Source: Actinomycetota bacterium | Lineage (GTDB): Bacteria; Actinomycetota; JAHEXW01; JAGVPG01 | Assembly (NCBI GenBank): GCA_020052375.1 | Contig: JAGVPG010000022.1 | Coordinates: forward strand, 1-59,318 | Direction of reading: 5' to 3' | DNA length: 59,318 bases | Part shown: one piece after another, positions 1 through 59,318 of the stretch | Layout of the letters: every line of letters begins with the position of its first letter | How positions within the stretch are numbered: the stretch's first letter is position 1 | Position numbers and translations under genes: made by a program | Notes under the pieces: generated by a model | Databases searched by the model: none | Seen by the model: only the letters and a program-made list of their open reading frames with translations | Told to the model about the DNA's origin: nothing

Positions 1-981
1 CACGCATAACCGGACGCCTTCGGCAAACTTCTCTCTATTGAAGCTACGCTTTACGTTTTCCAGCGTATCGACGTTGGCGGATTGCGGGCCTGTTTCTACA
101 CTGACGACTTTAGCCTTCTTAAAAGCGTCAACCGTTTCTTTGTCTATAAGCTCACTCGCTATCTCTATGGTATGAAGCGTTACATCCCTTTCGTTTGTCC
201 TTGTTATCAAGCCGGTCAGTTCTTTGACCTTCGCTTTGTTGAGATTGAAAACCGGGTCTACGAATGAGAAGCTTGTTATGCCGGGGGTCTTCATAAAGAG
301 CTCCAGCTCTTTCCTCGTCCGTCCTGCGGAGAAATGCCTTAGCTTGCGATAGTCCTTTCCTTCATAGCAATACGCGCAATTGTAAGGGCAACCACGATAG
401 GTCTCAAGATAAGCGACTTGATCCTTAGGATATATCGCGCCGGTCAGATAAGGCGAAGGGATCTCGTCGAGGTCCTCGATCAAAGGACGATCCGGGGCCA
501 CGACGACAGTATCCCCTTTTCTATACGCGATACCCGTGATCTTCGATAAATCGGACTTTTCTTTGATATAGAAGGACAACAGTTCAGAAAATGTTGATTC
601 GCCTTCTCCTCGTACAACGATATCCACCGCGAGGTTACTCCGGAGGATGTCCTCCGCCACAGGCCCGACTTCAGGTCCTCCGAGAATGATCCGTACATCG
701 GGCATGACCTGCCTGACGAGGCGGACAAGATCGAGGACCCTCCCTGTGTTCCAGACGTAACAAGCAAAACCGATCACGTCCGGCTTCAATCCGGACAAGT
801 AGAACAGGACCTGTTCGGTGCTATTGCAGTCCATACAGAAATCGACGATCTCGATATTGGCGTTTTCCTGTATCAACTTGTCTTTCACAGCATAGGCCTT
901 CAGGTACCCCAGAGCGAGTGATGTGTAGTGGTTCTGATGATGAACGTTAAACGTAGTCAGCAGCACGTTCTGTGTTTTCAT
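1..981 (-). CDS. B12-binding radical SAM protein (3' part outside window)
   Basis: This open frame has no stop and runs off the window edge, so about 327 N-terminal residues are seen. The first 140 or so resemble a cobalamin-binding Rossmann domain (IGFACYVWN, ILGGPEVGPVAEDIL, VVRGEGE). A radical SAM cluster motif follows: C198, C202 and C205 in CPYNCAYC, the CxxxCxxC arrangement that binds the 4Fe-4S cluster and SAM. This architecture is typical of B12-dependent radical SAM methyltransferases and cyclases; the substrate cannot be told from sequence. The ATG overlaps the stop of the upstream gene as ATGA, which indicates translational coupling in an operon with a radical-SAM-like protein, a glycosyltransferase and a HEAT protein. 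The family call is firm, the reaction unknown. Confidence 0.85.
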   Translation of the reverse strand, partial: MKTQNVLLTTFNVHHQNHYTSLALGYLKAYAVKDKLIQENANIEIVDFCMDCNSTEQVLFYLSGLKPDVIGFACYVWNTGRVLDLVRLVRQVMPDVRIILGGPEVGPVAEDILRSNLAVDIVVRGEGESTFSELLSFYIKEKSDLSKITGIAYRKGDTVVVAPDRPLIEDLDEIPSPYLTGAIYPKDQVAYLETYRGCPYNCAYCYEGKDYRKLRHFSAGRTRKELELFMKTPGITSFSFVDPVFNLNKAKVKELTGLITRTNERDVTLHTIEIASELIDKETVDAFKKAKVVSVETGPQSANVDTLENVKRSFNREKFAEGVRLCV

Positions 982-1745
982 CGTCTTAGACCCACCATCT
1001 CTTTTGCATAGCCGCTCTTTAAGACCGCTTTAAACTCACCGTCTCCATGCATTTTTGTATATTCGACTTCAATACCCTCGCATGACGTCTTGTAAACACA
1101 TTTGCCGCATGCCGCTACGTGTTTTCTTTCCCACTCGTCCTCCATGTAGATCTCCGAGACATGATGTTCGTAGCCGTCCATCAGGCAAAGAGGTATATTC
1201 TCGGTCTGGATCCACACCTGTGTCAGGAGACCGGTCTCTATAGCGAGAGACAGATATGGTGTGACGTCGGACATCTTGACATCGTAGTCGTCAAAAAACA
1301 GTGTTATCCTATCGGTTCTGCACTGGAGGACCATCCTGACAACATCTCCGATGCGTGTGAAGTTGTTCTTAGTAATACTTATCCTGGCTGCTAGATAAGG
1401 ACTGAAATCAGGCTGGCCGTAGCCTTCGAACATCCTTATATTGTTGAAGACCTGAGCAACATCAGTATGAAATTCCGATAGCTCTATCTCGTATTGAAAA
1501 ACGCCGGCATCGATCAATTCTTGCACAAAACCGGCTTCTTGCAGTTTGTGCCCGGTACTCTGGATGCGGATCCTCTTATATCCGGCGGATTTTACAGTCT
1601 CGACGACCTTCATGCAGTCTTCCCTGTAAACAAGGTAGTCCCCGATCAAAACGACGCCTTCGTGACTGCCCGCGTCCGTAAGGTCGTTCTTTATATCATC
1701 AAACGGCCGGTCGGCATCTATATATATCCGTTTAAACTTCAGCAT
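978..1745 (-). CDS. Radical-SAM-like protein without N-terminal cluster motif
   Basis: A 255-residue protein. Its middle resembles the later strands of a radical SAM barrel (GDYLVYREDCMKVVETV, then repeated beta-alpha units), and its C-terminus has a small Cys cluster (CGKCVYKTSCEG, about residues 222-233) reminiscent of SPASM-type accessory clusters. The N-terminus has no CxxxCxxC, so the SAM-binding cluster appears to be missing. It could be a degenerate partner subunit of the downstream B12 radical SAM enzyme, with which it overlaps by ATGA. It overlaps the upstream glycosyltransferase by 14 bases, so it lies within the same operon. The gene is clearly real; the function is unknown. Confidence 0.7.
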   Translation of the reverse strand: MLKFKRIYIDADRPFDDIKNDLTDAGSHEGVVLIGDYLVYREDCMKVVETVKSAGYKRIRIQSTGHKLQEAGFVQELIDAGVFQYEIELSEFHTDVAQVFNNIRMFEGYGQPDFSPYLAARISITKNNFTRIGDVVRMVLQCRTDRITLFFDDYDVKMSDVTPYLSLAIETGLLTQVWIQTENIPLCLMDGYEHHVSEIYMEDEWERKHVAACGKCVYKTSCEGIEVEYTKMHGDGEFKAVLKSGYAKEMVGLRR

Positions 1746-3144
1746 CGGCTCTCACCTTGAAACCTTGTCTTTCCATCCTGCCCCATTCCGTCTTCCTGAA
1801 AATAAAACTAAAGAACCCGCGGATACGCCATAGCACCGTTAATTGCCTGTACCCGAGATTCTCAAAAAAGCCATAGATAAGAAGCCTTAAGAGGTCTCTC
1901 CACTTGATATACCGGACAAAATAGACGTTCTCCAGAAGGATCGACCAGAATGTCAGCAGTATTCCCCAAAGAATAGCGAGTATCGCGAATAAAATCAAGA
2001 ACTCGACTTCAAGATACCTCGTCAAGGCCAGAAATATCAAGTAACCGTAGCCGAAAAGTTCCACGAACGGTCCTATGAGCTCAACGACAAGAAAGAACGG
2101 CATTGCAAAGAGTCCGATGTGTCCGTATCTCGGATTGAAGAGCATCGATTTATGCTGCCATAGAGTCTCGGCCAGACCTCTTTGCCAGCGGCTTCTTTGA
2201 CGCGCCAGATTGCTGAAATCGCTCGGCGCCTCTGTCCATGCAATGGGATATGTCATGAACTGAACCCTGTACTTCCTCTTTTTCCGTCTAAGATATTTAT
2301 GCATGCGCACGAGGATCTCCATATCCTCTCCCACTGTTCCTTTCGAATACCCCCCTACCTCTCTGGCGATATCGGTACGAAATACGCCAAAAGCACCTGA
2401 TAGAAGTACTACGGAGTGAAGCGCGCTCAATGCGGTGCGAGTCATGTTTAAAGCCCGGCTGTATTCTAAGACCTGGAGGACAGGCAATGCGTAGCGGTCA
2501 AGACCCGGGTGTACGACTCTTGCCCTTCGAATATCGCAGCCGTTCGCGATCCGCAGGATACCGCCCGCGGCTATCACTTCGTCAGGCCTCTCGAGGATCG
2601 GCCTGACGATCTTTAAGATCGCGTCTTCCTCCATGATCACGTCGGCGTCGATACTGAAAAAATATTCGCTTCGAGTCACGTTTATACCGGCGTTTAGAGC
2701 GTCCGCTTTCCCGCCCCGCTCCTTGTCCAGGACATAGAGGTTCGACGCCGCGTCCGAGGTATAGTACCCCCTGACCCTTGCTGTCTTGATGTCTTCGTGT
2801 ATCAAACGGTAGACTTTTTTCAATTTGAACTTGTCGATCAACACCTTAAGTGTGTCGTCATCCGACCCGTCGTTTATGACTATGACCATCAGCTTTGGAT
2901 AACGGCACGTCAGCAGGGATTCCACGCTCTCGGCTATGATCCTGTGTTCGTTATATGCCGGAACGATCATTGATATGGACGGAGCCAGTTTCGATTTGTA
3001 CAGGAAGTCAGGGTCTTCTATAAGACTCCGGCGCATCTGCCTGTGCGCTTCGAAGAACGCGATAATATTAAACAAAGTGTAGGTGCCATTGATAAAGATG
3101 AAGTAAGCAAGGATCAAGACCTGTATACTCGTCAGCCTATCCAT
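1732..3144 (-). CDS. Membrane family 2 glycosyltransferase, PgaC/BcsA-like
   Basis: A processive-type GT2 enzyme of 470 residues. One N-terminal membrane segment (about residues 7-28) precedes the GT-A domain, which has the nucleotide-binding DGSDDDT (about 92-98), the DAD metal motif (166-168), a GED acceptor motif and a QRSRWQRG (QxxRW) motif near 315. Several membrane helices follow (about 345-420). Enzymes with this layout polymerise and export beta-linked polysaccharides such as poly-N-acetylglucosamine. The gene lies 2 bases downstream of a membrane HEAT-repeat gene and upstream of radical SAM genes, so its product may be a modified envelope polysaccharide. That last point is inference. 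Confidence 0.88.
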   Translation of the reverse strand: MDRLTSIQVLILAYFIFINGTYTLFNIIAFFEAHRQMRRSLIEDPDFLYKSKLAPSISMIVPAYNEHRIIAESVESLLTCRYPKLMVIVINDGSDDDTLKVLIDKFKLKKVYRLIHEDIKTARVRGYYTSDAASNLYVLDKERGGKADALNAGINVTRSEYFFSIDADVIMEEDAILKIVRPILERPDEVIAAGGILRIANGCDIRRARVVHPGLDRYALPVLQVLEYSRALNMTRTALSALHSVVLLSGAFGVFRTDIAREVGGYSKGTVGEDMEILVRMHKYLRRKKRKYRVQFMTYPIAWTEAPSDFSNLARQRSRWQRGLAETLWQHKSMLFNPRYGHIGLFAMPFFLVVELIGPFVELFGYGYLIFLALTRYLEVEFLILFAILAILWGILLTFWSILLENVYFVRYIKWRDLLRLLIYGFFENLGYRQLTVLWRIRGFFSFIFRKTEWGRMERQGFKVRADAEV

Positions 3145-3146
3145 GT

Positions 3147-4232
3147 CTACGCCACCATCCTGCCTTTCATTATCAGGATCTCTATCGATCTTTCTTTTGC
3201 CATCCCTTGCAGCCCGGAAAGGGCCCGTTCGACAGCATCAAGGCCTTTTGACTCAAACTCGAGAAGGCCTCTTGACGCGGCATAGTTTACTTCCCAAACA
3301 GGATCGGAGAACATCTCGATCAGTCTGTCTATAGCCGCCTCATTCTTAAGCTGTCCCAATGCTTCCGCGGCCTTCTCCCTGACCACCGGACCGTCGTCCA
3401 TCGATAGTTTCATGATAGCCGGCAGAAGTTCTTTGCGATGGCTGTTCGATATGACCTTGCTCATGACAGACTTGACACGATGGCAGTTCTCGACCCTGGC
3501 TCGCTCAGCCAGTAACCCTGCCACCTCATTGTAGTCATCGTCCGGATCGTCCGGTTTTATCAGACTGATACAGCGCGTCGTCCAGTAACGGACTTTTCTT
3601 TCTTTGTGGGTTACATGTTTCGCGAGAACAGGTACCGCCTGTTCTCCGAATGTGATCAGCGTATCCGCGACTTTGTAGCATCTGCTGTCGTCTATATCCT
3701 GGAACAGACTCGCAATGAACTCGATCACCGATTCCGCTTTGAGTTCTCCCAATGATTGAGCCGAAATAGCCCGCACATCCTCATCCGGATCGCGCAAAGA
3801 GACTATCAGTGGAAACACCGCCGTTTTGCTTCCCATGTCACCAAGGATATTCGTTGAAACACGCCGGTGTGACTTTGAGCGACTCTTAAGTTTCCTGACA
3901 TGTTTCTTTACAAGTCCGCTATGTTCCGCAAACCTTGTCAACACATGCCCAAGGTCGCCTTTGACGATGAATAAACGCCTGCTGATGACATTCTGCAGAA
4001 TGAAGGCATCGATCGGGTTTTTTAACTCTATTGGCGGAATACTGAATGACTTGTCGACCGAGCGTTCAAACAAGGTTTTGTCGATGATCGATGAAAAATG
4101 TCGCTGCCGGATCAGTCTAAGTGATCTAAGGATCACGAGCACTATATGCCTTACGAGTATTGCTAAAAAAGTCAATACGGTGATGGCTGAGAATACCAGG
4201 ACGATCACGAACAACGCTTCAGTCGTCAACAT
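3147..4232 (-). CDS. Membrane-anchored HEAT-repeat protein
   Basis: A 361-residue protein with one long N-terminal membrane segment (about residues 8-38), a basic linker, and then repeated alpha-helical HEAT units. The units are recognisable from recurring patterns such as VFPLIVSLRDPDEDVRAISAQSLGEL, here shortened in description to the D-x-D-x-x-V-R-x-x-A-x-x-x-L-G core, seen several times between about 130 and 350. HEAT repeats are protein-protein scaffolds, so the cytoplasmic part probably binds a partner, possibly the adjacent glycosyltransferase or response regulator. It is translated 2 bases before the glycosyltransferase and 2 bases after the response regulator. Confidence 0.8.
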   Translation of the reverse strand: MLTTEALFVIVLVFSAITVLTFLAILVRHIVLVILRSLRLIRQRHFSSIIDKTLFERSVDKSFSIPPIELKNPIDAFILQNVISRRLFIVKGDLGHVLTRFAEHSGLVKKHVRKLKSRSKSHRRVSTNILGDMGSKTAVFPLIVSLRDPDEDVRAISAQSLGELKAESVIEFIASLFQDIDDSRCYKVADTLITFGEQAVPVLAKHVTHKERKVRYWTTRCISLIKPDDPDDDYNEVAGLLAERARVENCHRVKSVMSKVISNSHRKELLPAIMKLSMDDGPVVREKAAEALGQLKNEAAIDRLIEMFSDPVWEVNYAASRGLLEFESKGLDAVERALSGLQGMAKERSIEILIMKGRMVA

Positions 4233-4234
4233 GA

Positions 4235-4639
4235 CTATTGTCTCCCCGTCTTCGTGGCTTTCAGCTTTTTCTTAAGCAGCCCGTCCATCACAGCCTTGAC
4301 CTCGTCAAGATCGCAGGGTTTAGCCAGGTAGGCATCGGCGCCTGCCCGAAAACCCTGGCCGATATCTTCCGGACGCTCGTGCCAGGAAAGGACTATCAAA
4401 GGAAGTCTCTTAGTCACGGGGTCGCCGGCATTACGGATCGCGCGGCATAGTTCGTAACCGCTTGAAGCAAGAAGGACAACACCTGTGATGACGATATCCG
4501 GCGTGTCACGTTGGATCGCTTCCAGCGCTTCGTCGGTAGATAAGACACCTGTTACATCCCAGCCGGCCTTTTCCAGACACCCTTTCATAAGGTGTATGCA
4601 GAGTTGATTTCGCTCTGCGTATAAGACTTTTGGGGACAT
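4235..4639 (-). CDS. Single-domain response regulator
   Basis: A CheY-like receiver domain only, 134 residues, with no output domain. The phosphoacceptor Asp lies in DIVITG (about residue 51) and the conserved Lys in LAKPCD (about 107). It is the first gene of the operon leading to the HEAT protein and glycosyltransferase, so it probably acts on one of them through protein contact rather than on DNA. A GGAG about 8 bases before the ATG supports this start. No histidine kinase gene lies next to it. Confidence 0.85.
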   Translation of the reverse strand: MSPKVLYAERNQLCIHLMKGCLEKAGWDVTGVLSTDEALEAIQRDTPDIVITGVVLLASSGYELCRAIRNAGDPVTKRLPLIVLSWHERPEDIGQGFRAGADAYLAKPCDLDEVKAVMDGLLKKKLKATKTGRQ

Positions 4640-4707
4640 ATGCGCGCTCCTTATTTAAGGATAGTAGCACAGATGCCGACTATTGTAATAGAAGAGAGGC
4701 AGCGAAG

Positions 4708-5190
4708 ATGAATGCCAGATTCACAGCTTATGAATTCATAGAACTCGCGATGGACGTGGAGAAGAACGGTGAGTATTTCTACTCCGAACACGCGAAAAGA
4801 CTACCCAAGGGAGTGCTCAAAGACCTGTTTGTCGATCTAGCAAATCAGGAGACTTCGCATTATGAGTACTTTCAGACTCTAAGAAACCGTATAAAAGGAC
4901 AGGTATGTTACCTTGATTGTCCTGGCAACCAGGAACTCTATATAAAAGCGCTGGCTGATGAGAATGTGTTCGTACGGAGCAAGATCGACGAGATGCTCGA
5001 TGCCGACGAATTTCTGTCAGTCGATGAAATACTTGACTACGCGTTAGACATGGAATACAGCTCGATCATGTTCTATAACACTTTACGGCCTTACCTGACG
5101 CGCCGTGAACGCCCCTTGCTTGACAAGGTCGTCCATGACGAAGGCTCCCATGTCACCTACCTCGAAGGCCTCAAACGCAAGATCGCATAG
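4708..5190 (+). CDS. Rubrerythrin-like ferritin-fold protein
   Basis: A four-helix ferritin-like protein of 160 residues. Two ExxH-type metal-ligand stretches are visible (NQETSHYEYF near residue 52 and HDEGSHVTYL near 148), with further Glu residues in the first and third helices (MDVEKNGEYF, LDMEYSSIMF). This di-iron pattern is typical of rubrerythrin-type peroxide scavengers. The C-terminal rubredoxin domain of classic rubrerythrin is absent. The ATG at 4708 follows GAGAGG and matches the usual family N-terminus; a longer frame from 4630 exists but adds an unrelated leader. It is convergent with the menaquinone operon. Confidence 0.82.
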   Translation: MNARFTAYEFIELAMDVEKNGEYFYSEHAKRLPKGVLKDLFVDLANQETSHYEYFQTLRNRIKGQVCYLDCPGNQELYIKALADENVFVRSKIDEMLDADEFLSVDEILDYALDMEYSSIMFYNTLRPYLTRRERPLLDKVVHDEGSHVTYLEGLKRKIA

Positions 5191-5200
5191 CCCTTAGGAC

Positions 5201-6028
5201 TCACCGTCCATCTTTTAACAAAGTCTCTTTTCGCAAGGTCCCACAGTTGCATGTCATAGATCGTTTCGTTCGCAAGGCCTCAATAATAATCCTGCCCATC
5301 GTCGAAGCTTCATTGAAGAAGATGTCCGTCAGTTCTTCATGTTCCCAATCTTCGCCGACCCCTTCCGCCCTGTTGACCACCAAATAGATGCCTGCGTAAC
5401 AAGCGCCGATCTCACGGGCAAGATAGACCTCCGGACATACCGTCTGACCGATGACATCGCCACCGAGTTTTTCGATCATTCGCACTTCGGCACAGCTTTC
5501 AAAATGCCTTCCGTCCGTCACAACATATACACCCTTGCCGATATGTCTATCGGGATCCAGACCGGAGACAGTCTCTTGAAGGATCGATGTCAGCTTCGGA
5601 CAAAAAGGGTCTCTCATTATAAGTAGATATCGATCCGACAACCTCACGTCTTTTCGTAAGGAGAGATCGATATAGTCATCGGGGACAAAGAACTGGCGCA
5701 TTGCCAGATCATTACGGATAGAACCGACACCGCCCTCCGCAAATAAAGTCTTGACTCCAGCTTGTTCGAAGACCCAGAACACCTGGCGCGAGGCATCCGC
5801 CCGGCTTATTCCTTCCCGCCAACCATGCATTTTAACGGTTAAAACGAGCTGCTCGTCGACAGAAAAAAGTGTGAATTCCGGGCTTCTGCCGAAAGGGGTA
5901 TCAAAACCGGCTCTTTCGATCGTCTTTACATAAGGTAAGCAAAGATCGTCCGGAAAATTCAGCGAGAACGTGCTTGAACCTCCTATGAACCCTTTATCTG
6001 CTGTAGGAATAGAAACGCGATCCATCAT
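5201..6028 (-). CDS. PNP/MTAP-family nucleoside phosphorylase, candidate futalosine-cleaving enzyme
   Basis: A 275-residue member of the MTAP/PNP (family II) phosphorylases: FIGGSS at the N-terminus, the GRSPEFTL region, TLFAEGGVGSIR, DDYIDLS, DGRHFESCAE (compare EGPRFETRAE) and CPEVYLAREIG. It is the last gene of the menaquinone operon, 6 bases after mqnC, where most genomes encode a futalosine hydrolase or MTA nucleosidase. At the base-recognition position it has Asn219 in VVNRAEG, as in 6-oxopurine PNPs (VTNxAAG), not the Asp of adenine-specific MTAP. I infer that it removes hypoxanthine from futalosine. An ordinary MTA or inosine phosphorylase role is possible. The C-terminal CNCG is unusual. 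Confidence 0.75.
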   Translation of the reverse strand: MMDRVSIPTADKGFIGGSSTFSLNFPDDLCLPYVKTIERAGFDTPFGRSPEFTLFSVDEQLVLTVKMHGWREGISRADASRQVFWVFEQAGVKTLFAEGGVGSIRNDLAMRQFFVPDDYIDLSLRKDVRLSDRYLLIMRDPFCPKLTSILQETVSGLDPDRHIGKGVYVVTDGRHFESCAEVRMIEKLGGDVIGQTVCPEVYLAREIGACYAGIYLVVNRAEGVGEDWEHEELTDIFFNEASTMGRIIIEALRTKRSMTCNCGTLRKETLLKDGR

Positions 6029-6034
6029 GCCTTC

Positions 6035-7102
6035 CTAACAGTGAGTCTTCACGAGATTGAATTCCGTGTCGCGCTGGACTGGAATCCTACCGGCACTTTT
6101 TATCATCCGGACCATCTCATCGACGCTCATCTTGTAAGATACACCTGTCGCTCGAACGACATTCTCTTCGATCATTACGCTGCCAAGATCGTTGGCGCCA
6201 AAAGAAAGGCATAGCTGACCGATATCTTTACCCTGTGTGACCCAAGACCCCTGGATGTTGTCGATATTGTCTAAAAACAAGCGTGAGACTGCCAGCATCT
6301 TGATATACGCGAGCGATGACATAGAGCGCCCGCCGAGTTCCGTGTTGCCCGGTTGGTACGTCCAGGGGATGAATGACATAAAACCACCCGTGCGGTCTTG
6401 TAGATCACGTATCTTGGCCAGGTGCTGTACCCTGTCCGTCATAGTCTCGACAGTACCGAGCATCATAGTCGCCGTACCTTTCAATCCGATCGCATGTGCT
6501 TCTTCCATAACATGAAGCCATGTCTCCGAAGAGACCTTGTGGGGACTGACCTTGCCGCGCACGCTATCGACCAGTATCTCGGCACCTCCGCCAGGCAGAG
6601 AATCGAGGCCGGCCGCTTTAAGAGCAGAGAGCGCTTCGCGTACCGCTATCCCTTCGGATTCAGCGATATACGCGATCTCGGGAGGGGATAGACTGTGGAT
6701 CCTCACGTCGAATCTGGCCTTGATGGATGAGAACATGTTCGTATAGTAGTCCAGATGCAAGTCAGGGTTTATGCCTCCCTGCAACATGACTTGAGTACCT
6801 CCCAGATCGATCATCTCGGCGATCTTCCGCTCGATGGTCGATTGGTCCAGAACATACGCCTTGGGATCATCCGGCTCACGATAGAAAGCGCAGAATCTGC
6901 ATCTGTTCCGGCAGATGTTCGTATAGTTGATGTTGCGGTCTATGATGAATGTTGCCACACCATCAGGATGTTTCTCACGCCGGACCGTATCGGCGGCCCG
7001 ACCGAGATCGATCAGATCGCCTTCTTCAAGAAGAGTCAAAGCATCATCCGGCGTCAACCTTCCTCTGTCGGTAACAACTTCAAGGGTGTCTTTTACCTTC
7101 AT
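6035..7102 (-). CDS. mqnC: Cyclic dehypoxanthinyl futalosine synthase MqnC
   Basis: A radical SAM enzyme of 355 residues that cyclises dehypoxanthinyl futalosine in the futalosine pathway to menaquinone. The cluster motif is CRNRCRFC (about residues 63-70), preceded by DRNINYTN and followed by AFYR, both typical of MqnC. The VMLQGGINPDLHLDYY motif and PGGGAEI are also present. The start overlaps the end of mqnA by 4 bases, which fits operon expression. Length and motifs are those of an intact family member. Confidence 0.93.
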   Translation of the reverse strand: MKVKDTLEVVTDRGRLTPDDALTLLEEGDLIDLGRAADTVRREKHPDGVATFIIDRNINYTNICRNRCRFCAFYREPDDPKAYVLDQSTIERKIAEMIDLGGTQVMLQGGINPDLHLDYYTNMFSSIKARFDVRIHSLSPPEIAYIAESEGIAVREALSALKAAGLDSLPGGGAEILVDSVRGKVSPHKVSSETWLHVMEEAHAIGLKGTATMMLGTVETMTDRVQHLAKIRDLQDRTGGFMSFIPWTYQPGNTELGGRSMSSLAYIKMLAVSRLFLDNIDNIQGSWVTQGKDIGQLCLSFGANDLGSVMIEENVVRATGVSYKMSVDEMVRMIKSAGRIPVQRDTEFNLVKTHC

Positions 7103-7941
7103 CCTGTCGCCTCCAAAACATCGTCTATAAAATGCAATGAAGGGATCTCATCCAGAGCGCCGATCTTGCATGCCAGTTCATAATATGTCCGTAACCCTTC
7201 ACGCGCGTCGGGTCCGAAGTCGAATCTTAACCCCCTGAAGTATTCATCGAGAATGAACCTGCTGAAGGGCTCCCACTTCACTGCATGATCACATATCTCA
7301 CCGATATGTTGTTTAGAGTATTCCATAGATCTGCGAAAGAGCATGAATACATGTGTCAAAAGTTCAGGATGCTCTACTGCAAATCCGCGCCTCGCCGCCC
7401 AGACCGCGTATACCATCCGTTTCCCGGTCAGTTTTTTCCATTCCGCACCAAGGTCATAGACAAAAAACCCTTGTCGCTCCACATAATACCGGAGAGCTAT
7501 GTCACCGATCAGAAGAGCGGCATCTGCGGAAGCAAACATATCGGTCACAACAGGTGGAACCACAAGATAGTCCGGCTCGATATCGTAACCCATTTTAAGA
7601 ACGATCTTCGTCAAGACCTGTGAGGTCGCAGATGTGCTCGATAGAGCGACAGTCCTTCCCGCGAGCTCTTCAAGCGGCACCTTGCTCAAAAGAATGATAC
7701 TTCTTACCTTGTCGTCTGAACTCACCGTAAAATCCGGAAAAAGAATAAGAGATCCGCTGTTTCGCGCGTACTCGATCGAGGAGACCGGGGAGATATCCAA
7801 CTTATCCTTTAGAAGCAGATCATTGAGTTCCGTAGGGCTTCCTTTGACCAGATCAAGGTCAAGGATCATATCCCCCTTCACCAGCCCGTAGTACAAAGGC
7901 AGACAGTTCAAGAACTCGATATGCCCGACCTTAGGCCTCAT
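7099..7941 (-). CDS. mqnA: Chorismate dehydratase MqnA
   Basis: A periplasmic-binding-protein-like enzyme of 280 residues that dehydrates chorismate to 3-enolpyruvylbenzoate, the first step of the futalosine pathway. The N-terminus RPKVGHIEFLNCLPLYYGL is characteristic, followed by LVKGSPTELNDLLL, a DISPVSSIEYA stretch and LIGDIALR. I chose the ATG at 7941, which follows an AGGAAAAGAGG purine tract; a longer frame to 8025 adds 28 residues unlike the family. The gene start lies inside the last codons of mqnE, an 11-base overlap. Confidence 0.92.
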   Translation of the reverse strand: MRPKVGHIEFLNCLPLYYGLVKGDMILDLDLVKGSPTELNDLLLKDKLDISPVSSIEYARNSGSLILFPDFTVSSDDKVRSIILLSKVPLEELAGRTVALSSTSATSQVLTKIVLKMGYDIEPDYLVVPPVVTDMFASADAALLIGDIALRYYVERQGFFVYDLGAEWKKLTGKRMVYAVWAARRGFAVEHPELLTHVFMLFRRSMEYSKQHIGEICDHAVKWEPFSRFILDEYFRGLRFDFGPDAREGLRTYYELACKIGALDEIPSLHFIDDVLEATG

Positions 7942-9076
7942 GAGAAGGATCCTCTTTTCCTGCTTTATGGACTTGAATGACGTTGTAGAGGGTGTCTCTC
8001 TCCACCGGTATACGGTCCGCTTCAAAGATCAAGTCGATAAGTTCCGCGCGCGAGATCGACTCGCCGGTCTCGGCTCCCGCCGCATGGGTGATCTTCTCTT
8101 CGACCACTGTTCCGTCCAGATCATCAACGCCGAACAGAAGAGACAGTTGCGAGACCTTGATGCCCATCATGATCCAAAAGGCCTTGATGTGATCGAAATT
8201 GTCGAGAATAAGCCGGGATAGCGCCAAGACCTTGAGGCTTTCAAACGCAGTCGGTTTCTGCAAACCGTCAAGCCCCGTATTCTTCGGATGGAAGGGAAGC
8301 GGGATGAATGACTGGAATCCGCCTGTCTCATCCTGAAGGTCACGAAGCGCAATAAGATGATCGATCCGGTCTTCCATAGTCTCAACATGTCCGTAAAGCA
8401 TCGTCGCGTTAGATCTGATGCCGATCTTATGGGCGATCCGTGTTGTTTCAAGCCAGTCTGACGACGACCCCTTTTTCGGACATACGGTCTGTCGTATCTG
8501 ATCGTTCAGTATCTCGGCTCCGCCACCCGGCATCGACCCCAACCCCGCATCCTTAAGCCGTTTTAATACCTGTTCAACGGACAAACCTGATATCCCGGCA
8601 AAATACCATATCTCAACAGCTGTGAAAGCTTGTATATGGATCTCAGGCATGGTCTGCTTCAGTTTTGATATGACTTCAAGATAATACTCGAAAGGAAGAT
8701 CCGGATGTAGACCACTTACGATATGCACTTCAGTGATACCCAGCGGAACCGCTGATACAGCATCGGTCAGTACGTCATCGACTGTCATCGCGTACGCGTC
8801 CGGATCACCTTTATCCTTACTGAAAGCACAGAACTTACAGCGCGATACGCATACATTCGTCAAGTTGATGTGCCGGTTGACGTTGAAGTAAACATCACTG
8901 CCGGTCTTGCGCTCTTTGACGATGTTCGCCAGACGGCCCAGATATAGTAGATCGTCCACACCGGCCAGATGGATCGCTTCTTCTCTGGTCAATCTCTCCC
9001 CGTTTATTACTTTTTTTTGCAGTTCCAACAGACTGATGCGACTCACGCCATCTACTCCTTTGTCGATTCCTGCCAC
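7931..9076 (-). CDS. mqnE: Aminofutalosine synthase MqnE
   Basis: A radical SAM enzyme of 381 residues that joins 3-enolpyruvylbenzoate to the adenosyl radical to make aminodeoxyfutalosine. It shows NRHINLTNVC leading into the cluster motif CVSRCKFC, then AFSKDKGDPDAY, and SGLHPDLPFEYY where the family usually has GGLHP. PGGGAEI is shared with MqnC. Its homology to mqnC in the same operon is plain, but the HINLTN versus NINYTN signatures separate the two. It overlaps ubiX by 25 bases upstream and mqnA by 11 bases downstream. Confidence 0.92.
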   Translation of the reverse strand: MAGIDKGVDGVSRISLLELQKKVINGERLTREEAIHLAGVDDLLYLGRLANIVKERKTGSDVYFNVNRHINLTNVCVSRCKFCAFSKDKGDPDAYAMTVDDVLTDAVSAVPLGITEVHIVSGLHPDLPFEYYLEVISKLKQTMPEIHIQAFTAVEIWYFAGISGLSVEQVLKRLKDAGLGSMPGGGAEILNDQIRQTVCPKKGSSSDWLETTRIAHKIGIRSNATMLYGHVETMEDRIDHLIALRDLQDETGGFQSFIPLPFHPKNTGLDGLQKPTAFESLKVLALSRLILDNFDHIKAFWIMMGIKVSQLSLLFGVDDLDGTVVEEKITHAAGAETGESISRAELIDLIFEADRIPVERDTLYNVIQVHKAGKEDPSHEA

Positions 9077-9618
9077 TTCTTATAAAGATCATGTTGGATG
9101 CCGGTCAGGTCGAGTACCCGACCGACAACGAAATCGATCATGTCTTCAACCGTCTTCGGCATATTATAGAAAGCCGGAGTCGCCGGTAGGATGACACCGC
9201 CGGCACGGGTGACTTTTGCCATATTCTCGATGTGTATCAGGTTCAATGGTGTCTCCCTGACAACCAGAATAAGCCGTCGTTTCTCTTTAAGAGCGACATC
9301 CGCTGCTCGTTCAAGCAGATTCGTCGATATGCCCGCGGCTATAGCACCCAACTTGCCCATACTGCAAGGGATGACGATTACTCCGTCCGTTGGATTGGAG
9401 CCGCTCATGAACGGTGCCGAAAAATCACTGTTGCCCCATACCTTGAGCTTTCCCTCGGCCTCCTCCAAACCGAAACCCAACTCTTCTTTCATAACCATCC
9501 GGCCTGCGTCTGTTATGACCACGTGCACCTTGTTTTCCCGTAACACCAACTCATGAATGAGTCTGATAGCATAGATGCTGCCGCTCGCGCCCGTTATCCC
9601 GACGACGTATTCAGCCAT
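9052..9618 (-). CDS. ubiX: UbiX-like flavin prenyltransferase (menaquinone branch)
   Basis: A 188-residue flavoprotein that prenylates FMN to make the cofactor of UbiD-type decarboxylases. The N-terminal VVGITGASGSIYA, the MSGSNPTDGVIVIPCSMGKLGAIA stretch (read as its S-N-x-T-D and P-C-S-M-x-x-L parts), VVRETPLNLIHIENM and ILPATPAFY are all family hallmarks. The ATG at 9618 follows GGGGAGGAT; an upstream start at 9651 would add 11 residues without a ribosome site. It sits between ubiA and mqnE, which supports a role in late menaquinone synthesis. Confidence 0.92.
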   Translation of the reverse strand: MAEYVVGITGASGSIYAIRLIHELVLRENKVHVVITDAGRMVMKEELGFGLEEAEGKLKVWGNSDFSAPFMSGSNPTDGVIVIPCSMGKLGAIAAGISTNLLERAADVALKEKRRLILVVRETPLNLIHIENMAKVTRAGGVILPATPAFYNMPKTVEDMIDFVVGRVLDLTGIQHDLYKKWQESTKE

Positions 9619-10534
9619 TGATCCTCCCCTGTGCGATGATCGAAGCAACAACGAACACGGACATCAATACACTGATAACACCGTTTACGGTGAAGAAAGC
9701 CGTATTAAGTGATGAGAGGTCATCCGGTTTGACCAGACTGTTCTCATATAAGAGAAGCGCTGCAACCAAGACCACACCGCTGAAATAGATCACATTCAGC
9801 TGCAAGACCACCCCTACTGCGATAAATATCGAGATCGATAAGACATGTAGGATGCGCGTTATTACCAGTCCTGCCGGTACTCCGAAACCAGCGGGTATGG
9901 AATAGAGGTTGTGTGCACGGTCAAAATCAATATCCTGACATGCATAGATGATGTCAAATCCGGCCGTCCACAGCATCACGGCCAGACCGATGGCGAACGG
10001 TATGATATTCAAGCTGTTCGTTATGGCCGTCCACGCGCCGATTGGAGCCAGGCCGAGCGATAGTCCCAGGACAAAGTGTGATGCCCAGGTAAACCTTTTC
10101 ATATACGGATAGATCACAAAAGGAATGATCACAAGCGGCCAGAGGTAATGAGTGATAGGTGCCAGGTTGAAGACCGCCAGTAAGAAGACCGCCAGACTGA
10201 CGAATGCGAACATCCAGACATCCGTTTCTGATAACAGGCCTTTAGGGATCGCCCGGTCGGCTGTTCTGGGATTGGACCGGTCAATATGAGCGTCGATTAT
10301 CCGGTTGAGCGACATGGCAAAGGTCCTCGCGCCTACCATGGCAACGGTTATCCAGACCAGATTCGCGATAGACGGCGTTTTCATCCGGGCTAGAAACGCT
10401 CCTACATAGGCGAACGGTAAAGCAAAAACGCTGTGTTCGAATTTGATCATCTTCAGGTAGATGACGATTCGGTCGAAGACTGAGGGGTGATGTATGTCGC
10501 TATAGTCCATATTCCGACCAGCGCCTATCGACAC
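9611..10534 (-). CDS. mqnP: UbiA-family prenyltransferase (MqnP-like)
   Basis: A polytopic membrane prenyltransferase of about 300 residues that attaches the polyprenyl chain to the 1,4-dihydroxy-6-naphthoate precursor. The first Asp-rich motif is NRIIDAHIDRSNPRT (N-x-x-x-D-x-x-x-D), and the second is DIDFDRAHNLYSIP. Eight or nine hydrophobic segments are visible. The start is ambiguous: a GTG at 10534 has a good GGAGG 9 bases upstream, while an ATG at 10510 has none, so I give the longer form. It overlaps the end of ubiD and the start of ubiX, inside the menaquinone operon. Confidence 0.88.
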   Translation of the reverse strand: MSIGAGRNMDYSDIHHPSVFDRIVIYLKMIKFEHSVFALPFAYVGAFLARMKTPSIANLVWITVAMVGARTFAMSLNRIIDAHIDRSNPRTADRAIPKGLLSETDVWMFAFVSLAVFLLAVFNLAPITHYLWPLVIIPFVIYPYMKRFTWASHFVLGLSLGLAPIGAWTAITNSLNIIPFAIGLAVMLWTAGFDIIYACQDIDFDRAHNLYSIPAGFGVPAGLVITRILHVLSISIFIAVGVVLQLNVIYFSGVVLVAALLLYENSLVKPDDLSSLNTAFFTVNGVISVLMSVFVVASIIAQGRING

Positions 10535-11942
10535 GCTGTTTGACCTCCTCGCTCATCTCGATATCAGCAGGCCACTCGCGTTCGTATCCTTCATCCGCCC
10601 ATTTTCGCGTGGCGTCGATCCCCATCTTGGCGCCTACTTTGGGGGTGTCCGATGAATGATCCAGTACATCGACCGGGCCTTCGGTGATCAGGATATCGCG
10701 GCGCGCATCGACGTTGTTAAAAGCACGCCATGCTACCTCTGAAGGGTTATAGACATCCACATCCTTGTCGACGATAACGATGAACTTCGTAAACATCATC
10801 TGGCCAAGCCCCCAGACTGCGCTGATCACCTTACGTGCTTGGTGTGGAAGCGTTTTATCTATGGAGATCAACGCACAATTATGGAATACGCCTTCAAGCG
10901 GTAGATTGACATCGACTATCTCGGGGATCACAGCTTTGATGAAAGGCAGGAAAATGCGTTCGGTGGCCTTGCCGAGATAACAGTCTTCCATGGGCGGCTT
11001 GCCTACGACCGTCGCCGGGTATACCGGGTCTTTTCGCTGGGTAATACATGTCAGGTGAAAAACGGGATAATCGTCGGCAAGGGAATAGTATCCGGTATGG
11101 TCGCCGAAGGGACCTTCCCGCCTTGTCTCGCCCGGTTCCACGTATCCTTCCAGGATGACCTCCGCCCGGGCCGGTACCAAAAGATCGACCGTCTTCGCCT
11201 TTACGACCTCGACCGGTTTGCCGCGTAGAAAACCGGCGAACAATAACTCGTCAATCTCATATGGAAGCGGCGCGGTAGCCGAGTAGATCGTGATCGGATC
11301 CCCGCCAAGAGCGACCGCCACCTCCAGCTTCTCTTTTCCATCGGCCGCCTTGCGATAGTTGACCGCGCCATCATGATGGGTATGCCAGTGCATACCCGTT
11401 GTTTTCTCATCGAAGACCTGGAGCCGGTACATGCCCATATTCTGCCTGCCTGTCTCCGGATTCTTTGTAATGACCAGCGGCAACGTAATAAACCGTCCGC
11501 CGTCCTCCGGCCAGCATTTCAATACGGGATAATCGAACAAAGAAAGATCATCGGTCTTAACGATTTCCTGGCATGGCGCTTTTTGAACCACCTTGGGTTT
11601 GGCTTTCGTGAGTTTATACACCTCGAGCAGCACGTCGATCTTTTGTCCGAATGTCTTTTCCAGATCCATCTTAAGTAAAGATGAAAAGCGCTCTGTTATG
11701 TCGCTGAACTGCTGTACGCCAAGAGCCTGGCTCATTCTGTCATAGGAGCCGAATGTATTGATCAAGAGGGGTATTCCCGATCCCTTTACGTTTTCGAAGA
11801 GCAGCGCCGGTCCGTGATTTTTTGAAACCCTATCAGTGATCTCGGTGATCTCAAGAACAGGATCGACTTCTTCCTTGATTCGAACCAGTTGTCCCGAATC
11901 CTCAAGATGGCTTATGAATTCTCTGATGTCGTCGAAGATCAA
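10500..11942 (-). CDS. ubiD: UbiD-family decarboxylase (menaquinone branch)
   Basis: A 480-residue prenyl-FMN-dependent decarboxylase. Recognisable parts are GPALLFENVKGS, a central MGMYRLQVFDEKTTGMHWHTH region (the R-x-Q-V and H-x-H parts bind the cofactor), GREGPFGDHTGYY equivalent in REGPFGDHTGYY, and an intact C-terminal DARKWADEGYERE-like tail with TRKWADEGYEREW. It is the first gene of the operon and starts with TTG at 11942, 6 bases after AAGGAG. In this context it removes the carboxyl group of the prenylated naphthoate. The promoter and a palindromic operator lie directly upstream. Confidence 0.92.
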   Translation of the reverse strand: MIFDDIREFISHLEDSGQLVRIKEEVDPVLEITEITDRVSKNHGPALLFENVKGSGIPLLINTFGSYDRMSQALGVQQFSDITERFSSLLKMDLEKTFGQKIDVLLEVYKLTKAKPKVVQKAPCQEIVKTDDLSLFDYPVLKCWPEDGGRFITLPLVITKNPETGRQNMGMYRLQVFDEKTTGMHWHTHHDGAVNYRKAADGKEKLEVAVALGGDPITIYSATAPLPYEIDELLFAGFLRGKPVEVVKAKTVDLLVPARAEVILEGYVEPGETRREGPFGDHTGYYSLADDYPVFHLTCITQRKDPVYPATVVGKPPMEDCYLGKATERIFLPFIKAVIPEIVDVNLPLEGVFHNCALISIDKTLPHQARKVISAVWGLGQMMFTKFIVIVDKDVDVYNPSEVAWRAFNNVDARRDILITEGPVDVLDHSSDTPKVGAKMGIDATRKWADEGYEREWPADIEMSEEVKQRVDRRWSEYGL

Positions 11943-11959
11943 GATATCTCCTTGTATTT

Positions 11960-12019
11960 ATGAGTGAGCACTCACTCATTTATATTGATAATTCTATTAC
12001 CCGTACGGTTCAGTGTCAA
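11960..12019 (-). promoter_or_regulatory. Menaquinone operon promoter with TetR-type palindrome
   Basis: Reading the minus strand, a -35 TTGACA (12019-12014) is followed by a 17-base spacer and a -10 TAGAAT (11996-11991). About 12 bases further on, at 11960-11979, lies ATGAGTGAGCACTCACTCAT, two perfect 9-base half-sites around a 2-base centre. Palindromes of the form TGAGTGA-n4-TCACTCA are classic operators of TetR-family repressors. Its position just after the expected transcription start, 18 bases before the TTG start of ubiD, fits repression. No TetR gene is in the window, so the regulator is unidentified. Confidence 0.7.
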
Positions 12020-12111
12020 CACATACCATCACCGTGAATTGCTCAATATCCAGACTCCGGCATATAATATTCATATATGTTAATTATTTTCTATGGGTCA
12101 GGTGCCTTAAA

Positions 12112-13947
12112 ATGGTTGAGATTACCGACAATAAGCATCAAAGGCTTTTGAGTCACGCTAAATTCTTTGAAGAAACTTCCGATCTTTGCTATCAAATAGA
12201 CACCGACGGCAAGATCATAGAGATAAACAAGCGGGTTCTTAAAGTTCTCGGTTATAAAAAGAAAGAGCTGATCGGTAAACCCCTCATCTCCACCATCTAT
12301 GACCCATCCTCTCAAGAGAAAGCAAAAAAGCTCTTCGAACAGTGGAAAGAAACAGGGAGGCTTAGAAACGAAGAACTTCGGATCAAGAGCAAGTCCGGCA
12401 AGATAATCGATATCGAACTAAACGCTGACGTAGTAAGAGACAAACAAGGAAAGATCATCCATTCAATATCCATACAGCACATCATCACCGAACGTAAAAA
12501 GGACGAGCAAGAATTAAAGGAAACGGCGAATCGTTTAAAGCTGATCTTGCAGTCTACTGACGAAGGAGTTTTTGGAGTAGACTCAGAAAACCGGTGTACA
12601 TTTATTAACAAATCGGCTATGAAAATGCTAGGTTACAAGTCCACGGAGGTTCTAGGGAAAGAACCTCATAGACTATGGCACTATAAACATAATGACGGCT
12701 CGCCTTATCCCCTTGAACAATGTGGTATCTACAAAGCACTAAAAACAGGAATAGGTTCTCGGATAGACAACGAGGTCTATTGGTCCAAAAACGGTAAACC
12801 GTTTCCTGTTGAATACTCGACATATCCTATTTTGGATAATGGCGTTATCACAGGAGGAGTTGTAACTTTCACAGACATCACCGAGCGCAAGCACATAGAA
12901 GAAAAGAACAGGCAAACGACGCAAGACCTGGCCTTACTAAACGCTCTTAATAGTGCCGTCAACCAGGGTGAGAGTCTTGAAAAGATAACTACTCTTCTGT
13001 ACAAGGAGACTAAAAAGATCTTCGATTCGTTTTCCGCTACCATCTATTTCATCAGTAAGGATAAGAACTATCTTGAGATGTTACATAAACCCCATCGCTA
13101 TTTCAAGGAGTTGGGCATCGACAAGCTCATCGACACCAAAATAGACAAAGTAAGAATACGGCTTGATAAAGACGGAGTGTATAGGAGCATCCTTGATTCG
13201 GGTTCGAGCTGGATAACGAACGACCCTGCGACGATCAAGCGGATGATGGCAGAGTGTACAGACAACAAGATGTTCAAGCGGCTCATACCCGTAATATACA
13301 AAGCGCTATCAATACAGTCAGTGATCAGTGTTCCGCTGATATCCGAGAACACCATCTTCGGCCTTCTGGATATCTCCCGTCATAGACCGTTCGACCGATC
13401 AGACATGGAACGATTGTCAGTAATAGGAGAGCAGATTACCGTCATACTTAAACGCAAAGAGGCCGACAAAAAACTCTTCCATATGGCGACACATGATCCG
13501 CTGACTGATCTTTCCAACCGTCGCGTGATGGATGAAGCCCTTCGCCGGGCGGTCGCCCGGGCACAGCGAGGCACCAAGAGCATACTGATCTACCTGGATA
13601 TGAACCACTTTAAGGAGATCAATGACCTCCTGGGACACGTCTATGGAGATCAGATCCTGATAGAAGTCGCAAAACGTATAAAAGGCTCGCTCCGCTCCGA
13701 AGATATACTGGCCCGCGTCGGTGGAGACGAGTTTGCGGTCCTGATGGAACATGCATCCTTGACGAAAGGACAGGCAACGGCCGAACGGATCAATCAAACT
13801 CTGTGCGGAATCAATATACCGGCGGGAGCCGGTGACATCAAGCTCGGCTGCAGTTCAGGAATCGTTCTGATAGATGGACAGTTTAAACCGGAAACGTTGC
13901 TCGACCGCGCCGACCGCATCATGTACAAATCAAAAAAACACAACTAG
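12112..13947 (+). CDS. PAS-PAS-GAF-GGDEF diguanylate cyclase
   Basis: A cytoplasmic sensor of about 611 residues. The domains in order are PAS (about 10-120, DLCYQIDTDGKIIEIN), a second PAS (about 135-255, STDEGVFGVDSENRCTFIN), GAF (about 280-435), and a GGDEF domain from about 450 with DPLTDLSNRRVMDEAL and the intact GGDEFAVL active site, so cyclic-di-GMP synthesis is expected. No membrane segment is seen. I chose ATG 12112 because the frame upstream (from 12013) encodes an unrelated leader. It is divergent from the menaquinone operon with about 100 bases between operator and start. Confidence 0.85.
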   Translation: MVEITDNKHQRLLSHAKFFEETSDLCYQIDTDGKIIEINKRVLKVLGYKKKELIGKPLISTIYDPSSQEKAKKLFEQWKETGRLRNEELRIKSKSGKIIDIELNADVVRDKQGKIIHSISIQHIITERKKDEQELKETANRLKLILQSTDEGVFGVDSENRCTFINKSAMKMLGYKSTEVLGKEPHRLWHYKHNDGSPYPLEQCGIYKALKTGIGSRIDNEVYWSKNGKPFPVEYSTYPILDNGVITGGVVTFTDITERKHIEEKNRQTTQDLALLNALNSAVNQGESLEKITTLLYKETKKIFDSFSATIYFISKDKNYLEMLHKPHRYFKELGIDKLIDTKIDKVRIRLDKDGVYRSILDSGSSWITNDPATIKRMMAECTDNKMFKRLIPVIYKALSIQSVISVPLISENTIFGLLDISRHRPFDRSDMERLSVIGEQITVILKRKEADKKLFHMATHDPLTDLSNRRVMDEALRRAVARAQRGTKSILIYLDMNHFKEINDLLGHVYGDQILIEVAKRIKGSLRSEDILARVGGDEFAVLMEHASLTKGQATAERINQTLCGINIPAGAGDIKLGCSSGIVLIDGQFKPETLLDRADRIMYKSKKHN

Positions 13948-13967
13948 ATTCTCAATCATTTCCGTCA

Positions 13968-15554
13968 TTAAGTTTTGAAAGCGTTTTGTTTGCGAACTTG
14001 AAGTCTTGTTATCAACACACCGGCTGATATCAGTACCAATGTAAGAAACACAAGCATATATTTATTATAGCCGGTAGAAAGATTCTGCATATTACGGACA
14101 TAAATGACTGTCCTGACGGTGCCACTGTTATTATCATCGTCTGTAAGGGTCGCAGCAACAACATAGTACCCACTTGGCAACCCGGCTGTATCCCAATCGA
14201 CCGTCCAACCATCGGCTCCATTGGAATCAAAACCTATTGTCTGGAAACCCGGGGTTGGAGAGTTCTTGGCGGGTGAAATGGCGATCATGCTTATGACATC
14301 AACCCTATTCGGCTGACCGTCTCCGTCTAAGTCATATTCAATTTGATCATAGCCATTTGGCCCTGAGCCCGGGTGCCACTTACAGTTGACTGTCTTTCCC
14401 GTCTTAGGATCGACAAAACTTACGTCATAATCGCCGGACCTATCCGGTTTGTTATTTTCATCTTCTCCGGTAAGCATGTGCCGCCCCGAAAATACATCAT
14501 CTTTTGACGGATTCTTGCCATCTTTACCCGGACCTTTATATATACCCACCTCGATGACTACAGCCTCTCCACTACGGATCTGGCTTTTATAGTTTTTAAA
14601 GTTCGCGTCAGATACCCCGTTCTTTCGCTTTCCATTACGCCACCTGGTTGTATAATACTCACTTGGAAGCAAACCTCTTTCTCTTAGATAGTCAATGATG
14701 CCTCTAAAGACATCCCCCGGAGCTGTCCCCCAACGTTGGTCCGTCCCAAGCTTTCTCATCAACTCTTTTACCATGGTCGTATTCCGGTCTTCTCCCGGAA
14801 CAACCGGCGGGTATATCCTTGGGTCTTTTTTGGCAAGTCGATCCAATGCGTTTTTTATAGCTGTAGGTACACAAAACCTATTAATACCATCGTCACCATC
14901 AGGACCGACATCCCCTTGTTTCTTATTCCCCAAGTCTTTTTGCGTAGATTTCGTCCCGAGATATTCAATACTTGAGACTTCGTTGTACGGTAGGAACTCA
15001 AGCTCTAAAGTCGTTACATCCGTATCTTCAGTATCGACTTGAAAACTGACGAGACCGCTCATGTGGGAATCAAAACCAGGAAGTACGATATCCGGAATAG
15101 GCGGTGTCCGGTCTAGATTGACGATCGAAGTATACTCCGCAGGATTTCCATAGCTGTCGGTCATTCTAATACGTAAATAGTATTGACCTTCAGAAAGCAA
15201 CGATGTATCCCACACAGTCTCCCATCCGGATCTTGCTTCATCTGTAGATTCCCCTTTTTGGTCAAAACCTATTGGTTCTACATGAGGATCGGAGTCTACT
15301 TCCAGTAGATACCAGTCTGATCCATTAGAAGAGTATTCGAAGACTGTTTGGGCTACGTCAGGTATGTCATTGAGATCGACCGCTGAAATATCTACTTGAT
15401 CTTCACAGATTACGGGGTGTGAACCATGTAATAGCTCATCTTTTACAGGATCCGTTATGAAAGGAATCGGCGCCGCTAACGCTGAACTTGTGTGTAGCGC
15501 AACGAAGACAAAGACCAGTAATAGTAAAAAGCAGAGCTTTATGTTTTGATTCAT
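13968..15554 (-). CDS. Secreted, membrane-anchored Ig-like protein with C39-like peptidase domain
   Basis: The protein has a signal peptide (about residues 1-28, ending SALAAP), an Ig-like/beta-sandwich domain (about 40-180), a papain-like domain (about 210-430), a second Ig-like segment ending YVVAATLTDDDNNSG, and a C-terminal membrane helix followed by basic residues. In the central domain NRFCVPTAIKNAL supplies a Cys and GRHMLTGED a His, with Asp in FVDPKTG; this Cys-His-Asp order fits a C39-type cysteine peptidase fold. The substrate is unknown. ATG 15554 gives a standard signal peptide; the frame from 15578 adds 8 residues. Confidence 0.7.
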   Translation of the reverse strand: MNQNIKLCFLLLLVFVFVALHTSSALAAPIPFITDPVKDELLHGSHPVICEDQVDISAVDLNDIPDVAQTVFEYSSNGSDWYLLEVDSDPHVEPIGFDQKGESTDEARSGWETVWDTSLLSEGQYYLRIRMTDSYGNPAEYTSIVNLDRTPPIPDIVLPGFDSHMSGLVSFQVDTEDTDVTTLELEFLPYNEVSSIEYLGTKSTQKDLGNKKQGDVGPDGDDGINRFCVPTAIKNALDRLAKKDPRIYPPVVPGEDRNTTMVKELMRKLGTDQRWGTAPGDVFRGIIDYLRERGLLPSEYYTTRWRNGKRKNGVSDANFKNYKSQIRSGEAVVIEVGIYKGPGKDGKNPSKDDVFSGRHMLTGEDENNKPDRSGDYDVSFVDPKTGKTVNCKWHPGSGPNGYDQIEYDLDGDGQPNRVDVISMIAISPAKNSPTPGFQTIGFDSNGADGWTVDWDTAGLPSGYYVVAATLTDDDNNSGTVRTVIYVRNMQNLSTGYNKYMLVFLTLVLISAGVLITRLQVRKQNAFKT

Positions 15555-15730
15555 ACTAGATACTCTTTTATAGATCAAAAACCTTAACCGGTCTTGTTGT
15601 TAATTAGTTTAACAATCATATACCCGCATTATAAATATATCAAGATATCTCTAATGAACTTACTTATGCTATCCTAGCTCCAACTCTAGGAGTGGAAAGT
15701 TCCAACCATGTTGGCGGAGATTAATATCAT
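15555..15730. other. Intergenic region before the structured element
   Basis: An AT-rich stretch upstream of the secreted protein. It contains a short hairpin-like segment near 15682-15720 (CTCTAGGAG and CCAACCATGTTGG inverted repeats). I see no gene here. It leads into the structured element at 15731. Confidence 0.5.
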
Positions 15731-15922
15731 GTACGAGAGGGAAGATATTGTTTTAGCGACATAAGCGAAACTGACCTGTGATTTTGTGAGCATTTTCCAG
15801 GTCTATGAGGAAGACCTTTGGGTAAAGCGTTAAAAAGAGTCTTACGAATGACCTAGGGAAATGAGAACAAAAGCCAGGTCGGTGAGCAGTCGCGAAAAAT
15901 AATATCTTCCCTCTCGCACTCA
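15731..15922 (+). ncRNA. Structured RNA-like element, copy 1
   Basis: A predicted long multi-helix structure. The outer stem is perfect: CGAGAGGGAAGATATT (15734-15749) pairs with 15901-15916, extended by GCGAC (15756-15760) with GTCGC (15889-15893). Inside, CTGACCT (15771-15777) pairs with AGGTCGG (15876-15882), TTTTGT with ACAAAA, and CATTT-CC-AGGTC (from about 15791) with GACCT-GG-AAATG (from about 15850). A loop motif RTGAGGAAGACC is shared with copy 2 at 43109-43312, whereas the outer stems of the two copies differ completely yet pair perfectly. That is covariation expected of a functional RNA. The strand is inferred from purine-rich conserved loops and is not certain. Confidence 0.65.
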
Positions 15923-15934
15923 TTTCTGCTATGT

Positions 15935-15984
15935 GTTTGGAGCGGGAAACGGGTCTCTAACCCGCGGCCTTCAGCTTGGGAAGC
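15935..15984. repeat. tRNA-Gly-derived attachment site, left end of element A
   Basis: A 50-base copy of the 3' half of tRNA-Gly(CCC), from its CCA end to the anticodon. It matches the intact tRNA gene at 27556-27606 except for two bases (T for G at 15957 region and G for A at 15966 region). It lacks the rest of the tRNA, as expected for an attL left after integrase-mediated insertion into the tRNA gene. The two mismatches suggest this is the oldest of the three copies. Confidence 0.85.
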
Positions 15985-16032
15985 GAAAATAGTAGTTTAT
16001 GCTTTTCCATAATATTGCCTCTGTTTAGGGAG

Positions 16033-16066
16033 TATGGCGAACCACTCCGAAGGGTGATTCGCCATA
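16033..16066. terminator. Hairpin at left end of element A
   Basis: TATGGCGAA (16033-16041) pairs with TTCGCCATA (16058-16066), with an inner CACTC/GGGTG stem closed by CGAA. T-rich sequence follows on the plus strand. It could terminate transcription from the cassette or shield the att region. Its place relative to att matches the hairpin at 19536-19567 of element B. Confidence 0.6.
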
Positions 16067-16080
16067 TTTTACGCTCTTTT

Positions 16081-16099
16081 GGTAGCAATTTGGTAGCAG
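16081..16099. repeat. Paired arm-type repeats, element A
   Basis: GGTAGCAATTTGGTAGCAG: two GGTAGCA units 11 bases apart, one helical turn, about 100 bases inside the att site. The spacing equals that of the GTTAGAA pairs in element B, so I read them as integrase arm-binding sites. Confidence 0.5.
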
Positions 16100-16146
16100 A
16101 AGATTAATAGTTTGAGTCCTGATCGTTTTTTAAAGTTTTGGCAATA

Positions 16147-16713
16147 TCATTGTTCACTCTCACCAATACAAGCCCTTACCAGTGACTCAAGTTCTTTATT
16201 TTGGTAATCGAAGTCGATCATAACCCTTTTCAGGTTATCGGGTAACTTCCTGTATCCCCACAAGCACCGCTTTTTTGTCTCTTCTACACTATTTCGAATA
16301 AAGTAATAGGGCAGATTTACATGAAAAAATGAGATGCTGTCGGCATCTCTTAAAATGTCAACACGCCTCGTGCCTCCTCTTTCATGATGGCACACCAGAA
16401 AAAATATATCATCGGTTAGTTTTTTGCTTATGTTACACTCTTTCATTATTTCTGCCAGGATCTTAGCGCTGTTTAAAGCATGGGCATCTTTAAACTCATC
16501 GTAATATTTATAATCTTCGCGCCCTACTTTCCGCTCCTCAATAGCTCTTTCTATATCATGGCCTAAAGCAGCTACTTTTAAGGCCTCATCGACATCAGGC
16601 TTTAATTTAAGCAGCCACTCCAGAGTATTTTTCGAGTGGACTGGGTCTTCAGGAACTGGAGATTTTTTAATAATCTCCTCGATCTTCTTTTTTACACAGT
16701 CAATATTATCCAT
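16147..16713 (-). CDS. HD-domain hydrolase, candidate phospho-DIP phosphatase
   Basis: A soluble 188-residue protein with the metal ligands of an HD-fold phosphohydrolase: His26 (VHSKN), His52-Asp53 (GHDIER), His78 (AHALN), His109/110 (CHHERGG) and Asp123/125 (LRDADS). It is the third gene of a tightly overlapping minus-strand operon (8-base overlap) with the two enzymes that would make phospho-di-myo-inositol-phosphate. The dedicated phosphatase for the last step has not, to my knowledge, been assigned to this family. I infer that this gene supplies it. A signalling or housekeeping hydrolase role remains possible. Confidence 0.75.
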   Translation of the reverse strand: MDNIDCVKKKIEEIIKKSPVPEDPVHSKNTLEWLLKLKPDVDEALKVAALGHDIERAIEERKVGREDYKYYDEFKDAHALNSAKILAEIMKECNISKKLTDDIFFLVCHHERGGTRRVDILRDADSISFFHVNLPYYFIRNSVEETKKRCLWGYRKLPDNLKRVMIDFDYQNKELESLVRACIGESEQ

Positions 16714-18055
16714 TTTTATATAGAACCACTACTCTCCTAATATTTTCTGCATTCATCAAAAGAGCAATTAAAACAAGAGTTAAAAGAGGCTGATTTATTA
16801 AAGCCCCAAGAAATATGATAAACATTCTAACATCACGCCCTATCCTGAAATAGTGCTTTCCTGGCCTAAGTTTTCTCTTCATTAAACCATCATATTTGTC
16901 GGCTGTATAACTATTCATGAAAGCGCCTATTATTGCTAGAAAACCGATGAAGAGGGCAAGAAAATTCCTATTTGCAGAATAAACATAATAAGTCAAACCG
17001 AAAAGAAGAAAGGCATCAGCATAGCGGTCTAAGACAGCGTCAAACCATCCACCAAATTCTGTGATCTGGAATTTCAGCCTTGCTATTTCCCCGTCACAGC
17101 CATCAATAACAGATGACACCTGTGCTAATATTGCTCCAATAACTAAATTAACATATCCCCCCAAAAAGAAAAAAATAGCACCCAGCGTAGCAAGGATAAA
17201 GGAAAGAAATGAAACATAGTTTGGAGTAATATCTGTTCTTAAAAAATGCCTTGTAATCCTGGTTGATACGGGTCTGTTTAAGTATCTTGATATAGGTCCA
17301 TCAGAGGTCTTTTTCAAAGTATCTAAAAGCTTGCTTTCCGCTTTCTTAAATGTCTTCTCATCATCCACATCAATCCAGTAATCATCTTTAATATCAAAGA
17401 CTTTAGCTTTTCCCTTGCTGGCCAGTACCCTTATCCCTCCTGAAAGGGAGCTGTCGTCATTATGTAAGCTTTCTTCGATAGCGCTAAATATTGCTGGAGA
17501 ACAAAGAAAAATTCCTGTATCATAAGCGTTATATTTCTTGATATTCTTCCCTATATCTAAGATTCTATTGTCTTCGACCAAAACTTTGGTAACATCATTA
17601 ACATCAACAAGCTTATTGGTTTTAATGTTATAGTCTACAGCCAGCATAACTTCGCCATCGGCTATTCTTTCATTCTTTAGTTTTTTCAGTATCAAGTCAT
17701 CAAAGACATGATCCCCCATCAACAGAATAAAATTCTCATTTAATAGTTTATTTGCCTTAAGGACAGATATGCCGTTCCCCTTTTCCCATTCTTCATTTGT
17801 GATATGGGTTATATTTATGTTTCTGCTCTGGCTAAATCTGTCAAGATATTGCTTTACCTTCTCACTGTTATATCCTGTTACCATATAGAAATCAGTAAGA
17901 CTCTGCTTCTTTGCGGTTAATATCACCCGTTCGATAAGAGATAATCCCAGGAGAGGAATGAGGGGCTTTGAATCGCCCCTACTTGATAATCTACCTCCCC
18001 GTCCTGCAGCGATGATTAGGCATCTCACTAGCTTAATCTTTCCTCTTTCCCGCAA
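16706..18055 (-). CDS. Bifunctional inositol-1-phosphate cytidylyltransferase / DIPP synthase
   Basis: A 449-residue fusion. Residues about 10-240 are a nucleotidyltransferase (LIIAAGRGGRLSSRGDSKPL, the NTP-binding loop with the catalytic Lys region). Residues about 255-445 are a CDP-alcohol phosphotransferase with several membrane helices and a perfect motif: D318-x2-D321-G322-x2-A325-R326-x8-G335-x3-D339-x3-D343. This fusion is known from Archaeoglobus and Aquifex-type thermophiles. It makes CDP-inositol and condenses it with inositol-1-phosphate to phospho-DIP, a precursor of the compatible solute di-myo-inositol phosphate. It overlaps the inositol synthase gene by 23 bases. An inositol phospholipid product is the alternative. 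Confidence 0.85.
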   Translation of the reverse strand: MRERGKIKLVRCLIIAAGRGGRLSSRGDSKPLIPLLGLSLIERVILTAKKQSLTDFYMVTGYNSEKVKQYLDRFSQSRNINITHITNEEWEKGNGISVLKANKLLNENFILLMGDHVFDDLILKKLKNERIADGEVMLAVDYNIKTNKLVDVNDVTKVLVEDNRILDIGKNIKKYNAYDTGIFLCSPAIFSAIEESLHNDDSSLSGGIRVLASKGKAKVFDIKDDYWIDVDDEKTFKKAESKLLDTLKKTSDGPISRYLNRPVSTRITRHFLRTDITPNYVSFLSFILATLGAIFFFLGGYVNLVIGAILAQVSSVIDGCDGEIARLKFQITEFGGWFDAVLDRYADAFLLFGLTYYVYSANRNFLALFIGFLAIIGAFMNSYTADKYDGLMKRKLRPGKHYFRIGRDVRMFIIFLGALINQPLLTLVLIALLMNAENIRRVVVLYKNG

Positions 18056-19136
18056 TAAATTCCTCAGTCATCCTACCTGCTTCATCATCAGTGAACTGTT
18101 GCGGTGGATGTTTCATGAAGTATGCAGAAGGTGAATACAAAACACCTCCTTGGCCTCTCTTAAGAGCCAGCTTACAACACCTAATCGCATCTACTACCAC
18201 TCCTGCAGAGTTCGGAGAATCTTCAACAGAAAGCCGCAATTCGAGGTTCATGGGAATGTTGCCAAAAAGTTTACCTTCCATCCTGATGAAACAAACCTTG
18301 TTGTCCTTTTGCCAGGTAACATAATCACTAGGCCCAATATGAATATTTTCGGATTTAAGCCTTTCAGCAAGAACTGACTGTACCGCCTCGGTTTTTGATC
18401 TCTTTTTTGAAATAAGTCTGCTTCTGTCAAGCATGTTGAGGAAATCGGTATTGCCCCCTACATTTAGCTGGTAAGTTCTTTCTAGCCTTACGCCTCTCTT
18501 CTTGAACAAATCAGCCAGTATCCTGTGGGTTACAGTTGCCCCCAGTTGAGCTTTTATATCATCACCCACTATCGGTATGCCTTTTTCTTTAAATCTATTC
18601 GCCCACTCATGATTGCTTGCTATAAAAACGGGTACATTGTTTATAAACGCCGCACCGGCATCAAGAGCACATTCAGCATAGAACCTTGTAGCTTCTTCAG
18701 AACCTACCGGAAGATAATTCAAAAGTATCTCAGCCCCTGATTCCTTTAATACATTGATTACGTCTTCTTTAGATGCTTCCTTTCTATCACTTAAAACGAA
18801 TGTATATTTATCGTCATAGTTTTTCATATGATCTGAAAAGCCATCAAGTATCTTGCCCATCCTCACTTCCACATTTAGTTTAGGGACATTATTGCAGAAT
18901 ACTATCGTGCAGTTTGGAAGTTCAAAGATAGCCTCAGATATATCCTCTCCAACTTTCCTTTTATCAATGTCAAATGCAGCTACCACTTCAATATCGTAGG
19001 GCTTGTAACCACCGATGTCCCAGTGCATCAATCCGATGGCCTCTTTGCTATCTTTATTTTTATAGTACTCAATGCCTTGGAGTAATGAACTTGCGCAGTT
19101 ACCAACTCCTACAATCCCTACTTTGATCTTGTCCAT
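18033..19136 (-). CDS. ino1: L-myo-inositol-1-phosphate synthase (Ino1-type)
   Basis: An enzyme of 367 residues that converts glucose-6-phosphate to inositol-1-phosphate with bound NAD. The Rossmann loop GIVGVGNCASSLLQG is at residues 6-20, VVAAFDIDKRKVG around 52, GDDIKAQLGATVTHR around 193-207 and LNVGGNTDFLNM around 226. The short form is typical of actinobacteria and archaea, unlike the roughly 500-residue eukaryotic enzyme. ATG 19136 follows GGGAG at suitable distance; TTG 19142 is too close to it. It is the first gene of the solute cassette and feeds the next enzyme. Confidence 0.92.
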   Translation of the reverse strand: MDKIKVGIVGVGNCASSLLQGIEYYKNKDSKEAIGLMHWDIGGYKPYDIEVVAAFDIDKRKVGEDISEAIFELPNCTIVFCNNVPKLNVEVRMGKILDGFSDHMKNYDDKYTFVLSDRKEASKEDVINVLKESGAEILLNYLPVGSEEATRFYAECALDAGAAFINNVPVFIASNHEWANRFKEKGIPIVGDDIKAQLGATVTHRILADLFKKRGVRLERTYQLNVGGNTDFLNMLDRSRLISKKRSKTEAVQSVLAERLKSENIHIGPSDYVTWQKDNKVCFIRMEGKLFGNIPMNLELRLSVEDSPNSAGVVVDAIRCCKLALKRGQGGVLYSPSAYFMKHPPQQFTDDEAGRMTEEFIAGKRKD

Positions 19137-19425
19137 AAGCAATTATCTCCCGTTTATTGGATTTTGTAGACGCCATAATTTCACATACCTCGTTTCTATA
19201 TGAAATATTTGCGCCAATATATACACATCTTACATATTATACAAAATAGGCTTTTTTCCCGCTTTGGTGTGATAAGGGAATTTCAGGATATCAGTCACTG
19301 TTTTGATACAATTCTATTATTCCAGTGTGGCATAAATATTGCAAGATTTAATGGAGCTGCCCCGATTCCGTTGACGTACGAGAATACGGCAAACCGTTCC
19401 TCGCTAGCACTCATTGTTGACGGGA
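19137..19425. other. Right end of element A, no gene
   Basis: About 290 bases upstream of ino1. On the minus strand a TATAAT (19241-19236) lies about 100 bases before the ATG and may be the -10 of the cassette promoter; no convincing -35 is seen. The stretch also holds the core-less structured-element remnant at 19372-19413. I see no gene. Confidence 0.45.
19372..19413 (+). repeat. Remnant of the structured element lacking its core
   Basis: Ends resemble copy 1 of the structured element: GTACGAGA at the left and CTCGCTAGCACTCATT at the right (copy 1 has GTACGAGA and CTCGCACTCATT). Between them is only a short hairpin (CGAG..ACGG-CAAA-CCGT..CTCG). It lies 13 bases from the att copy at 19426, just as copy 1 lies 13 bases from the att copy at 15935. 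Confidence 0.45.
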
Positions 19426-19476
19426 GTTTGGAGCGGGAAACGGGTCTCGAACCCGCGACCTTCAGCTTGGGAAGCT
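19426..19476. repeat. tRNA-Gly-derived attachment site between elements A and B
   Basis: A 51-base sequence identical to 27556-27606, the 3' half of the intact tRNA-Gly gene plus three bases beyond its CCA end. It is the right boundary of element A and left boundary of element B. Perfect identity to the tRNA copy suggests that insertion of element B is recent. Confidence 0.9.
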
Positions 19477-19535
19477 AATTTTGGCTGTTCGTTCTGTTTC
19501 GGTTTGGTTTAGTATAGTTAGGTTGAACAGGAATA

Positions 19536-19567
19536 AGGGCAAACTTTACTTCGGTATAGTTTGCCCT
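19536..19567. terminator. Bidirectional hairpin at left end of element B
   Basis: AGGGCAAACT (19536-19545) pairs with AGTTTGCCCT (19558-19567); the inner TAC-TTCG-GTA closes with a stable tetraloop. T-rich sequence follows on the plus strand. It sits between the att copy and the arm-type repeats, as in element A, and would stop read-through into or out of the island. Confidence 0.7.
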
Positions 19568-19592
19568 ATTTCTGTCTGTTTTGGATGCTTTT

Positions 19593-19611
19593 GTTAGAAG
19601 AATGTTAGAAG
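19593..19611. repeat. Paired arm-type repeats, left end of element B
   Basis: GTTAGAAGAATGTTAGAAG: two GTTAGAA units spaced 11 bases apart, about 117 bases inside the att copy. Matching pairs occur at 26263-26281 (inverted) and 27471-27489. They are likely integrase arm-binding sites. Confidence 0.55.
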
Positions 19612-19889
19612 ATTGGCTCCCGCTATCGCTCATAAATCGATTAAAATCGCAGCATCATGTGAGTTGAAATCAAGCATTATATCCCGTTGTCTACTCTTCA
19701 GGTAATTACTGATCCCTATAGAATAAGAATCATATTGACACCGAAATCCTAAAGAAATAACGGGAGCAGTAAAACGTCTTGTCAACATATATTAGCTAAA
19801 ACTGTGAGTGATGGTAGTCGCATATCACTAGGGGATATTCTTAACTCTTGACAGCGGGCCTTTTAATGGGTGATCCATTTGAAATTATA

Positions 19890-20492
19890 TTAGCTATTCT
19901 TTTCATCTCTTATTACAAATGTTTGAGCAAAATGGTCATGAAAACCCTGCTTTTCATTGTCAAATGCAACTGCTATAAATCCAGCGCCTAATGGAATAAT
20001 AGATACGATATATGCAATCGTTCGTAAAAACCCTCTTAAACCTTTAACAGTTTGAACTTGTTTATCAACAATCTTTATTCCCATACATTTCTTACCGGTT
20101 GTTGCCACACCAAGTAAGCCATGAACTGAAAAGTAAAAAAATAATAGTGGATACATAACAACCATATTCATTGTCTTAAAGGAATCTATATAGTATCCAT
20201 ATTTATTGGCTACTATCATTATAAGAATAACCAGCAGGCCAGTAATTACACCAACTACGATCCAGTCAATCATAAACGCTAAACCGCGTCGCCAGAAACC
20301 AGCATAAATAACAGACTGTTTTATTTTCTTCTCTCTATGCGCAATTAGTATCGCTTTTATACGACTCGTGTCTTTTGTATTTGTGGGCTGATGTTCTTTA
20401 ACATTGCTTACACCACAATCGGGACAAAAGTCCTCATTCTCCCCCAGAATTCTACCGCAAGATGAGCATTGCCGTTCCACCGCTACCTCCAT
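19890..20492 (-). CDS. Zinc-ribbon RDD-family membrane protein
   Basis: Starts with a zinc ribbon (CSSCGRILGENEDFCPDCG: Cys pairs 18 residues apart), then a basic linker, then an RDD domain (about residues 75-195) with three membrane segments; the R and D residues are seen in FWRRGLAFMIDW and in GKKCMGIKIVD. Such proteins are small membrane proteins of unclear role. The start is uncertain: ATG 20492 begins just before the ribbon, while a TTG at 20588 would overlap the upstream gene. Both genes lie in element B and are probably co-transcribed. Confidence 0.65.
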   Translation of the reverse strand: MEVAVERQCSSCGRILGENEDFCPDCGVSNVKEHQPTNTKDTSRIKAILIAHREKKIKQSVIYAGFWRRGLAFMIDWIVVGVITGLLVILIMIVANKYGYYIDSFKTMNMVVMYPLLFFYFSVHGLLGVATTGKKCMGIKIVDKQVQTVKGLRGFLRTIAYIVSIIPLGAGFIAVAFDNEKQGFHDHFAQTFVIRDEKNS

Positions 20493-20565
20493 CCCGTATG
20501 TTTTAGCTTTCCATTCTGATCTTTTTCCCGCCTTGCATCCTTCTTCTGCTTCTTTCCTTGTCCAT

Positions 20566-21468
20566 CTATACCGCTTCTGAGATCGCAAAGTATATATGCT
20601 CTGTCAACTTCGGGATCCAGTCAGCTATCCCCGCTAATCCTAGCATGCACATCGATCTTACTCTGGTAGTCGTCGCTATCCATCCCGGGGATGCTGCCCT
20701 TGCAAGATAATCCTCTCTTTTTTGCTCATCTTTCAACTCTCGATGTGTCCAATCACTTATCGTTTTCATCGAGTACATCTCGATCTCTGCTTCATTACTT
20801 CCCGCCACCGGCCAGGGTACTCCAAGATCATTATGTACGATTATCTCTATCGCCAATGTTGCATCATCACAGACCTTAGCCGCGTTAAACACCTCTTTAT
20901 CCTGCATCTCTACAATTATTATTTCCCCCGCCTGCCTCATCGATTGATTCCAACTTTCATTCGGATCCATGTTCGCCTGTCCAACTGTAAATATCCTCTG
21001 CTGTTCACTTATCCTCGCCTGTTCTCTCGCCTGTTCCTCGGTCAATCCACTATATAAACCAGCCATCATTATTTTCATCTCACGTAGTCCCGATGGTAAG
21101 AGTTCGAATTGCAAAGCCATACTTTCCTGTCCTACAGTCCTATTCGTGTTCTCCCACTTCTTCATAATCTCTTGCACTTTAGGATTGTTCTTCCATATCG
21201 TTCTGATAGATTCATTACCTGTATACTCCTTAGTGGTTGTTCCATCCTCGTTAGTCGTATCCACAAACCCAACATCTCCAGATCTGATCCTTCTAAATTC
21301 TGTAACCAGATCCCTTTCCATCTGTTTTGGATCCCGATATCCCACAGATAATGCTTTCTTATCTGTGAGCTTGTCACTACCTGACACAGCAATAACACTT
21401 GCCAGTCCTGCGATGAAGACAACCGTGATGGCAAACCGAATACCACTTCTTGCTTCCTTCGTTTTCAT
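20566..21468 (-). CDS. Hypothetical protein with N-terminal membrane/signal segment
   Basis: A 300-residue protein, not recognised. Residues 11-29 are hydrophobic after a basic start (signal peptide or anchor). The remainder is charged and helical with a Gln/Glu-rich stretch (LTEEQAREQARISEQQRIF) and a C-terminal hydrophobic patch (MCMLGLAGIADWIPKLTEH). AAGGAGAT-like sequence precedes the ATG. It is followed immediately by the RDD protein gene, so the two may act together at the membrane. It is cargo of element B. Confidence 0.6.
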   Translation of the reverse strand: MKTKEARSGIRFAITVVFIAGLASVIAVSGSDKLTDKKALSVGYRDPKQMERDLVTEFRRIRSGDVGFVDTTNEDGTTTKEYTGNESIRTIWKNNPKVQEIMKKWENTNRTVGQESMALQFELLPSGLREMKIMMAGLYSGLTEEQAREQARISEQQRIFTVGQANMDPNESWNQSMRQAGEIIIVEMQDKEVFNAAKVCDDATLAIEIIVHNDLGVPWPVAGSNEAEIEMYSMKTISDWTHRELKDEQKREDYLARAASPGWIATTTRVRSMCMLGLAGIADWIPKLTEHIYFAISEAV

Positions 21469-22628
21469 CCTATCTCCTTTTCACCACATAACGCCTGAAA
21501 TCAGCGGCGGTGCCTTTAGCCGTCCGCTTGAATGATCTGTTTGGTGCTATCATGTACAGGCCACCTACAAACTGCCACCATTACGTATTATTCTATCGAT
21601 ATCTTTGTCTAGTGGTAACCTTAATCAAGATTGACCTGAAACAAAATATATATTTACTAATTGTGGATCGTCTTCGGCGCAGGTCTTAGTGAATCCTTAG
21701 CCAAACCTGACGAGAGATACTTAAAGATTTTATAGATCGTCATCGTTATGTTTATAAGAAGGACAAGGAAGGACTTTGCTCTTTACATTCTGATACAGAA
21801 CTACGAAGAATCTTGGCTCGAATGTCATTATTTTTGTAGACAATCCCTACCCAAAAGGTCTGTTTGGCAATCTCAGTAAATCCTTCCCGGCCAGCATGTT
21901 CTTCAAAAAGTCTTTAACAGAGATACAAGAGTCTAAACATGCAAAAGTTCTTCTAAGAATCTACCCTTTACAAAAGTACTTAAAAGAGGTTCTATCCTTG
22001 ACGCGGAATAACAATGAGTGACAAAGCATACTTGGGATGACCAGGAAGAACTAGGAACTGGCGGAGTCCTACGCTTGCTTACTCTTATCTCGCGTCTGAC
22101 TGCGAATACTCGAAGTATGAGTAGATCAGTCAAAGCACACGGACGTTGATATCAAGACTATTGTGGATGGTGTGATAGATCGACTCAATCAGTATAATGC
22201 ATATAGCCTATACGTTCTTGCTTGATTCAGCTTGAGATATTGTCGGAGTTATCACGGCCCTTTCTAGCTATTCACTGACAGTCTACACCCACTCACATCT
22301 ATTCTTGGCCGGGACGCGTGGTCTGACTGTCCTCTAGTCAGAGACGACAAGCACGGATCTTTACAGTAGGTCTTTGCTTGGCGTCGTGCCACCGACGTGC
22401 CGATCACGTTCTAGAGACCGCCGCGCGCGGCCAGGCACGACATTGAACATTTTGATGAGTAAAGAATCAAAGGGGGGTGATGTATGTAGAGTGATGGAAG
22501 GGAAGGAAGAACCCCCGACACTTATTTGCAGTACCTGGCAATCTTTGAGATGCATGACTGACAGAGATCGTAAAGAGGTGTTTTTTATTGAGCCATCAGC
22601 GCAAACTGTAACCAAAATAAGTCAACGT
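21469..22628. other. 1.16-kb stretch without a convincing gene in element B
   Basis: All six frames are broken by stops. The short frames present (such as 22374-22706 plus) have biased, low-quality translations and no ribosome sites. The left two thirds are AT-rich; 22300-22445 is conspicuously GC-rich with inverted repeats (see separate entry). It may be decayed coding DNA or a regulatory/transfer region. Confidence 0.5.
22320..22441. other. GC-rich patch with nested inverted repeats
   Basis: Within AT-rich element DNA. TCTGACT and AGTCAGA form a 7-base stem near 22322-22343. GTCGTGCC (22383-22390) pairs with GGCACGAC (22434-22441). In between lie ACGTG-CCGAT-CACGT and CCGCGCGCGG. It could be a small RNA or a nick/transfer site; nothing here decides. 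Confidence 0.35.
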
Positions 22629-23555
22629 CTATGTCCGACGTCTCTTCCGATATGTTCGCTGTTTGGTCGCTATACGGCACGATTCGCCACAATATTGATT
22701 GTTTAACCGTTTCGGAAGAAAAAGAGTGTGACAGCCAGTACATCTTTCTAGATTTTTGTTCTCTTTCACTAGCAAATACATTTGTAGATAAATAGCACCT
22801 AGAAGTGTATCGCAGAGATAATGGCCTTTTAATTTTATATTCTCGTAGTTTATAAAAAGAGCGGTGTCAGCTAGATATGCATTCAGTACTTTGCATAGAT
22901 AGAACGAGCCAGTTTGCAGAATATCATCATCCGGATTATAGCTATATTCGAACTGCGGTTCTTCATCAACAGTAAGGGAGCGAGTGCTTGGACGCTGTGA
23001 GTCCTCTCGTGGCCGTCTTCGAGTAAATGGAAACATAGGAACTATAAGTTTTTTTTGTTTTTCACCACCGTCTTGATCAAGCATTAGCCTCTTCAAATCT
23101 TCCTTCTCTAGTTGTAGTACTTTTCGCATCTTCTTCCGATCTCGATCTTTTAGCGCTTCATATATTCCGAGTAGTTTCTTTACCTGCCTTACTTCTCTTT
23201 TGAAATCAAATACCAGATCTTCAGTGTGTTGTTCGAAGCCGTGATATACAAAACGGGTGCCAAGAGTACCATATTTGTTGACAAATTCAAGGATGTGATT
23301 TTCGCTTCTTTCATTCACTCCATAGAGTTCTAGCAAAATCGGCGAGCCTATCTCTAATGGATTATAAGACTCGTCTTTTATTGATCCTTTTTTCTGCCTA
23401 AAGACACCCCCCGGATAGACATCTCCATCTTCTCTCCTTGGAACGTTCTTATTATCAATTTCATAGTCAGTCTTATACCATTTGAGCCTATACTCGCCTT
23501 TCCAGATATTCATTTTTTTGATGGCTTCGTTATCGAAGCGCTTGCTTCTTATCAA
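22629..23555 (-). CDS. Hypothetical protein with C-terminal CGNR-like zinc finger
   Basis: A 308-residue protein. The C-terminus has Cys ligands in RCTGCHTLFLP and QYCGESCRIATKQRTYRKRRR (C-x2-C-x13-C-x3-C, then a basic helix), resembling CGNR or DUF6076-type zinc fingers that bind nucleic acid. The N-terminal 240 residues, rich in charged helices, match nothing I know. It is divergent from the XRE regulator gene about 115 bases away, the usual place for a regulator or defence-type cargo gene in small integrative elements. Its function is unknown. Confidence 0.6.
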   Translation of the reverse strand: MIRSKRFDNEAIKKMNIWKGEYRLKWYKTDYEIDNKNVPRREDGDVYPGGVFRQKKGSIKDESYNPLEIGSPILLELYGVNERSENHILEFVNKYGTLGTRFVYHGFEQHTEDLVFDFKREVRQVKKLLGIYEALKDRDRKKMRKVLQLEKEDLKRLMLDQDGGEKQKKLIVPMFPFTRRRPREDSQRPSTRSLTVDEEPQFEYSYNPDDDILQTGSFYLCKVLNAYLADTALFINYENIKLKGHYLCDTLLGAIYLQMYLLVKENKNLERCTGCHTLFLPKRLNNQYCGESCRIATKQRTYRKRRRT

Positions 23556-23669
23556 CGAAACTCCTTAATCAGACCGAAAACGTTACCGTTTTATAACTTG
23601 TATACGGCTATTCTACACTTTAGACTTTACATACGAGAACTTCAATATACCAAGATAGGAGGAATAAAA

Positions 23670-23873
23670 ATGCAATTAACTAAGCTTAAAATACAACTTA
23701 TGTTAGTAGGAGTAAGCCAGAGTGAAATAGCAAGACGAGGTAACTTTTCAATAACTTACGCAAACCGGGTAGTCAACGGAACCCAAAAACCGTCAAAGAG
23801 ATTCATTGCCTCATTCTGTGAGGTTACCGGACTCACCAAAGAAGATCTATTTGAAGACGAGAAGGTGAAATAG
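23670..23873 (+). CDS. Cro/CI-type (XRE) helix-turn-helix regulator
   Basis: A 67-residue protein that is a single HTH domain: VSQSEIARRGNFSITYANRVVNG gives the scaffold and recognition helices (S-Q-x-E-I-A ... Y-x-N-R-V-V-N-G). AGGAGG 8 bases before ATG 23670 decides the start. The stop overlaps the GTG of the replication gene by one base, so the two are translated together. It is probably a control protein for replication of element B or for the divergent gene. Confidence 0.82.
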   Translation: MQLTKLKIQLMLVGVSQSEIARRGNFSITYANRVVNGTQKPSKRFIASFCEVTGLTKEDLFEDEKVK

Positions 23874-25705
23874 TGAAGTCCTGCTTAAATGCAGAAGATC
23901 CAGTGAATGACTTCTACGCAAAAAGAGGTCTCATTAAAGAGACAATAGATAAATACGAGCTTAGAATCGACGGCAAGTGGGCAGTTATTCCCTACCTCGA
24001 TGAGCACGGTACTGAAATAGCATGGATCGCTCGCTCATTAAGCGATCAGGAACCCAAATATCTGTACGCTTCCGGTAAACCTCGGCACCTTTATAACTTC
24101 GGATTGCTTAAAAACAAACAGAGTCTGCCGTATCTCTACATCTCTGAAGGCGAGATTGACTGTCTAACACTTCTACAGGCTGGCTTTCATGCCGTTGGAG
24201 CCAATGCAAGCACTTTCAAGGAAGACTGGGCCGATCTTATAGCCTACCGTGGTCCCAATCGTGTCTATATTGCCTACGATGGTGACGAGCCAGGCCGTAC
24301 CGGTAGTCGCAGGGTCGCTACGGCCTTACAGGCTGCGTACCGTAAAGCCGGTAAGCCTCTTGATGTTGGTATCTTGATACTTCCTAACGGCAAAGACATT
24401 AATGATCTTTACCTTGCCTCACGAGACACATTCACAGAGACGATACAGACCCTAATTGATACGGCCATTCCCTACCCATTGCCGGTGGACAAGCCCGTGA
24501 ATTTGCAAGACAAACCTCAGAACGTGAGCTGGGATGATCTTAAGGGGGTGCTTGGAAGTACAGGCTTCATACATGACTATATGGAGTATGCTAGAGAAAT
24601 CACTGATGCGCCTTCTGTATTTCACCTGTTCTGTGGCTATCACACGCTTGGTACAACTCTCAGCCGATCTATCTATTTCCAAATGGGCGAGCAGAAGATA
24701 CGGACAAATCTCTATATAGCTATTCTTGCCGAATCTTCACTCTCTCGGAAATCAACCGCCTTAGGGATAGCAGAGGGCATCATATCTGACGTTGATGCGG
24801 ACCTTCTACTACCACATGAGATCACGCCGGAGGCGCTTGTCGCCAGCCTTGATAACAGGCAAGAACCAACGGGTACATTTATGCTTAGCGAGTTCGGTTC
24901 ATTATTAGGATCTATGAAAAAAGACTACATGACAGGCTTCCGCGAGATACTGACTAATCTCTATGATTGCCCGCCTCTTTACTGTCGAAAAACTTGCAAA
25001 GATAATTTCGAAGTCCATAATCCCATTATCTCTATACTCGCAGCCTCAACCCTTGCCTGGTTAGTTGACAGGATAGACCGGAAAGATCTTGAGAGTGGTT
25101 TTTTAACGCGTTTTCTCTGGATTCCGGCTTTACCTAAAGAAACTATCATGAGTATCCCGCCTCCGGCTGATGAAAGTAAGCGGCGGCTCCTGGTGGCGAG
25201 TTTAAACACTCTCCGGGAGATACAGGGAGAGATGACATTGTCAGAAGAAGCCCACAGCCTCTATGACCATTGGTATGGGAGCTATGAACGAGAGGCATCA
25301 ACCATGGAGGAAGGACGTGACATTCTAGGCCCATTCTATTCTCGCCTTAGTGTGTACGGTATAAAGTTTGCCATGTTAAACGAGGTCGCAACCTCACGCA
25401 AGCTCGTCATCTCGGAACAGTCTATGGCAAAAGCCCTAACGACGATTGATTTTCTCAAGGGCGAACTTAAGAGACTTTACACAGAAGAACTCGTATTTGG
25501 TAAGTTTGCGCAGATTAAGAATCGTGTCCTAAAGCGCATAAAACAAACTGGTAAGATAAGCAGAAGCGACCTCTCGCGAGCTATACAAATCTCCTCGCGC
25601 ACGCTGGATTCCGTAATCAAAACCTTACTTGAAGAGGATCACATTGATCAAGATGAAGAAGCCACTAGAACGAAGAAGCGGATTATCTATGTGTACTTGG
25701 GGTAA
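23873..25705 (+). CDS. Toprim / DUF3987 replication (primase-helicase-like) protein
   Basis: A 610-residue protein. The N-terminal part (about 1-205) resembles the DnaG-type catalytic core: EGEIDCLTLLQAG (Toprim Glu) and YDGDEPGRTGSRR (the D-x-D motif). The larger C-terminal part (about 225-540) matches DUF3987, a P-loop-related domain of small mobile elements, with ESSLSRKSTALG in place of a classical Walker A and MLSEFGSLL. A winged-helix tail follows. It is likely the initiator or primase for element B. It begins with GTG, overlapping the regulator gene. An iteron-like cluster follows immediately. Confidence 0.8.
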   Translation: MKSCLNAEDPVNDFYAKRGLIKETIDKYELRIDGKWAVIPYLDEHGTEIAWIARSLSDQEPKYLYASGKPRHLYNFGLLKNKQSLPYLYISEGEIDCLTLLQAGFHAVGANASTFKEDWADLIAYRGPNRVYIAYDGDEPGRTGSRRVATALQAAYRKAGKPLDVGILILPNGKDINDLYLASRDTFTETIQTLIDTAIPYPLPVDKPVNLQDKPQNVSWDDLKGVLGSTGFIHDYMEYAREITDAPSVFHLFCGYHTLGTTLSRSIYFQMGEQKIRTNLYIAILAESSLSRKSTALGIAEGIISDVDADLLLPHEITPEALVASLDNRQEPTGTFMLSEFGSLLGSMKKDYMTGFREILTNLYDCPPLYCRKTCKDNFEVHNPIISILAASTLAWLVDRIDRKDLESGFLTRFLWIPALPKETIMSIPPPADESKRRLLVASLNTLREIQGEMTLSEEAHSLYDHWYGSYEREASTMEEGRDILGPFYSRLSVYGIKFAMLNEVATSRKLVISEQSMAKALTTIDFLKGELKRLYTEELVFGKFAQIKNRVLKRIKQTGKISRSDLSRAIQISSRTLDSVIKTLLEEDHIDQDEEATRTKKRIIYVYLG

Positions 25706-25845
25706 ATACTTCAAAAAACTTCATAATAGTTCATATAAAGATTCGGCTACTTGGCTGAATAGTTCACAATACTTCATATGCTCTAACATGAAGTATTTAT
25801 ACGCTCTGTTCTGTAGTTATCTTAAATACTTCATATTTTATATAG
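25704..25845. repeat. Iteron-like cluster, candidate origin of element B
   Basis: Repeated AAATACTTCAT-type units: 25704-25713 (AAATACTTCA), 25718-25726 (AACTTCATA), 25728-25735 (AGTTCATA), 25767-25779 (CAATACTTCATAT), 25788-25799 in inverse (CATGAAGTATTT) and 25824-25834 (AAATACTTCAT), followed by a very AT-rich run. It lies directly behind the primase-like gene in a 312-base gap without a credible gene, the arrangement expected of a replication origin. Confidence 0.5.
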
Positions 25846-26017
25846 TTCTTATATACAAGACTATAAAAAGCCTCTTTTTAAGGATATATAAGAAAGTACA
25901 TGAATTTATGAATTATTCACTTCTAGCGGGTGCGGGAGCCATTTTTGCCTCCTCCTATTTTAACCACCTCTATGCTTTTAGAGCACTCGGTTTTCAAACC
26001 TATAAGCTGGTGATCGC

Positions 26018-26227
26018 ATGACTTCTAGGCTGATTCTAAACGTCGATCAGCTCACAGAATATTTGCAGGTCAAACGCTCTTGGGTGTATGACATGGTTTA
26101 TAAACAAAAACTACCTCACTACAAACTCGGCAAGCTCTTGCGATTCGATCTTGACGAGATCGAGGCATGGCTTAGCAACCAACATGCAGGTCCTGACCTC
26201 CGGACAGAATATTCCAATGAGACCTAA
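26018..26227 (+). CDS. Excisionase-family DNA-binding protein
   Basis: A 69-residue MerR-like/HTH_17 domain: ILNVDQLTEYLQVKRSWVYDMV (helix-turn-helix) then YKLGKLLRFDLDEIEAWL (the wing). This is the standard excisionase fold that bends DNA and steers the integrase toward excision. Its place 175 bases upstream of the integrase, on the same strand, supports this role. Confidence 0.85.
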   Translation: MTSRLILNVDQLTEYLQVKRSWVYDMVYKQKLPHYKLGKLLRFDLDEIEAWLSNQHAGPDLRTEYSNET

Positions 26228-26262
26228 ATACACTTACTATGACCTGCATTAATTTAAAGGCT

Positions 26263-26281
26263 ACTAACAAATTTCTAACGG
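26263..26281. repeat. Paired arm-type repeats upstream of integrase
   Basis: On the minus strand CCGTTAGAAATTTGTTAGT: two GTTAG units 11 bases apart, as in the pairs near both att ends. The position between excisionase and integrase genes suggests an accessory or autoregulatory site. Confidence 0.45.
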
Positions 26282-26402
26282 TCTTTCTGCAATAAAGCAT
26301 ACGAGATCGGGAAAGGTGTATGATTCAAATACGAAGATATTGACAAATATATAACCTCACACCAGATAAAACCTAAAAAGATAAAAAGAAAGGAGGTGAA
26401 AA

Positions 26403-27554
26403 ATGGCTCGGGGATCGATTGTAAAGAAAGGTAGTAGCTACTACATCGTCTATAGGCTCGATGGAAAGCAAACCTGGAAGTCTGCCGGACCAAACAAGAA
26501 AAAAGCAGAAAGAATGCTAACTGAGATAATGGCACAGATCCACACAGGTGGATACCAAGAGACTAAAGAGATAACATTCAAGGACTTCAGCAATAAATGG
26601 CTGGCTGACTATTCAGCATCAAGGGTTAAGACTTCAACCCACCGATTCTACAAAGACATCGTTGATCTACACCTTACACCGCATTTCGGGAGACTTAACA
26701 TGTCTTCAATAACAACACATATGATCGAGGAATTCCTTGCTAAAGAGATTAGAGAGACCTCTCTATCTCCAACTACTATCGGCTACCATCTGAGGGTTAT
26801 GAAGACGATCCTTAAAAGGGCGATCATATGGGGATACCTGACTAAGAATCCGGCTGAGTACATTCAGAAACCGAGAATAGCCAGGAAAGAGATGGATTTC
26901 TTGACTCCTGAAGAGTTAAGGATATTTCTGGCAAACACAGAGCCTGAATACTATCCCCTCTTTCTTACAGCCGCATTAACCGGTTTAAGGCGCGGTGAGT
27001 TGCTTGCTCTAAAATGGAGTGATATTAACTGGGCAACGAACCAGATTCACGTGAGACGGTCTTTAGTCTTAGGAAGGTTAGATGAACCAAAGTCTAAGAC
27101 TTCGATAAGGGCACTGATTGTTCCACCAATGCTTATATCTGAGCTTAAGAAACATCATCTATCTTGCCCTATCGGTGAATTAGATCTTGTCTTCCCAAAC
27201 AAAAACGGGGACATAATGAATGCCGATAACCTGTATAAACGGCACTTCCTGATGGCTTTACGACGGGCTGGACTTCGAAAGATCCGATTCCACGATCTAA
27301 GACACACCTACACAGCGCTTCTCATTAGTCAGGGTGAGAACCTGAAATTCATCCAGCAACAACTCGGACACAGCTCGATACAAGTCACCCTTGATCGCTA
27401 CGGACACTTAATGCCACAGGTTCAAGAAGGTGCCGGGGAACGGCTTCAAGAAAGTGTCTTTGGAAATTCTGTTAGAAAAGTGTTAGAAGATTCGCAAAAA
27501 ACGGAATCTGAAACACAAGATTTAGAGACCTATTACCCCTCTGTACTTGGATAA
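26403..27554 (+). CDS. int: Tyrosine recombinase (integrase)
   Basis: A phage-type integrase of 383 residues. The N-terminal arm-binding region and the SAM-like core domain precede the catalytic domain, which has Arg196 (TGLRRGE), His297 and Arg300 (HDLRHTY), a GH pair (LGHSS) and the nucleophile Tyr333 (DRYGH). All catalytic residues are present. AAAGGAGGTG lies 6 bases before the ATG. The stop codon ends 1 base before the att core, next to tRNA-Gly. The coding C-terminus contains the arm-type pair at 27471-27489. The enzyme should catalyse integration into and excision from the tRNA end. Confidence 0.95.
   Translation: MARGSIVKKGSSYYIVYRLDGKQTWKSAGPNKKKAERMLTEIMAQIHTGGYQETKEITFKDFSNKWLADYSASRVKTSTHRFYKDIVDLHLTPHFGRLNMSSITTHMIEEFLAKEIRETSLSPTTIGYHLRVMKTILKRAIIWGYLTKNPAEYIQKPRIARKEMDFLTPEELRIFLANTEPEYYPLFLTAALTGLRRGELLALKWSDINWATNQIHVRRSLVLGRLDEPKSKTSIRALIVPPMLISELKKHHLSCPIGELDLVFPNKNGDIMNADNLYKRHFLMALRRAGLRKIRFHDLRHTYTALLISQGENLKFIQQQLGHSSIQVTLDRYGHLMPQVQEGAGERLQESVFGNSVRKVLEDSQKTESETQDLETYYPSVLG
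27471..27489. repeat. Paired arm-type repeats, right end of element B
   Basis: GTTAGAAAAGTGTTAGAAG, inside the 3' coding end of the integrase and 67 bases from the att core. Same unit and 11-base phasing as 19593-19611. Confidence 0.55.
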
Positions 27555-27555
27555 T

Positions 27556-27606
27556 GTTTGGAGCGGGAAACGGGTCTCGAACCCGCGACCTTCAGCTTGG
27601 GAAGCT
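27556..27606. repeat. Attachment site inside intact tRNA-Gly
   Basis: The 51-base core identical to 19426-19476. It covers the tRNA 3' end through the anticodon stem and three bases past the CCA. The copy in the intact tRNA marks the int-proximal junction of element B. Confidence 0.9.
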
Positions 27607-27634
27607 GACGCTCTACCTACTGAGCTATTCCCGC
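27559..27634 (-). tRNA. tRNA-Gly(CCC)
   Basis: A 76-base cloverleaf on the minus strand. The acceptor stem GCGGGAA pairs with TTCCCGC; the D arm contains AGCTCAGTAGGTAGAGC; the anticodon stem TCAGC/GCTGA encloses the loop TTCCCAA with anticodon CCC; the T arm has CGGGTTCGAGACCCG; the discriminator is T and the CCA end is encoded. It is the integration target of the neighbouring elements. The last 18 bases of lon, including its stop codon, overlap its 5' end. Confidence 0.95.
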
Positions 27635-30076
27635 CTTCTGTTTTTTCGGCGTCTTTTTCTTCTTTTGCTGGCCGACCTGAAGGTCGGCGGCTACTTTCTT
27701 CTTCGTCATTCCCTTTATCTTTATTCCCTTTATCGACTCTTTTATCACTTCATCCATCGTGTTGACAAAGAAGAATTTGAGCTCCTTCTGCACATGTTCT
27801 GGGATCTCTTCAAGGTCTTTCTTATTCTCGGCCGGTACTATGACGCGCTTTATACCCGCACGGTGAGCAGCCAGGACTTTATCCTTCAGGCCCCCTATGG
27901 GCAATATACGCCCTCTTAGTGTGATCTCGCCGGTCATCGCCGTGTCCTTGCGCACCGGCTTTCCCGTCAATGCCGATATCAATGAAGCTGCCAGCGTTAT
28001 ACCGGCGGATGGGCCGTCTTTAGGTATGGCGCCGGCCGGCACGTGGATATGGATATCCACCTTATCGTAGAAATCCTCGCTTATACCTAACCGTTTCGCG
28101 TTCGCTCGCGTATAACTGTACGCAGCTTGAGCGCTTTCCTGCATGACCTCGCCCAGTTGCCCGGTCAAAGTCAAATGGCCCTTGCCTTTCATGATAGTCG
28201 ATTCGACCGATAGAATATCTCCTCCGACTTCAGTCCAAGCCAATGCGGTCGCAACGCCTATCTGCTCCTTCTCTTCGGCAACACCCCAGCGGAACCTTGG
28301 TACGCCAAGGTAGTCGCTCAACGTCTTGCCATTGACCTTTACCTTCCCTTTCTTGCCCTCGACGATGTTTCTTGCTATCTTCCGGCAGATCGTGGCGACC
28401 TCGCGTTCCAGGTTTCTTACTCCTGCCTCTCTCGTGTATTCGCGTACGACACCCGCGATGGCCGAGTCGGCGATCTCCAGTCTGGCTGGTTTGACGCCGT
28501 GCGACTTCATCTGCTTCGGCACCAGAAACCGTTTAGCTATATTCAGCTTCTCTTCTTCCGTATAACCCGCGAACGGGATGACTTCCATTCTGTCCCGTAA
28601 AGCAGGAGGTATCGTGTCAAGTATATTGGCAGTGGTTATGAACATAACGTCGGACAGGTCGAAGGGTACTTCCAGATAGTGGTCGCTGAAAGCGTAGTTC
28701 TGTTCAGGATCAAGGGCTTCCAGCAGCGCCGCTGTCGGGTCTCCCCTGAAGTCGGCACCGACCTTGTCTATCTCGTCAAGCATGAAGACCGGATTGTTCG
28801 TCCCCACTTGCGATATCAACTGGATTATCCGGCCTGGCAGCGCTCCGACGTATGTTCTTCTATGCCCTCTGATCTCCGCCTCATCGCGTATACCGCCAAG
28901 CGACATCCGGATGAACTTCCTGCCCAACGACCTGGCTATCGATTTGCCGATCGATGTCTTGCCCGTACCGGGCGGCCCCACAAAACAGAGGATCGGTCCG
29001 CGCGTCTTCTTCGTCAGCTTATGTACGGCGAGGAACTCGATCACTCGTTCTTTTACTTGGTTTAGTCCGTAATGATCCTCGTCGAGGATCGCCGCGGCTT
29101 TCTTGATATCCAGTTTCTCCCGGCTCTTCTTCGACCACGGTAGGCCGATCAACCAGTCCAGATAAGTCCTGATCACAGGGGCTTCGGCGGACACGGGAGA
29201 CATCTTGGATAACCGGTCCACCTCTTTGAGCGCTTTCTCCTTAGCTTCCGGCGTCAACTTGGCGTCTTCGACCTTCTTTGTGAGCTCTTCCATCTCACCC
29301 ACGCCGGTCTCATTGCCTCCGAGTTCTTCCTGGATAGCTTTCATCTGTTCTCTTAGAAAGTATTCCCGCTGCGTCTTGCCGAGTCTTTCTTCCACCTTCG
29401 ATCGTATCTTGCCGCCTATCTCAAGTATCTCAAGCTCTCTGCCCAGATAATGAGTCACCTTTTCCAGACGCTCCATCGAATTCAATGCCTCAAGTATCTC
29501 CTGCCGCTCGGCAGTCTTAAGGGATATATGGAATGCGATAAAGTCCGCCAGCCGCCCGGGTTCGTCAATGTTCAAAGCCGCCACTACGACTTCCGAAGGT
29601 ATCGGTTTGCCAAGTTGCGCGGCACGTTCGAACTGGTTGACAGCGTTGCTCATCAACGCCTCCAGTTCGACTGTCTTCTCTTTTCTACGTTCGATCTTGT
29701 CAGTGACCTGCTCGACTTTTGCCTTCAGGTAAGGATCGGCCTGAACAAAATCTTTGACCTTTATCCGGGCGACCCCTTCGACCAACGCCCTAGCCGTACC
29801 GTCCGGGAGCCTTAATACCTGCAGTATCGTGGCGGCCGTCCCTACCTGGTAGAGATCCGACTGCTCGGGCTCCTTGTCCTCGGCGATCTGTTTCTTCTGC
29901 GCCACAAGCAAAACCATGTGGTCGCTCTTCATCGCCTCCTCAAGAGCCTCAATCGACCTCTTCCGGCCTACGAGCAAAGGCACTACCAGAAATGGAAATA
30001 TCACAAGTTCCTTAAGGGGAATGATCGGAAGTTCCGGTTTTATCATTGACTTGTCTTTGGACTCATCTGCTGTCAC
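27617..30076 (-). CDS. lon: ATP-dependent protease Lon
   Basis: A full-length LonA of 819 residues: the N-terminal LAN substrate domain ([18 protein letters not shown]), AAA+ domain with Walker [10 protein letters not shown] (about 369) and Walker B FMLDEIDK, and the protease domain with the catalytic Ser in GPSAGI and Lys in the [13 protein letters not shown] segment. It starts with GTG 30076 after GGGAGGTG. The tail beyond about residue 790 is abnormal: residues 794-801 (VAADLQVG) are encoded by a dispersed palindromic repeat (27671-27694), followed by a Lys-rich run, and the last residues AGIAQ plus the stop come from the tRNA-Gly 5' end. Confidence 0.95.
27671..27694. repeat. Dispersed palindromic repeat inside lon
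   Basis: GCCGACCTGAAGGTCGGC followed by GGCTAC. Further copies lie at 43032-43055, 46552-46575 and 46598-46621, all outside genes. Here it is translated in frame near the C-terminus of Lon. Confidence 0.85.
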
Positions 30077-30209
30077 AAGACACCTCCCGCTATATGCTAA
30101 CTTAAAACCGCCAGAACATTATACATTATATATTTACTTATAAGAAATAAGAAAAGAAAACAATGTCGAGGATATCAAGGATGTCGAGGAGGTCAAAGAG
30201 ACTTCGATA

Positions 30210-31220
30210 TCAGCAGATGCGGGGAAGTTGCTCACCGGAGAGCATGTCGAGGATCCTGGTAGTACCGATCGCCGTCGAGACGAACACCTTGGGTCTGTCC
30301 GTCTGCTTGGCCGTGCCGATGATTCGAGCATCTTTACCGTACTTGTTCGCGCGAATGGCTTCGAGAGCCCGGTCGGCATCTTTACCCGCGACAGCCGCTA
30401 CGAGTTTGCCTTCGTTCGCTACCTGGTAAGGATCAAGACCGAGCATTTCGCATGCTCCGAGAACGCCTTCGCTTATCGGCACCTTGGATTCATCGATTGT
30501 TATTGCCACACCGGATTGCTCCGCGAACTCGTTCAAAGTCGAGGCCAGGCCGCCGCGTGTCGGGTCCCTGAACGCGTGCACATCGGCTCCTGAATCCAGG
30601 ACCGCTTTTACCATGCCGTTCAGTGGTGCGCAATCACTTATGACCGGTGTCCCGAAAGCAAGGCCTTCTCTCTTACTCATGACAGCGACCCCATGGTCTC
30701 CGATAGATCCGGATAGAAGGATCGCATCCCCGTCTTTGACGTTTGAGCCGGAGATGTCGACACCGTCTTTGATATATCCTACCCCTGCCGTATTGATGAA
30801 TATCTGGTCGGCGCTACCTCTGTCGACGACTTTTGTGTCACCGGTGACAACAGGGACTCCGGCTTCTTCACAGGCCCCGGCCATCGACTTAAGGATCTTC
30901 TCGAGCTCGCTGACCTCAAGCCCCTCTTCGATGACAAAACCGACTGAGATGAACCTGGGTTCCGCGCCGCTCATCGCCAGATCGTTGACCGTGCCGCAAA
31001 CAGCCAGACGTCCAATATCTCCACCTGGAAAAAAGAGAGGTTTGACTACGTAACTATCAGTCGTAAAGGCGACTCTGTCACTACCGAGTTCTAGAACAGC
31101 CGAATCGTCGAGCCGCTTCAATGTCGGATCGGTGAATATCTTCAGGAAAAAATCACTGATAAGACTGTGTGATACGGCGCCACCGCTGCCGTGTGCAAGC
31201 AGGATCCTGTCGTCTTTCAC
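30210..31220 (-). CDS. hypE: Hydrogenase maturation protein HypE
   Basis: A 336-residue enzyme that dehydrates the C-terminal thiocarbamate to thiocyanate, donating the CN ligand of [NiFe]-hydrogenase iron. It begins ILLAHGSGG, has DSYVVKPLFFPGGDIG and VTGDTKVV of the PurM/SelD fold, and ends with the diagnostic PRIC whose Cys carries the ligand. It overlaps hypD by 4 bases. It is the last gene of a hypC-hypD-hypE operon. No hydrogenase structural gene is in the window. Confidence 0.95.
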   Translation of the reverse strand: MKDDRILLAHGSGGAVSHSLISDFFLKIFTDPTLKRLDDSAVLELGSDRVAFTTDSYVVKPLFFPGGDIGRLAVCGTVNDLAMSGAEPRFISVGFVIEEGLEVSELEKILKSMAGACEEAGVPVVTGDTKVVDRGSADQIFINTAGVGYIKDGVDISGSNVKDGDAILLSGSIGDHGVAVMSKREGLAFGTPVISDCAPLNGMVKAVLDSGADVHAFRDPTRGGLASTLNEFAEQSGVAITIDESKVPISEGVLGACEMLGLDPYQVANEGKLVAAVAGKDADRALEAIRANKYGKDARIIGTAKQTDRPKVFVSTAIGTTRILDMLSGEQLPRIC

Positions 31221-32317
31221 GCTTTAACTCTATCGTCATATCTATAATATGCAGCGCATGAACCTTCGGAAGATACCATGCACGGGCCTACCGGTTCCGT
31301 CGGGGTACACACCTTGCCGAATAACGCGCATTCGTACGGAAAAATAAGTCCTCGCAGGACATCGCCGCAACGGCATCCCTTATGCTCGCGTGTCGGAGGG
31401 ACTTCTATGTCGGGGAACAGACGAGCCGCATCGAAATCGGCATATTCGTCACGTATCTTCAGCCCGCTTCCGGGTATGACTCCGATACCGCGCCAGTCGG
31501 CGTCCGCCGGTTCGAACACCTGGTTCATTACACCGACAGCCACCGGGTTCCCATCCGGTTTTACAGCTCGTTTATACTGGACTTCGACTTCTGATCTACC
31601 ATCTTCGATCTGCTTGATCAGCATATATATCGATTCAAGGATGTCGAGCGGCTCAAAACCGGCGATCACGCATGGTATATGATAATCTCTGGCGATAAAC
31701 TCATATGGTTTGCTCCCGATCACCATCGAGACATGTCCGGGACAGAGGAACCCGTGCAGATCGACTTCGCCCAGATCCAGCAAAGCTTTCATGGCCGGTG
31801 GCACGACTTTGTGCGCGCCTAAGATCGAATAGTTCTTGACGTTCTGTTCCTTTGCCTCGATGATCGATTCAGCTATAGTAGGAGTCGTCGTCTCAAATCC
31901 CACTCCGAAGAAGACTACTTTCTTTTCAGGGTTATTCTTGGCTATCTCGATCGCGTCGAGCGTCGAGTAAACGACTCTGACATCCGCGCCTTTCGCTCTC
32001 TCTTTAGAAAGCGACGAATATGACCCGGGTACTTTCATCATATCGCCGAACGTCGTCACGATCACATCCGGCAAAGAAAGAACAGCCAGCATCTTGTCTA
32101 TATCGACATTGGCCGTTACGCAAACGGGGCAACCAGGACCGGAGATCAGCTGTACGTTCTCCGGTAGAGCATGCCTGATCCCGTTCTTCGATATGGCCAC
32201 CGTATGCGTCCCGCAGACCTCCATGAAGTTGGCGGGCTTTTTTGAGATCTTTTCGATACGTTTCAGAATACCCTGGGCCAGATCTTTATCGCGATATTCG
32301 CTAAGAAACCGGACCAT
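31217..32317 (-). CDS. hypD: Hydrogenase maturation protein HypD
   Basis: A 366-residue Fe-S scaffold protein that carries the Fe(CN)2CO unit. Visible are FMEVCGTHT, GPGCPVCVT, CPGHVSMVIG, and the C-terminal cluster Cys residues in HKGCRCGDVLRG and FGKVCTPTEPVGPCMVSSEG. All conserved Cys motifs are intact. It overlaps hypC by 17 bases and hypE by 4, so the three are translationally linked. Confidence 0.95.
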   Translation of the reverse strand: MVRFLSEYRDKDLAQGILKRIEKISKKPANFMEVCGTHTVAISKNGIRHALPENVQLISGPGCPVCVTANVDIDKMLAVLSLPDVIVTTFGDMMKVPGSYSSLSKERAKGADVRVVYSTLDAIEIAKNNPEKKVVFFGVGFETTTPTIAESIIEAKEQNVKNYSILGAHKVVPPAMKALLDLGEVDLHGFLCPGHVSMVIGSKPYEFIARDYHIPCVIAGFEPLDILESIYMLIKQIEDGRSEVEVQYKRAVKPDGNPVAVGVMNQVFEPADADWRGIGVIPGSGLKIRDEYADFDAARLFPDIEVPPTREHKGCRCGDVLRGLIFPYECALFGKVCTPTEPVGPCMVSSEGSCAAYYRYDDRVKA

Positions 32318-32525
32318 CAGTCAGCTCCTTAAGAAGTTTCATCATCTCGTTGGCTTCCTCTTCGTCCACGATCTGCATCGCGAATCCTGTATGCACCAGG
32401 ACGTACTCGCCGACTTTGGCTTCCGGTACGAACTTAAGGCTTATTTTCCGTATCGTTCCGCCCACATCGACGTCGGCCGCCAAACCTTTTTTTTCGACAA
32501 CTTTACCAGGTACTGAAAGACACAT
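32301..32525 (-). CDS. hypC: Hydrogenase maturation chaperone HypC
   Basis: A 74-residue OB-fold chaperone with the essential N-terminal Cys2 (MCLSVPGKV) and the family core EAKVGEYVLVHTGFAM. It works with HypD to deliver the iron unit to the hydrogenase large subunit. AAGGAG lies about 11 bases before the ATG. It is the first gene of the operon. Confidence 0.95.
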   Translation of the reverse strand: MCLSVPGKVVEKKGLAADVDVGGTIRKISLKFVPEAKVGEYVLVHTGFAMQIVDEEEANEMMKLLKELTDGPVS

Positions 32526-32611
32526 ATACCGCCACTCCTTAATGATTTAAAGGGATTATCTTATATGATAGCATGGTTATCCACTCGTTACTACTGTTTC
32601 AAAGTAGAATA

Positions 32612-32701
32612 GCGTGGGGTCAGGTCTTGTATTTTGACATTCTTTAAATTTTTCTTAACCGCCGCGAATGAAATGTCAAAATACAAGACCTGACCCCACG
32701 C
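32612..32701. repeat. Perfect 30-base inverted repeat, MITE-like
   Basis: The arms 32612-32641 and 32672-32701 are exact reverse complements, beginning GCGTGGGGTCAGGTCTTGTA, and flank a 30-base AT-rich spacer. There is no open frame inside. Sequences of this GGGGTCAGGTCTTG type recur next to REP-associated tyrosine transposases in other bacteria, as far as I recall, so I read this as a non-autonomous transposon relic. It ends right at the -35 of the nifS promoter. Confidence 0.75.
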
Positions 32702-32731
32702 TTGACGCTGGCCTGTAACGTCCTCTATATT
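32702..32731 (+). promoter_or_regulatory. Promoter of the cysteine desulfurase cluster
   Basis: TTGACG (32702-32707), an 18-base spacer and TATATT (32726-32731). The expected start of transcription is within a few bases of ATG 32742 and no ribosome site precedes the ATG, so the mRNA is probably leaderless or nearly so. The preceding inverted repeat abuts the -35. Confidence 0.6.
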
Positions 32732-32741
32732 AAAATCTATC

Positions 32742-33899
32742 ATGAAAAGAATCTATATGGACTACGGTTCAGCTTGCCCTGTCGACGCCCGCGTGATCGA
32801 GACGATGCAGCCTTTTATGGAAACGGCAGGAAATCCTTCTTCTATCATCAGTTGGGGACTGGCGGCCAAGAAGGCGCTTGAAGACGCAAGAGAAAAAGTC
32901 GCCGCCCTGATAGGAGTGGATAATCCGCGTGAAGTGGTCTTTACGGGAGGAGCTACTGAGTCGAACAACATCGCTATTCTCAGCGGAGCCGGATCCCTAA
33001 AAGACAAGGGCAATCATATAATCGTCTCGGCCATCGAACACGTCTCTATTCTGAATCCGTGCAAGGAATTGATGAAACACGGGTTCGAAGTATCTATCAT
33101 CCCTGTCAACGATCAGGGTGTCGTCGATATCGAAGGTATTGAGAAAGCGATAACTGACAAGACGGTTCTGATCTCCGTCATGTATGCCAATGGAGAGATC
33201 GGAACGATCCAGTCCATCCGGAAGATCGGAGAGCTGGCCGTACAGAACAAAAAAATGTTTCATGTCGACGCTACAGCGGCATGCGGAAAGATACCGGTCG
33301 ATGTAACCGCCGATCATATCGATATCCTAACCGTCTCATCGAACGACATGGCCGGGCCCCAGGGCGCCGGCGCGCTTTATATAAAAAGGGGCATCAAGCT
33401 CGATCCTGTCATGTTCGGAGGCGGCCAGGAACGCGGTGTCAGGTCAGGCACGGAGAACATCGCGGGTATCGCGGGCATGGGAAAAGCCGCCGAGATCTCG
33501 ATGAATGACATGAAAGAGAACGCGATCTATACGAGCGGACTTCGCGATAAGCTTCTTGACGGATTGGCATCAAAGGTAAGCGATTGCTATATCACCGGGT
33601 CGCGGACAGACCGGCTGCCGAATCATGCAAGCGTGAGGTTCAGTTATATCGAAGGCGAGAGCATAACGTTAAACCTTGATATGATGGGAGTTGCGGCAGC
33701 ATCAGGCTCCGCTTGCACGTCACATACCCTGAAAGCGTCTCATGTCTTGATCGCTTTGGGACTCAAGCATGAAGAGGCGCACGGTTCCGTCGTCCTGACT
33801 CTTAGCCGCAGTAACACTGAAGAAGATGTAGATTATATAATAGATGTACTGCCGGGAATCGTAGAGCGTCTAAGGATGATGAGCCCGCTTACACCCTAG
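32742..33899 (+). CDS. nifS: Cysteine desulfurase (NifS/IscS-like)
   Basis: A 385-residue PLP enzyme that takes sulfur (or selenium) from cysteine for Fe-S cluster and related synthesis. The N-terminal MDYGSACPVD replaces the usual LDNAATTPVD; PLP contacts are seen in ATESNNIAI and in HVDATAACGKI, and the active Cys lies in SGSACTSHTLKASHVL. The usual PLP-lysine motif SSHK appears as SSNDMAGPQG, so the Schiff-base Lys is not at its normal place: Ser-Ser-Asn-Asp replaces Ser-x-His-Lys. That is notable and may make it inactive as a desulfurase or use another Lys. It is followed by a NifU scaffold gene. Confidence 0.82.
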   Translation: MKRIYMDYGSACPVDARVIETMQPFMETAGNPSSIISWGLAAKKALEDAREKVAALIGVDNPREVVFTGGATESNNIAILSGAGSLKDKGNHIIVSAIEHVSILNPCKELMKHGFEVSIIPVNDQGVVDIEGIEKAITDKTVLISVMYANGEIGTIQSIRKIGELAVQNKKMFHVDATAACGKIPVDVTADHIDILTVSSNDMAGPQGAGALYIKRGIKLDPVMFGGGQERGVRSGTENIAGIAGMGKAAEISMNDMKENAIYTSGLRDKLLDGLASKVSDCYITGSRTDRLPNHASVRFSYIEGESITLNLDMMGVAAASGSACTSHTLKASHVLIALGLKHEEAHGSVVLTLSRSNTEEDVDYIIDVLPGIVERLRMMSPLTP

Positions 33900-33929
33900 A
33901 GATTAGATTGTAGATACTAGAAATTAGAA

Positions 33930-33957
33930 ATTGGAGATTGGAGATTGGAGATTGGAT
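33930..33957 (+). repeat. Short tandem repeats at the nifU ribosome site
   Basis: Three copies of GGAGATT in a row followed by GGATT, just before ATG 33963. They supply the only Shine-Dalgarno-like sequence of nifU. Gain or loss of a 7-base unit would alter spacing of the ribosome site. Confidence 0.7.
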
Positions 33958-33962
33958 TAGAT

Positions 33963-34349
33963 ATGGAGATGTTTCAGTATACAGATAAGGTCATGGAGCA
34001 TTTTAAAGACCCTCACAATGTAGGTCAGATCGAAAACCCGGACGGTGTCGGCAAGGTCGGAAATCCCGTCTGCGGCGACCTGATGGAGATACAGATCAGA
34101 GTCAAAGATGACCGGCTTGAGGACGTCAAATTCAGGACGTTCGGGTGCGGTGCCGCCGTTGCGACGAGCAGTATGGTCACAGATATGGCCATCGGGAAGA
34201 CCCTCGACGAAGCAATGAAGATCACGCGCGCCGACGTAGCCGATGAACTCGGCGGACTGCCGCCGGTCAAGATGCATTGCTCGAACCTGGCGGCCGACGC
34301 GCTGCATGCCGCCATCGAAGACTACCGGTCGAAGAAGAAAAAAGGCTAG
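33963..34349 (+). CDS. nifU: NifU/IscU-type Fe-S scaffold protein
   Basis: A 128-residue scaffold with its three cluster-ligand Cys in NPVCGDLM (about residue 35), FGCGAAVA (about 62) and KMHCSNLA (about 105). The start MEMFQYTDKVMEHFKDPHNVG is the family N-terminus; a slightly longer frame begins at 33945. The C-terminal Nfu and ferredoxin-like domains of full NifU are absent. It pairs with the desulfurase-like protein upstream. Confidence 0.92.
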   Translation: MEMFQYTDKVMEHFKDPHNVGQIENPDGVGKVGNPVCGDLMEIQIRVKDDRLEDVKFRTFGCGAAVATSSMVTDMAIGKTLDEAMKITRADVADELGGLPPVKMHCSNLAADALHAAIEDYRSKKKKG

Positions 34350-34361
34350 GCAGGATAGGAT

Positions 34362-35090
34362 ATGTCAGTCCTGGCCGGTCTAACGGTCTTGGCCTTGGCG
34401 TTGAGTATATTACCAGCGCTTATCAAAACCTATAGCAGCGATTCAAAAGACCTGCTCAAGGCCTTTACGGGCGGAGTCCTCATCTACTACATCGGATCGA
34501 CTCTGGCGGACCTTGTGAACGGAGCCAGAAATCTGATCTTCAACACAGGCCAGGGCGCGATATTCGTCGGCAATACCATTTTATTCTGTGTCGCGATCTT
34601 TACCGGCCTGATCGCCGGCCCCCTTTTCGTTATCTTCGTCCTTAAACAAAAGAATGTACCTTACCTAATGGCTATGGCTTTCGGGTTGATAAATCTAAGT
34701 TTTGCCTTCGCGCTCAACGAAGACTTGTCCAGCGGCGTGCTCGCGCTTGGCGCGGTAACGATCGTCTTGCTTGTCATCCGTTATATCCTTGAAGGCCTGG
34801 CCCTTAGTTCATCGACCTTCGACGATGAATTCGAGATAAGAGACTTCTATGTGATCCTGGCGATCGTCGCTTTACCGGCGGTCCTCGGACTGTTCTTTGC
34901 TTCACCAAGCGCCACGACGTTTGTCAATCCGTTCATCCAAAGCCTGGCGGTCGGCTTGTTTGTTTACGCATTGCCGCGATTCATATTCGATTCATCCACC
35001 GGACAAAAACAGTACAGATTCCTGTTGTTGATAGCCGGTATGAGCGTGGCCTCGATAGTCGAGATAGCCGCAGCTCTCATCGGCAGATAG
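34362..35090 (+). CDS. ZIP-like polytopic membrane protein
   Basis: A 242-residue protein with about seven membrane segments. Segment 1 followed by LLKAFTGGVLIYYIG and a later RYILEGLALSSS recall ZIP metal transporters, but the metal-binding H-N-x-P-E-G becomes R-Y-I-L-E-G, so transport of zinc is doubtful. It lies 12 bases after nifU and upstream of the redox genes. The assignment to ZIP is tentative; the function is unknown. Confidence 0.5.
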   Translation: MSVLAGLTVLALALSILPALIKTYSSDSKDLLKAFTGGVLIYYIGSTLADLVNGARNLIFNTGQGAIFVGNTILFCVAIFTGLIAGPLFVIFVLKQKNVPYLMAMAFGLINLSFAFALNEDLSSGVLALGAVTIVLLVIRYILEGLALSSSTFDDEFEIRDFYVILAIVALPAVLGLFFASPSATTFVNPFIQSLAVGLFVYALPRFIFDSSTGQKQYRFLLLIAGMSVASIVEIAAALIGR

Positions 35091-35178
35091 TATTCCCCTC
35101 CTATGCTATACTGATTTACTGGTAATTAAGTACTCTGTCCGATCGACTTATCTTTAAGTCTTTTAGGAGGGGATCGAT

Positions 35179-35427
35179 ATGTCCGCAGGTGAAACTCATC
35201 ACATCAAGATATACACTACTACGACTTGACCCTACTGCCATCAAGCCAAGGATTGGCTTACTTCCAAAAGTGTCACTTTTGAAGACGTCGATGTAGCTTC
35301 CGATAAAGAGGCTCTTAGAGAGATGGTCAATATCTCCGGCCAGATGGGCGTTCCCGTCATCGATATCGATGGAGATGTCACCGTCGGTTTCGATCGCGAT
35401 AGGTTGGCTCAACTTCTAGGGATCTAG
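35179..35427 (+). CDS. Selenocysteine-containing glutaredoxin-like protein (UGA at codon 17)
   Basis: An 82-residue thioredoxin-fold protein in one frame interrupted only by TGA 35227-35229. Reading it as selenocysteine gives the active site TTTUPYCHQAKDW in place of glutaredoxin CPYC. The cis-Pro is present in MGVPVIDIDG, as is the C-terminal GFDRDRLAQLL of glutaredoxins. AGGAGG lies 8 bases before ATG. A perfect 7-base hairpin (35243-35259) follows the UGA. The frame ends with TAG directly before the thioredoxin reductase ATG. I infer a selenoprotein that takes electrons from the reductase and may serve the class II RNR. Standard ORF callers will miss it. Confidence 0.88.
35243..35259 (+). 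promoter_or_regulatory. Candidate bacterial SECIS hairpin
   Basis: AAGCCAA, loop GGA, TTGGCTT: a 7-base perfect stem whose loop purines lie 20 bases after the UGA, within the usual range of bacterial SECIS elements read by SelB. The loop is G-rich as in known examples but shorter. It lies inside the coding sequence, as bacterial SECIS must. Confidence 0.65.
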
Positions 35428-36345
35428 ATGTACGACATCGCGATAATCGGCGCCGGCCCCGCCGGGATGACAGCCGCCATCTATGCCGCGCGAAAACAAC
35501 TCAGCGTCCTCGTCTTGACCAAAGACATCGGCGGTCAGACCCTACTCAGTTCCAGCGTCGAGAACTATCTTGGTTATAACTATATAAGCGGGGAAGAGCT
35601 GGTGAAAAAGTTCGAAGACCATCTGAACCGGTTTGATGTGGACATAAGATACGAATCCGTAACTACATTTGCTCGAGAAGGCGACGCGTTCCTGATAAAT
35701 ACGGATACGAGCAGAGAATATACAGCACACACCGTCATCATCGCATCCGGAAAGACTCCCCGAATACTCGATGTACCCGGTGAAGATACGTTCATGTCCC
35801 GCGGGATCACCTATTGCGCCATTTGTGACGCCCCTCTCTTTGCCGGAAAAGACGTAGTGGTCGTTGGTGGAGGAAACTCCGGAGCGGACGCCGTGATCCA
35901 GCTGGCGAAGATCTCCCCGAAGGTCTATCTCATCGAAGCGTCTTCTTCTTTATCTGCCGACGAAGCCCTTCAAACGAAGATATATGCGGCAGCGAATGTG
36001 GAGATTATAACAGAGACCGAGGTCATCGAGATAAAAGGATTGACACTGGTCGAATCGGTGACTGTTAAGAATAAGGTGAGCGGAAAAGTCAGAGATCTAC
36101 GCGCGGGCGGTGTCTTCATCGAGGTCGGCCTAAAACCGAATGTCTCTTTCTTACCGCAAGATATCTCGCTGAATAACCTTGATGAGATCATTGTAGACAA
36201 AGGTTGCCGGACAAACATCAAGGGAGTCTTCGCCGCCGGAGATGTCACCGATGTGCCTGAGAAACAGATAATAATAGCTGCCGGAGAAGGCGCCAAGGCT
36301 GCTTTATCCGCGTATGATCTCATAGTCGGGAAGACGGATCCTTAA
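35428..36345 (+). CDS. trxB: Thioredoxin-disulfide reductase
   Basis: A 305-residue flavoenzyme: FAD loop IIGAGPAGMTAAIYAA, redox pair in YCAICDAP (Cys133 and Cys136 or thereabouts), NADPH loop VVVVGGGNSGADA and the C-terminal GVFAAGDVTD. Its ATG follows the TAG of the selenoglutaredoxin with no gap and has no good ribosome site, so its translation may depend on ribosomes passing the UGA. The natural electron acceptor is probably the adjacent glutaredoxin-like protein. Confidence 0.93.
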   Translation: MYDIAIIGAGPAGMTAAIYAARKQLSVLVLTKDIGGQTLLSSSVENYLGYNYISGEELVKKFEDHLNRFDVDIRYESVTTFAREGDAFLINTDTSREYTAHTVIIASGKTPRILDVPGEDTFMSRGITYCAICDAPLFAGKDVVVVGGGNSGADAVIQLAKISPKVYLIEASSSLSADEALQTKIYAAANVEIITETEVIEIKGLTLVESVTVKNKVSGKVRDLRAGGVFIEVGLKPNVSFLPQDISLNNLDEIIVDKGCRTNIKGVFAAGDVTDVPEKQIIIAAGEGAKAALSAYDLIVGKTDP

Positions 36346-36357
36346 GGAGACGGGCCG

Positions 36358-38154
36358 ATGATCGATACGCTTGGTGTCAATGCTCTGCGTGTTCTAAACC
36401 GCAGATATGCATTGAAAGACGAAACGGGAAAGGTGATCGAGACGCCGGAGCAGGTCTTCCGGCGCGTCGCCAAGGCGGTCGCCTCTGCCGATCTCAAGTA
36501 CGGTACGGATGCTCAAGCTAAGGGCAGCGAACAGAAGTTTTTCGAGATGATGACGGCTCTTGAGTTCCTACCGAACAGTCCTACCTTGATGAACGCGGGT
36601 ACGGATGTCGGCCAGCTAAGCGCCTGCTTCGTACTGCCGGTCGAGGACTCGATCGTCGATATCTTTGACGCGGTAAAAAACATGGCGGTCATCCATCAGA
36701 GCGGCGGAGGTACCGGATTCAGTTTTTCAAAACTTCGGCCGGAAGGCGACATCGTCGTCTCAACAAAAGGCATAGCTTCAGGACCGGTCTCATTCATGAA
36801 CGTATTCGACACTGCGACTGAGGTCATCAAGCAGGGCGGCCGCCGGCGCGGCGCTAACATGGGGATCTTGAGATGCGACCATCCGGATATCGTCAAATTC
36901 ATCACCGCAAAGAAGAAAAACCGCGTCCTGAGGAACTTCAACCTGTCCGTTGCCGTAACCGATGTGTTTATGAAAAAGGCCGCCGAAGGCGGATCCTATG
37001 ACCTGATCAATCCGAGAACAGGGAAGACAGTTAAGAGCATGCGCGCGGCTGATGTTTTTGACCTGATCGTCCAGAGCGCCTGGGAATCAGGCGACCCCGG
37101 ACTCATATTCATTGATGAGATCAACAGGAAGAACCAGACGGCAAAGCTCGGCCCTATCGAAAGCACCAATCCGTGCGGGGAGCAGATCCTGCATCCTTAC
37201 GAATCGTGCAACCTGGGTTCTATAAATCTAAGCAAGGTCATAAACGACGGAGCTCTCGATTCCGACAAACTGCACGATCTCGTACGGGCAGGTGTTCATT
37301 TCCTGGATAATGTCATCGACGTCAATATATTCCCGGTCAGACAGACCGAAGAGATAACGCTAAAGAACAGGCGTATCGGGCTTGGGGTGATGGGCTTCGC
37401 CGACGCGTTGCTCTTGTTAGGAATACCGTACGACTCGCAGGAAGCGCTCGACTTCGCTACGCATGTCATGAAGTTCATCCGGGAAAACGCGCTTGATATG
37501 TCCCGGGAGATCGCTAAGTCGCGGGGTTCGTTCCCGAATTTCGACATCAGCTCGTGGAGGGATAACGGATATGACGCCCTGCGCAACGCGACCGTGACGA
37601 CGATCGCGCCGACAGGCACTATCAGCATCGTCGCCGGTACAACAAGCGGTATCGAACCCCTTTTCGCCATATCGTATGTGCGAGATGTCATGGAAGGTAC
37701 CCGCCTGATGGAAGCAAACCCCGTTTTTGAGGCACTAGCCAGGGAACGCGGTTTCTACAGCGAAGAACTGATGACGGAGATCGCCCGGACAGGCAGTGTC
37801 CAGGAAAACAAGAAGATCCCGGAGGATGTGCGGCGGCTGTTCGTGACAGCTATGGATATCGACCCGGAGTGGCACGTCAGGATGCAAGCCGCCTTTCAGG
37901 TATATACCGATAACGCCGTTTCAAAGACCATCAACCTGCGCCCGGAAGCTGTACCGGATGATATACGGAAATCATACCTTCTTGCATATGAATTAAGGTG
38001 CAAGGGAATAACTGTCTACCGGTATGGCAGCAAGAACGAGCAGGTACTGTACTTGAACCCGGCTTTCGATAAACAGCCGGAAAAAGACCTGGAATTCGCG
38101 ACAGCCAAACCCGAATTCAGCGGCGGCTGCCCCGTCCCGGTCTGCCCGGCATAG
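36358..38154 (+). CDS. nrdJ: Adenosylcobalamin-dependent (class II) ribonucleotide reductase
   Basis: A 598-residue enzyme that makes deoxynucleotides. Present are SPTLMNAG and GQLSACFVLPVEDS (redox Cys), the active-site stretch ESTNPCGEQ with radical Cys and Glu, SCNLGSINLSK (second redox Cys), and TIAPTGTISIVAG. No NrdB gene accompanies it, as expected for class II. The short tail ends GGCPVPVCPA, a C-x4-C pair that relays electrons from a thioredoxin or glutaredoxin; the selenoglutaredoxin two genes upstream is the obvious candidate. AAGGAG precedes the ATG by about 8 bases. Confidence 0.92.
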   Translation: MIDTLGVNALRVLNRRYALKDETGKVIETPEQVFRRVAKAVASADLKYGTDAQAKGSEQKFFEMMTALEFLPNSPTLMNAGTDVGQLSACFVLPVEDSIVDIFDAVKNMAVIHQSGGGTGFSFSKLRPEGDIVVSTKGIASGPVSFMNVFDTATEVIKQGGRRRGANMGILRCDHPDIVKFITAKKKNRVLRNFNLSVAVTDVFMKKAAEGGSYDLINPRTGKTVKSMRAADVFDLIVQSAWESGDPGLIFIDEINRKNQTAKLGPIESTNPCGEQILHPYESCNLGSINLSKVINDGALDSDKLHDLVRAGVHFLDNVIDVNIFPVRQTEEITLKNRRIGLGVMGFADALLLLGIPYDSQEALDFATHVMKFIRENALDMSREIAKSRGSFPNFDISSWRDNGYDALRNATVTTIAPTGTISIVAGTTSGIEPLFAISYVRDVMEGTRLMEANPVFEALARERGFYSEELMTEIARTGSVQENKKIPEDVRRLFVTAMDIDPEWHVRMQAAFQVYTDNAVSKTINLRPEAVPDDIRKSYLLAYELRCKGITVYRYGSKNEQVLYLNPAFDKQPEKDLEFATAKPEFSGGCPVPVCPA

Positions 38155-38172
38155 AGTTTACCCTCGTATTAT

Positions 38173-38181
38173 TGATATAAT
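38173..38181 (+). promoter_or_regulatory. Extended -10 of the GGDEF gene, near-leaderless
   Basis: TGATATAAT, an extended -10 box, ends 9 bases before ATG 38191. No Shine-Dalgarno sequence fits between, so transcription would start within a few bases of the ATG. Confidence 0.5.
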
Positions 38182-38190
38182 TGTCCTATT

Positions 38191-39054
38191 ATGGATAAAA
38201 CTCAATTCGACCGTTTCATCATTGCGAGCATGGCCGAGGGCATCTTGTTTGTCGATAAAGACAACAAGGTATCACTCTGCAATGAAAAAGCGGCGGAATT
38301 ACGCAGCGTCCCCGCGGAGAAGATCATCGGCAGGCGGATAGATAAATGTCACCAGCCTTCAAGCATACCCGCAGTCTTCAAAGTCATCGACAAGCTAAGA
38401 AAAGAACCGGGTTCAGTCCACACGCGCCTTGTCAATACAGACGGACGGACTTTCGAGATAAACTATACGGCTGTGTTTGGAAAAGGCGCAGACTACCTGG
38501 GAACCCTCGCTACGTCGCGTGATATAACGGAGAAGATCAAGCTCGACAAGAAACTGGCTAAGCTATCCATAACCGACGGTTTGACAGGACTTTTTAACCA
38601 CAGGTATTTCTACCAGCAACTGCAACGTGAGATGACCAGGTCAAAACGATATGGAGCTCCCTTGTCTTTGCTTCTTTTCGACCTCGATAGATTCAAACTG
38701 GTGAACGATACCAAAGGACACGCCGAAGGCGACCGCACTTTAAAGAAGATAGGAAAGCTCGTTAGGCAGAATATAAGACAGCATATCGACGAGGCGTTCC
38801 GGTACGGCGGAGACGAGTTCACGATCATCCTTCCCGAAGCGGATGAAGATAGAGCGGTCAATGCGGCGGAAAGGCTTAGAAAAGCTATTGAAAAGGCCCA
38901 ACTAGACCATATAACCTTGAGTATCGGTATCGCCACTTATACTGAAGACCTCGAACCCGTTGATTTCGTCCATATAGCGGACCAGGCGATGTACAGAGCC
39001 AAAAAGCAAGGCGGCAATCAGATCTGCCTTCATGCCGGCGAATGCAAATTATAG
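38191..39054 (+). CDS. PAS-GGDEF diguanylate cyclase
   Basis: A 287-residue cytoplasmic protein: PAS domain (about 5-120, EGILFVDKDNKVSLCNEKA) and GGDEF domain (about 125-285) with DGLTGLFNHRYF and an intact GGDEFTI. Cyclic-di-GMP synthesis is expected. There is no membrane segment. It follows nrdJ by 36 bases but appears to have its own near-leaderless promoter. Confidence 0.87.
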   Translation: MDKTQFDRFIIASMAEGILFVDKDNKVSLCNEKAAELRSVPAEKIIGRRIDKCHQPSSIPAVFKVIDKLRKEPGSVHTRLVNTDGRTFEINYTAVFGKGADYLGTLATSRDITEKIKLDKKLAKLSITDGLTGLFNHRYFYQQLQREMTRSKRYGAPLSLLLFDLDRFKLVNDTKGHAEGDRTLKKIGKLVRQNIRQHIDEAFRYGGDEFTIILPEADEDRAVNAAERLRKAIEKAQLDHITLSIGIATYTEDLEPVDFVHIADQAMYRAKKQGGNQICLHAGECKL

Positions 39055-39070
39055 ACCTCATACAAGCACA

Positions 39071-39808
39071 ATGAAGGTCTCGATAATCCACACCGACAGT
39101 GAGACTTCAAAGGAATCCGCGCCGTTTTCGACATTCCGCGACAATAGATACGCGATCAGATTTGTAAAAGTGCTCCGCGCCAATTCCGGTAAGAATATCG
39201 CGCAAGTCATCAAGACACCGGCTTCGCTCCCTTATTTCATCGATGATCCGGCGGACCATCTTCCACATGTATTCAAAGCTCACGACGTTCTGGTTTGCAT
39301 AAACATCCACGAGGAACTATTGCTACATATCCCCTTGTTAGCCAAAGAAGCCGGATGCCGGGCGATCTTGGTCCCGCGTGAAGACCATGAATGGGTCACC
39401 CCCTGGACGATGGAAAGCATCAGCCAGCAATGCACCGACCTAGGAATGGATATTGCTTTTCCGAAACCTTTCTGCGCCCTTGAAAAAGACGACTTGCATC
39501 CCGTGATCAACGTGTTCATCGACGCATTCAAGATCGGTAGACCAAAGGTGAACGTGGAGATCGCGGGAACTGTGGTTAAGCGGTTCGACGTCGAGGTAAG
39601 CGCTCCTTGCGGCGATACGTATTATGTCGCCAGGAACATGAAAGACCGGGATGTCGGCGACAAACTGGACTGGTGGACCGCCAAGTTCTGGGGCAGCTAC
39701 CCGTGCATCGGCTCGATGAAGATAGATCCGGAAACGAACGACAGCGTCCAGCACCTGGCCGGCCACATCTTGATAGAGGAAGTCTACAAGAGCCTAGAGA
39801 ACAAATAA
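39071..39808 (+). CDS. DUF166-like protein
   Basis: A 245-residue soluble protein resembling the DUF166 family, best known from methanogens. It has Cys and His in conserved-looking places: ILVPREDHEW, a DIAFPKPFCALEK stretch, EVSAPCGDTYYVARN and GSYPCIGSMKIDP near the C-terminus. No enzymatic role is established for the family as far as I know. I chose ATG 39071; the frame continues upstream to 39032 inside the GGDEF gene. Confidence 0.62.
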   Translation: MKVSIIHTDSETSKESAPFSTFRDNRYAIRFVKVLRANSGKNIAQVIKTPASLPYFIDDPADHLPHVFKAHDVLVCINIHEELLLHIPLLAKEAGCRAILVPREDHEWVTPWTMESISQQCTDLGMDIAFPKPFCALEKDDLHPVINVFIDAFKIGRPKVNVEIAGTVVKRFDVEVSAPCGDTYYVARNMKDRDVGDKLDWWTAKFWGSYPCIGSMKIDPETNDSVQHLAGHILIEEVYKSLENK

Positions 39809-39814
39809 CCTTAT

Positions 39815-39864
39815 GTGTCGTTGCGAGGAAGCCGCCTGAAAGGCGGCTGACGAAGCAATCTAAG
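39815..39864. repeat. Dispersed repeat with hairpin between genes
   Basis: TGTCGTTGCGAGGAAGCCGC then CTGAAAGGCGGCTGACGAAG and CAATCT. This is the well-known dispersed TTGCGAGGA...GACGAAGCAATC repeat with a GCCGCC/GGCGGC hairpin. A related copy lies inside hypF at 45436-45485. The hairpin may also terminate transcription of the DUF166 gene. Confidence 0.75.
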
Positions 39865-39889
39865 GGCAGTTTGAGAAGGAGCAAAAAGT

Positions 39890-40579
39890 TTGAGGCGGAC
39901 TAGACCGCACATAAACATCATCAACATTTGTGCAGTTTTTGTTGTTTTTTTGCTGCTTTGTCTCTTCCTCTGGCAGCTAGGTGTGATTGAGATTGATCTG
40001 TGGCACGTCTTTTTAGCTTCTCAACCAATACAGACAATCAGCAAACCTTTTATGTCCTACAGGCCTGAGGACTTACCGAGAAACTTAATTAATAAAGATA
40101 AACCTCTTCGGGATCTGGTCAATGAGCCAATAGATAAGAACAAGATTGAGATCCACATCAATAAGTCAGCCTACAAATTAGCAGTTTTTTATGACGGTGA
40201 GAATACGAAAGAGTATGCAATTGTCCTAGGCCCCGATCCTGTACACGATAAGTTGAGAGAGGGTGATGGCAGAACACCCGAAGGTGAGTTCCGTGTCCAG
40301 GACCTATATCCGCATCCTTCATGGTCAAAGTTCATATGGATAAACTATCCGACCAAGGATTCGTGGAAGAAACACGAACAAGCAAAAGCTAAGGGTTTAA
40401 TCGGAGCTAATGACGGGATAGGTGGCGAAATCGGTATTCATGGAGTGCCATCGAGGGATGATAGATTAATCACAGAAGGAATCAACTGGACACATGGATG
40501 CATTTCGTTGACCAGAAGAGATATAAATGAAATCTACGAAGTCTTACAAGTCGGGACAAAGGTAAGAATAATCCATTAA
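39890..40579 (+). CDS. L,D-transpeptidase (YkuD family)
   Basis: A membrane-anchored enzyme of 229 residues with an N-terminal membrane helix (about 10-32) and a C-terminal YkuD catalytic domain (about 80-229). The active-site motif is intact: IGIHGVPSR and WTHGCISLTRRD with the catalytic Cys. Such enzymes form 3-3 cross-links in peptidoglycan or attach proteins to it. The start is TTG with AAGGAG 9 bases upstream. It is more AT-rich than its neighbours and converges with the lipoprotein gene, overlapping by 4 bases. Confidence 0.88.
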   Translation: MRRTRPHINIINICAVFVVFLLLCLFLWQLGVIEIDLWHVFLASQPIQTISKPFMSYRPEDLPRNLINKDKPLRDLVNEPIDKNKIEIHINKSAYKLAVFYDGENTKEYAIVLGPDPVHDKLREGDGRTPEGEFRVQDLYPHPSWSKFIWINYPTKDSWKKHEQAKAKGLIGANDGIGGEIGIHGVPSRDDRLITEGINWTHGCISLTRRDINEIYEVLQVGTKVRIIH

Positions 40580-41547
40580 TCCAATTGAAAACGCACTAGC
40601 CAGATTCCACTTTGCCCATTGTGTTTTCCTGTAAAAACAATTCCTTTGCTGTCAGGAGTCCAGCTAAGCGGTTGACGGCATTCATCAGAAACAACCTCGT
40701 AATTACTTTTTCCGTCGCTACTGACAATATAAATAGATCCGGCCGCTGCTCCTTCATTAGTTCGTAAATAAGCTATCCATTTACCGTTTGGTGACCACCT
40801 GGGTACCTCGTCACGAAGTGTGCTGTGGTGAATGACTCTTTCGAGTATGTTGGCGGACGTCAGTTTGTTTGATGAACCTGACGATAAGTCGGTAACCCAA
40901 ATCCTTTGCAACCCATATGGATTTGCTCCATGATCATGCCATTCAAGGGGTTCCATACCCGAGAACGCTATCTTCTTTCCATCCGGCGACCAACATGGAT
41001 CTGAGAGTCCTTGTATGTTCGATTTGCTAATTTCTCGAAGAATGCGACCAGTTAGGTCAACAATTACTAATTTGCCAGCATATTCATGCCCTATTGTCAG
41101 TACTATCTTATCGCCTTCAGGAGACCAGTTTAGGATACGATAACCCGTGAGTCCTTTAACATCGATCTCGTGCAGCTTGCGCGATTTTACATCCAAATAC
41201 AGCAGTTTCCAATTGTAAAGGCTATCTACGCGATAGAATGCTATTTTAGATTTGTCAGGAGACCACTTAGGCCATATAGCACTTAATACGATCTGATCTT
41301 CTTTACCACTAGCAATGTTAAGAATACAAATGCAGCTATTCGATTCATCCGGATCAAACGTGACATATACAAGACTTTTACCATCTTGAGAAAGATCCGT
41401 CCCACCGGAATCGGCTCTATTAACCAAAAGCTTAAAATGCTGCTGCAGATCACCTCTAATCTCGCGTTCACGATTCTTATAAAGGCAACACCCCGGTATT
41501 AATATTGTCATGAACATTAGGATGATAATCCTATTAATATGATTCAT
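40576..41547 (-). CDS. TolB-like beta-propeller lipoprotein
   Basis: A 323-residue protein with a lipoprotein-type signal (hydrophobic residues 6-18, then IPGCC with the lipid-Cys candidate at about 20). Repeated PD40/WD40-like units follow, each with a W-S-P-D-G-K-K-I-A type core (WSPDKSKIAF, WSPEGDKIVL, WSPDGKKIAF, WSPNGKWIAY, WTPDSKGIVF). It should form a beta-propeller outside the membrane for binding sugar or protein. It is AT-rich like the adjacent transpeptidase gene, which suggests the pair came together from elsewhere. Confidence 0.8.
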   Translation of the reverse strand: MNHINRIIILMFMTILIPGCCLYKNREREIRGDLQQHFKLLVNRADSGGTDLSQDGKSLVYVTFDPDESNSCICILNIASGKEDQIVLSAIWPKWSPDKSKIAFYRVDSLYNWKLLYLDVKSRKLHEIDVKGLTGYRILNWSPEGDKIVLTIGHEYAGKLVIVDLTGRILREISKSNIQGLSDPCWSPDGKKIAFSGMEPLEWHDHGANPYGLQRIWVTDLSSGSSNKLTSANILERVIHHSTLRDEVPRWSPNGKWIAYLRTNEGAAAGSIYIVSSDGKSNYEVVSDECRQPLSWTPDSKGIVFTGKHNGQSGIWLVRFQLD

Positions 41548-41828
41548 ATTATATAAGTATATATATTTTTACCAATAACCATTATAAGTAGGATATACAT
41601 AATAATCCGTGTTTTGAACACGTAAACGTGATCCTACCAGGAGACTTAACATAAAACAAACACCACCTTGTATAAGTAGTTATCCGCTATTATATGGTGA
41701 TATTCATCATTTTGTGTATTGCTTTGATGTAATGCTATTTATGTATTCGTTTTATGTCAATAGGTTTATATTAACTTTATTAAAGAGCTTTTTCACATTT
41801 GATATATTATTAACTTTGAGGAGCGTGT
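41548..41828. other. AT-rich intergenic region
   Basis: About 280 bases between divergent genes. It contains several TATA-rich stretches that could hold promoters for both sides (for example TTGATATATTATTAAC just before the next gene). No gene or strong hairpin is seen. Confidence 0.4.
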
Positions 41829-42962
41829 ATGAAAAAGAAGGCAAAGGTCAGCGTTATTAGGACGGCGGTCGATTATTCGGGGGTGGAGGCGGCGGTCGAG
41901 GAAGCTGTCGAGTTGGCCGGATGTTCCGGTATCATCGAACAAGCCGGGAAGAACATCCTTATTAAACCTAATCTGGTCGATCTGAGAGACGGAGAATCAG
42001 GATCGACCACCGATAGGCGGATCGTCGGTGCGCTGATCAAGACCGTTGGGAGCGCCGGTTCGAATGCAATTGTCGGGGACTCATCCGGATTGCGGTGGCA
42101 TGGCGCCACCGAGCAGGTCTTAAAACAGACAGGCATGAGAGAGTACTGCGAGAACACCGGAGCCGAAGTAGTCAGTTTCGACGCAACCGAACCCGTACGG
42201 TTGGAGATCCCGGAAGGCCGCATCCTGAAAGAGATCCATATAGCAAAACCGGTCGTCGATTCGGATATCTTTATCAACGTACCTAAGATGAAAACGCATA
42301 TATTAACGACAATAACAGGAGCCACGAAAAACATATTCGGCTGCGTCCCCGGCGGACAAAAGAGTTACCTTCATTCCGTCGGTTTCACTCCGAACCGGTT
42401 CGCCTCGCTGATCGTCGATATCTATTCGGTCATCAAGCCGGATGTCTCGGTGATGGACGCGGTCGTCGGGCTCGGCGGGATGTGGCGCGACCAGGACATC
42501 ATAAGACCCGGTCTGATACTGGCCGGGGAAGACGCCATCGCCGTCGATGCCGTAATGGCCAGATACTTCGGCCTTCATCCTTTGATGATCGATCTGTTGA
42601 AGATCGCTCATGACCGGGGACTTGGTACCGCTGACTTAGACGAGATAGAGATCGTGGGTGTCAAACCGGAAGAGCTATACGCGAGGGACCGGGAAAGACC
42701 GAAGATCTTTACCGTCCCGGCTCTTGGAATCAGCATCGCCCGCTTACTGCTTGGCAAAGAACGGCCGGTACTGAATAGAAAGATGTGCTCGAAATGCGAC
42801 AACTGCCGCAAAGCCTGTCCGGTCGACGCGATCACGATGATCGAAGGCATGCCCCAGTTCGACCTAGATAAATGCATCCGCTGCTTCTGCTGCCTTGAGT
42901 TATGCCCGCAAAGAGCAGTCGGTTTCAAGAGAGGATTATTGGGCAACCTGTTCCTGCGGTAA
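41829..42962 (+). CDS. DUF362 protein with C-terminal 2x[4Fe-4S] ferredoxin domain
   Basis: A 377-residue protein. The DUF362 part (about 1-300) has NILIKPNLVD, GDSSGL, INVPKMKTHILTTITGATKN and AVDAVMARYFG. The C-terminal part binds two clusters: CSKCDNCRKACP and CIRCFCCLELCP. Proteins of this layout occur in many anaerobes as uncharacterised electron carriers. A GAGGAG lies 7 bases before the ATG. It is followed by a repeat and the second structured element. Confidence 0.88.
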   Translation: MKKKAKVSVIRTAVDYSGVEAAVEEAVELAGCSGIIEQAGKNILIKPNLVDLRDGESGSTTDRRIVGALIKTVGSAGSNAIVGDSSGLRWHGATEQVLKQTGMREYCENTGAEVVSFDATEPVRLEIPEGRILKEIHIAKPVVDSDIFINVPKMKTHILTTITGATKNIFGCVPGGQKSYLHSVGFTPNRFASLIVDIYSVIKPDVSVMDAVVGLGGMWRDQDIIRPGLILAGEDAIAVDAVMARYFGLHPLMIDLLKIAHDRGLGTADLDEIEIVGVKPEELYARDRERPKIFTVPALGISIARLLLGKERPVLNRKMCSKCDNCRKACPVDAITMIEGMPQFDLDKCIRCFCCLELCPQRAVGFKRGLLGNLFLR

Positions 42963-43031
42963 GGATGTCAAGGATGTCAAAGAGAGATCGGCCACAGACA
43001 ACCTGAAGACCCTCGAACTCTGATAAACAAA

Positions 43032-43055
43032 GCCGACCTGAAGGTCGGCGGCTAC
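43032..43055. repeat. Dispersed palindromic repeat
   Basis: GCCGACCTGAAGGTCGGC plus GGCTAC, identical to the copy inside lon. It is intergenic here, 70 bases after the DUF362 gene, and could act as a terminator. Confidence 0.85.
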
Positions 43056-43108
43056 ATTTTCGTTTCGCATATCCGGAGCCGAAGCCGCCGGCACCTTTAG
43101 ATATTTCG

Positions 43109-43312
43109 TGTGAGCGTGAGGATGTTGTGCTCAAATCAGCCTCCATTGGGGGCTGACCTTAGATTTGTGCGAACATTTACCAGGTCTGTGAGGAAGACCT
43201 CCTGGTCAAGCGTCAAAGAGAGTCTCTCCGAACGACCTGTGGAAATGCGAGTACAAATCAAGGACGGTTCCCAGGAGGATGATTTGAGCACAACATCCTC
43301 CGCGAGCACTCA
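43109..43312 (+). ncRNA. Structured RNA-like element, copy 2
   Basis: The outer stem is a perfect 21-base helix: 43118-43138 (starts GAGGATGTTGTGCTC) with 43280-43300. Inside, GATTTGT (about 43172-43178) pairs with ACAAATC (about 43253-43259), CCTT with AAGG, and CATTT-a-CC-AGGTC with GACCT-gt-GG-AAATG. The loop motif GTGAGGAAGACC and AAGCGT are shared with copy 1 at 15731-15922, while the outer stem is entirely different. It lies directly after the stop of the thiamine-binding-type gene (reading the minus strand, after TAAAAGTGA) with no gene inside. The class is unknown to me. Confidence 0.65.
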
Positions 43313-43315
43313 CTT

Positions 43316-43621
43316 TTATACGGTGCCGGTGGCGCGGGCGACTTTGCGGTGCATCGACTCCGTCTTGTCGCGCCTGTCGTCGATCTTTATGTCTGTCAGC
43401 ACCCTTTTGGCGCCATCCTTGAAGGGGACCTCGTGAAGGTGCCTGATGACGTTCAGCACATCCTCGAGTTCGCCTTCCAGGACCGTTCCCATCGGATTTA
43501 CCTCGAACCTGACGGAAGTCTCACCTTTGAGCTTCTCGATGACATCGTGTACGTATTCACCGACACCGGTTTCTCCAGTGCCGATCGGCACTACGCTGAT
43601 CTCCGCAATGACCGTTCCCAT
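43316..43621 (-). CDS. MTH1187-family (YqgV-like) thiamine-binding-type protein
   Basis: A small 101-residue ferredoxin-fold protein of the MTH1187/DUF77 family: GTVIAEISVVPIGTGETGVGEYVHD at its start (abridged as V-P-I-G-T-G-x-T-G-V-G), FEVNPMGTVLEGELEDVL, and a basic tail. Relatives bind thiamine or its precursor as tetramers. I chose ATG 43621 (after GGGGGTG); GTG 43630 is an alternative. Its 3' end abuts the structured element. Confidence 0.87.
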   Translation of the reverse strand: MGTVIAEISVVPIGTGETGVGEYVHDVIEKLKGETSVRFEVNPMGTVLEGELEDVLNVIRHLHEVPFKDGAKRVLTDIKIDDRRDKTESMHRKVARATGTV

Positions 43622-43712
43622 AGCGTTCACCCCCGTGAATAGTGCTGAAGGATGAAGCTCTGAAGGAACTTTGTTTGAACGGAATTTGAGTAGTTGGGGA
43701 TTCTATGACCCT

Positions 43713-46055
43713 TCAGCTCTTCAGCTCTTCAGCTCTCTTATAGCCTACTACTGCCTGGCCGAGCGAGATGCCGCCGTCATTCGTCGGCACCTGGCTGTGC
43801 TCAAGCACTTCAAAACCCTCTTTCTTAAGTCTTGATACAGTGCGGGTCGAAAGCAGCGCGTTCTGGAAGACACCGCCCGCTAAGGCCACCGTACTACAAT
43901 GACATTGCTCTTTCAATCGCCCGCAAACAGCGACGATGATCTCCACGACTGCATTGTGGAACTTGGCTGCCATGACCGGAGTTCCGACTCCGCTATTCAC
44001 GTCATCGAGGATTCCTCTGATAATCGACTGAGTGTCTACGACTACTACATCGTGAGTCGTGAGTCGTGAGTCGTGAGTCGGGTGAACCGTTGTAAGATCG
44101 AAGGCATAGGAGGCGGTTGCGTTTTCGTCCGCGGCCATCTCCATCTCGATCGCCGCCTGTCCTTCGTAGTCTATCTCGTCGCGGATGCCCATCAACGACG
44201 ACGCTGCATCAAAGAAACGGCCGGCGCTCGATGTCATCGGAGAAAGAAGTCCGGTCTCCACTTGTTTTTTCAGGATATCGACCTCGACAGTATCGACGCG
44301 TTTAAGGAACTCCCTTGCCAGCTTCTCATATTCCACCGGAAAGAACGAATAGATATAAGAGAACGCCGTCCGGTATGGCTTCTTGATGGCGACCTCGCCG
44401 CCAGGCAACCTCACAGTCCTCAAGTACCCCGCCCTTTCGAAATCCTGAAGATCGGATACCAGGAACTCGCCGCCCCATACTGTACCGTCCGTCCCGTATC
44501 CGGTACCGTCGAAAGAGACGCCGATCACCTTTTTTTCTACTCCGTTCTCCACCATGCAGCTTACTATGTGGGCATGGTGATGCTGGACACCGACGAGTTT
44601 CACATCCGGGATCGAACGCGCATATTTGGTCGAGAAATAATCAGGGTGCAGGTCATGAGCGACGATCTCCGGCTTCACCCGGAAGAGCTTTTCATAAAGT
44701 TCCACCGTGTTCTCGTAATGCTCGAACGTCTCAGCGTTCTCCATGTCCCCTATATGTTGGGATACAAACGCGTATTTGTCCTTTAGCAGACAGAACGTGC
44801 TCTTCAGCTCACCTCCGACCGCTAAGACTTCGCGCTCGACCTTAAACGGCAGCGTCACCGGATACGGCGCGTAACTTCTCGCCCGTCTGACGATCACCTC
44901 GCGACCGCCGATGACTCTGACAACCGAGTCGTCGTAACGAGAATAGATATCCCTATTGTTGACAAGGAAACCATCCGCGATGTGTCCAAGTCGCCGGAAG
45001 GCCTCTTCGTTCTCCGCGGTGATCGGTTCCTCGCTTAGATTTCCACTGGTCATGACCAGATCAAGTCCTGTGTCTTCAAGTAGAAGGAAGTGTAAAGGTG
45101 TATACGGCAGCATGATGCCAAGATAATTATTATTTGGAGCGACCTCGCCGGCTAGAGCATCCGCCGCTTGTTTCCGCTTTAGAAGGACGATCGGTCTTCT
45201 TGGTGATTCCAGTAGCTCTTTTTCCTTCCCGTTTACCTCGCATAACTCGGCCGCCCGTTTCGCATCCCTTACCATGATGGCTAACGGTTTCCCATATCGC
45301 TGCTTTCTGACTCTTAGTGTATGAACTGCATCAGCACTCGCCGCGTCGCATGCCAGATGAAAACCGCCCAGCCCCTTGACGGCGACGACCTTTCCGCTCT
45401 TTAGATCAGCAACAGCAGACTCCATTGCCTTTTGCTTAGTTTGCTTCGTCGCGCTTGCGGGCATCGCTCCTCGCAATGACACTTGAGAAACGTATTCCAC
45501 TTGCGGGCCGCAGACGGGGCAGGCATTAGGTTGGGCATGGAACCTTCTGTTCGTCGGGTCGTCATACTCCGCCTGGCACTCGGGGCACATCGTGAACTTG
45601 TACATCGTAGTCTTCGGCCTGTCATACGGGATGTCTTTGATAATGGTAAAGCGCGGACCGCAGTTCGTACAGTTGATGAACGGATAGCGATACCGACGGT
45701 CGGTCTCATCGAACATCTCCGCCAGACAATCATCACAGATGGCGATATCGGGAGATACCAGCTGAAACTCATCCGGTTTCTCAACGCTCTTTTTTATCGT
45801 GAAGTCCTTAAAACCCTGTGGTTCGATATCTTCTATCTCGACCGATTCGATGACCGACCTTGGCGGAGACTCTTTCCTGATACCTTCGACAAATGCGTCT
45901 ACTTTTCCGGATGCACCCTCGGCTTCGATGATCACGCCTTCGCTAGAGTTGAGTACCCACCCCTTGATATCGTTCTTATGTGCCAGCTGGTATATAAACG
46001 GACGGAAACCGACACCCTGGACGATCCCCTTGACGACGATCCTTAGAGAGGTCAT
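43713..46055 (-). CDS. hypF: Carbamoyltransferase HypF
   Basis: A full-length 780-residue enzyme that makes thiocarbamate on HypE. Domains in order: acylphosphatase-like (VKGIVQGVGFRPFIYQ), two zinc fingers (CDDC...CTNC and CPEC...CPVC), YrdC-like (VVAVKGLGGFHLACDA), and the Kae1-like carbamoyltransferase with VQHHHAH, GTGYGTDGTVWGGEF and LAGGVFQNALL. Two oddities: residues about 190-206 are encoded by a dispersed repeat (45436-45485), and residues about 658-668 by four tandem 7-base units (44051-44080). Both lie between core motifs. It is 11 kb from hypCDE and overlaps the phosphodiesterase gene by 4 bases. Confidence 0.94.
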   Translation of the reverse strand: MTSLRIVVKGIVQGVGFRPFIYQLAHKNDIKGWVLNSSEGVIIEAEGASGKVDAFVEGIRKESPPRSVIESVEIEDIEPQGFKDFTIKKSVEKPDEFQLVSPDIAICDDCLAEMFDETDRRYRYPFINCTNCGPRFTIIKDIPYDRPKTTMYKFTMCPECQAEYDDPTNRRFHAQPNACPVCGPQVEYVSQVSLRGAMPASATKQTKQKAMESAVADLKSGKVVAVKGLGGFHLACDAASADAVHTLRVRKQRYGKPLAIMVRDAKRAAELCEVNGKEKELLESPRRPIVLLKRKQAADALAGEVAPNNNYLGIMLPYTPLHFLLLEDTGLDLVMTSGNLSEEPITAENEEAFRRLGHIADGFLVNNRDIYSRYDDSVVRVIGGREVIVRRARSYAPYPVTLPFKVEREVLAVGGELKSTFCLLKDKYAFVSQHIGDMENAETFEHYENTVELYEKLFRVKPEIVAHDLHPDYFSTKYARSIPDVKLVGVQHHHAHIVSCMVENGVEKKVIGVSFDGTGYGTDGTVWGGEFLVSDLQDFERAGYLRTVRLPGGEVAIKKPYRTAFSYIYSFFPVEYEKLAREFLKRVDTVEVDILKKQVETGLLSPMTSSAGRFFDAASSLMGIRDEIDYEGQAAIEMEMAADENATASYAFDLTTVHPTHDSRLTTHDVVVVDTQSIIRGILDDVNSGVGTPVMAAKFHNAVVEIIVAVCGRLKEQCHCSTVALAGGVFQNALLSTRTVSRLKKEGFEVLEHSQVPTNDGGISLGQAVVGYKRAEELKS
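44051..44080. repeat. Four tandem 7-base units inside hypF
   Basis: GTGAGTC repeated four times (44052-44079). The length of 7 is not a multiple of 3, so slippage by one unit would shift the hypF frame, while the present number keeps it open. Confidence 0.85.
45436..45485. repeat. Dispersed repeat inside hypF
   Basis: On the minus strand it reads GTGTCATTGCGAGGAGCGAT then ...GCGACGAAGCAAACTAAG, the dispersed repeat also present at 39815-39864. It is translated as SLRGAMPASATKQTKQK between the second zinc finger and the YrdC domain. Confidence 0.8.
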
Positions 46056-46531
46056 AGCTCTATTATCCGGCCTTTGATATCATCACCGGTTTCGATGATG
46101 CCGATCGACTGTTTTGAGGAGAAACGCAGATCGGTCGGTGTCCCCGGATTAAAAAACAGGATGCCGTCGATCGATTCGTTCAACGGTTGGTGGGTATGCC
46201 CGAATATGATCGCGTCGACATGTTCGAATTCCGCTCGCACACGCTCGACTATATCCCATGGCGCACCGCCTCCGTGGATCAAGCCGATCTTATACTTACC
46301 TACCTCTACAACCGTCTTTTCGGGTAAAGAAGAGCGCGCCGCGCTATAGTCCATATTGCCATAGACCGCGACCGTCTTTGCTATCGAGTTCAACTGCTTT
46401 AAAACGTCGAGTGACACCAGGTCGCCGGCATGCAATATCATGTCTACATCCTCAAATCGCTTAAGTACCTCGTCCGGTACCTTCTCCGCCACCTCCGGAA
46501 TATGCGTATCCGCAATCACGCCTATCCTCAA
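46052..46531 (-). CDS. YfcE/MJ0936-type phosphodiesterase
   Basis: A 159-residue metallophosphoesterase with all signature motifs: IADTHIPE (D-x-H), HAGDLVS (G-D), YGNMD (G-N-x-D), GLIHGGG and IFGHTHQP. Relatives hydrolyse phosphodiesters, in some cases cyclic nucleotides; the natural substrate is unknown. It is upstream of hypF in the same operon, with an ATGA-type overlap. Confidence 0.9.
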   Translation of the reverse strand: MRIGVIADTHIPEVAEKVPDEVLKRFEDVDMILHAGDLVSLDVLKQLNSIAKTVAVYGNMDYSAARSSLPEKTVVEVGKYKIGLIHGGGAPWDIVERVRAEFEHVDAIIFGHTHQPLNESIDGILFFNPGTPTDLRFSSKQSIGIIETGDDIKGRIIEL

Positions 46532-46537
46532 TTATCT

Positions 46538-46629
46538 CTATCCTTTCCTTAGCCGACCTAAAGGTCGGCGGCTACATTTTTAGCTATCCTTTCCTTAGCC
46601 GACCTAAAGGTCGGCGGCTACATTTTTAG
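46538..46629. repeat. Tandem duplication of a 46-base repeat unit
   Basis: Two identical 46-base units (46538-46583 and 46584-46629), each beginning CTATCCTTTCCTTA and containing the GCCGACCTAAAGGTCGGC hairpin followed by GGCTACATTTTTAG. They lie between the end of the ABC permease gene (46630) and the phosphodiesterase gene. The hairpins followed by T runs could serve as terminators. Confidence 0.9.
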
Positions 46630-47427
46630 CTATTCCTGCTTCCCGAACTGCACGACTGCGAGCACTATCATCACGACACTGAACGCGCTGATGACTGCCA
46701 GGTCCCTTCCGACAGGATACGTGTTGACGCCTATCACGACATAACGCATGATGTCTACTCCGTAAGACAACGGATTGATCTTGACCAGCAAGTCCAACCA
46801 TTCAGGCAGACCGCGTAACGGAAACATAGCGCCGCTTAAGAAGAACATAGGCATGAGTATAAAGTTCATGATCACTTGGAAGCCCTCCATGCTTTTCATC
46901 CTGGCGGCAACCACAATTCCGGTCGACGTCATAGCGAAGGCGATCAGAAACATCAACGGAAACAGTTCAACAATGATCAAAGGTGTAAGTTTTACACCGA
47001 CAAAAGGCGCGAAAACAAGCATGATAGATCCCTGTATCATCGCTATAGTGCTTCCTCCGAGCGCTTTCCCGATGGCCACGGACCATCTGGATATAGGCGC
47101 TACAAGCACTTCTTTGAGGAATCCGAACTCCCTGTCCCATATGATCGAGACTGCCGAGAAGATGCTGGTGAAAAGAATGGTCATCCCGATGATGCCGGGG
47201 TACATGAAAGTTATATAATCCTTACCGCCTAGGATGGAGGCGCCTTGCCGCGCCCCGCCGAAGGCCTTGGAGAAACCGCTGGATAGCCCGGTACCCAGGA
47301 CAAAGAGAAACAGTGTCGGCTGTGCGATCGAACCGATGATCCGCGACTTATCCCTCCAGAACCTGATGAGATCCCTAAGCCATATCGTATAGACGCCTAC
47401 TAGATCGTTCATCTTCTCCTCGTCCAA
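46630..47427 (-). CDS. ABC-2 type transporter permease
   Basis: A 265-residue membrane protein with six segments: FWRDKSRIIGSIAQPTLFLFVLG at its start, the SIIWDREFGFLKEVLVAPISR ABC-2 signature (W-D-R-E-x-G-x-x-x-x-x-L-V-A-P-x-x-R), and a long central part. Together with the ATPase gene directly upstream (19-base overlap) it forms a DrrAB/NodIJ-type exporter. The substrate (drug, lipid or polysaccharide) cannot be told. Confidence 0.9.
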   Translation of the reverse strand: MDEEKMNDLVGVYTIWLRDLIRFWRDKSRIIGSIAQPTLFLFVLGTGLSSGFSKAFGGARQGASILGGKDYITFMYPGIIGMTILFTSIFSAVSIIWDREFGFLKEVLVAPISRWSVAIGKALGGSTIAMIQGSIMLVFAPFVGVKLTPLIIVELFPLMFLIAFAMTSTGIVVAARMKSMEGFQVIMNFILMPMFFLSGAMFPLRGLPEWLDLLVKINPLSYGVDIMRYVVIGVNTYPVGRDLAVISAFSVVMIVLAVVQFGKQE

Positions 47428-48398
47428 GCTTTTGCTGCCACTCTCATCTGGTCCTTTGCTCCGCTTTCTTCGTCGCGGATGGCTCTGCCTGTCAGACTTA
47501 AGAAAACATCCTCTAAAGTCGGCCGCCTTAGTGAGATGGAAAGGATCTTGCGCTCGAAATCCTTGACGAATGACGGGATGAACTCTTCGCCGCCTTTGAC
47601 CTTAAAACTGACCCCATGCGGATCGACCGCGGCTTCCAGCTTGTAGCGCTCCTCGATCAGCCTTTTTGCCGCTCCATCGTCATCGGTCTTAACGGTGATA
47701 ACATCCCCGCCCACCTTATCCTTAAGATTGTCCGGCGTATCAAGTGCGACGATCTTACCGTGGTCGATGATGGCGATCCGGCCGCAATTCTCCGCTTCGT
47801 CCATGTAGTGAGTGGTCAAGAATACCGTAGTCCCTTCCCTCTTTTTGAGTTCGTGGATATATTCCCAGATGTGGCTTCTCGTCTGCGGGTCCAGTCCAAG
47901 GGTCGGCTCATCCAGAAATAGGACCTTGGGATAATGAAGAAGACCGCGCGCTATCTCCAGTCTGCGTTTCATACCACCGGAGAACGTCTTGACCGCGTCA
48001 TTGCGGCGCTCGTATAACTCGACCATCTTCAGTACGTTCTCTATCCGGCCTAATCGCTCCTCTGTCGGAACACCATAAACAAGGGCGTGGAACTGCAGGT
48101 TCTCCCATGCGGTCAGCCTGTCATCCAGACTGGGATCTTGAAAAACGAGCCCGATCGAACGCCGTACGTCGTTCGGTTTTGCCGTGACATCGAAACCGTT
48201 CAAGACAGCGGTCCCGGAAGTCGGCTTAAGCAATGTGCAAAGGATGTTGATGGTGGTAGTCTTACCGGCTCCATTCGGCCCGAGAAATCCGAAGAGTTCG
48301 CCCTTTTCGACATCGAACGTTATCCCTTTGACGGCTTCGACATCACCAAAGCGCTTGGTTATCTCTCTGACATGTATGATAGCTCCATTGTCGGACAT
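47409..48398 (-). CDS. ABC transporter ATP-binding protein (DrrA-like)
   Basis: A 329-residue ATPase: Walker A GPNGAGKTTT, Q-loop VFQDPSLDDR, signature FSGGMKRRLEIARG, Walker B VLFLDEPTLGLD and the H-loop TTHYMDEAE. A C-terminal domain (from about 235) typical of DrrA-like proteins follows. I chose ATG 48398, where MSDNGAIIHVREITKRFG begins; a frame to 48440 adds 14 unrelated residues. No ribosome site precedes it and only 17 bases separate it from the divergent fthC start, so leaderless expression is likely. Confidence 0.92.
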   Translation of the reverse strand: MSDNGAIIHVREITKRFGDVEAVKGITFDVEKGELFGFLGPNGAGKTTTINILCTLLKPTSGTAVLNGFDVTAKPNDVRRSIGLVFQDPSLDDRLTAWENLQFHALVYGVPTEERLGRIENVLKMVELYERRNDAVKTFSGGMKRRLEIARGLLHYPKVLFLDEPTLGLDPQTRSHIWEYIHELKKREGTTVFLTTHYMDEAENCGRIAIIDHGKIVALDTPDNLKDKVGGDVITVKTDDDGAAKRLIEERYKLEAAVDPHGVSFKVKGGEEFIPSFVKDFERKILSISLRRPTLEDVFLSLTGRAIRDEESGAKDQMRVAAKAWTRRR

Positions 48399-48403
48399 AT
48401 GAG

Positions 48404-48409
48404 TATAAT
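48404..48409 (+). promoter_or_regulatory. -10 box for leaderless fthC transcript
   Basis: TATAAT ends 6 bases before ATG 48416, so transcription would begin at or next to the A of the start codon. There is no Shine-Dalgarno sequence. The divergent ABC gene starts 18 bases away, so its promoter must overlap the same few bases. Confidence 0.55.
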
Positions 48410-48415
48410 GATACC

Positions 48416-48928
48416 ATGCCGGAAAGAATAAAGAAGACACTAAGACAAGAGGTCCTGGACAGGCGGAATGCGATGCCGGAGGATGAGCGGGAGATGAAAA
48501 GCCGGCTCATCTCGACCAGGTTGATCGAAAGCCGCGCTTTCAACGAGCATAAGAACATCATGTTCTACGTAGCGTTCGGAAGCGAACCGGACTGCGGACG
48601 CGCTTTAAAGCGTGCTCTCAAGGTAGGTAAACGGGTCTTTGTCCCGGATCATGCCGGCGTTCTGGAAATAAAACAGCCGGGTGCTTCAAGAGGGAACGCT
48701 CGAGATATAGACCTCGTTATCGTTCCCGCTATAGCATTCGACCTGAACGGGCACCGGATAGGATATGGCGGCGGCTGGTACGACCGCTTTTCAGAAAAGG
48801 TCTCTCCAGGTACGGCATTCATCGGAGTCGCTTTCGAAGAACAGATAGTAAATGCCATCCCCAGGCAACCGCATGATATAAAGCTCGACGCTATTGTAAC
48901 CGACTCACGCGTCATAATCTGCAAATAG
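48416..48928 (+). CDS. fthC: 5-formyltetrahydrofolate cyclo-ligase
   Basis: A 170-residue enzyme that converts 5-formyl-THF to 5,10-methenyl-THF with ATP. Hallmarks are KTLRQEVLDRRNAM (N-terminal R-x-x-x-L-x-x-R), the VPAIAFDLNGHRIGYGGGWYDRF block (here the G-x-R-I-G-Y-G-G-G-W-Y-D-R-F signature) and a terminal VTDSRVI. It converges with mutM, 2 bases apart. Confidence 0.92.
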   Translation: MPERIKKTLRQEVLDRRNAMPEDEREMKSRLISTRLIESRAFNEHKNIMFYVAFGSEPDCGRALKRALKVGKRVFVPDHAGVLEIKQPGASRGNARDIDLVIVPAIAFDLNGHRIGYGGGWYDRFSEKVSPGTAFIGVAFEEQIVNAIPRQPHDIKLDAIVTDSRVIICK

Positions 48929-48930
48929 TC

Positions 48931-49761
48931 TTACTTTTGACACTTCGGGCAGTAGAATGTAGACCTTCCGGCTATCTTTATCCTCTTGATCGTCCCGCCG
49001 TCATCTCTGAAACAGGGTTCGCCTTCGCGGCGATAAACGCGGTGGTGTTTTACATACCCGCCCTGCTTGCCACTAAGGTCGACATACTTTGAGAATGACG
49101 AGCCCCGGTTCTCGATGGCCGCTCTAAGGATCTCCAAAGTCGCGTCATGCAGCGCTGCCAGCTCTTGCCGGGTAAGCACGTCTGGTGAACGTGTCGGTTT
49201 GATCCGCGCTTCGTGCAGTATCTCATCGGCATAGATATTACCGATGCCCGCGATGACGCTCTGGTCAAGAAGGACCGCTTTTATCTTCGCCTTTTTTCGC
49301 CGCGTAAATCTGTCTTTAAGATAAGCGACAGTGAAATCGGTGCTGAACGGTTCCGGGCCCATGCCGGCCAGCGTCGTGTCATTGCCCGCGTCTTCCGTCT
49401 TGAGCGCCTTTACATAACCGAATTGCCTCTGGTCGCGCAGGTGGAGAAGGTGTCCGTTGGAAAGACCGAAGATGATATGGGTCCATTTGCCGATAGGGTC
49501 CTCGGCATCCATATATAGAAGCTGTCCGCTCATCTTCAAGTGGATCATGATCGTATAGCCGGATGAAAGCCGTAAGAGGATGATCTTGCCCCGCCGGTCG
49601 ACGGCCGTTATCTTTGCATCTTTAAGGATATGCGCTAGGTCTTCGGCTTGAGTGTCTTTCAGCATCTTAGGTAGAAAGATTTCGACGCTTGTTAACTTAA
49701 GACCGACTATCGACCTTTGGAGGTCCAGTCTTACGGTTTCGACCTCCGGCAGTTCAGGCAT
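48931..49761 (-). CDS. mutM: Formamidopyrimidine-DNA glycosylase, zinc finger lacking one Cys
   Basis: A 276-residue base-excision repair enzyme for oxidised purines. The catalytic N-terminus MPELPEVETV (Pro2, Glu3) and the H2TH region (VIAGIGNIYADEILHEARI) are intact. The C-terminal finger normally has C-x2-C-x16-C-x2-C. Here GEPCFRDDGGT has only one Cys in the first pair (Asp at or near the second), while CPKCQK keeps the second pair and GRSTFYCP is normal. Zinc binding may therefore be altered. It overlaps the CPBP gene by 8 bases. Confidence 0.93.
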   Translation of the reverse strand: MPELPEVETVRLDLQRSIVGLKLTSVEIFLPKMLKDTQAEDLAHILKDAKITAVDRRGKIILLRLSSGYTIMIHLKMSGQLLYMDAEDPIGKWTHIIFGLSNGHLLHLRDQRQFGYVKALKTEDAGNDTTLAGMGPEPFSTDFTVAYLKDRFTRRKKAKIKAVLLDQSVIAGIGNIYADEILHEARIKPTRSPDVLTRQELAALHDATLEILRAAIENRGSSFSKYVDLSGKQGGYVKHHRVYRREGEPCFRDDGGTIKRIKIAGRSTFYCPKCQK

Positions 49762-50626
49762 CTTTCTCTAACCGGCCGGTGAATACTTTTGTATACAGGA
49801 ACCATACCAGTAAAAAGCCGAGCATATAGGTAAAAGTCGAGATCAGCCCACCTTCCGGACCGAAGACGCCGCCGGTCAGCCATGCCGGCCCGCTTATCTT
49901 GGAGATGATAAAGCTGATCATACCCGGATTAAGCCCGCTGACGGGCAGCCCGTATATATAGCCTTCGAACAGGTTCCATGCCAGATGAAAACAGATCGGG
50001 AACCAAAGAGACCCGGTCACGAAATATCCGTATGCCAGCAAGACGCCGGCCAGTGAGAGGTTCAACCCGATCATCCATGAGAAATTCGGATTGAAGATGT
50101 GGGCAAAACCGAACAAGAGCGACGTCACGATTATGGCGGCGATGATCCCCCATCCTTCCGTGATGTTGGCCAGAAGATAACCGCGAAAAACCAGTTCTTC
50201 AGAGATGGCTGCCCCCAACGCTCCGGCGAGGACGAATAGGAAAGTCAGAAAAAAGAAGATATTGAAGGCCGAGAGGCCGAAGTGGAAGCTGTACTTAAGC
50301 CACCCGCCCGCATATTGTACGCCGAACATCAAAGTGACCAGCAGAAACGCCGTGCCGAAGCCGACGGCGGAGTCAACAGTCCATCCCTTGTCGAATTCGA
50401 GCCCCAGGCTTTGAACGGTCTTCTTGTCCCATAAGCGCCGGAAGAGTATGACCAAACCGATCGGCATGATCAAAGAGATCATGCTAAGATACAGACCCGC
50501 CGTAGTCCCAGCCGCTACTCCGAACATACCGATCACGACCGACAGACCGAGGAACGCGATTATGAATAGGATCACCCGGAGAGTGGGTTGGATGCGGTCG
50601 TGATGTTCTCGAGTCTGTGTTTCCAT
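49754..50626 (-). CDS. CPBP-family intramembrane protease
   Basis: A 290-residue membrane protein with about eight hydrophobic segments and the three CPBP motifs: EELVFRGYL (E-E-x3-R), FGFAHIFNP (F-x3-H) and HLAWNLFEG (H-x3-N). These form the active site of Rce1-type glutamate proteases. The substrate is unknown. It overlaps mutM and lies 7 bases after the GNAT gene, in an apparent operon. Confidence 0.9.
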   Translation of the reverse strand: METQTREHHDRIQPTLRVILFIIAFLGLSVVIGMFGVAAGTTAGLYLSMISLIMPIGLVILFRRLWDKKTVQSLGLEFDKGWTVDSAVGFGTAFLLVTLMFGVQYAGGWLKYSFHFGLSAFNIFFFLTFLFVLAGALGAAISEELVFRGYLLANITEGWGIIAAIIVTSLLFGFAHIFNPNFSWMIGLNLSLAGVLLAYGYFVTGSLWFPICFHLAWNLFEGYIYGLPVSGLNPGMISFIISKISGPAWLTGGVFGPEGGLISTFTYMLGFLLVWFLYTKVFTGRLEKDA

Positions 50627-50633
50627 GATCTCC

Positions 50634-51203
50634 TTATAACGGTACTGGCGCTTTTTTCGGATATGGCGAACTTAAAGGTTTGCTTAGCTGCTTTAAGGCA
50701 GCTTCAACGTTCTCTTGCCAGGCTACAAGGCTCTTGACGTCCAAACGTAGCAAGGGGAAACGGTCATCGTCTTTCTTAATATAAAAACCGCGTTCCAGAT
50801 AGAAGCGGATGGGATTGGCCGGAATAAGATCATCCGATCTGGAACCGAAAAGCTCCAATGCCTTGTATTTCCTTTTCAATACGTGTTTTTCAATATCCAT
50901 CAAAAGCTTTTCGCCGAGTCCGCTCCCCCTGTTGTCGGGCATTATATACATGCATGCCAGGAATATGGCATCCTCGCCCACAGGCCCTGCCGGGTATTCG
51001 GCGATCTTTGGAAAATAGGACGGTGGTCCAAAAAGTGTATACCCTACCGGGTTATTATCCTCAAAGATGACAAAACCGCAGGTCCCCCATTCCTTGAGGA
51101 TGAGCTTTACCTTGTCCGTATCTATCCAGTAAGTGCACGTGCGACAAGGATACGGTATTTTCGAAAGATTCGAATGGCTTAACCCTGTGATTCTGCTGGA
51201 CAT
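50634..51203 (-). CDS. GNAT-family N-acetyltransferase
   Basis: A 189-residue protein: acetyl-CoA-binding motif A in MYIMPDNRGSGLGEKLL (R-x-x-G-x-G/A) and the later NPIRFYLERGFYI (motif B). The N-terminus has a PCRTCTYW Cys pair, unusual for the family and perhaps metal-binding. The substrate is unknown. It is upstream of the CPBP protease gene. Confidence 0.82.
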   Translation of the reverse strand: MSSRITGLSHSNLSKIPYPCRTCTYWIDTDKVKLILKEWGTCGFVIFEDNNPVGYTLFGPPSYFPKIAEYPAGPVGEDAIFLACMYIMPDNRGSGLGEKLLMDIEKHVLKRKYKALELFGSRSDDLIPANPIRFYLERGFYIKKDDDRFPLLRLDVKSLVAWQENVEAALKQLSKPLSSPYPKKAPVPL

Positions 51204-51212
51204 CTGAAAGGT

Positions 51213-51578
51213 TTATTTCTTCTTCGTGCCGCCCTCGGCCGCTGGTTTCGGCGGGACCGTTTTTTCACGCATCTTACTGGCCGTTTCCTCCATCTTTTCC
51301 CTTAATTCCTCGCCCTTCTCAGCCAGCGCTTCCTTGCCCGCTGAGAAGGCCTCCGTTACCGTGCCGAGTTGCTCTTCGTAAGCGGTCTTGCCCTTCTCAT
51401 AAAGTTCTTGCGCTCGCTTTGAACCGGTATCGTATACTTCTTCCGCTTTTTCCTTGATGTCGCGTCGCGTTTCCTCTCCGGCCTTGGGGGCAAACAATAT
51501 CCCCATCACTCCGCCGACGACCGCACCAAAAAGAAGTCCTCCCAAGAAGCTGTAGAACTCTCCGCCTCTGTCACTCAT
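51213..51578 (-). CDS. YtxH-domain protein
   Basis: A 121-residue protein with an N-terminal glycine-rich membrane segment (FLGGLLFGAVVGGVMGILFAP), the KAGEETRRDIKEKAEE motif of YtxH proteins, and a long charged coiled-coil region ending KPAAEGGTKKK. Such proteins are general-stress type membrane proteins without known mechanism. AGGAGG lies 9 bases before ATG 51578, which rules out the longer frame to 51692. Confidence 0.88.
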   Translation of the reverse strand: MSDRGGEFYSFLGGLLFGAVVGGVMGILFAPKAGEETRRDIKEKAEEVYDTGSKRAQELYEKGKTAYEEQLGTVTEAFSAGKEALAEKGEELREKMEETASKMREKTVPPKPAAEGGTKKK

Positions 51579-51673
51579 AATCGATCGACCTCCTCCTAAA
51601 ATAGATAATAAACGTCCGCTGGAAAAGATAGTATAATATAGCTTCAAACGCGTTACAAGAGATAGGATGATTG

Positions 51674-52930
51674 ATGACAGACTCGGCTCCATCGCACGGC
51701 TTCCTTTTTGATAAATGGCTTCATCTTTACGCTGAACGCGTCGAAACCATGCGCTCCTCGGAAGTTCGGGATCTACTGGCAGTGACCGCGCGCCCGGATA
51801 TAATCGCGCTTGCCGGCGGCTCGTTGGATATCAAAGCCAGTAATCTCGGTAAGGTCAGCGACATCGTGGCGGATGTGTTAACAGAAGCAGGTCCTGAAGC
51901 TCTATCATACGGGCCGAGTGAAGGACACCTCGGATTGCGCAAGTTCCTTGTTAAGTTCATGGCTGATGAAGGCGTTGATTGTGATGTCGACGACATAATC
52001 ATCACGCAGGGCGGCCAGCAAGCCCTCGAGTTGATAGCCAAGATATTCATCAATCCCGGTGATACCATAGTCGCCGAGGCGCCCACCTACGTCGGAGCGC
52101 TTAACGCGTTTCTTAGTTATCAAGCGTCGATCATCCAGGTCAAGATGGACAACAACGGCATGATAATGTCGAATATGGAAAAAACGCTTAAGGACCTACG
52201 GGATAAAGGGATCCAACCAAAATACATCTACACCATACCCAACTCGCAGAATCCTGGCGGCTTGTCGATGTCGCTGTCGCGCCGGAAGAAGCTGATCAAA
52301 CTGGCTCGTGACTATCAGACGCTCATTGTCGAAGACAGCGCCTACAGGCGTATCCGCTTTGAAGGCGAGGATATCCCTTCTCTCAAGCAACTCGATTCCG
52401 CGAATGTCGTATACATAGGCACATTCTCTAAGATACTGTCGGCTGGTCTGCGTGTCGGCTGGGTGATCGCTCCCCGTCCGATACGCGAAAAACTTGTTTT
52501 TGCCAAACAAGCTGCGGATCTGTGCTCATCATCTCTAGCTCAACGTATCGTCGAACAGTTCTTTCATGAAACACCGGTTAATAATCACATAAACAAACTT
52601 ATCACAGTCTGCCGTCGCCGCCGGGATACGATGCTTGACGCTCTGGATGAGTTCTTCCCTAAGGGAACAACCTGGACAAAGCCGATTGGCGGATTCTTCA
52701 TCTGGGTCACTCTACCGGAATATATCGATACGACTGCTATGCTGGCGAAAGCGATCCAACAAAAAGTGGCCTATGTACCGGGTAAAGCATTCTTCGCAGA
52801 CGGTTCCGGACGCAACTGTATGCGCCTTAACTATTCGTTCCCGAAAGAGAAGGACATCAAAGAAGGCGTCCGGCGGCTGGCTGAAGTCATAGAGCAAGAA
52901 ATGGAACTGTACAAGAGATTGAAAGTGTAG
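51674..52930 (+). CDS. PLP-dependent aminotransferase (class I, LysN/MocR-like)
   Basis: A 418-residue fold-type I aminotransferase: ALSYGPSEGHLGLRKFL, ITQGGQQALELI, PNSQNPGGLSMS, VEDSAYRRIRF and the PLP-Lys in GTFSKILSAGLRVGW. It resembles 2-aminoadipate or aromatic aminotransferases. Its exact substrate is not determined by sequence alone. It lies 8 bases upstream of ddl, so a role in amino-acid supply to the cell wall is possible. Confidence 0.88.
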   Translation: MTDSAPSHGFLFDKWLHLYAERVETMRSSEVRDLLAVTARPDIIALAGGSLDIKASNLGKVSDIVADVLTEAGPEALSYGPSEGHLGLRKFLVKFMADEGVDCDVDDIIITQGGQQALELIAKIFINPGDTIVAEAPTYVGALNAFLSYQASIIQVKMDNNGMIMSNMEKTLKDLRDKGIQPKYIYTIPNSQNPGGLSMSLSRRKKLIKLARDYQTLIVEDSAYRRIRFEGEDIPSLKQLDSANVVYIGTFSKILSAGLRVGWVIAPRPIREKLVFAKQAADLCSSSLAQRIVEQFFHETPVNNHINKLITVCRRRRDTMLDALDEFFPKGTTWTKPIGGFFIWVTLPEYIDTTAMLAKAIQQKVAYVPGKAFFADGSGRNCMRLNYSFPKEKDIKEGVRRLAEVIEQEMELYKRLKV

Positions 52931-52938
52931 GAGGGACC

Positions 52939-53880
52939 ATGAAACCGAAGATCGCTGTCCTTATGGGCGGGCATTCACTTGAACGCGAGATATCACTCCA
53001 AAGCGGAAAGCGCGTCGCGGCCGCGTTGAAGCGATTGGGATACCGTGTCGCCGCTCTGGATGTCGACGAACATATCGTAACGACTCTTAAACGGGAAAAA
53101 GCCGATATGTGCTTCATCGCTCTGCACGGCAAGTTCGGCGAAGACGGAACCATTCAGGAGCTGCTTGAGATCATGGGATTGCCTTATACAGGCGCGGGCG
53201 TCCTGGCCAGCATGTTCGGCATGGATAAAGCTCTGTCGAAAGAGATATTCAAACGCGACGGCATCCCGACTCCGCCGTTCTTCTCGCTCAGCGTCGGCGC
53301 GATCAAAGAGATGGGGGCCTCGAACGTACTGAAGGATGTCGTTGCCGACCTGGGGCTACCTATAGTCGTCAAACCTTCTTCCCAGGGTTCGGCGCTCGGT
53401 ATAAAGATGATCGAGACTGACGCAGAACTGCCGGCAGCTATCTTAAGCGCTCTAAGTTACGATGACAAAGTCATTCTTGAGAAATACATAAAAGGTGTGG
53501 AAGTAGCAGTGAGTGTCCTGGGTGTCGAGCGTCCGCACGCTCTTCCCGCCGTCGAGATCGTCCCTAAGAAACATTACTTCGACTTTGAAGCCATGTATAC
53601 GATGGGTAAGACCGACTATTTCGTACCCGCCCGCATCCCGGACGAAACCTTCAAACAGGTTCAACACGTGGCCGTCAAGGTATTCAAGTCGCTACAATGT
53701 AAAGACATGGGTAGAGTCGACTTCATCATCGGAAAAGACGACGTGCCTTATGTCCTGGAGCTCAATACCATCCCCGGCCTGACGGAGACCTCACTGCTCC
53801 CGATGGCGGCCCAAGAAGCCGGCATGGAATTCGACGAATTGGTGGAGAAGATAGTCGAGTATGGCAGAGGAAGTAGCTAG
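52939..53880 (+). CDS. ddl: D-alanine--D-alanine ligase
   Basis: A 313-residue ATP-grasp enzyme of peptidoglycan synthesis: VLMGGHSLEREISLQSG at the N-terminus, FIALHGKFGEDGTIQ, PIVVKPSSQGSALG (ATP binding) and MGRVDFIIGKDDVPYVLELNTIPGLT (summarised as D-F-x-x-G and L-E-L-N-T-I-P-G-L-T metal site). Full length for the family. GGAGG lies 8 bases before the ATG. Confidence 0.94.
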   Translation: MKPKIAVLMGGHSLEREISLQSGKRVAAALKRLGYRVAALDVDEHIVTTLKREKADMCFIALHGKFGEDGTIQELLEIMGLPYTGAGVLASMFGMDKALSKEIFKRDGIPTPPFFSLSVGAIKEMGASNVLKDVVADLGLPIVVKPSSQGSALGIKMIETDAELPAAILSALSYDDKVILEKYIKGVEVAVSVLGVERPHALPAVEIVPKKHYFDFEAMYTMGKTDYFVPARIPDETFKQVQHVAVKVFKSLQCKDMGRVDFIIGKDDVPYVLELNTIPGLTETSLLPMAAQEAGMEFDELVEKIVEYGRGSS

Positions 53881-53907
53881 CGGTTAGCAGTTGGCAGTTG
53901 GTTACTT

Positions 53908-54744
53908 TTACGACTTCAAGGCCCGCTTGTCGTAGAGGACATGGAAGATGTATATGGGGCAACAGTCACATCCCACGTTTTTCCTTATCGAACAGGTACA
54001 ACCTGCCACTTGCCAGCAATCTTCTTCACTTTTCTTAATAGAACAGACGGAGATTGCATCTGATGAACATTTTCTTATCTGCGAGCACTTCTTCTCGGCA
54101 ACCAATTCCACCTGTTCGATAGCATCAAGTAAGCCTCTTTCAGCCAGTTTCTTCTCGATCTCTTCCTTGAATTCCAAATAAACGGGGCAATTGATCAGTA
54201 TACAGACGGCCGGCGAGTTTGTGCACGGCCTTTCGTCAACCTCCCAGCAATGCTTCTGATCAATATATGCCTGGCAGTTCAGGCATGATTCACCGGTCGG
54301 TGAGGTCGCGTGCATTATTTCCCAGCACCGGTCCTGGCTGGCATCCGTATGCTCCAGCGCATCCAGTACGTCCATTATCTTTATGCCGTTTTCGGCTGTC
54401 TTATGCATATTGTGAAGGACCGCCGATAGCAGCAGAAACCTTTCATCCCTATCGTCCAGGGCATAGGCAAATTCGCGCATCACAGGTATATAACTGGGAT
54501 TGGGAGCCAGCAATGAACTTCCTTCTTTAGATGATCTCCTTAACAGCAGGCCTTTGTGAGTGAATTCATTGATCGCTGTTTCGACTTCTTCTTTCTCTCT
54601 CCTGCCGACCTTGTGGACGATGTCGGAGATATCCAACGGCTCCATGAACTGATTCGCGATAAAGATCGCCAGGTCCCATTTTTCGAACGAGTTTATATAT
54701 ACATCTACGAATTTTTCCAGTTCTTTCCGCTTTATTGCAATCAT
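53908..54744 (-). CDS. Cys-rich winged-helix protein with CW-type motifs
   Basis: A 278-residue protein. The N-terminal third (about 1-85) looks like a winged helix (DISDIVHKVGRREKEEVETAINEFTHKG). The rest carries CW-type Cys clusters: RCWEIMH...SCLNCQAY, HCWEVDERPC...CILINCPVY, and DCWQVAGCTC...CDCCPIY. The C-W-E ... C-x2-C-P/x-Y pattern recalls two-CW proteins that may bind Fe-S or metal. It may be a redox- or metal-responsive regulator. ATG 54744 (after GAGAGG) is preferred over 54789. Confidence 0.72.
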   Translation of the reverse strand: MIAIKRKELEKFVDVYINSFEKWDLAIFIANQFMEPLDISDIVHKVGRREKEEVETAINEFTHKGLLLRRSSKEGSSLLAPNPSYIPVMREFAYALDDRDERFLLLSAVLHNMHKTAENGIKIMDVLDALEHTDASQDRCWEIMHATSPTGESCLNCQAYIDQKHCWEVDERPCTNSPAVCILINCPVYLEFKEEIEKKLAERGLLDAIEQVELVAEKKCSQIRKCSSDAISVCSIKKSEEDCWQVAGCTCSIRKNVGCDCCPIYIFHVLYDKRALKS

Positions 54745-54823
54745 TAAGACCTCTCTCGATTTGCCTGTTGATGATAAAGAATAACTCATTATCGAGAAGA
54801 TTGCAACAATTGCAACGTTCTTT

Positions 54824-56530
54824 TTATTCTCTGGACATCGTCTCGCGCATGACTTCTTCTAAAGTCGTTACGCCGGCGAACACTTTATCCAGTCCGTCCT
54901 CACGGAGCGTCCGCATACCGAACGACACGGCTGCGTCGTGTATGTCGTTGACCGGCGCCTTCTGCATGATCAGTTCCCTTATCTTATACTTGACTATCAT
55001 GAGCTCAAAAACGCCGGTCCTTCCCTTATAACCAAGATGGTGGCATTGGATACAGCCTGTACCATGGTAGAATTTATGTTCTTCGGGATGCTCGATACCC
55101 ATGATTTTTATCATCTCTTCGCTCGGTCTATACTCTGTTTTACAGTTAGGACAGATACGTCGTACCAGGCGCTGCGCGATCACGGACATCAGAGCCGACG
55201 CGACCAGGAACGGTTCGACACCCATATCCATCAAACGCGCCGTTGCTCCGCCGGCATCCAATGTATGGAGTGTCGATAATACCAGATGGCCGGTTAAGAC
55301 AGCCCGTATACCGAGCTCGGCCGTTTCAACATCCCGCATCTCCCCGACCATTATTATGTCCGGATCCTGCCGGAGGATCGTCCTTAGACCGCTGGCGAAA
55401 GTCAAGCCCGCCTTAGGGTTGATCTGGCCTTGATTGATATCCTGGATATTATATTCCACAGGGTCTTCAAGAGTGACGATGTTCTTATCGGGCGAACGGA
55501 TCGCGTTCAGCATCGTATAGAGAGTGGTCGTTTTACCGGATCCTGTCGGTCCGCAAGACAGTATTAATCCGCTAGGTGTTTTGATCAGATTCTTGACCTC
55601 CCGGAGGAGAGTCTGTGACAGACCTATCGACTCCAGGTCCGTTACAGATTTTGTCTTATCAAGTACTCTCAAGACGACTTTTTCGCCTTCGATCGTCGGG
55701 AACGTCGACATCCGTATATCCACGTCCCGTCCCAGCATCTCGATAGAAATGCGTCCGTCTTGGGGGACGCGCCTCTCGGTGATGTCCAGATCTGCCATGA
55801 CCTTAAGTCGCGAGACAACGGCGAGATGCATGTTCTTAGGGATCGTGGACACCTTGTGCAGGTATCCATCGACCCGGTATCGTAGATCATCGATATCTCG
55901 CCGCGGCTCGATATGTATATCACTAGCCCCCTGGTTGATGGCGTGCAGGATCAGTTCGTTGACAAGCCTTATTACCGGAGGCTGATTGGTAATCAACTCG
56001 AGCTTGTGCTTTGAAAGATGCTCCATGCTCGGCATATCAAAACTTGCAGTACCTACAGCCCGGACTGCTTCTTTTATAGATTCGGCGCTGCCGTAGTATT
56101 CTTCGATCGCCTTTCTGATGCTTTCTGCGCTCGCAAGGACCGGACTGACATCCAGGCCTGCCTGCAACCTTATCTCATCAAGCGCAAAAACATTGATCGG
56201 GTCCGCCATCGCTACCGTCAGCGTGTCTTCGACCTTGAAAAGAGGTATCAACAAATGCTTACGCGCAAGCGAAGCAGGGATGAACTTAAGCACTTCGGAT
56301 TCTATCGAATAGCCGGTGACATCGATGTGTGGAAGTTCAAGTTCGCGAGCGATAAACGATATCAGATCTTCTTCCGCGACGGCCGACGTATCGACCAGGG
56401 CTTGCCCGAGGGATACCCCAAGATCCTTCGACATCCGCTGCGCCTCGTCCAACTGATCATTCGAGATGAGTTTCTCTTTGACCAGGAGGTCACCGATCCT
56501 ATCAGAGAAGGTTATAGTGTTTTTCACCAT
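54824..56530 (-). CDS. pilB: PilB/GspE-type secretion ATPase
   Basis: A 568-residue hexameric ATPase of type IV pili or type II secretion. It has an N-terminal MshEN domain (about 1-140; a cyclic-di-GMP-binding fold in relatives), a linker domain, Walker A GPTGSGKTTT (about 335), the Asp box, Walker B IIMVGEMRDVETAE, the His box STLHTLDA and a zinc motif CPNC...CIQCHH. With two GGDEF proteins in the window, control by cyclic-di-GMP is plausible. It lies 20 bases after a response regulator gene. No pilin gene is in the window. Confidence 0.9.
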   Translation of the reverse strand: MVKNTITFSDRIGDLLVKEKLISNDQLDEAQRMSKDLGVSLGQALVDTSAVAEEDLISFIARELELPHIDVTGYSIESEVLKFIPASLARKHLLIPLFKVEDTLTVAMADPINVFALDEIRLQAGLDVSPVLASAESIRKAIEEYYGSAESIKEAVRAVGTASFDMPSMEHLSKHKLELITNQPPVIRLVNELILHAINQGASDIHIEPRRDIDDLRYRVDGYLHKVSTIPKNMHLAVVSRLKVMADLDITERRVPQDGRISIEMLGRDVDIRMSTFPTIEGEKVVLRVLDKTKSVTDLESIGLSQTLLREVKNLIKTPSGLILSCGPTGSGKTTTLYTMLNAIRSPDKNIVTLEDPVEYNIQDINQGQINPKAGLTFASGLRTILRQDPDIIMVGEMRDVETAELGIRAVLTGHLVLSTLHTLDAGGATARLMDMGVEPFLVASALMSVIAQRLVRRICPNCKTEYRPSEEMIKIMGIEHPEEHKFYHGTGCIQCHHLGYKGRTGVFELMIVKYKIRELIMQKAPVNDIHDAAVSFGMRTLREDGLDKVFAGVTTLEEVMRETMSRE

Positions 56531-56550
56531 TTAGAACGCCCTCCAATCTT

Positions 56551-56925
56551 TCAGATGTCTTCCATATGCAGCAGAGATCTTATCGTTCTTAAAAGCTCCT
56601 GCGGATCATAAGGTTTTGTGATGTACCCGTCGGCTCCCATTTTTAAGCCGGTCACTTTGTCCTTTTCTTGCGTTTTGGCGGTCAGCATCAAGATCGGTGT
56701 ACCGCTGTACTTCTCATCGAACTTTATCAACCTCGATACCTGAAAACCGTCGAGCTTGGGAAGCATGACATCCAGGATTATCAAGTCCGGTTGTTGTTCC
56801 CGCGCTTTGTTCAGCGCTTCCAGCCCGTCAAAAGCGGTGATGACCTCAAAACCGGCTGCTTCAAGCCTGATCGTCAGCGTATCTACAATATCGGGTTCGT
56901 CGTCTGCAACAAGGATCTTCTTCAT
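56551..56925 (-). CDS. Single-domain response regulator
   Basis: A 124-residue CheY-like receiver: KKILVADDEPDIV (acidic pocket), phosphoacceptor Asp in DLIILDVMLP (about residue 52), Thr in MLTAKT and Lys in YITKPYD (about 104). ATG 56925 follows AGGAGG. It sits between a histidine kinase and the PilB-type ATPase, suggesting the pair controls pilus or secretion activity. Confidence 0.92.
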   Translation of the reverse strand: MKKILVADDEPDIVDTLTIRLEAAGFEVITAFDGLEALNKAREQQPDLIILDVMLPKLDGFQVSRLIKFDEKYSGTPILMLTAKTQEKDKVTGLKMGADGYITKPYDPQELLRTIRSLLHMEDI

Positions 56926-56954
56926 GTACCCTCCTGTTCCTAAGACAATCACAC

Positions 56955-59090
56955 TTACTTGCTCTTTGGCAGGGTAAAAGTGAACCTGCTCCCTTTTCCG
57001 ATCTCACTCTCGGCCCATATCTTCCCATCATGGGCTTCAATCAAACCTTTTGTTATTGAAAGGCCGAGACCCGTGCCTCCGGCACCCGGTCCCGCTTCAC
57101 GTCCCACCTGTTTGAATTTTTCAAAAATAGTGACGAGTTCCTCTTTTTGTATGCCCTTTCCTGTATCGGCGATAGTGATCTCAAGATAATCCTTGTGTTC
57201 CACGCCTTCTATGGTTATCGAACCCTTCTGTGTAAACTTGAGCGCATTACCTATCAGGTTGACGAATACCTGGGTGATCTTATCCCGATCGATGTCTACT
57301 ATACAATCGGACTTGGGACAGGCTTTTTTTAACACTATACCTTTCCTTTTTACCTGTAGGGCAAACATATCCATGACTTCGCCTATCAATTGCTTCATAC
57401 TGACTTGTTTCTTATCCACATCCAGTTCGCCGGCCTCGATCCTCGCCACATCCAGAAGCTCGTTTATCAACCTTCCAAGACGGTCGATATTTCTGGCCGC
57501 GATATCCAGATACTTCCGCTGTTTCTCGTTGATCTCGCCCCCAAAACCCTCCATCACGAGAGATACTCCCTCGCGGACGGATGAAAGCGGTGTCCTCAGT
57601 TCGTGAGAGGCGGTGCTGACAAACTCGTCCTTCGCCTGCATCAAGCGCTTTCTCTCCGTAATATCCCGAGCGACACTTATGAGAAGCCTCCCTTCACGCG
57701 TGTCGAATTTCGACACCTGGACCTCGACCGGAATAATCGAGCCATCCTTTTTGATGTGCGCCGACTCGAATATCGCGGTACCTTTTTCAAGGAGCTCCTC
57801 GATGTGTCTTTGCACCTCCGGTTGCTGTTCGGGAACGACCAGCTGCTGCATGTTCATAGTCATGAGTTCATCACGTAGATATCCTCGCGTCTTACAAGCC
57901 GCGTCGTTGATGTATATGAAGTTGCCGTCCAGGTCATGGACTATGATAGAATCGGTCGTCGAGTCCAATAGCCGCGCGCGCAAGCCCAGTTCATCTTCTA
58001 TATGCCGGCGAGTCGTTATGTTACTGGCGTAGATGCGGATGACATCATGTTCCGGTGTGACGAAGACCTTTTCTCCGAATATGATACCGTCTATCTCGGC
58101 TTTGCGTGAGAACTCCTTTTTCTGTCCTTTTTTGAGGACCTCGATTATAGTATCGATATCTTCAGGAAAGAACTGATCGGCTTCACCATCGTAACCCGAT
58201 TTTTTTAACACTTCACCGGCCGCATTATTAAAGTAGATCACCCTTTTATCCGGACCGACCTCGATGACAGGATTCGGGCTTAGTTCGGGAAACGAAGCCA
58301 GATGTTTCATTCTTTCGTCAGCCAGCTTACGATCTGTGATATCGAAAGCGGACTCGATCATCTGAGTTACCCGCCCTTTTTTATCTAATATGGGATATGC
58401 GTGCACCTCGACATACCGGGGATTGCCTTTTTTGTCTTTATGAATGTGTTCGACGACGACCGGCTTTTTTGTGCGTTTCACTTCCGTTAGCGGACATGGA
58501 TGCTCGCGACTCGAACACGGTCTGTGTGTTTTATGTAATAGCGAGTAACAAGCGACACTGCCTTTTCTGGGATCTATCTCCGCCGCCCTGTTGGCTATCA
58601 TGACCGAATAGTCTTTCGCGTCGATCACGTAGAAAGGATAAACAAGTGAATCGATGGCCGTTTTAAAGAAATCCACTTGCTCGTGGAGATCCTTCTCAAG
58701 ATGGATGATATCCGTCCAGTCGATCATGACGACCATCGTCCCCGCTCTTTCACCGGACCAGTTCGTCAACTTTCTTAAGCTCGTCTCGAATACCTTTTCA
58801 AATAGTTTTGCATTGCGTTTTACCTTGAGCTTAATCATGACCGTGGTCACGAAGTCTTTCGTACTTTCGAACTTTTTGAGCTCGGATCTAAGCGGAGTTA
58901 TGAATGTCGAGAGATGCCTTCCGGCAAACTTATCGGGAGCTATGCCCCTCTTGGCCAATAGGTTTTGCGCCGCGGCATTTGCCCTGATGATGTTTTGGCG
59001 GTTGTCAAGCATAAAAAGCGCCAGCGGGACGTACTTGGAGAGGGTCTCGCATTCCTCTTCAGCACTCATAAGCTGATGCTTCTGCACCAT
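56955..59090 (-). CDS. Multi-PAS hybrid sensor histidine kinase
   Basis: A soluble 711-residue kinase. Four PAS-like domains (about 15-130, 140-265, 270-360 and 370-485), then a HisKA domain with the phosphorylated His in [13 protein letters not shown] (about 493) and a HATPase domain with IGNALKFT (N box), DTGKGI (G1) and [10 protein letters not shown] (G2). No membrane segment is seen. The second PAS domain holds Cys residues ([23 protein letters not shown]) that could bind a metal or heme. The response regulator 29 bases downstream is its probable partner. Confidence 0.9.
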
Positions 59091-59318
59091 ACGGCGACCC
59101 CTAATCTGTGGATGACCTACTCAAAGACCAGCAGATATCCTCTTAATAATAGTACAGTCAGCACCGGAATGCACGGTTCTGGAGAGAACATGAGAGCGTG
59201 AAAGCAAAAGCATCTAACTAGACTCCCATTAGAAAAACGGTGAGATCCCAAGGGGAATACAGAATAGTCTGCGTGCGCATTTGCCTTAACCTGGGTTGAT
59301 TCGGCCGCCTGACGGCGG
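59091..59318. other. Upstream region at window edge
   Basis: About 230 bases with no gene. The last bases (from about 59301) read CGGCCGCCTGACGGCGG, the beginning of a GCCGCC-type hairpin like the one at 39830-39846, cut by the window edge. Confidence 0.45.

Follow-up and report, generated by a model that had tools for sequence, protein, structure and literature searches.

The 59,318-nucleotide stretch of an Actinomycetota draft genome analysed here (the window) carries on its forward strand a short glutaredoxin-like frame broken by one in-frame TGA. This locus raises the question of whether that triplet ends a damaged gene or encodes selenocysteine (Sec), and, in the latter case, which protein would supply the redoxin with electrons and which would receive them. 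Since the standard code terminates the gene at the UGA, annotation easily overlooks the neighbouring flavoprotein's redox partner. The features considered in this study are as follows.

34362..35090, + strand: 242-aa hydrophobic protein without a Pfam match (from the Pfam search and relatives' loci)
35165..35172, + strand: ribosome-binding site AGGAGGGG, 6 nt 5' of the ATG (from the sequence)
35179..35427, + strand: putative selenocysteine glutaredoxin gene (YruB/Uxx-star type), 82 aa, UPYC active site (from the ORF, profile matches, and relatives)
35227..35229, + strand: UGA, codon 17, at the first Cys position of CPYC, predicted to be read as selenocysteine (from relatives and the Sec machinery)
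35243..35259, + strand: bSECIS-like hairpin, 7-bp stem AAGCCAA/TTGGCTT, loop GGA from 21 nt past the UGA (from the sequence and folding)
35428..36345, + strand: AhpF-like/thioredoxin-reductase-superfamily flavoprotein, CAIC active site, the probable electron donor of the glutaredoxin (from profiles, a PDB match, and the conserved pair)
36358..38154, + strand: adenosylcobalamin-dependent (class II) ribonucleotide reductase NrdJ, C-terminal CPVPVC, a possible client (TIGR02504, 729 bits)

The redoxin gene and its family

Re-reading of the frame gave 82 amino acids followed by TAG, with a sole in-frame TGA at codon 17, and the translation with U at that codon is MSAGETHHIKIYTTTTUPYCHQAKDWLTSKSVTFEDVDVASDKEALREMVNISGQMGVPVIDIDGDVTVGFDRDRLAQLLGI. 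The original prediction of a selenocysteine glutaredoxin, made from the letters alone, had placed the TGA on the first Cys of a CPYC motif, and the Cys homologues indeed carry CPYC at this codon. The ribosome-binding site and the cis-Pro loop (GVPVIDI) that it named were both found.

With Cys put at the TGA, the redoxin matched the Pfam Glutaredoxin family (PF00462) at 1.4e-18. With C for U, it also passed the cut-off of TIGR02196 (YruB; 92.0 bits against 88.55), and it passed that of NF041212, the Uxx-star glutaredoxin-like (seleno)protein family (70.4 bits against 66), while its profile scores stayed below the cut-offs of the named Uxx-star subfamilies 1, 2, and 3. Assignments to NrdH (TIGR02194; 48.3 bits against a cut-off of 85.75) and to the GSH-type glutaredoxin 3 (TIGR02181; 59.7 bits against 90) were rejected, and the cut-off of the mycoredoxin family was not reached in the profile search. 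Taken with the evidence below, we consider it highly probable that 35179-35427 encodes a glutaredoxin-fold redoxin, a cytosolic selenoprotein of the YruB/Cp9 type with Sec for the first Cys of CPYC and with the AhpF-like reductase as its probable electron donor.

Conservation of the UGA among relatives

A search of 61 genomes revealed UGA at the same redoxin codon in both genomes of the same order (G001 and G002, 51% identity) as well as in several other families. UGA versions occur in families f18, f21, f48, f53, f63, f64, and f73, and a more distant group occurs in f12, making eight other families of the phylum; a Dehalococcoidia contig outside the phylum (L095) has the UGA too. Among the matches listed, 32 of the 397 genomes of the phylum possess a UGA version, and many others have Cys versions. 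The distant UGA glutaredoxins of family f12 (L184-L191) are mostly of the form QPGUPAC and share the nearly invariant hairpin GAGATGGAGTTTCTATCTC; no reductase neighbour was detected at these loci.

Of the 397 phylum genomes, with UGA status taken from the matches listed, 30 of the 32 that have a UGA glutaredoxin possess selA, against 199 of the 365 others (Fisher p = 6.5e-6). The two UGA genomes lacking selA are both incomplete drafts, namely G002 (91% complete) and G290 (75% complete). For G002, the searches recovered the UGA gene but neither selA, selB, nor a tRNA-Sec; G001, its sister, carries selA and selB at the end of a contig.

These data bear directly on the simplest alternative, that the UGA truly ends translation or results from a miscalled Cys codon, the locus being a pseudogene or a sequencing error. 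UGA lies one base from a Cys codon and the assembly is a 35-contig draft, which would allow such an error. Against it, more than 30 genomes share this UGA, the codons after it form an intact and conserved frame, the hairpin described below is largely absent from the Cys homologues, and selA accompanies the UGA gene in 30 of the 32 genomes among the matches listed. Random codons and decayed frames at this locus in relatives would have marked a pseudogene; instead, the UGA is conserved in relatives whose frames are intact. With the UGA kept across so many genomes, the reading as a pseudogene or error was rejected, and we regard it as very improbable.

Selenocysteine machinery of the genome

The original prediction had named the absence of selB or selC as evidence against selenocysteine, and all four sel genes proved to be present in the genome. 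Contig C3 carries selD, selA, selB, and tRNA-Sec (anticodon UCA) together, so the genome should be able to read UGA as selenocysteine. The selD gene has an in-frame UGA of its own, in the N-terminal active-site stretch UAAKIGPGD, and formate dehydrogenase alpha, with UGA at its classical place (RIUHS), serves as an internal positive control. Further in-frame UGAs stand at standard selenoprotein positions in an AhpC/TSA peroxiredoxin (PADFTPVU) and in two thioredoxin-like proteins (UPRC and UGAC); for the UPRC protein the genome also encodes a Cys paralogue (CPRC).

Three of these UGA genes are clustered at G000:C26:1-2345 (L214): the peroxiredoxin, which is lipoprotein-like, the UPRC protein, a thioredoxin-like lipoprotein, and formate dehydrogenase alpha. 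The other thioredoxin-like protein, at G000:C8:37273-37542 (L219), looks exported, has its UGA in GSGUGAC, and is likely another selenoprotein.

The hairpin as a candidate SECIS element

The hairpin AAGCCAA-GGA-TTGGCTT begins 13 bases past the UGA, with the 7-base stem and the GGA loop that had been proposed. For its evaluation, synonymous recodings of the same peptide served as the reference for the folding energy of nt 9-40 past the Sec/Cys codon. The window hairpin was stronger than the recoded ones and, taken alone, was modestly unusual (p = 0.02). Mean z differed between the two groups (Mann-Whitney p = 2e-8), being -1.64 in 28 UGA genes and -0.10 in 102 Cys homologues.

In most UGA genes, the loop of the best hairpin lies 21-24 nt past the UGA and has G among its first bases (GGA, AGUU, GUU, and GGUA). 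A rule based on this pattern, a positioned hairpin with G at the loop start, was passed by 16 of the 28 UGA genes and by 2 of the 102 Cys genes. The thresholds of the rule were fixed after the hairpins had been seen and the sequences are related, so that these p-values overstate the independent evidence, but the contrast is large. Weak hairpins were predicted in the UGA relatives L167, L168, L174, and L182, and L178 has none by the rule. An Rfam scan of the window returned tRNA only, with no SECIS family at threshold. As judged from folding, the hairpin of the UGA genes behaves as a bacterial SECIS should.

The probable reductase partner

The TAG of the redoxin (35425-35427) abuts the ATG of the next gene at 35428, leaving a gap of 0 nt. 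This neighbour had been called a thioredoxin reductase; its membership of the superfamily and the abutting stop were borne out, whereas the name itself needs correction, since the protein scored 318.3 bits against the TrxR cut-off of 343.45 (TIGR01292) and its nearest PDB match was to AhpF chains (4.4e-75). Its AhpF match (TIGR03140, 307.5 bits) covers only positions 213-513 of 515, and the full-length cut-off of 502.9 was not reached. Around GGGNSG...ADxxLQxK the reductase resembles AhpF, and the HRR motif that NADPH-dependent thioredoxin reductases carry in this stretch is missing; therefore, by sequence likeness, its cofactor is probably NADH, as in the Clostridium Cp34/Cp9 system. The genome has a canonical trxA-trxB pair elsewhere, on contig C7, whose TrxB scored 373.5 bits to TIGR01292, and the redoxin-reductase pair would therefore represent a second, separate system.

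The window and nine other loci (G001, G002, four in f18, and one each in f53, f63, and f73) have a TrxR-superfamily gene 3' of the UGA redoxin. Fusion of redoxin and reductase in a single frame of at least 400 codons, with the UGA near its start, is seen in seven f21 genomes, and on a Dehalococcoidia contig a TrxR-superfamily gene is found 0.9 kb downstream of the UGA redoxin. Because the two are fused in f21 and conservedly adjacent, there is good evidence, from gene arrangement, that they work together. Recurrence over many families of one phylum, together with the fusion in one of them, makes the functional link firm, and the fused form would be a convenient single protein for the study of electron transfer through Sec.

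Based on these results, we propose that SelB and Sec-tRNA(UCA) recognise the hairpin about 20 nt downstream, so that ribosomes read the codon-17 UGA as selenocysteine and a selenolate replaces the first Cys of CPYC. Most likely, NAD(P)H (probably NADH) would supply electrons that the flavoprotein hands on through its CAIC disulphide to the redoxin's U-C selenenylsulphide. The reduced redoxin would then reduce cytosolic disulphide clients, of which NrdJ is the nearest candidate.

Possible clients of the redoxin

The original prediction went further and had the redoxin shuttle electrons from thioredoxin reductase to NrdJ, tying dNTP synthesis to selenium. The glutaredoxin, reductase, and nrdJ genes share one strand and are separated by 0 and 12 nt, which suggests one operon, and the C-terminal CPVPVC of NrdJ is the kind of tail that redoxins re-reduce; on these two grounds, NrdJ is a reasonable and plausible client. 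A Cp9-like redoxin, BC3987, can reduce a class Ib RNR (PMC3720550), and the sole AhpC/TSA peroxiredoxin found in the genome is exported-lipoprotein-like, which leaves no obvious cytosolic client of that type. On the other side, nrdJ was near the redoxin at none of 26 other UGA-glutaredoxin loci and at none of the 110 loci of a wider set save the window's own copy, so that the RNR link rests on one genome, and the trxA-trxB pair on contig C7 could itself serve NrdJ. In G001 and G002, the pair runs straight into DUF166 and DUF362 genes, which in the window lie beyond nrdJ. The shuttle to NrdJ was thus not supported outside this genome, and that reduction of NrdJ is the main job of the redoxin, with dNTP synthesis dependent on selenium, seems to us possible but doubtful. 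We hold it somewhat less likely still that, in this lineage, the Sec redoxin and its own AhpF-like reductase feed the class II RNR and make DNA precursor synthesis partly selenium-dependent. The literature search returned nothing relevant on a link between Sec glutaredoxins and RNR or on this lineage.

Another candidate role is peroxide defence of the Cp34/Cp9 type, in which electrons would pass from NADH through the AhpF-like reductase and the Sec redoxin to a peroxiredoxin. The assignment of the redoxin to YruB/Cp9 and the AhpF-like nature of the reductase speak for it, as do the Cys precedent, which has the peroxiredoxin in the same operon (PMC3720550), and the Sec peroxiredoxin encoded in the genome. 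That protein, however, has a lipoprotein-like N-terminus and is encoded beside an exported-looking Sec thioredoxin-like protein, which points to another compartment. No peroxiredoxin gene was found near 35179, and contig C26 carries the genome's only AhpC/TSA match, a protein whose exported-lipoprotein look weakens it as the natural client. In addition, only 6 of 80 loci, mostly from other phyla, have a peroxiredoxin gene no more than 1.5 kb from the redoxin, and none of the 30 loci of the phylum set does. We therefore view this role, too, as tentative, and as clients we rate NrdJ and an unseen cytosolic peroxiredoxin as about equally likely.

The arrangement across genomes indicates that the conserved unit is the putative selenoglutaredoxin with its AhpF-like reductase, not RNR. 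Upstream of the pair, the 242-aa hydrophobic protein (34362-35090) is also present in both same-order genomes, at 26-28% identity. At 38191-39808 in the window, a GGDEF/PAS protein is followed by the DUF166 protein.

Comparison with known systems

The closest described arrangement is that of YruB/Cp9 and Cp34 of Clostridium pasteurianum (TIGR02196; PMC3720550), which likewise places a small CPYC-type redoxin beside a TrxR-like flavoprotein, and in which Cp9 carries electrons between NADH-dependent TrxR and peroxiredoxin (PMC3720550). The window differs in that Sec is predicted in place of the first Cys, no peroxiredoxin is in the operon, and nrdJ comes next; in f21, moreover, the two proteins are fused. 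AhpF has the same flavoprotein module, and the f21 fusion has an N-terminal redoxin domain as AhpF has a redox domain; unlike in AhpF, the N-terminal part is replaced in the window by a separate, single Sec glutaredoxin domain. NrdH is also a redoxin encoded near an RNR, but the RNR of the window is class II and not Ib, and the motif is UPYC rather than CxQC, in line with its score below the TIGR02194 cut-off.

Sec glutaredoxins and the Uxx-star family are already known (PMC13188914; NF041212). The Uxx-star family likewise comprises glutaredoxin-like proteins whose first redox position is Sec, although the window redoxin falls outside its named subfamilies. A UxxC Sec-containing glutaredoxin (PF00462) has been cited for Clostridium (Alkaliphilus) oremlandii (PMC13188914), a selenoprotein of the UxxC form like the window redoxin. 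The same source describes glutaredoxins as GSH-linked, whereas the gene partner of the window redoxin is a flavoprotein reductase and its TIGR02181 score is far below the cut-off. The novelty of the present data is moderate and consists in the firm gene assignment, in the finding that the redoxin is paired or fused with an AhpF-like reductase in many families, and in the difference in SECIS hairpins between UGA genes and Cys homologues; the pairing of selenoglutaredoxin and AhpF-like reductase in related bacteria appears under-described.

A second SelB gene

The genome also contains a second selB at G000:C16:7670-9696 (L002 1379-3405), located beside a tRNA-Sec-like tRNA with the Cys anticodon GCA, and the same arrangement occurs in two relatives (G244:C6, L203; G333:C60, L204). 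This tRNA has U73 and an 8-bp acceptor stem, and the normal selB and UCA tRNA-Sec are present in these genomes as well. A review (PMC7609411) records the selC* tRNA-Cys/selB* type for Firmicutes, Thermodesulfobacteria, Nitrospirae, and Proteobacteria, and selB* for Syntrophobacterales and Desulfobacterales. By its sequence features, the second selB/tRNA pair observed here would fit this type.
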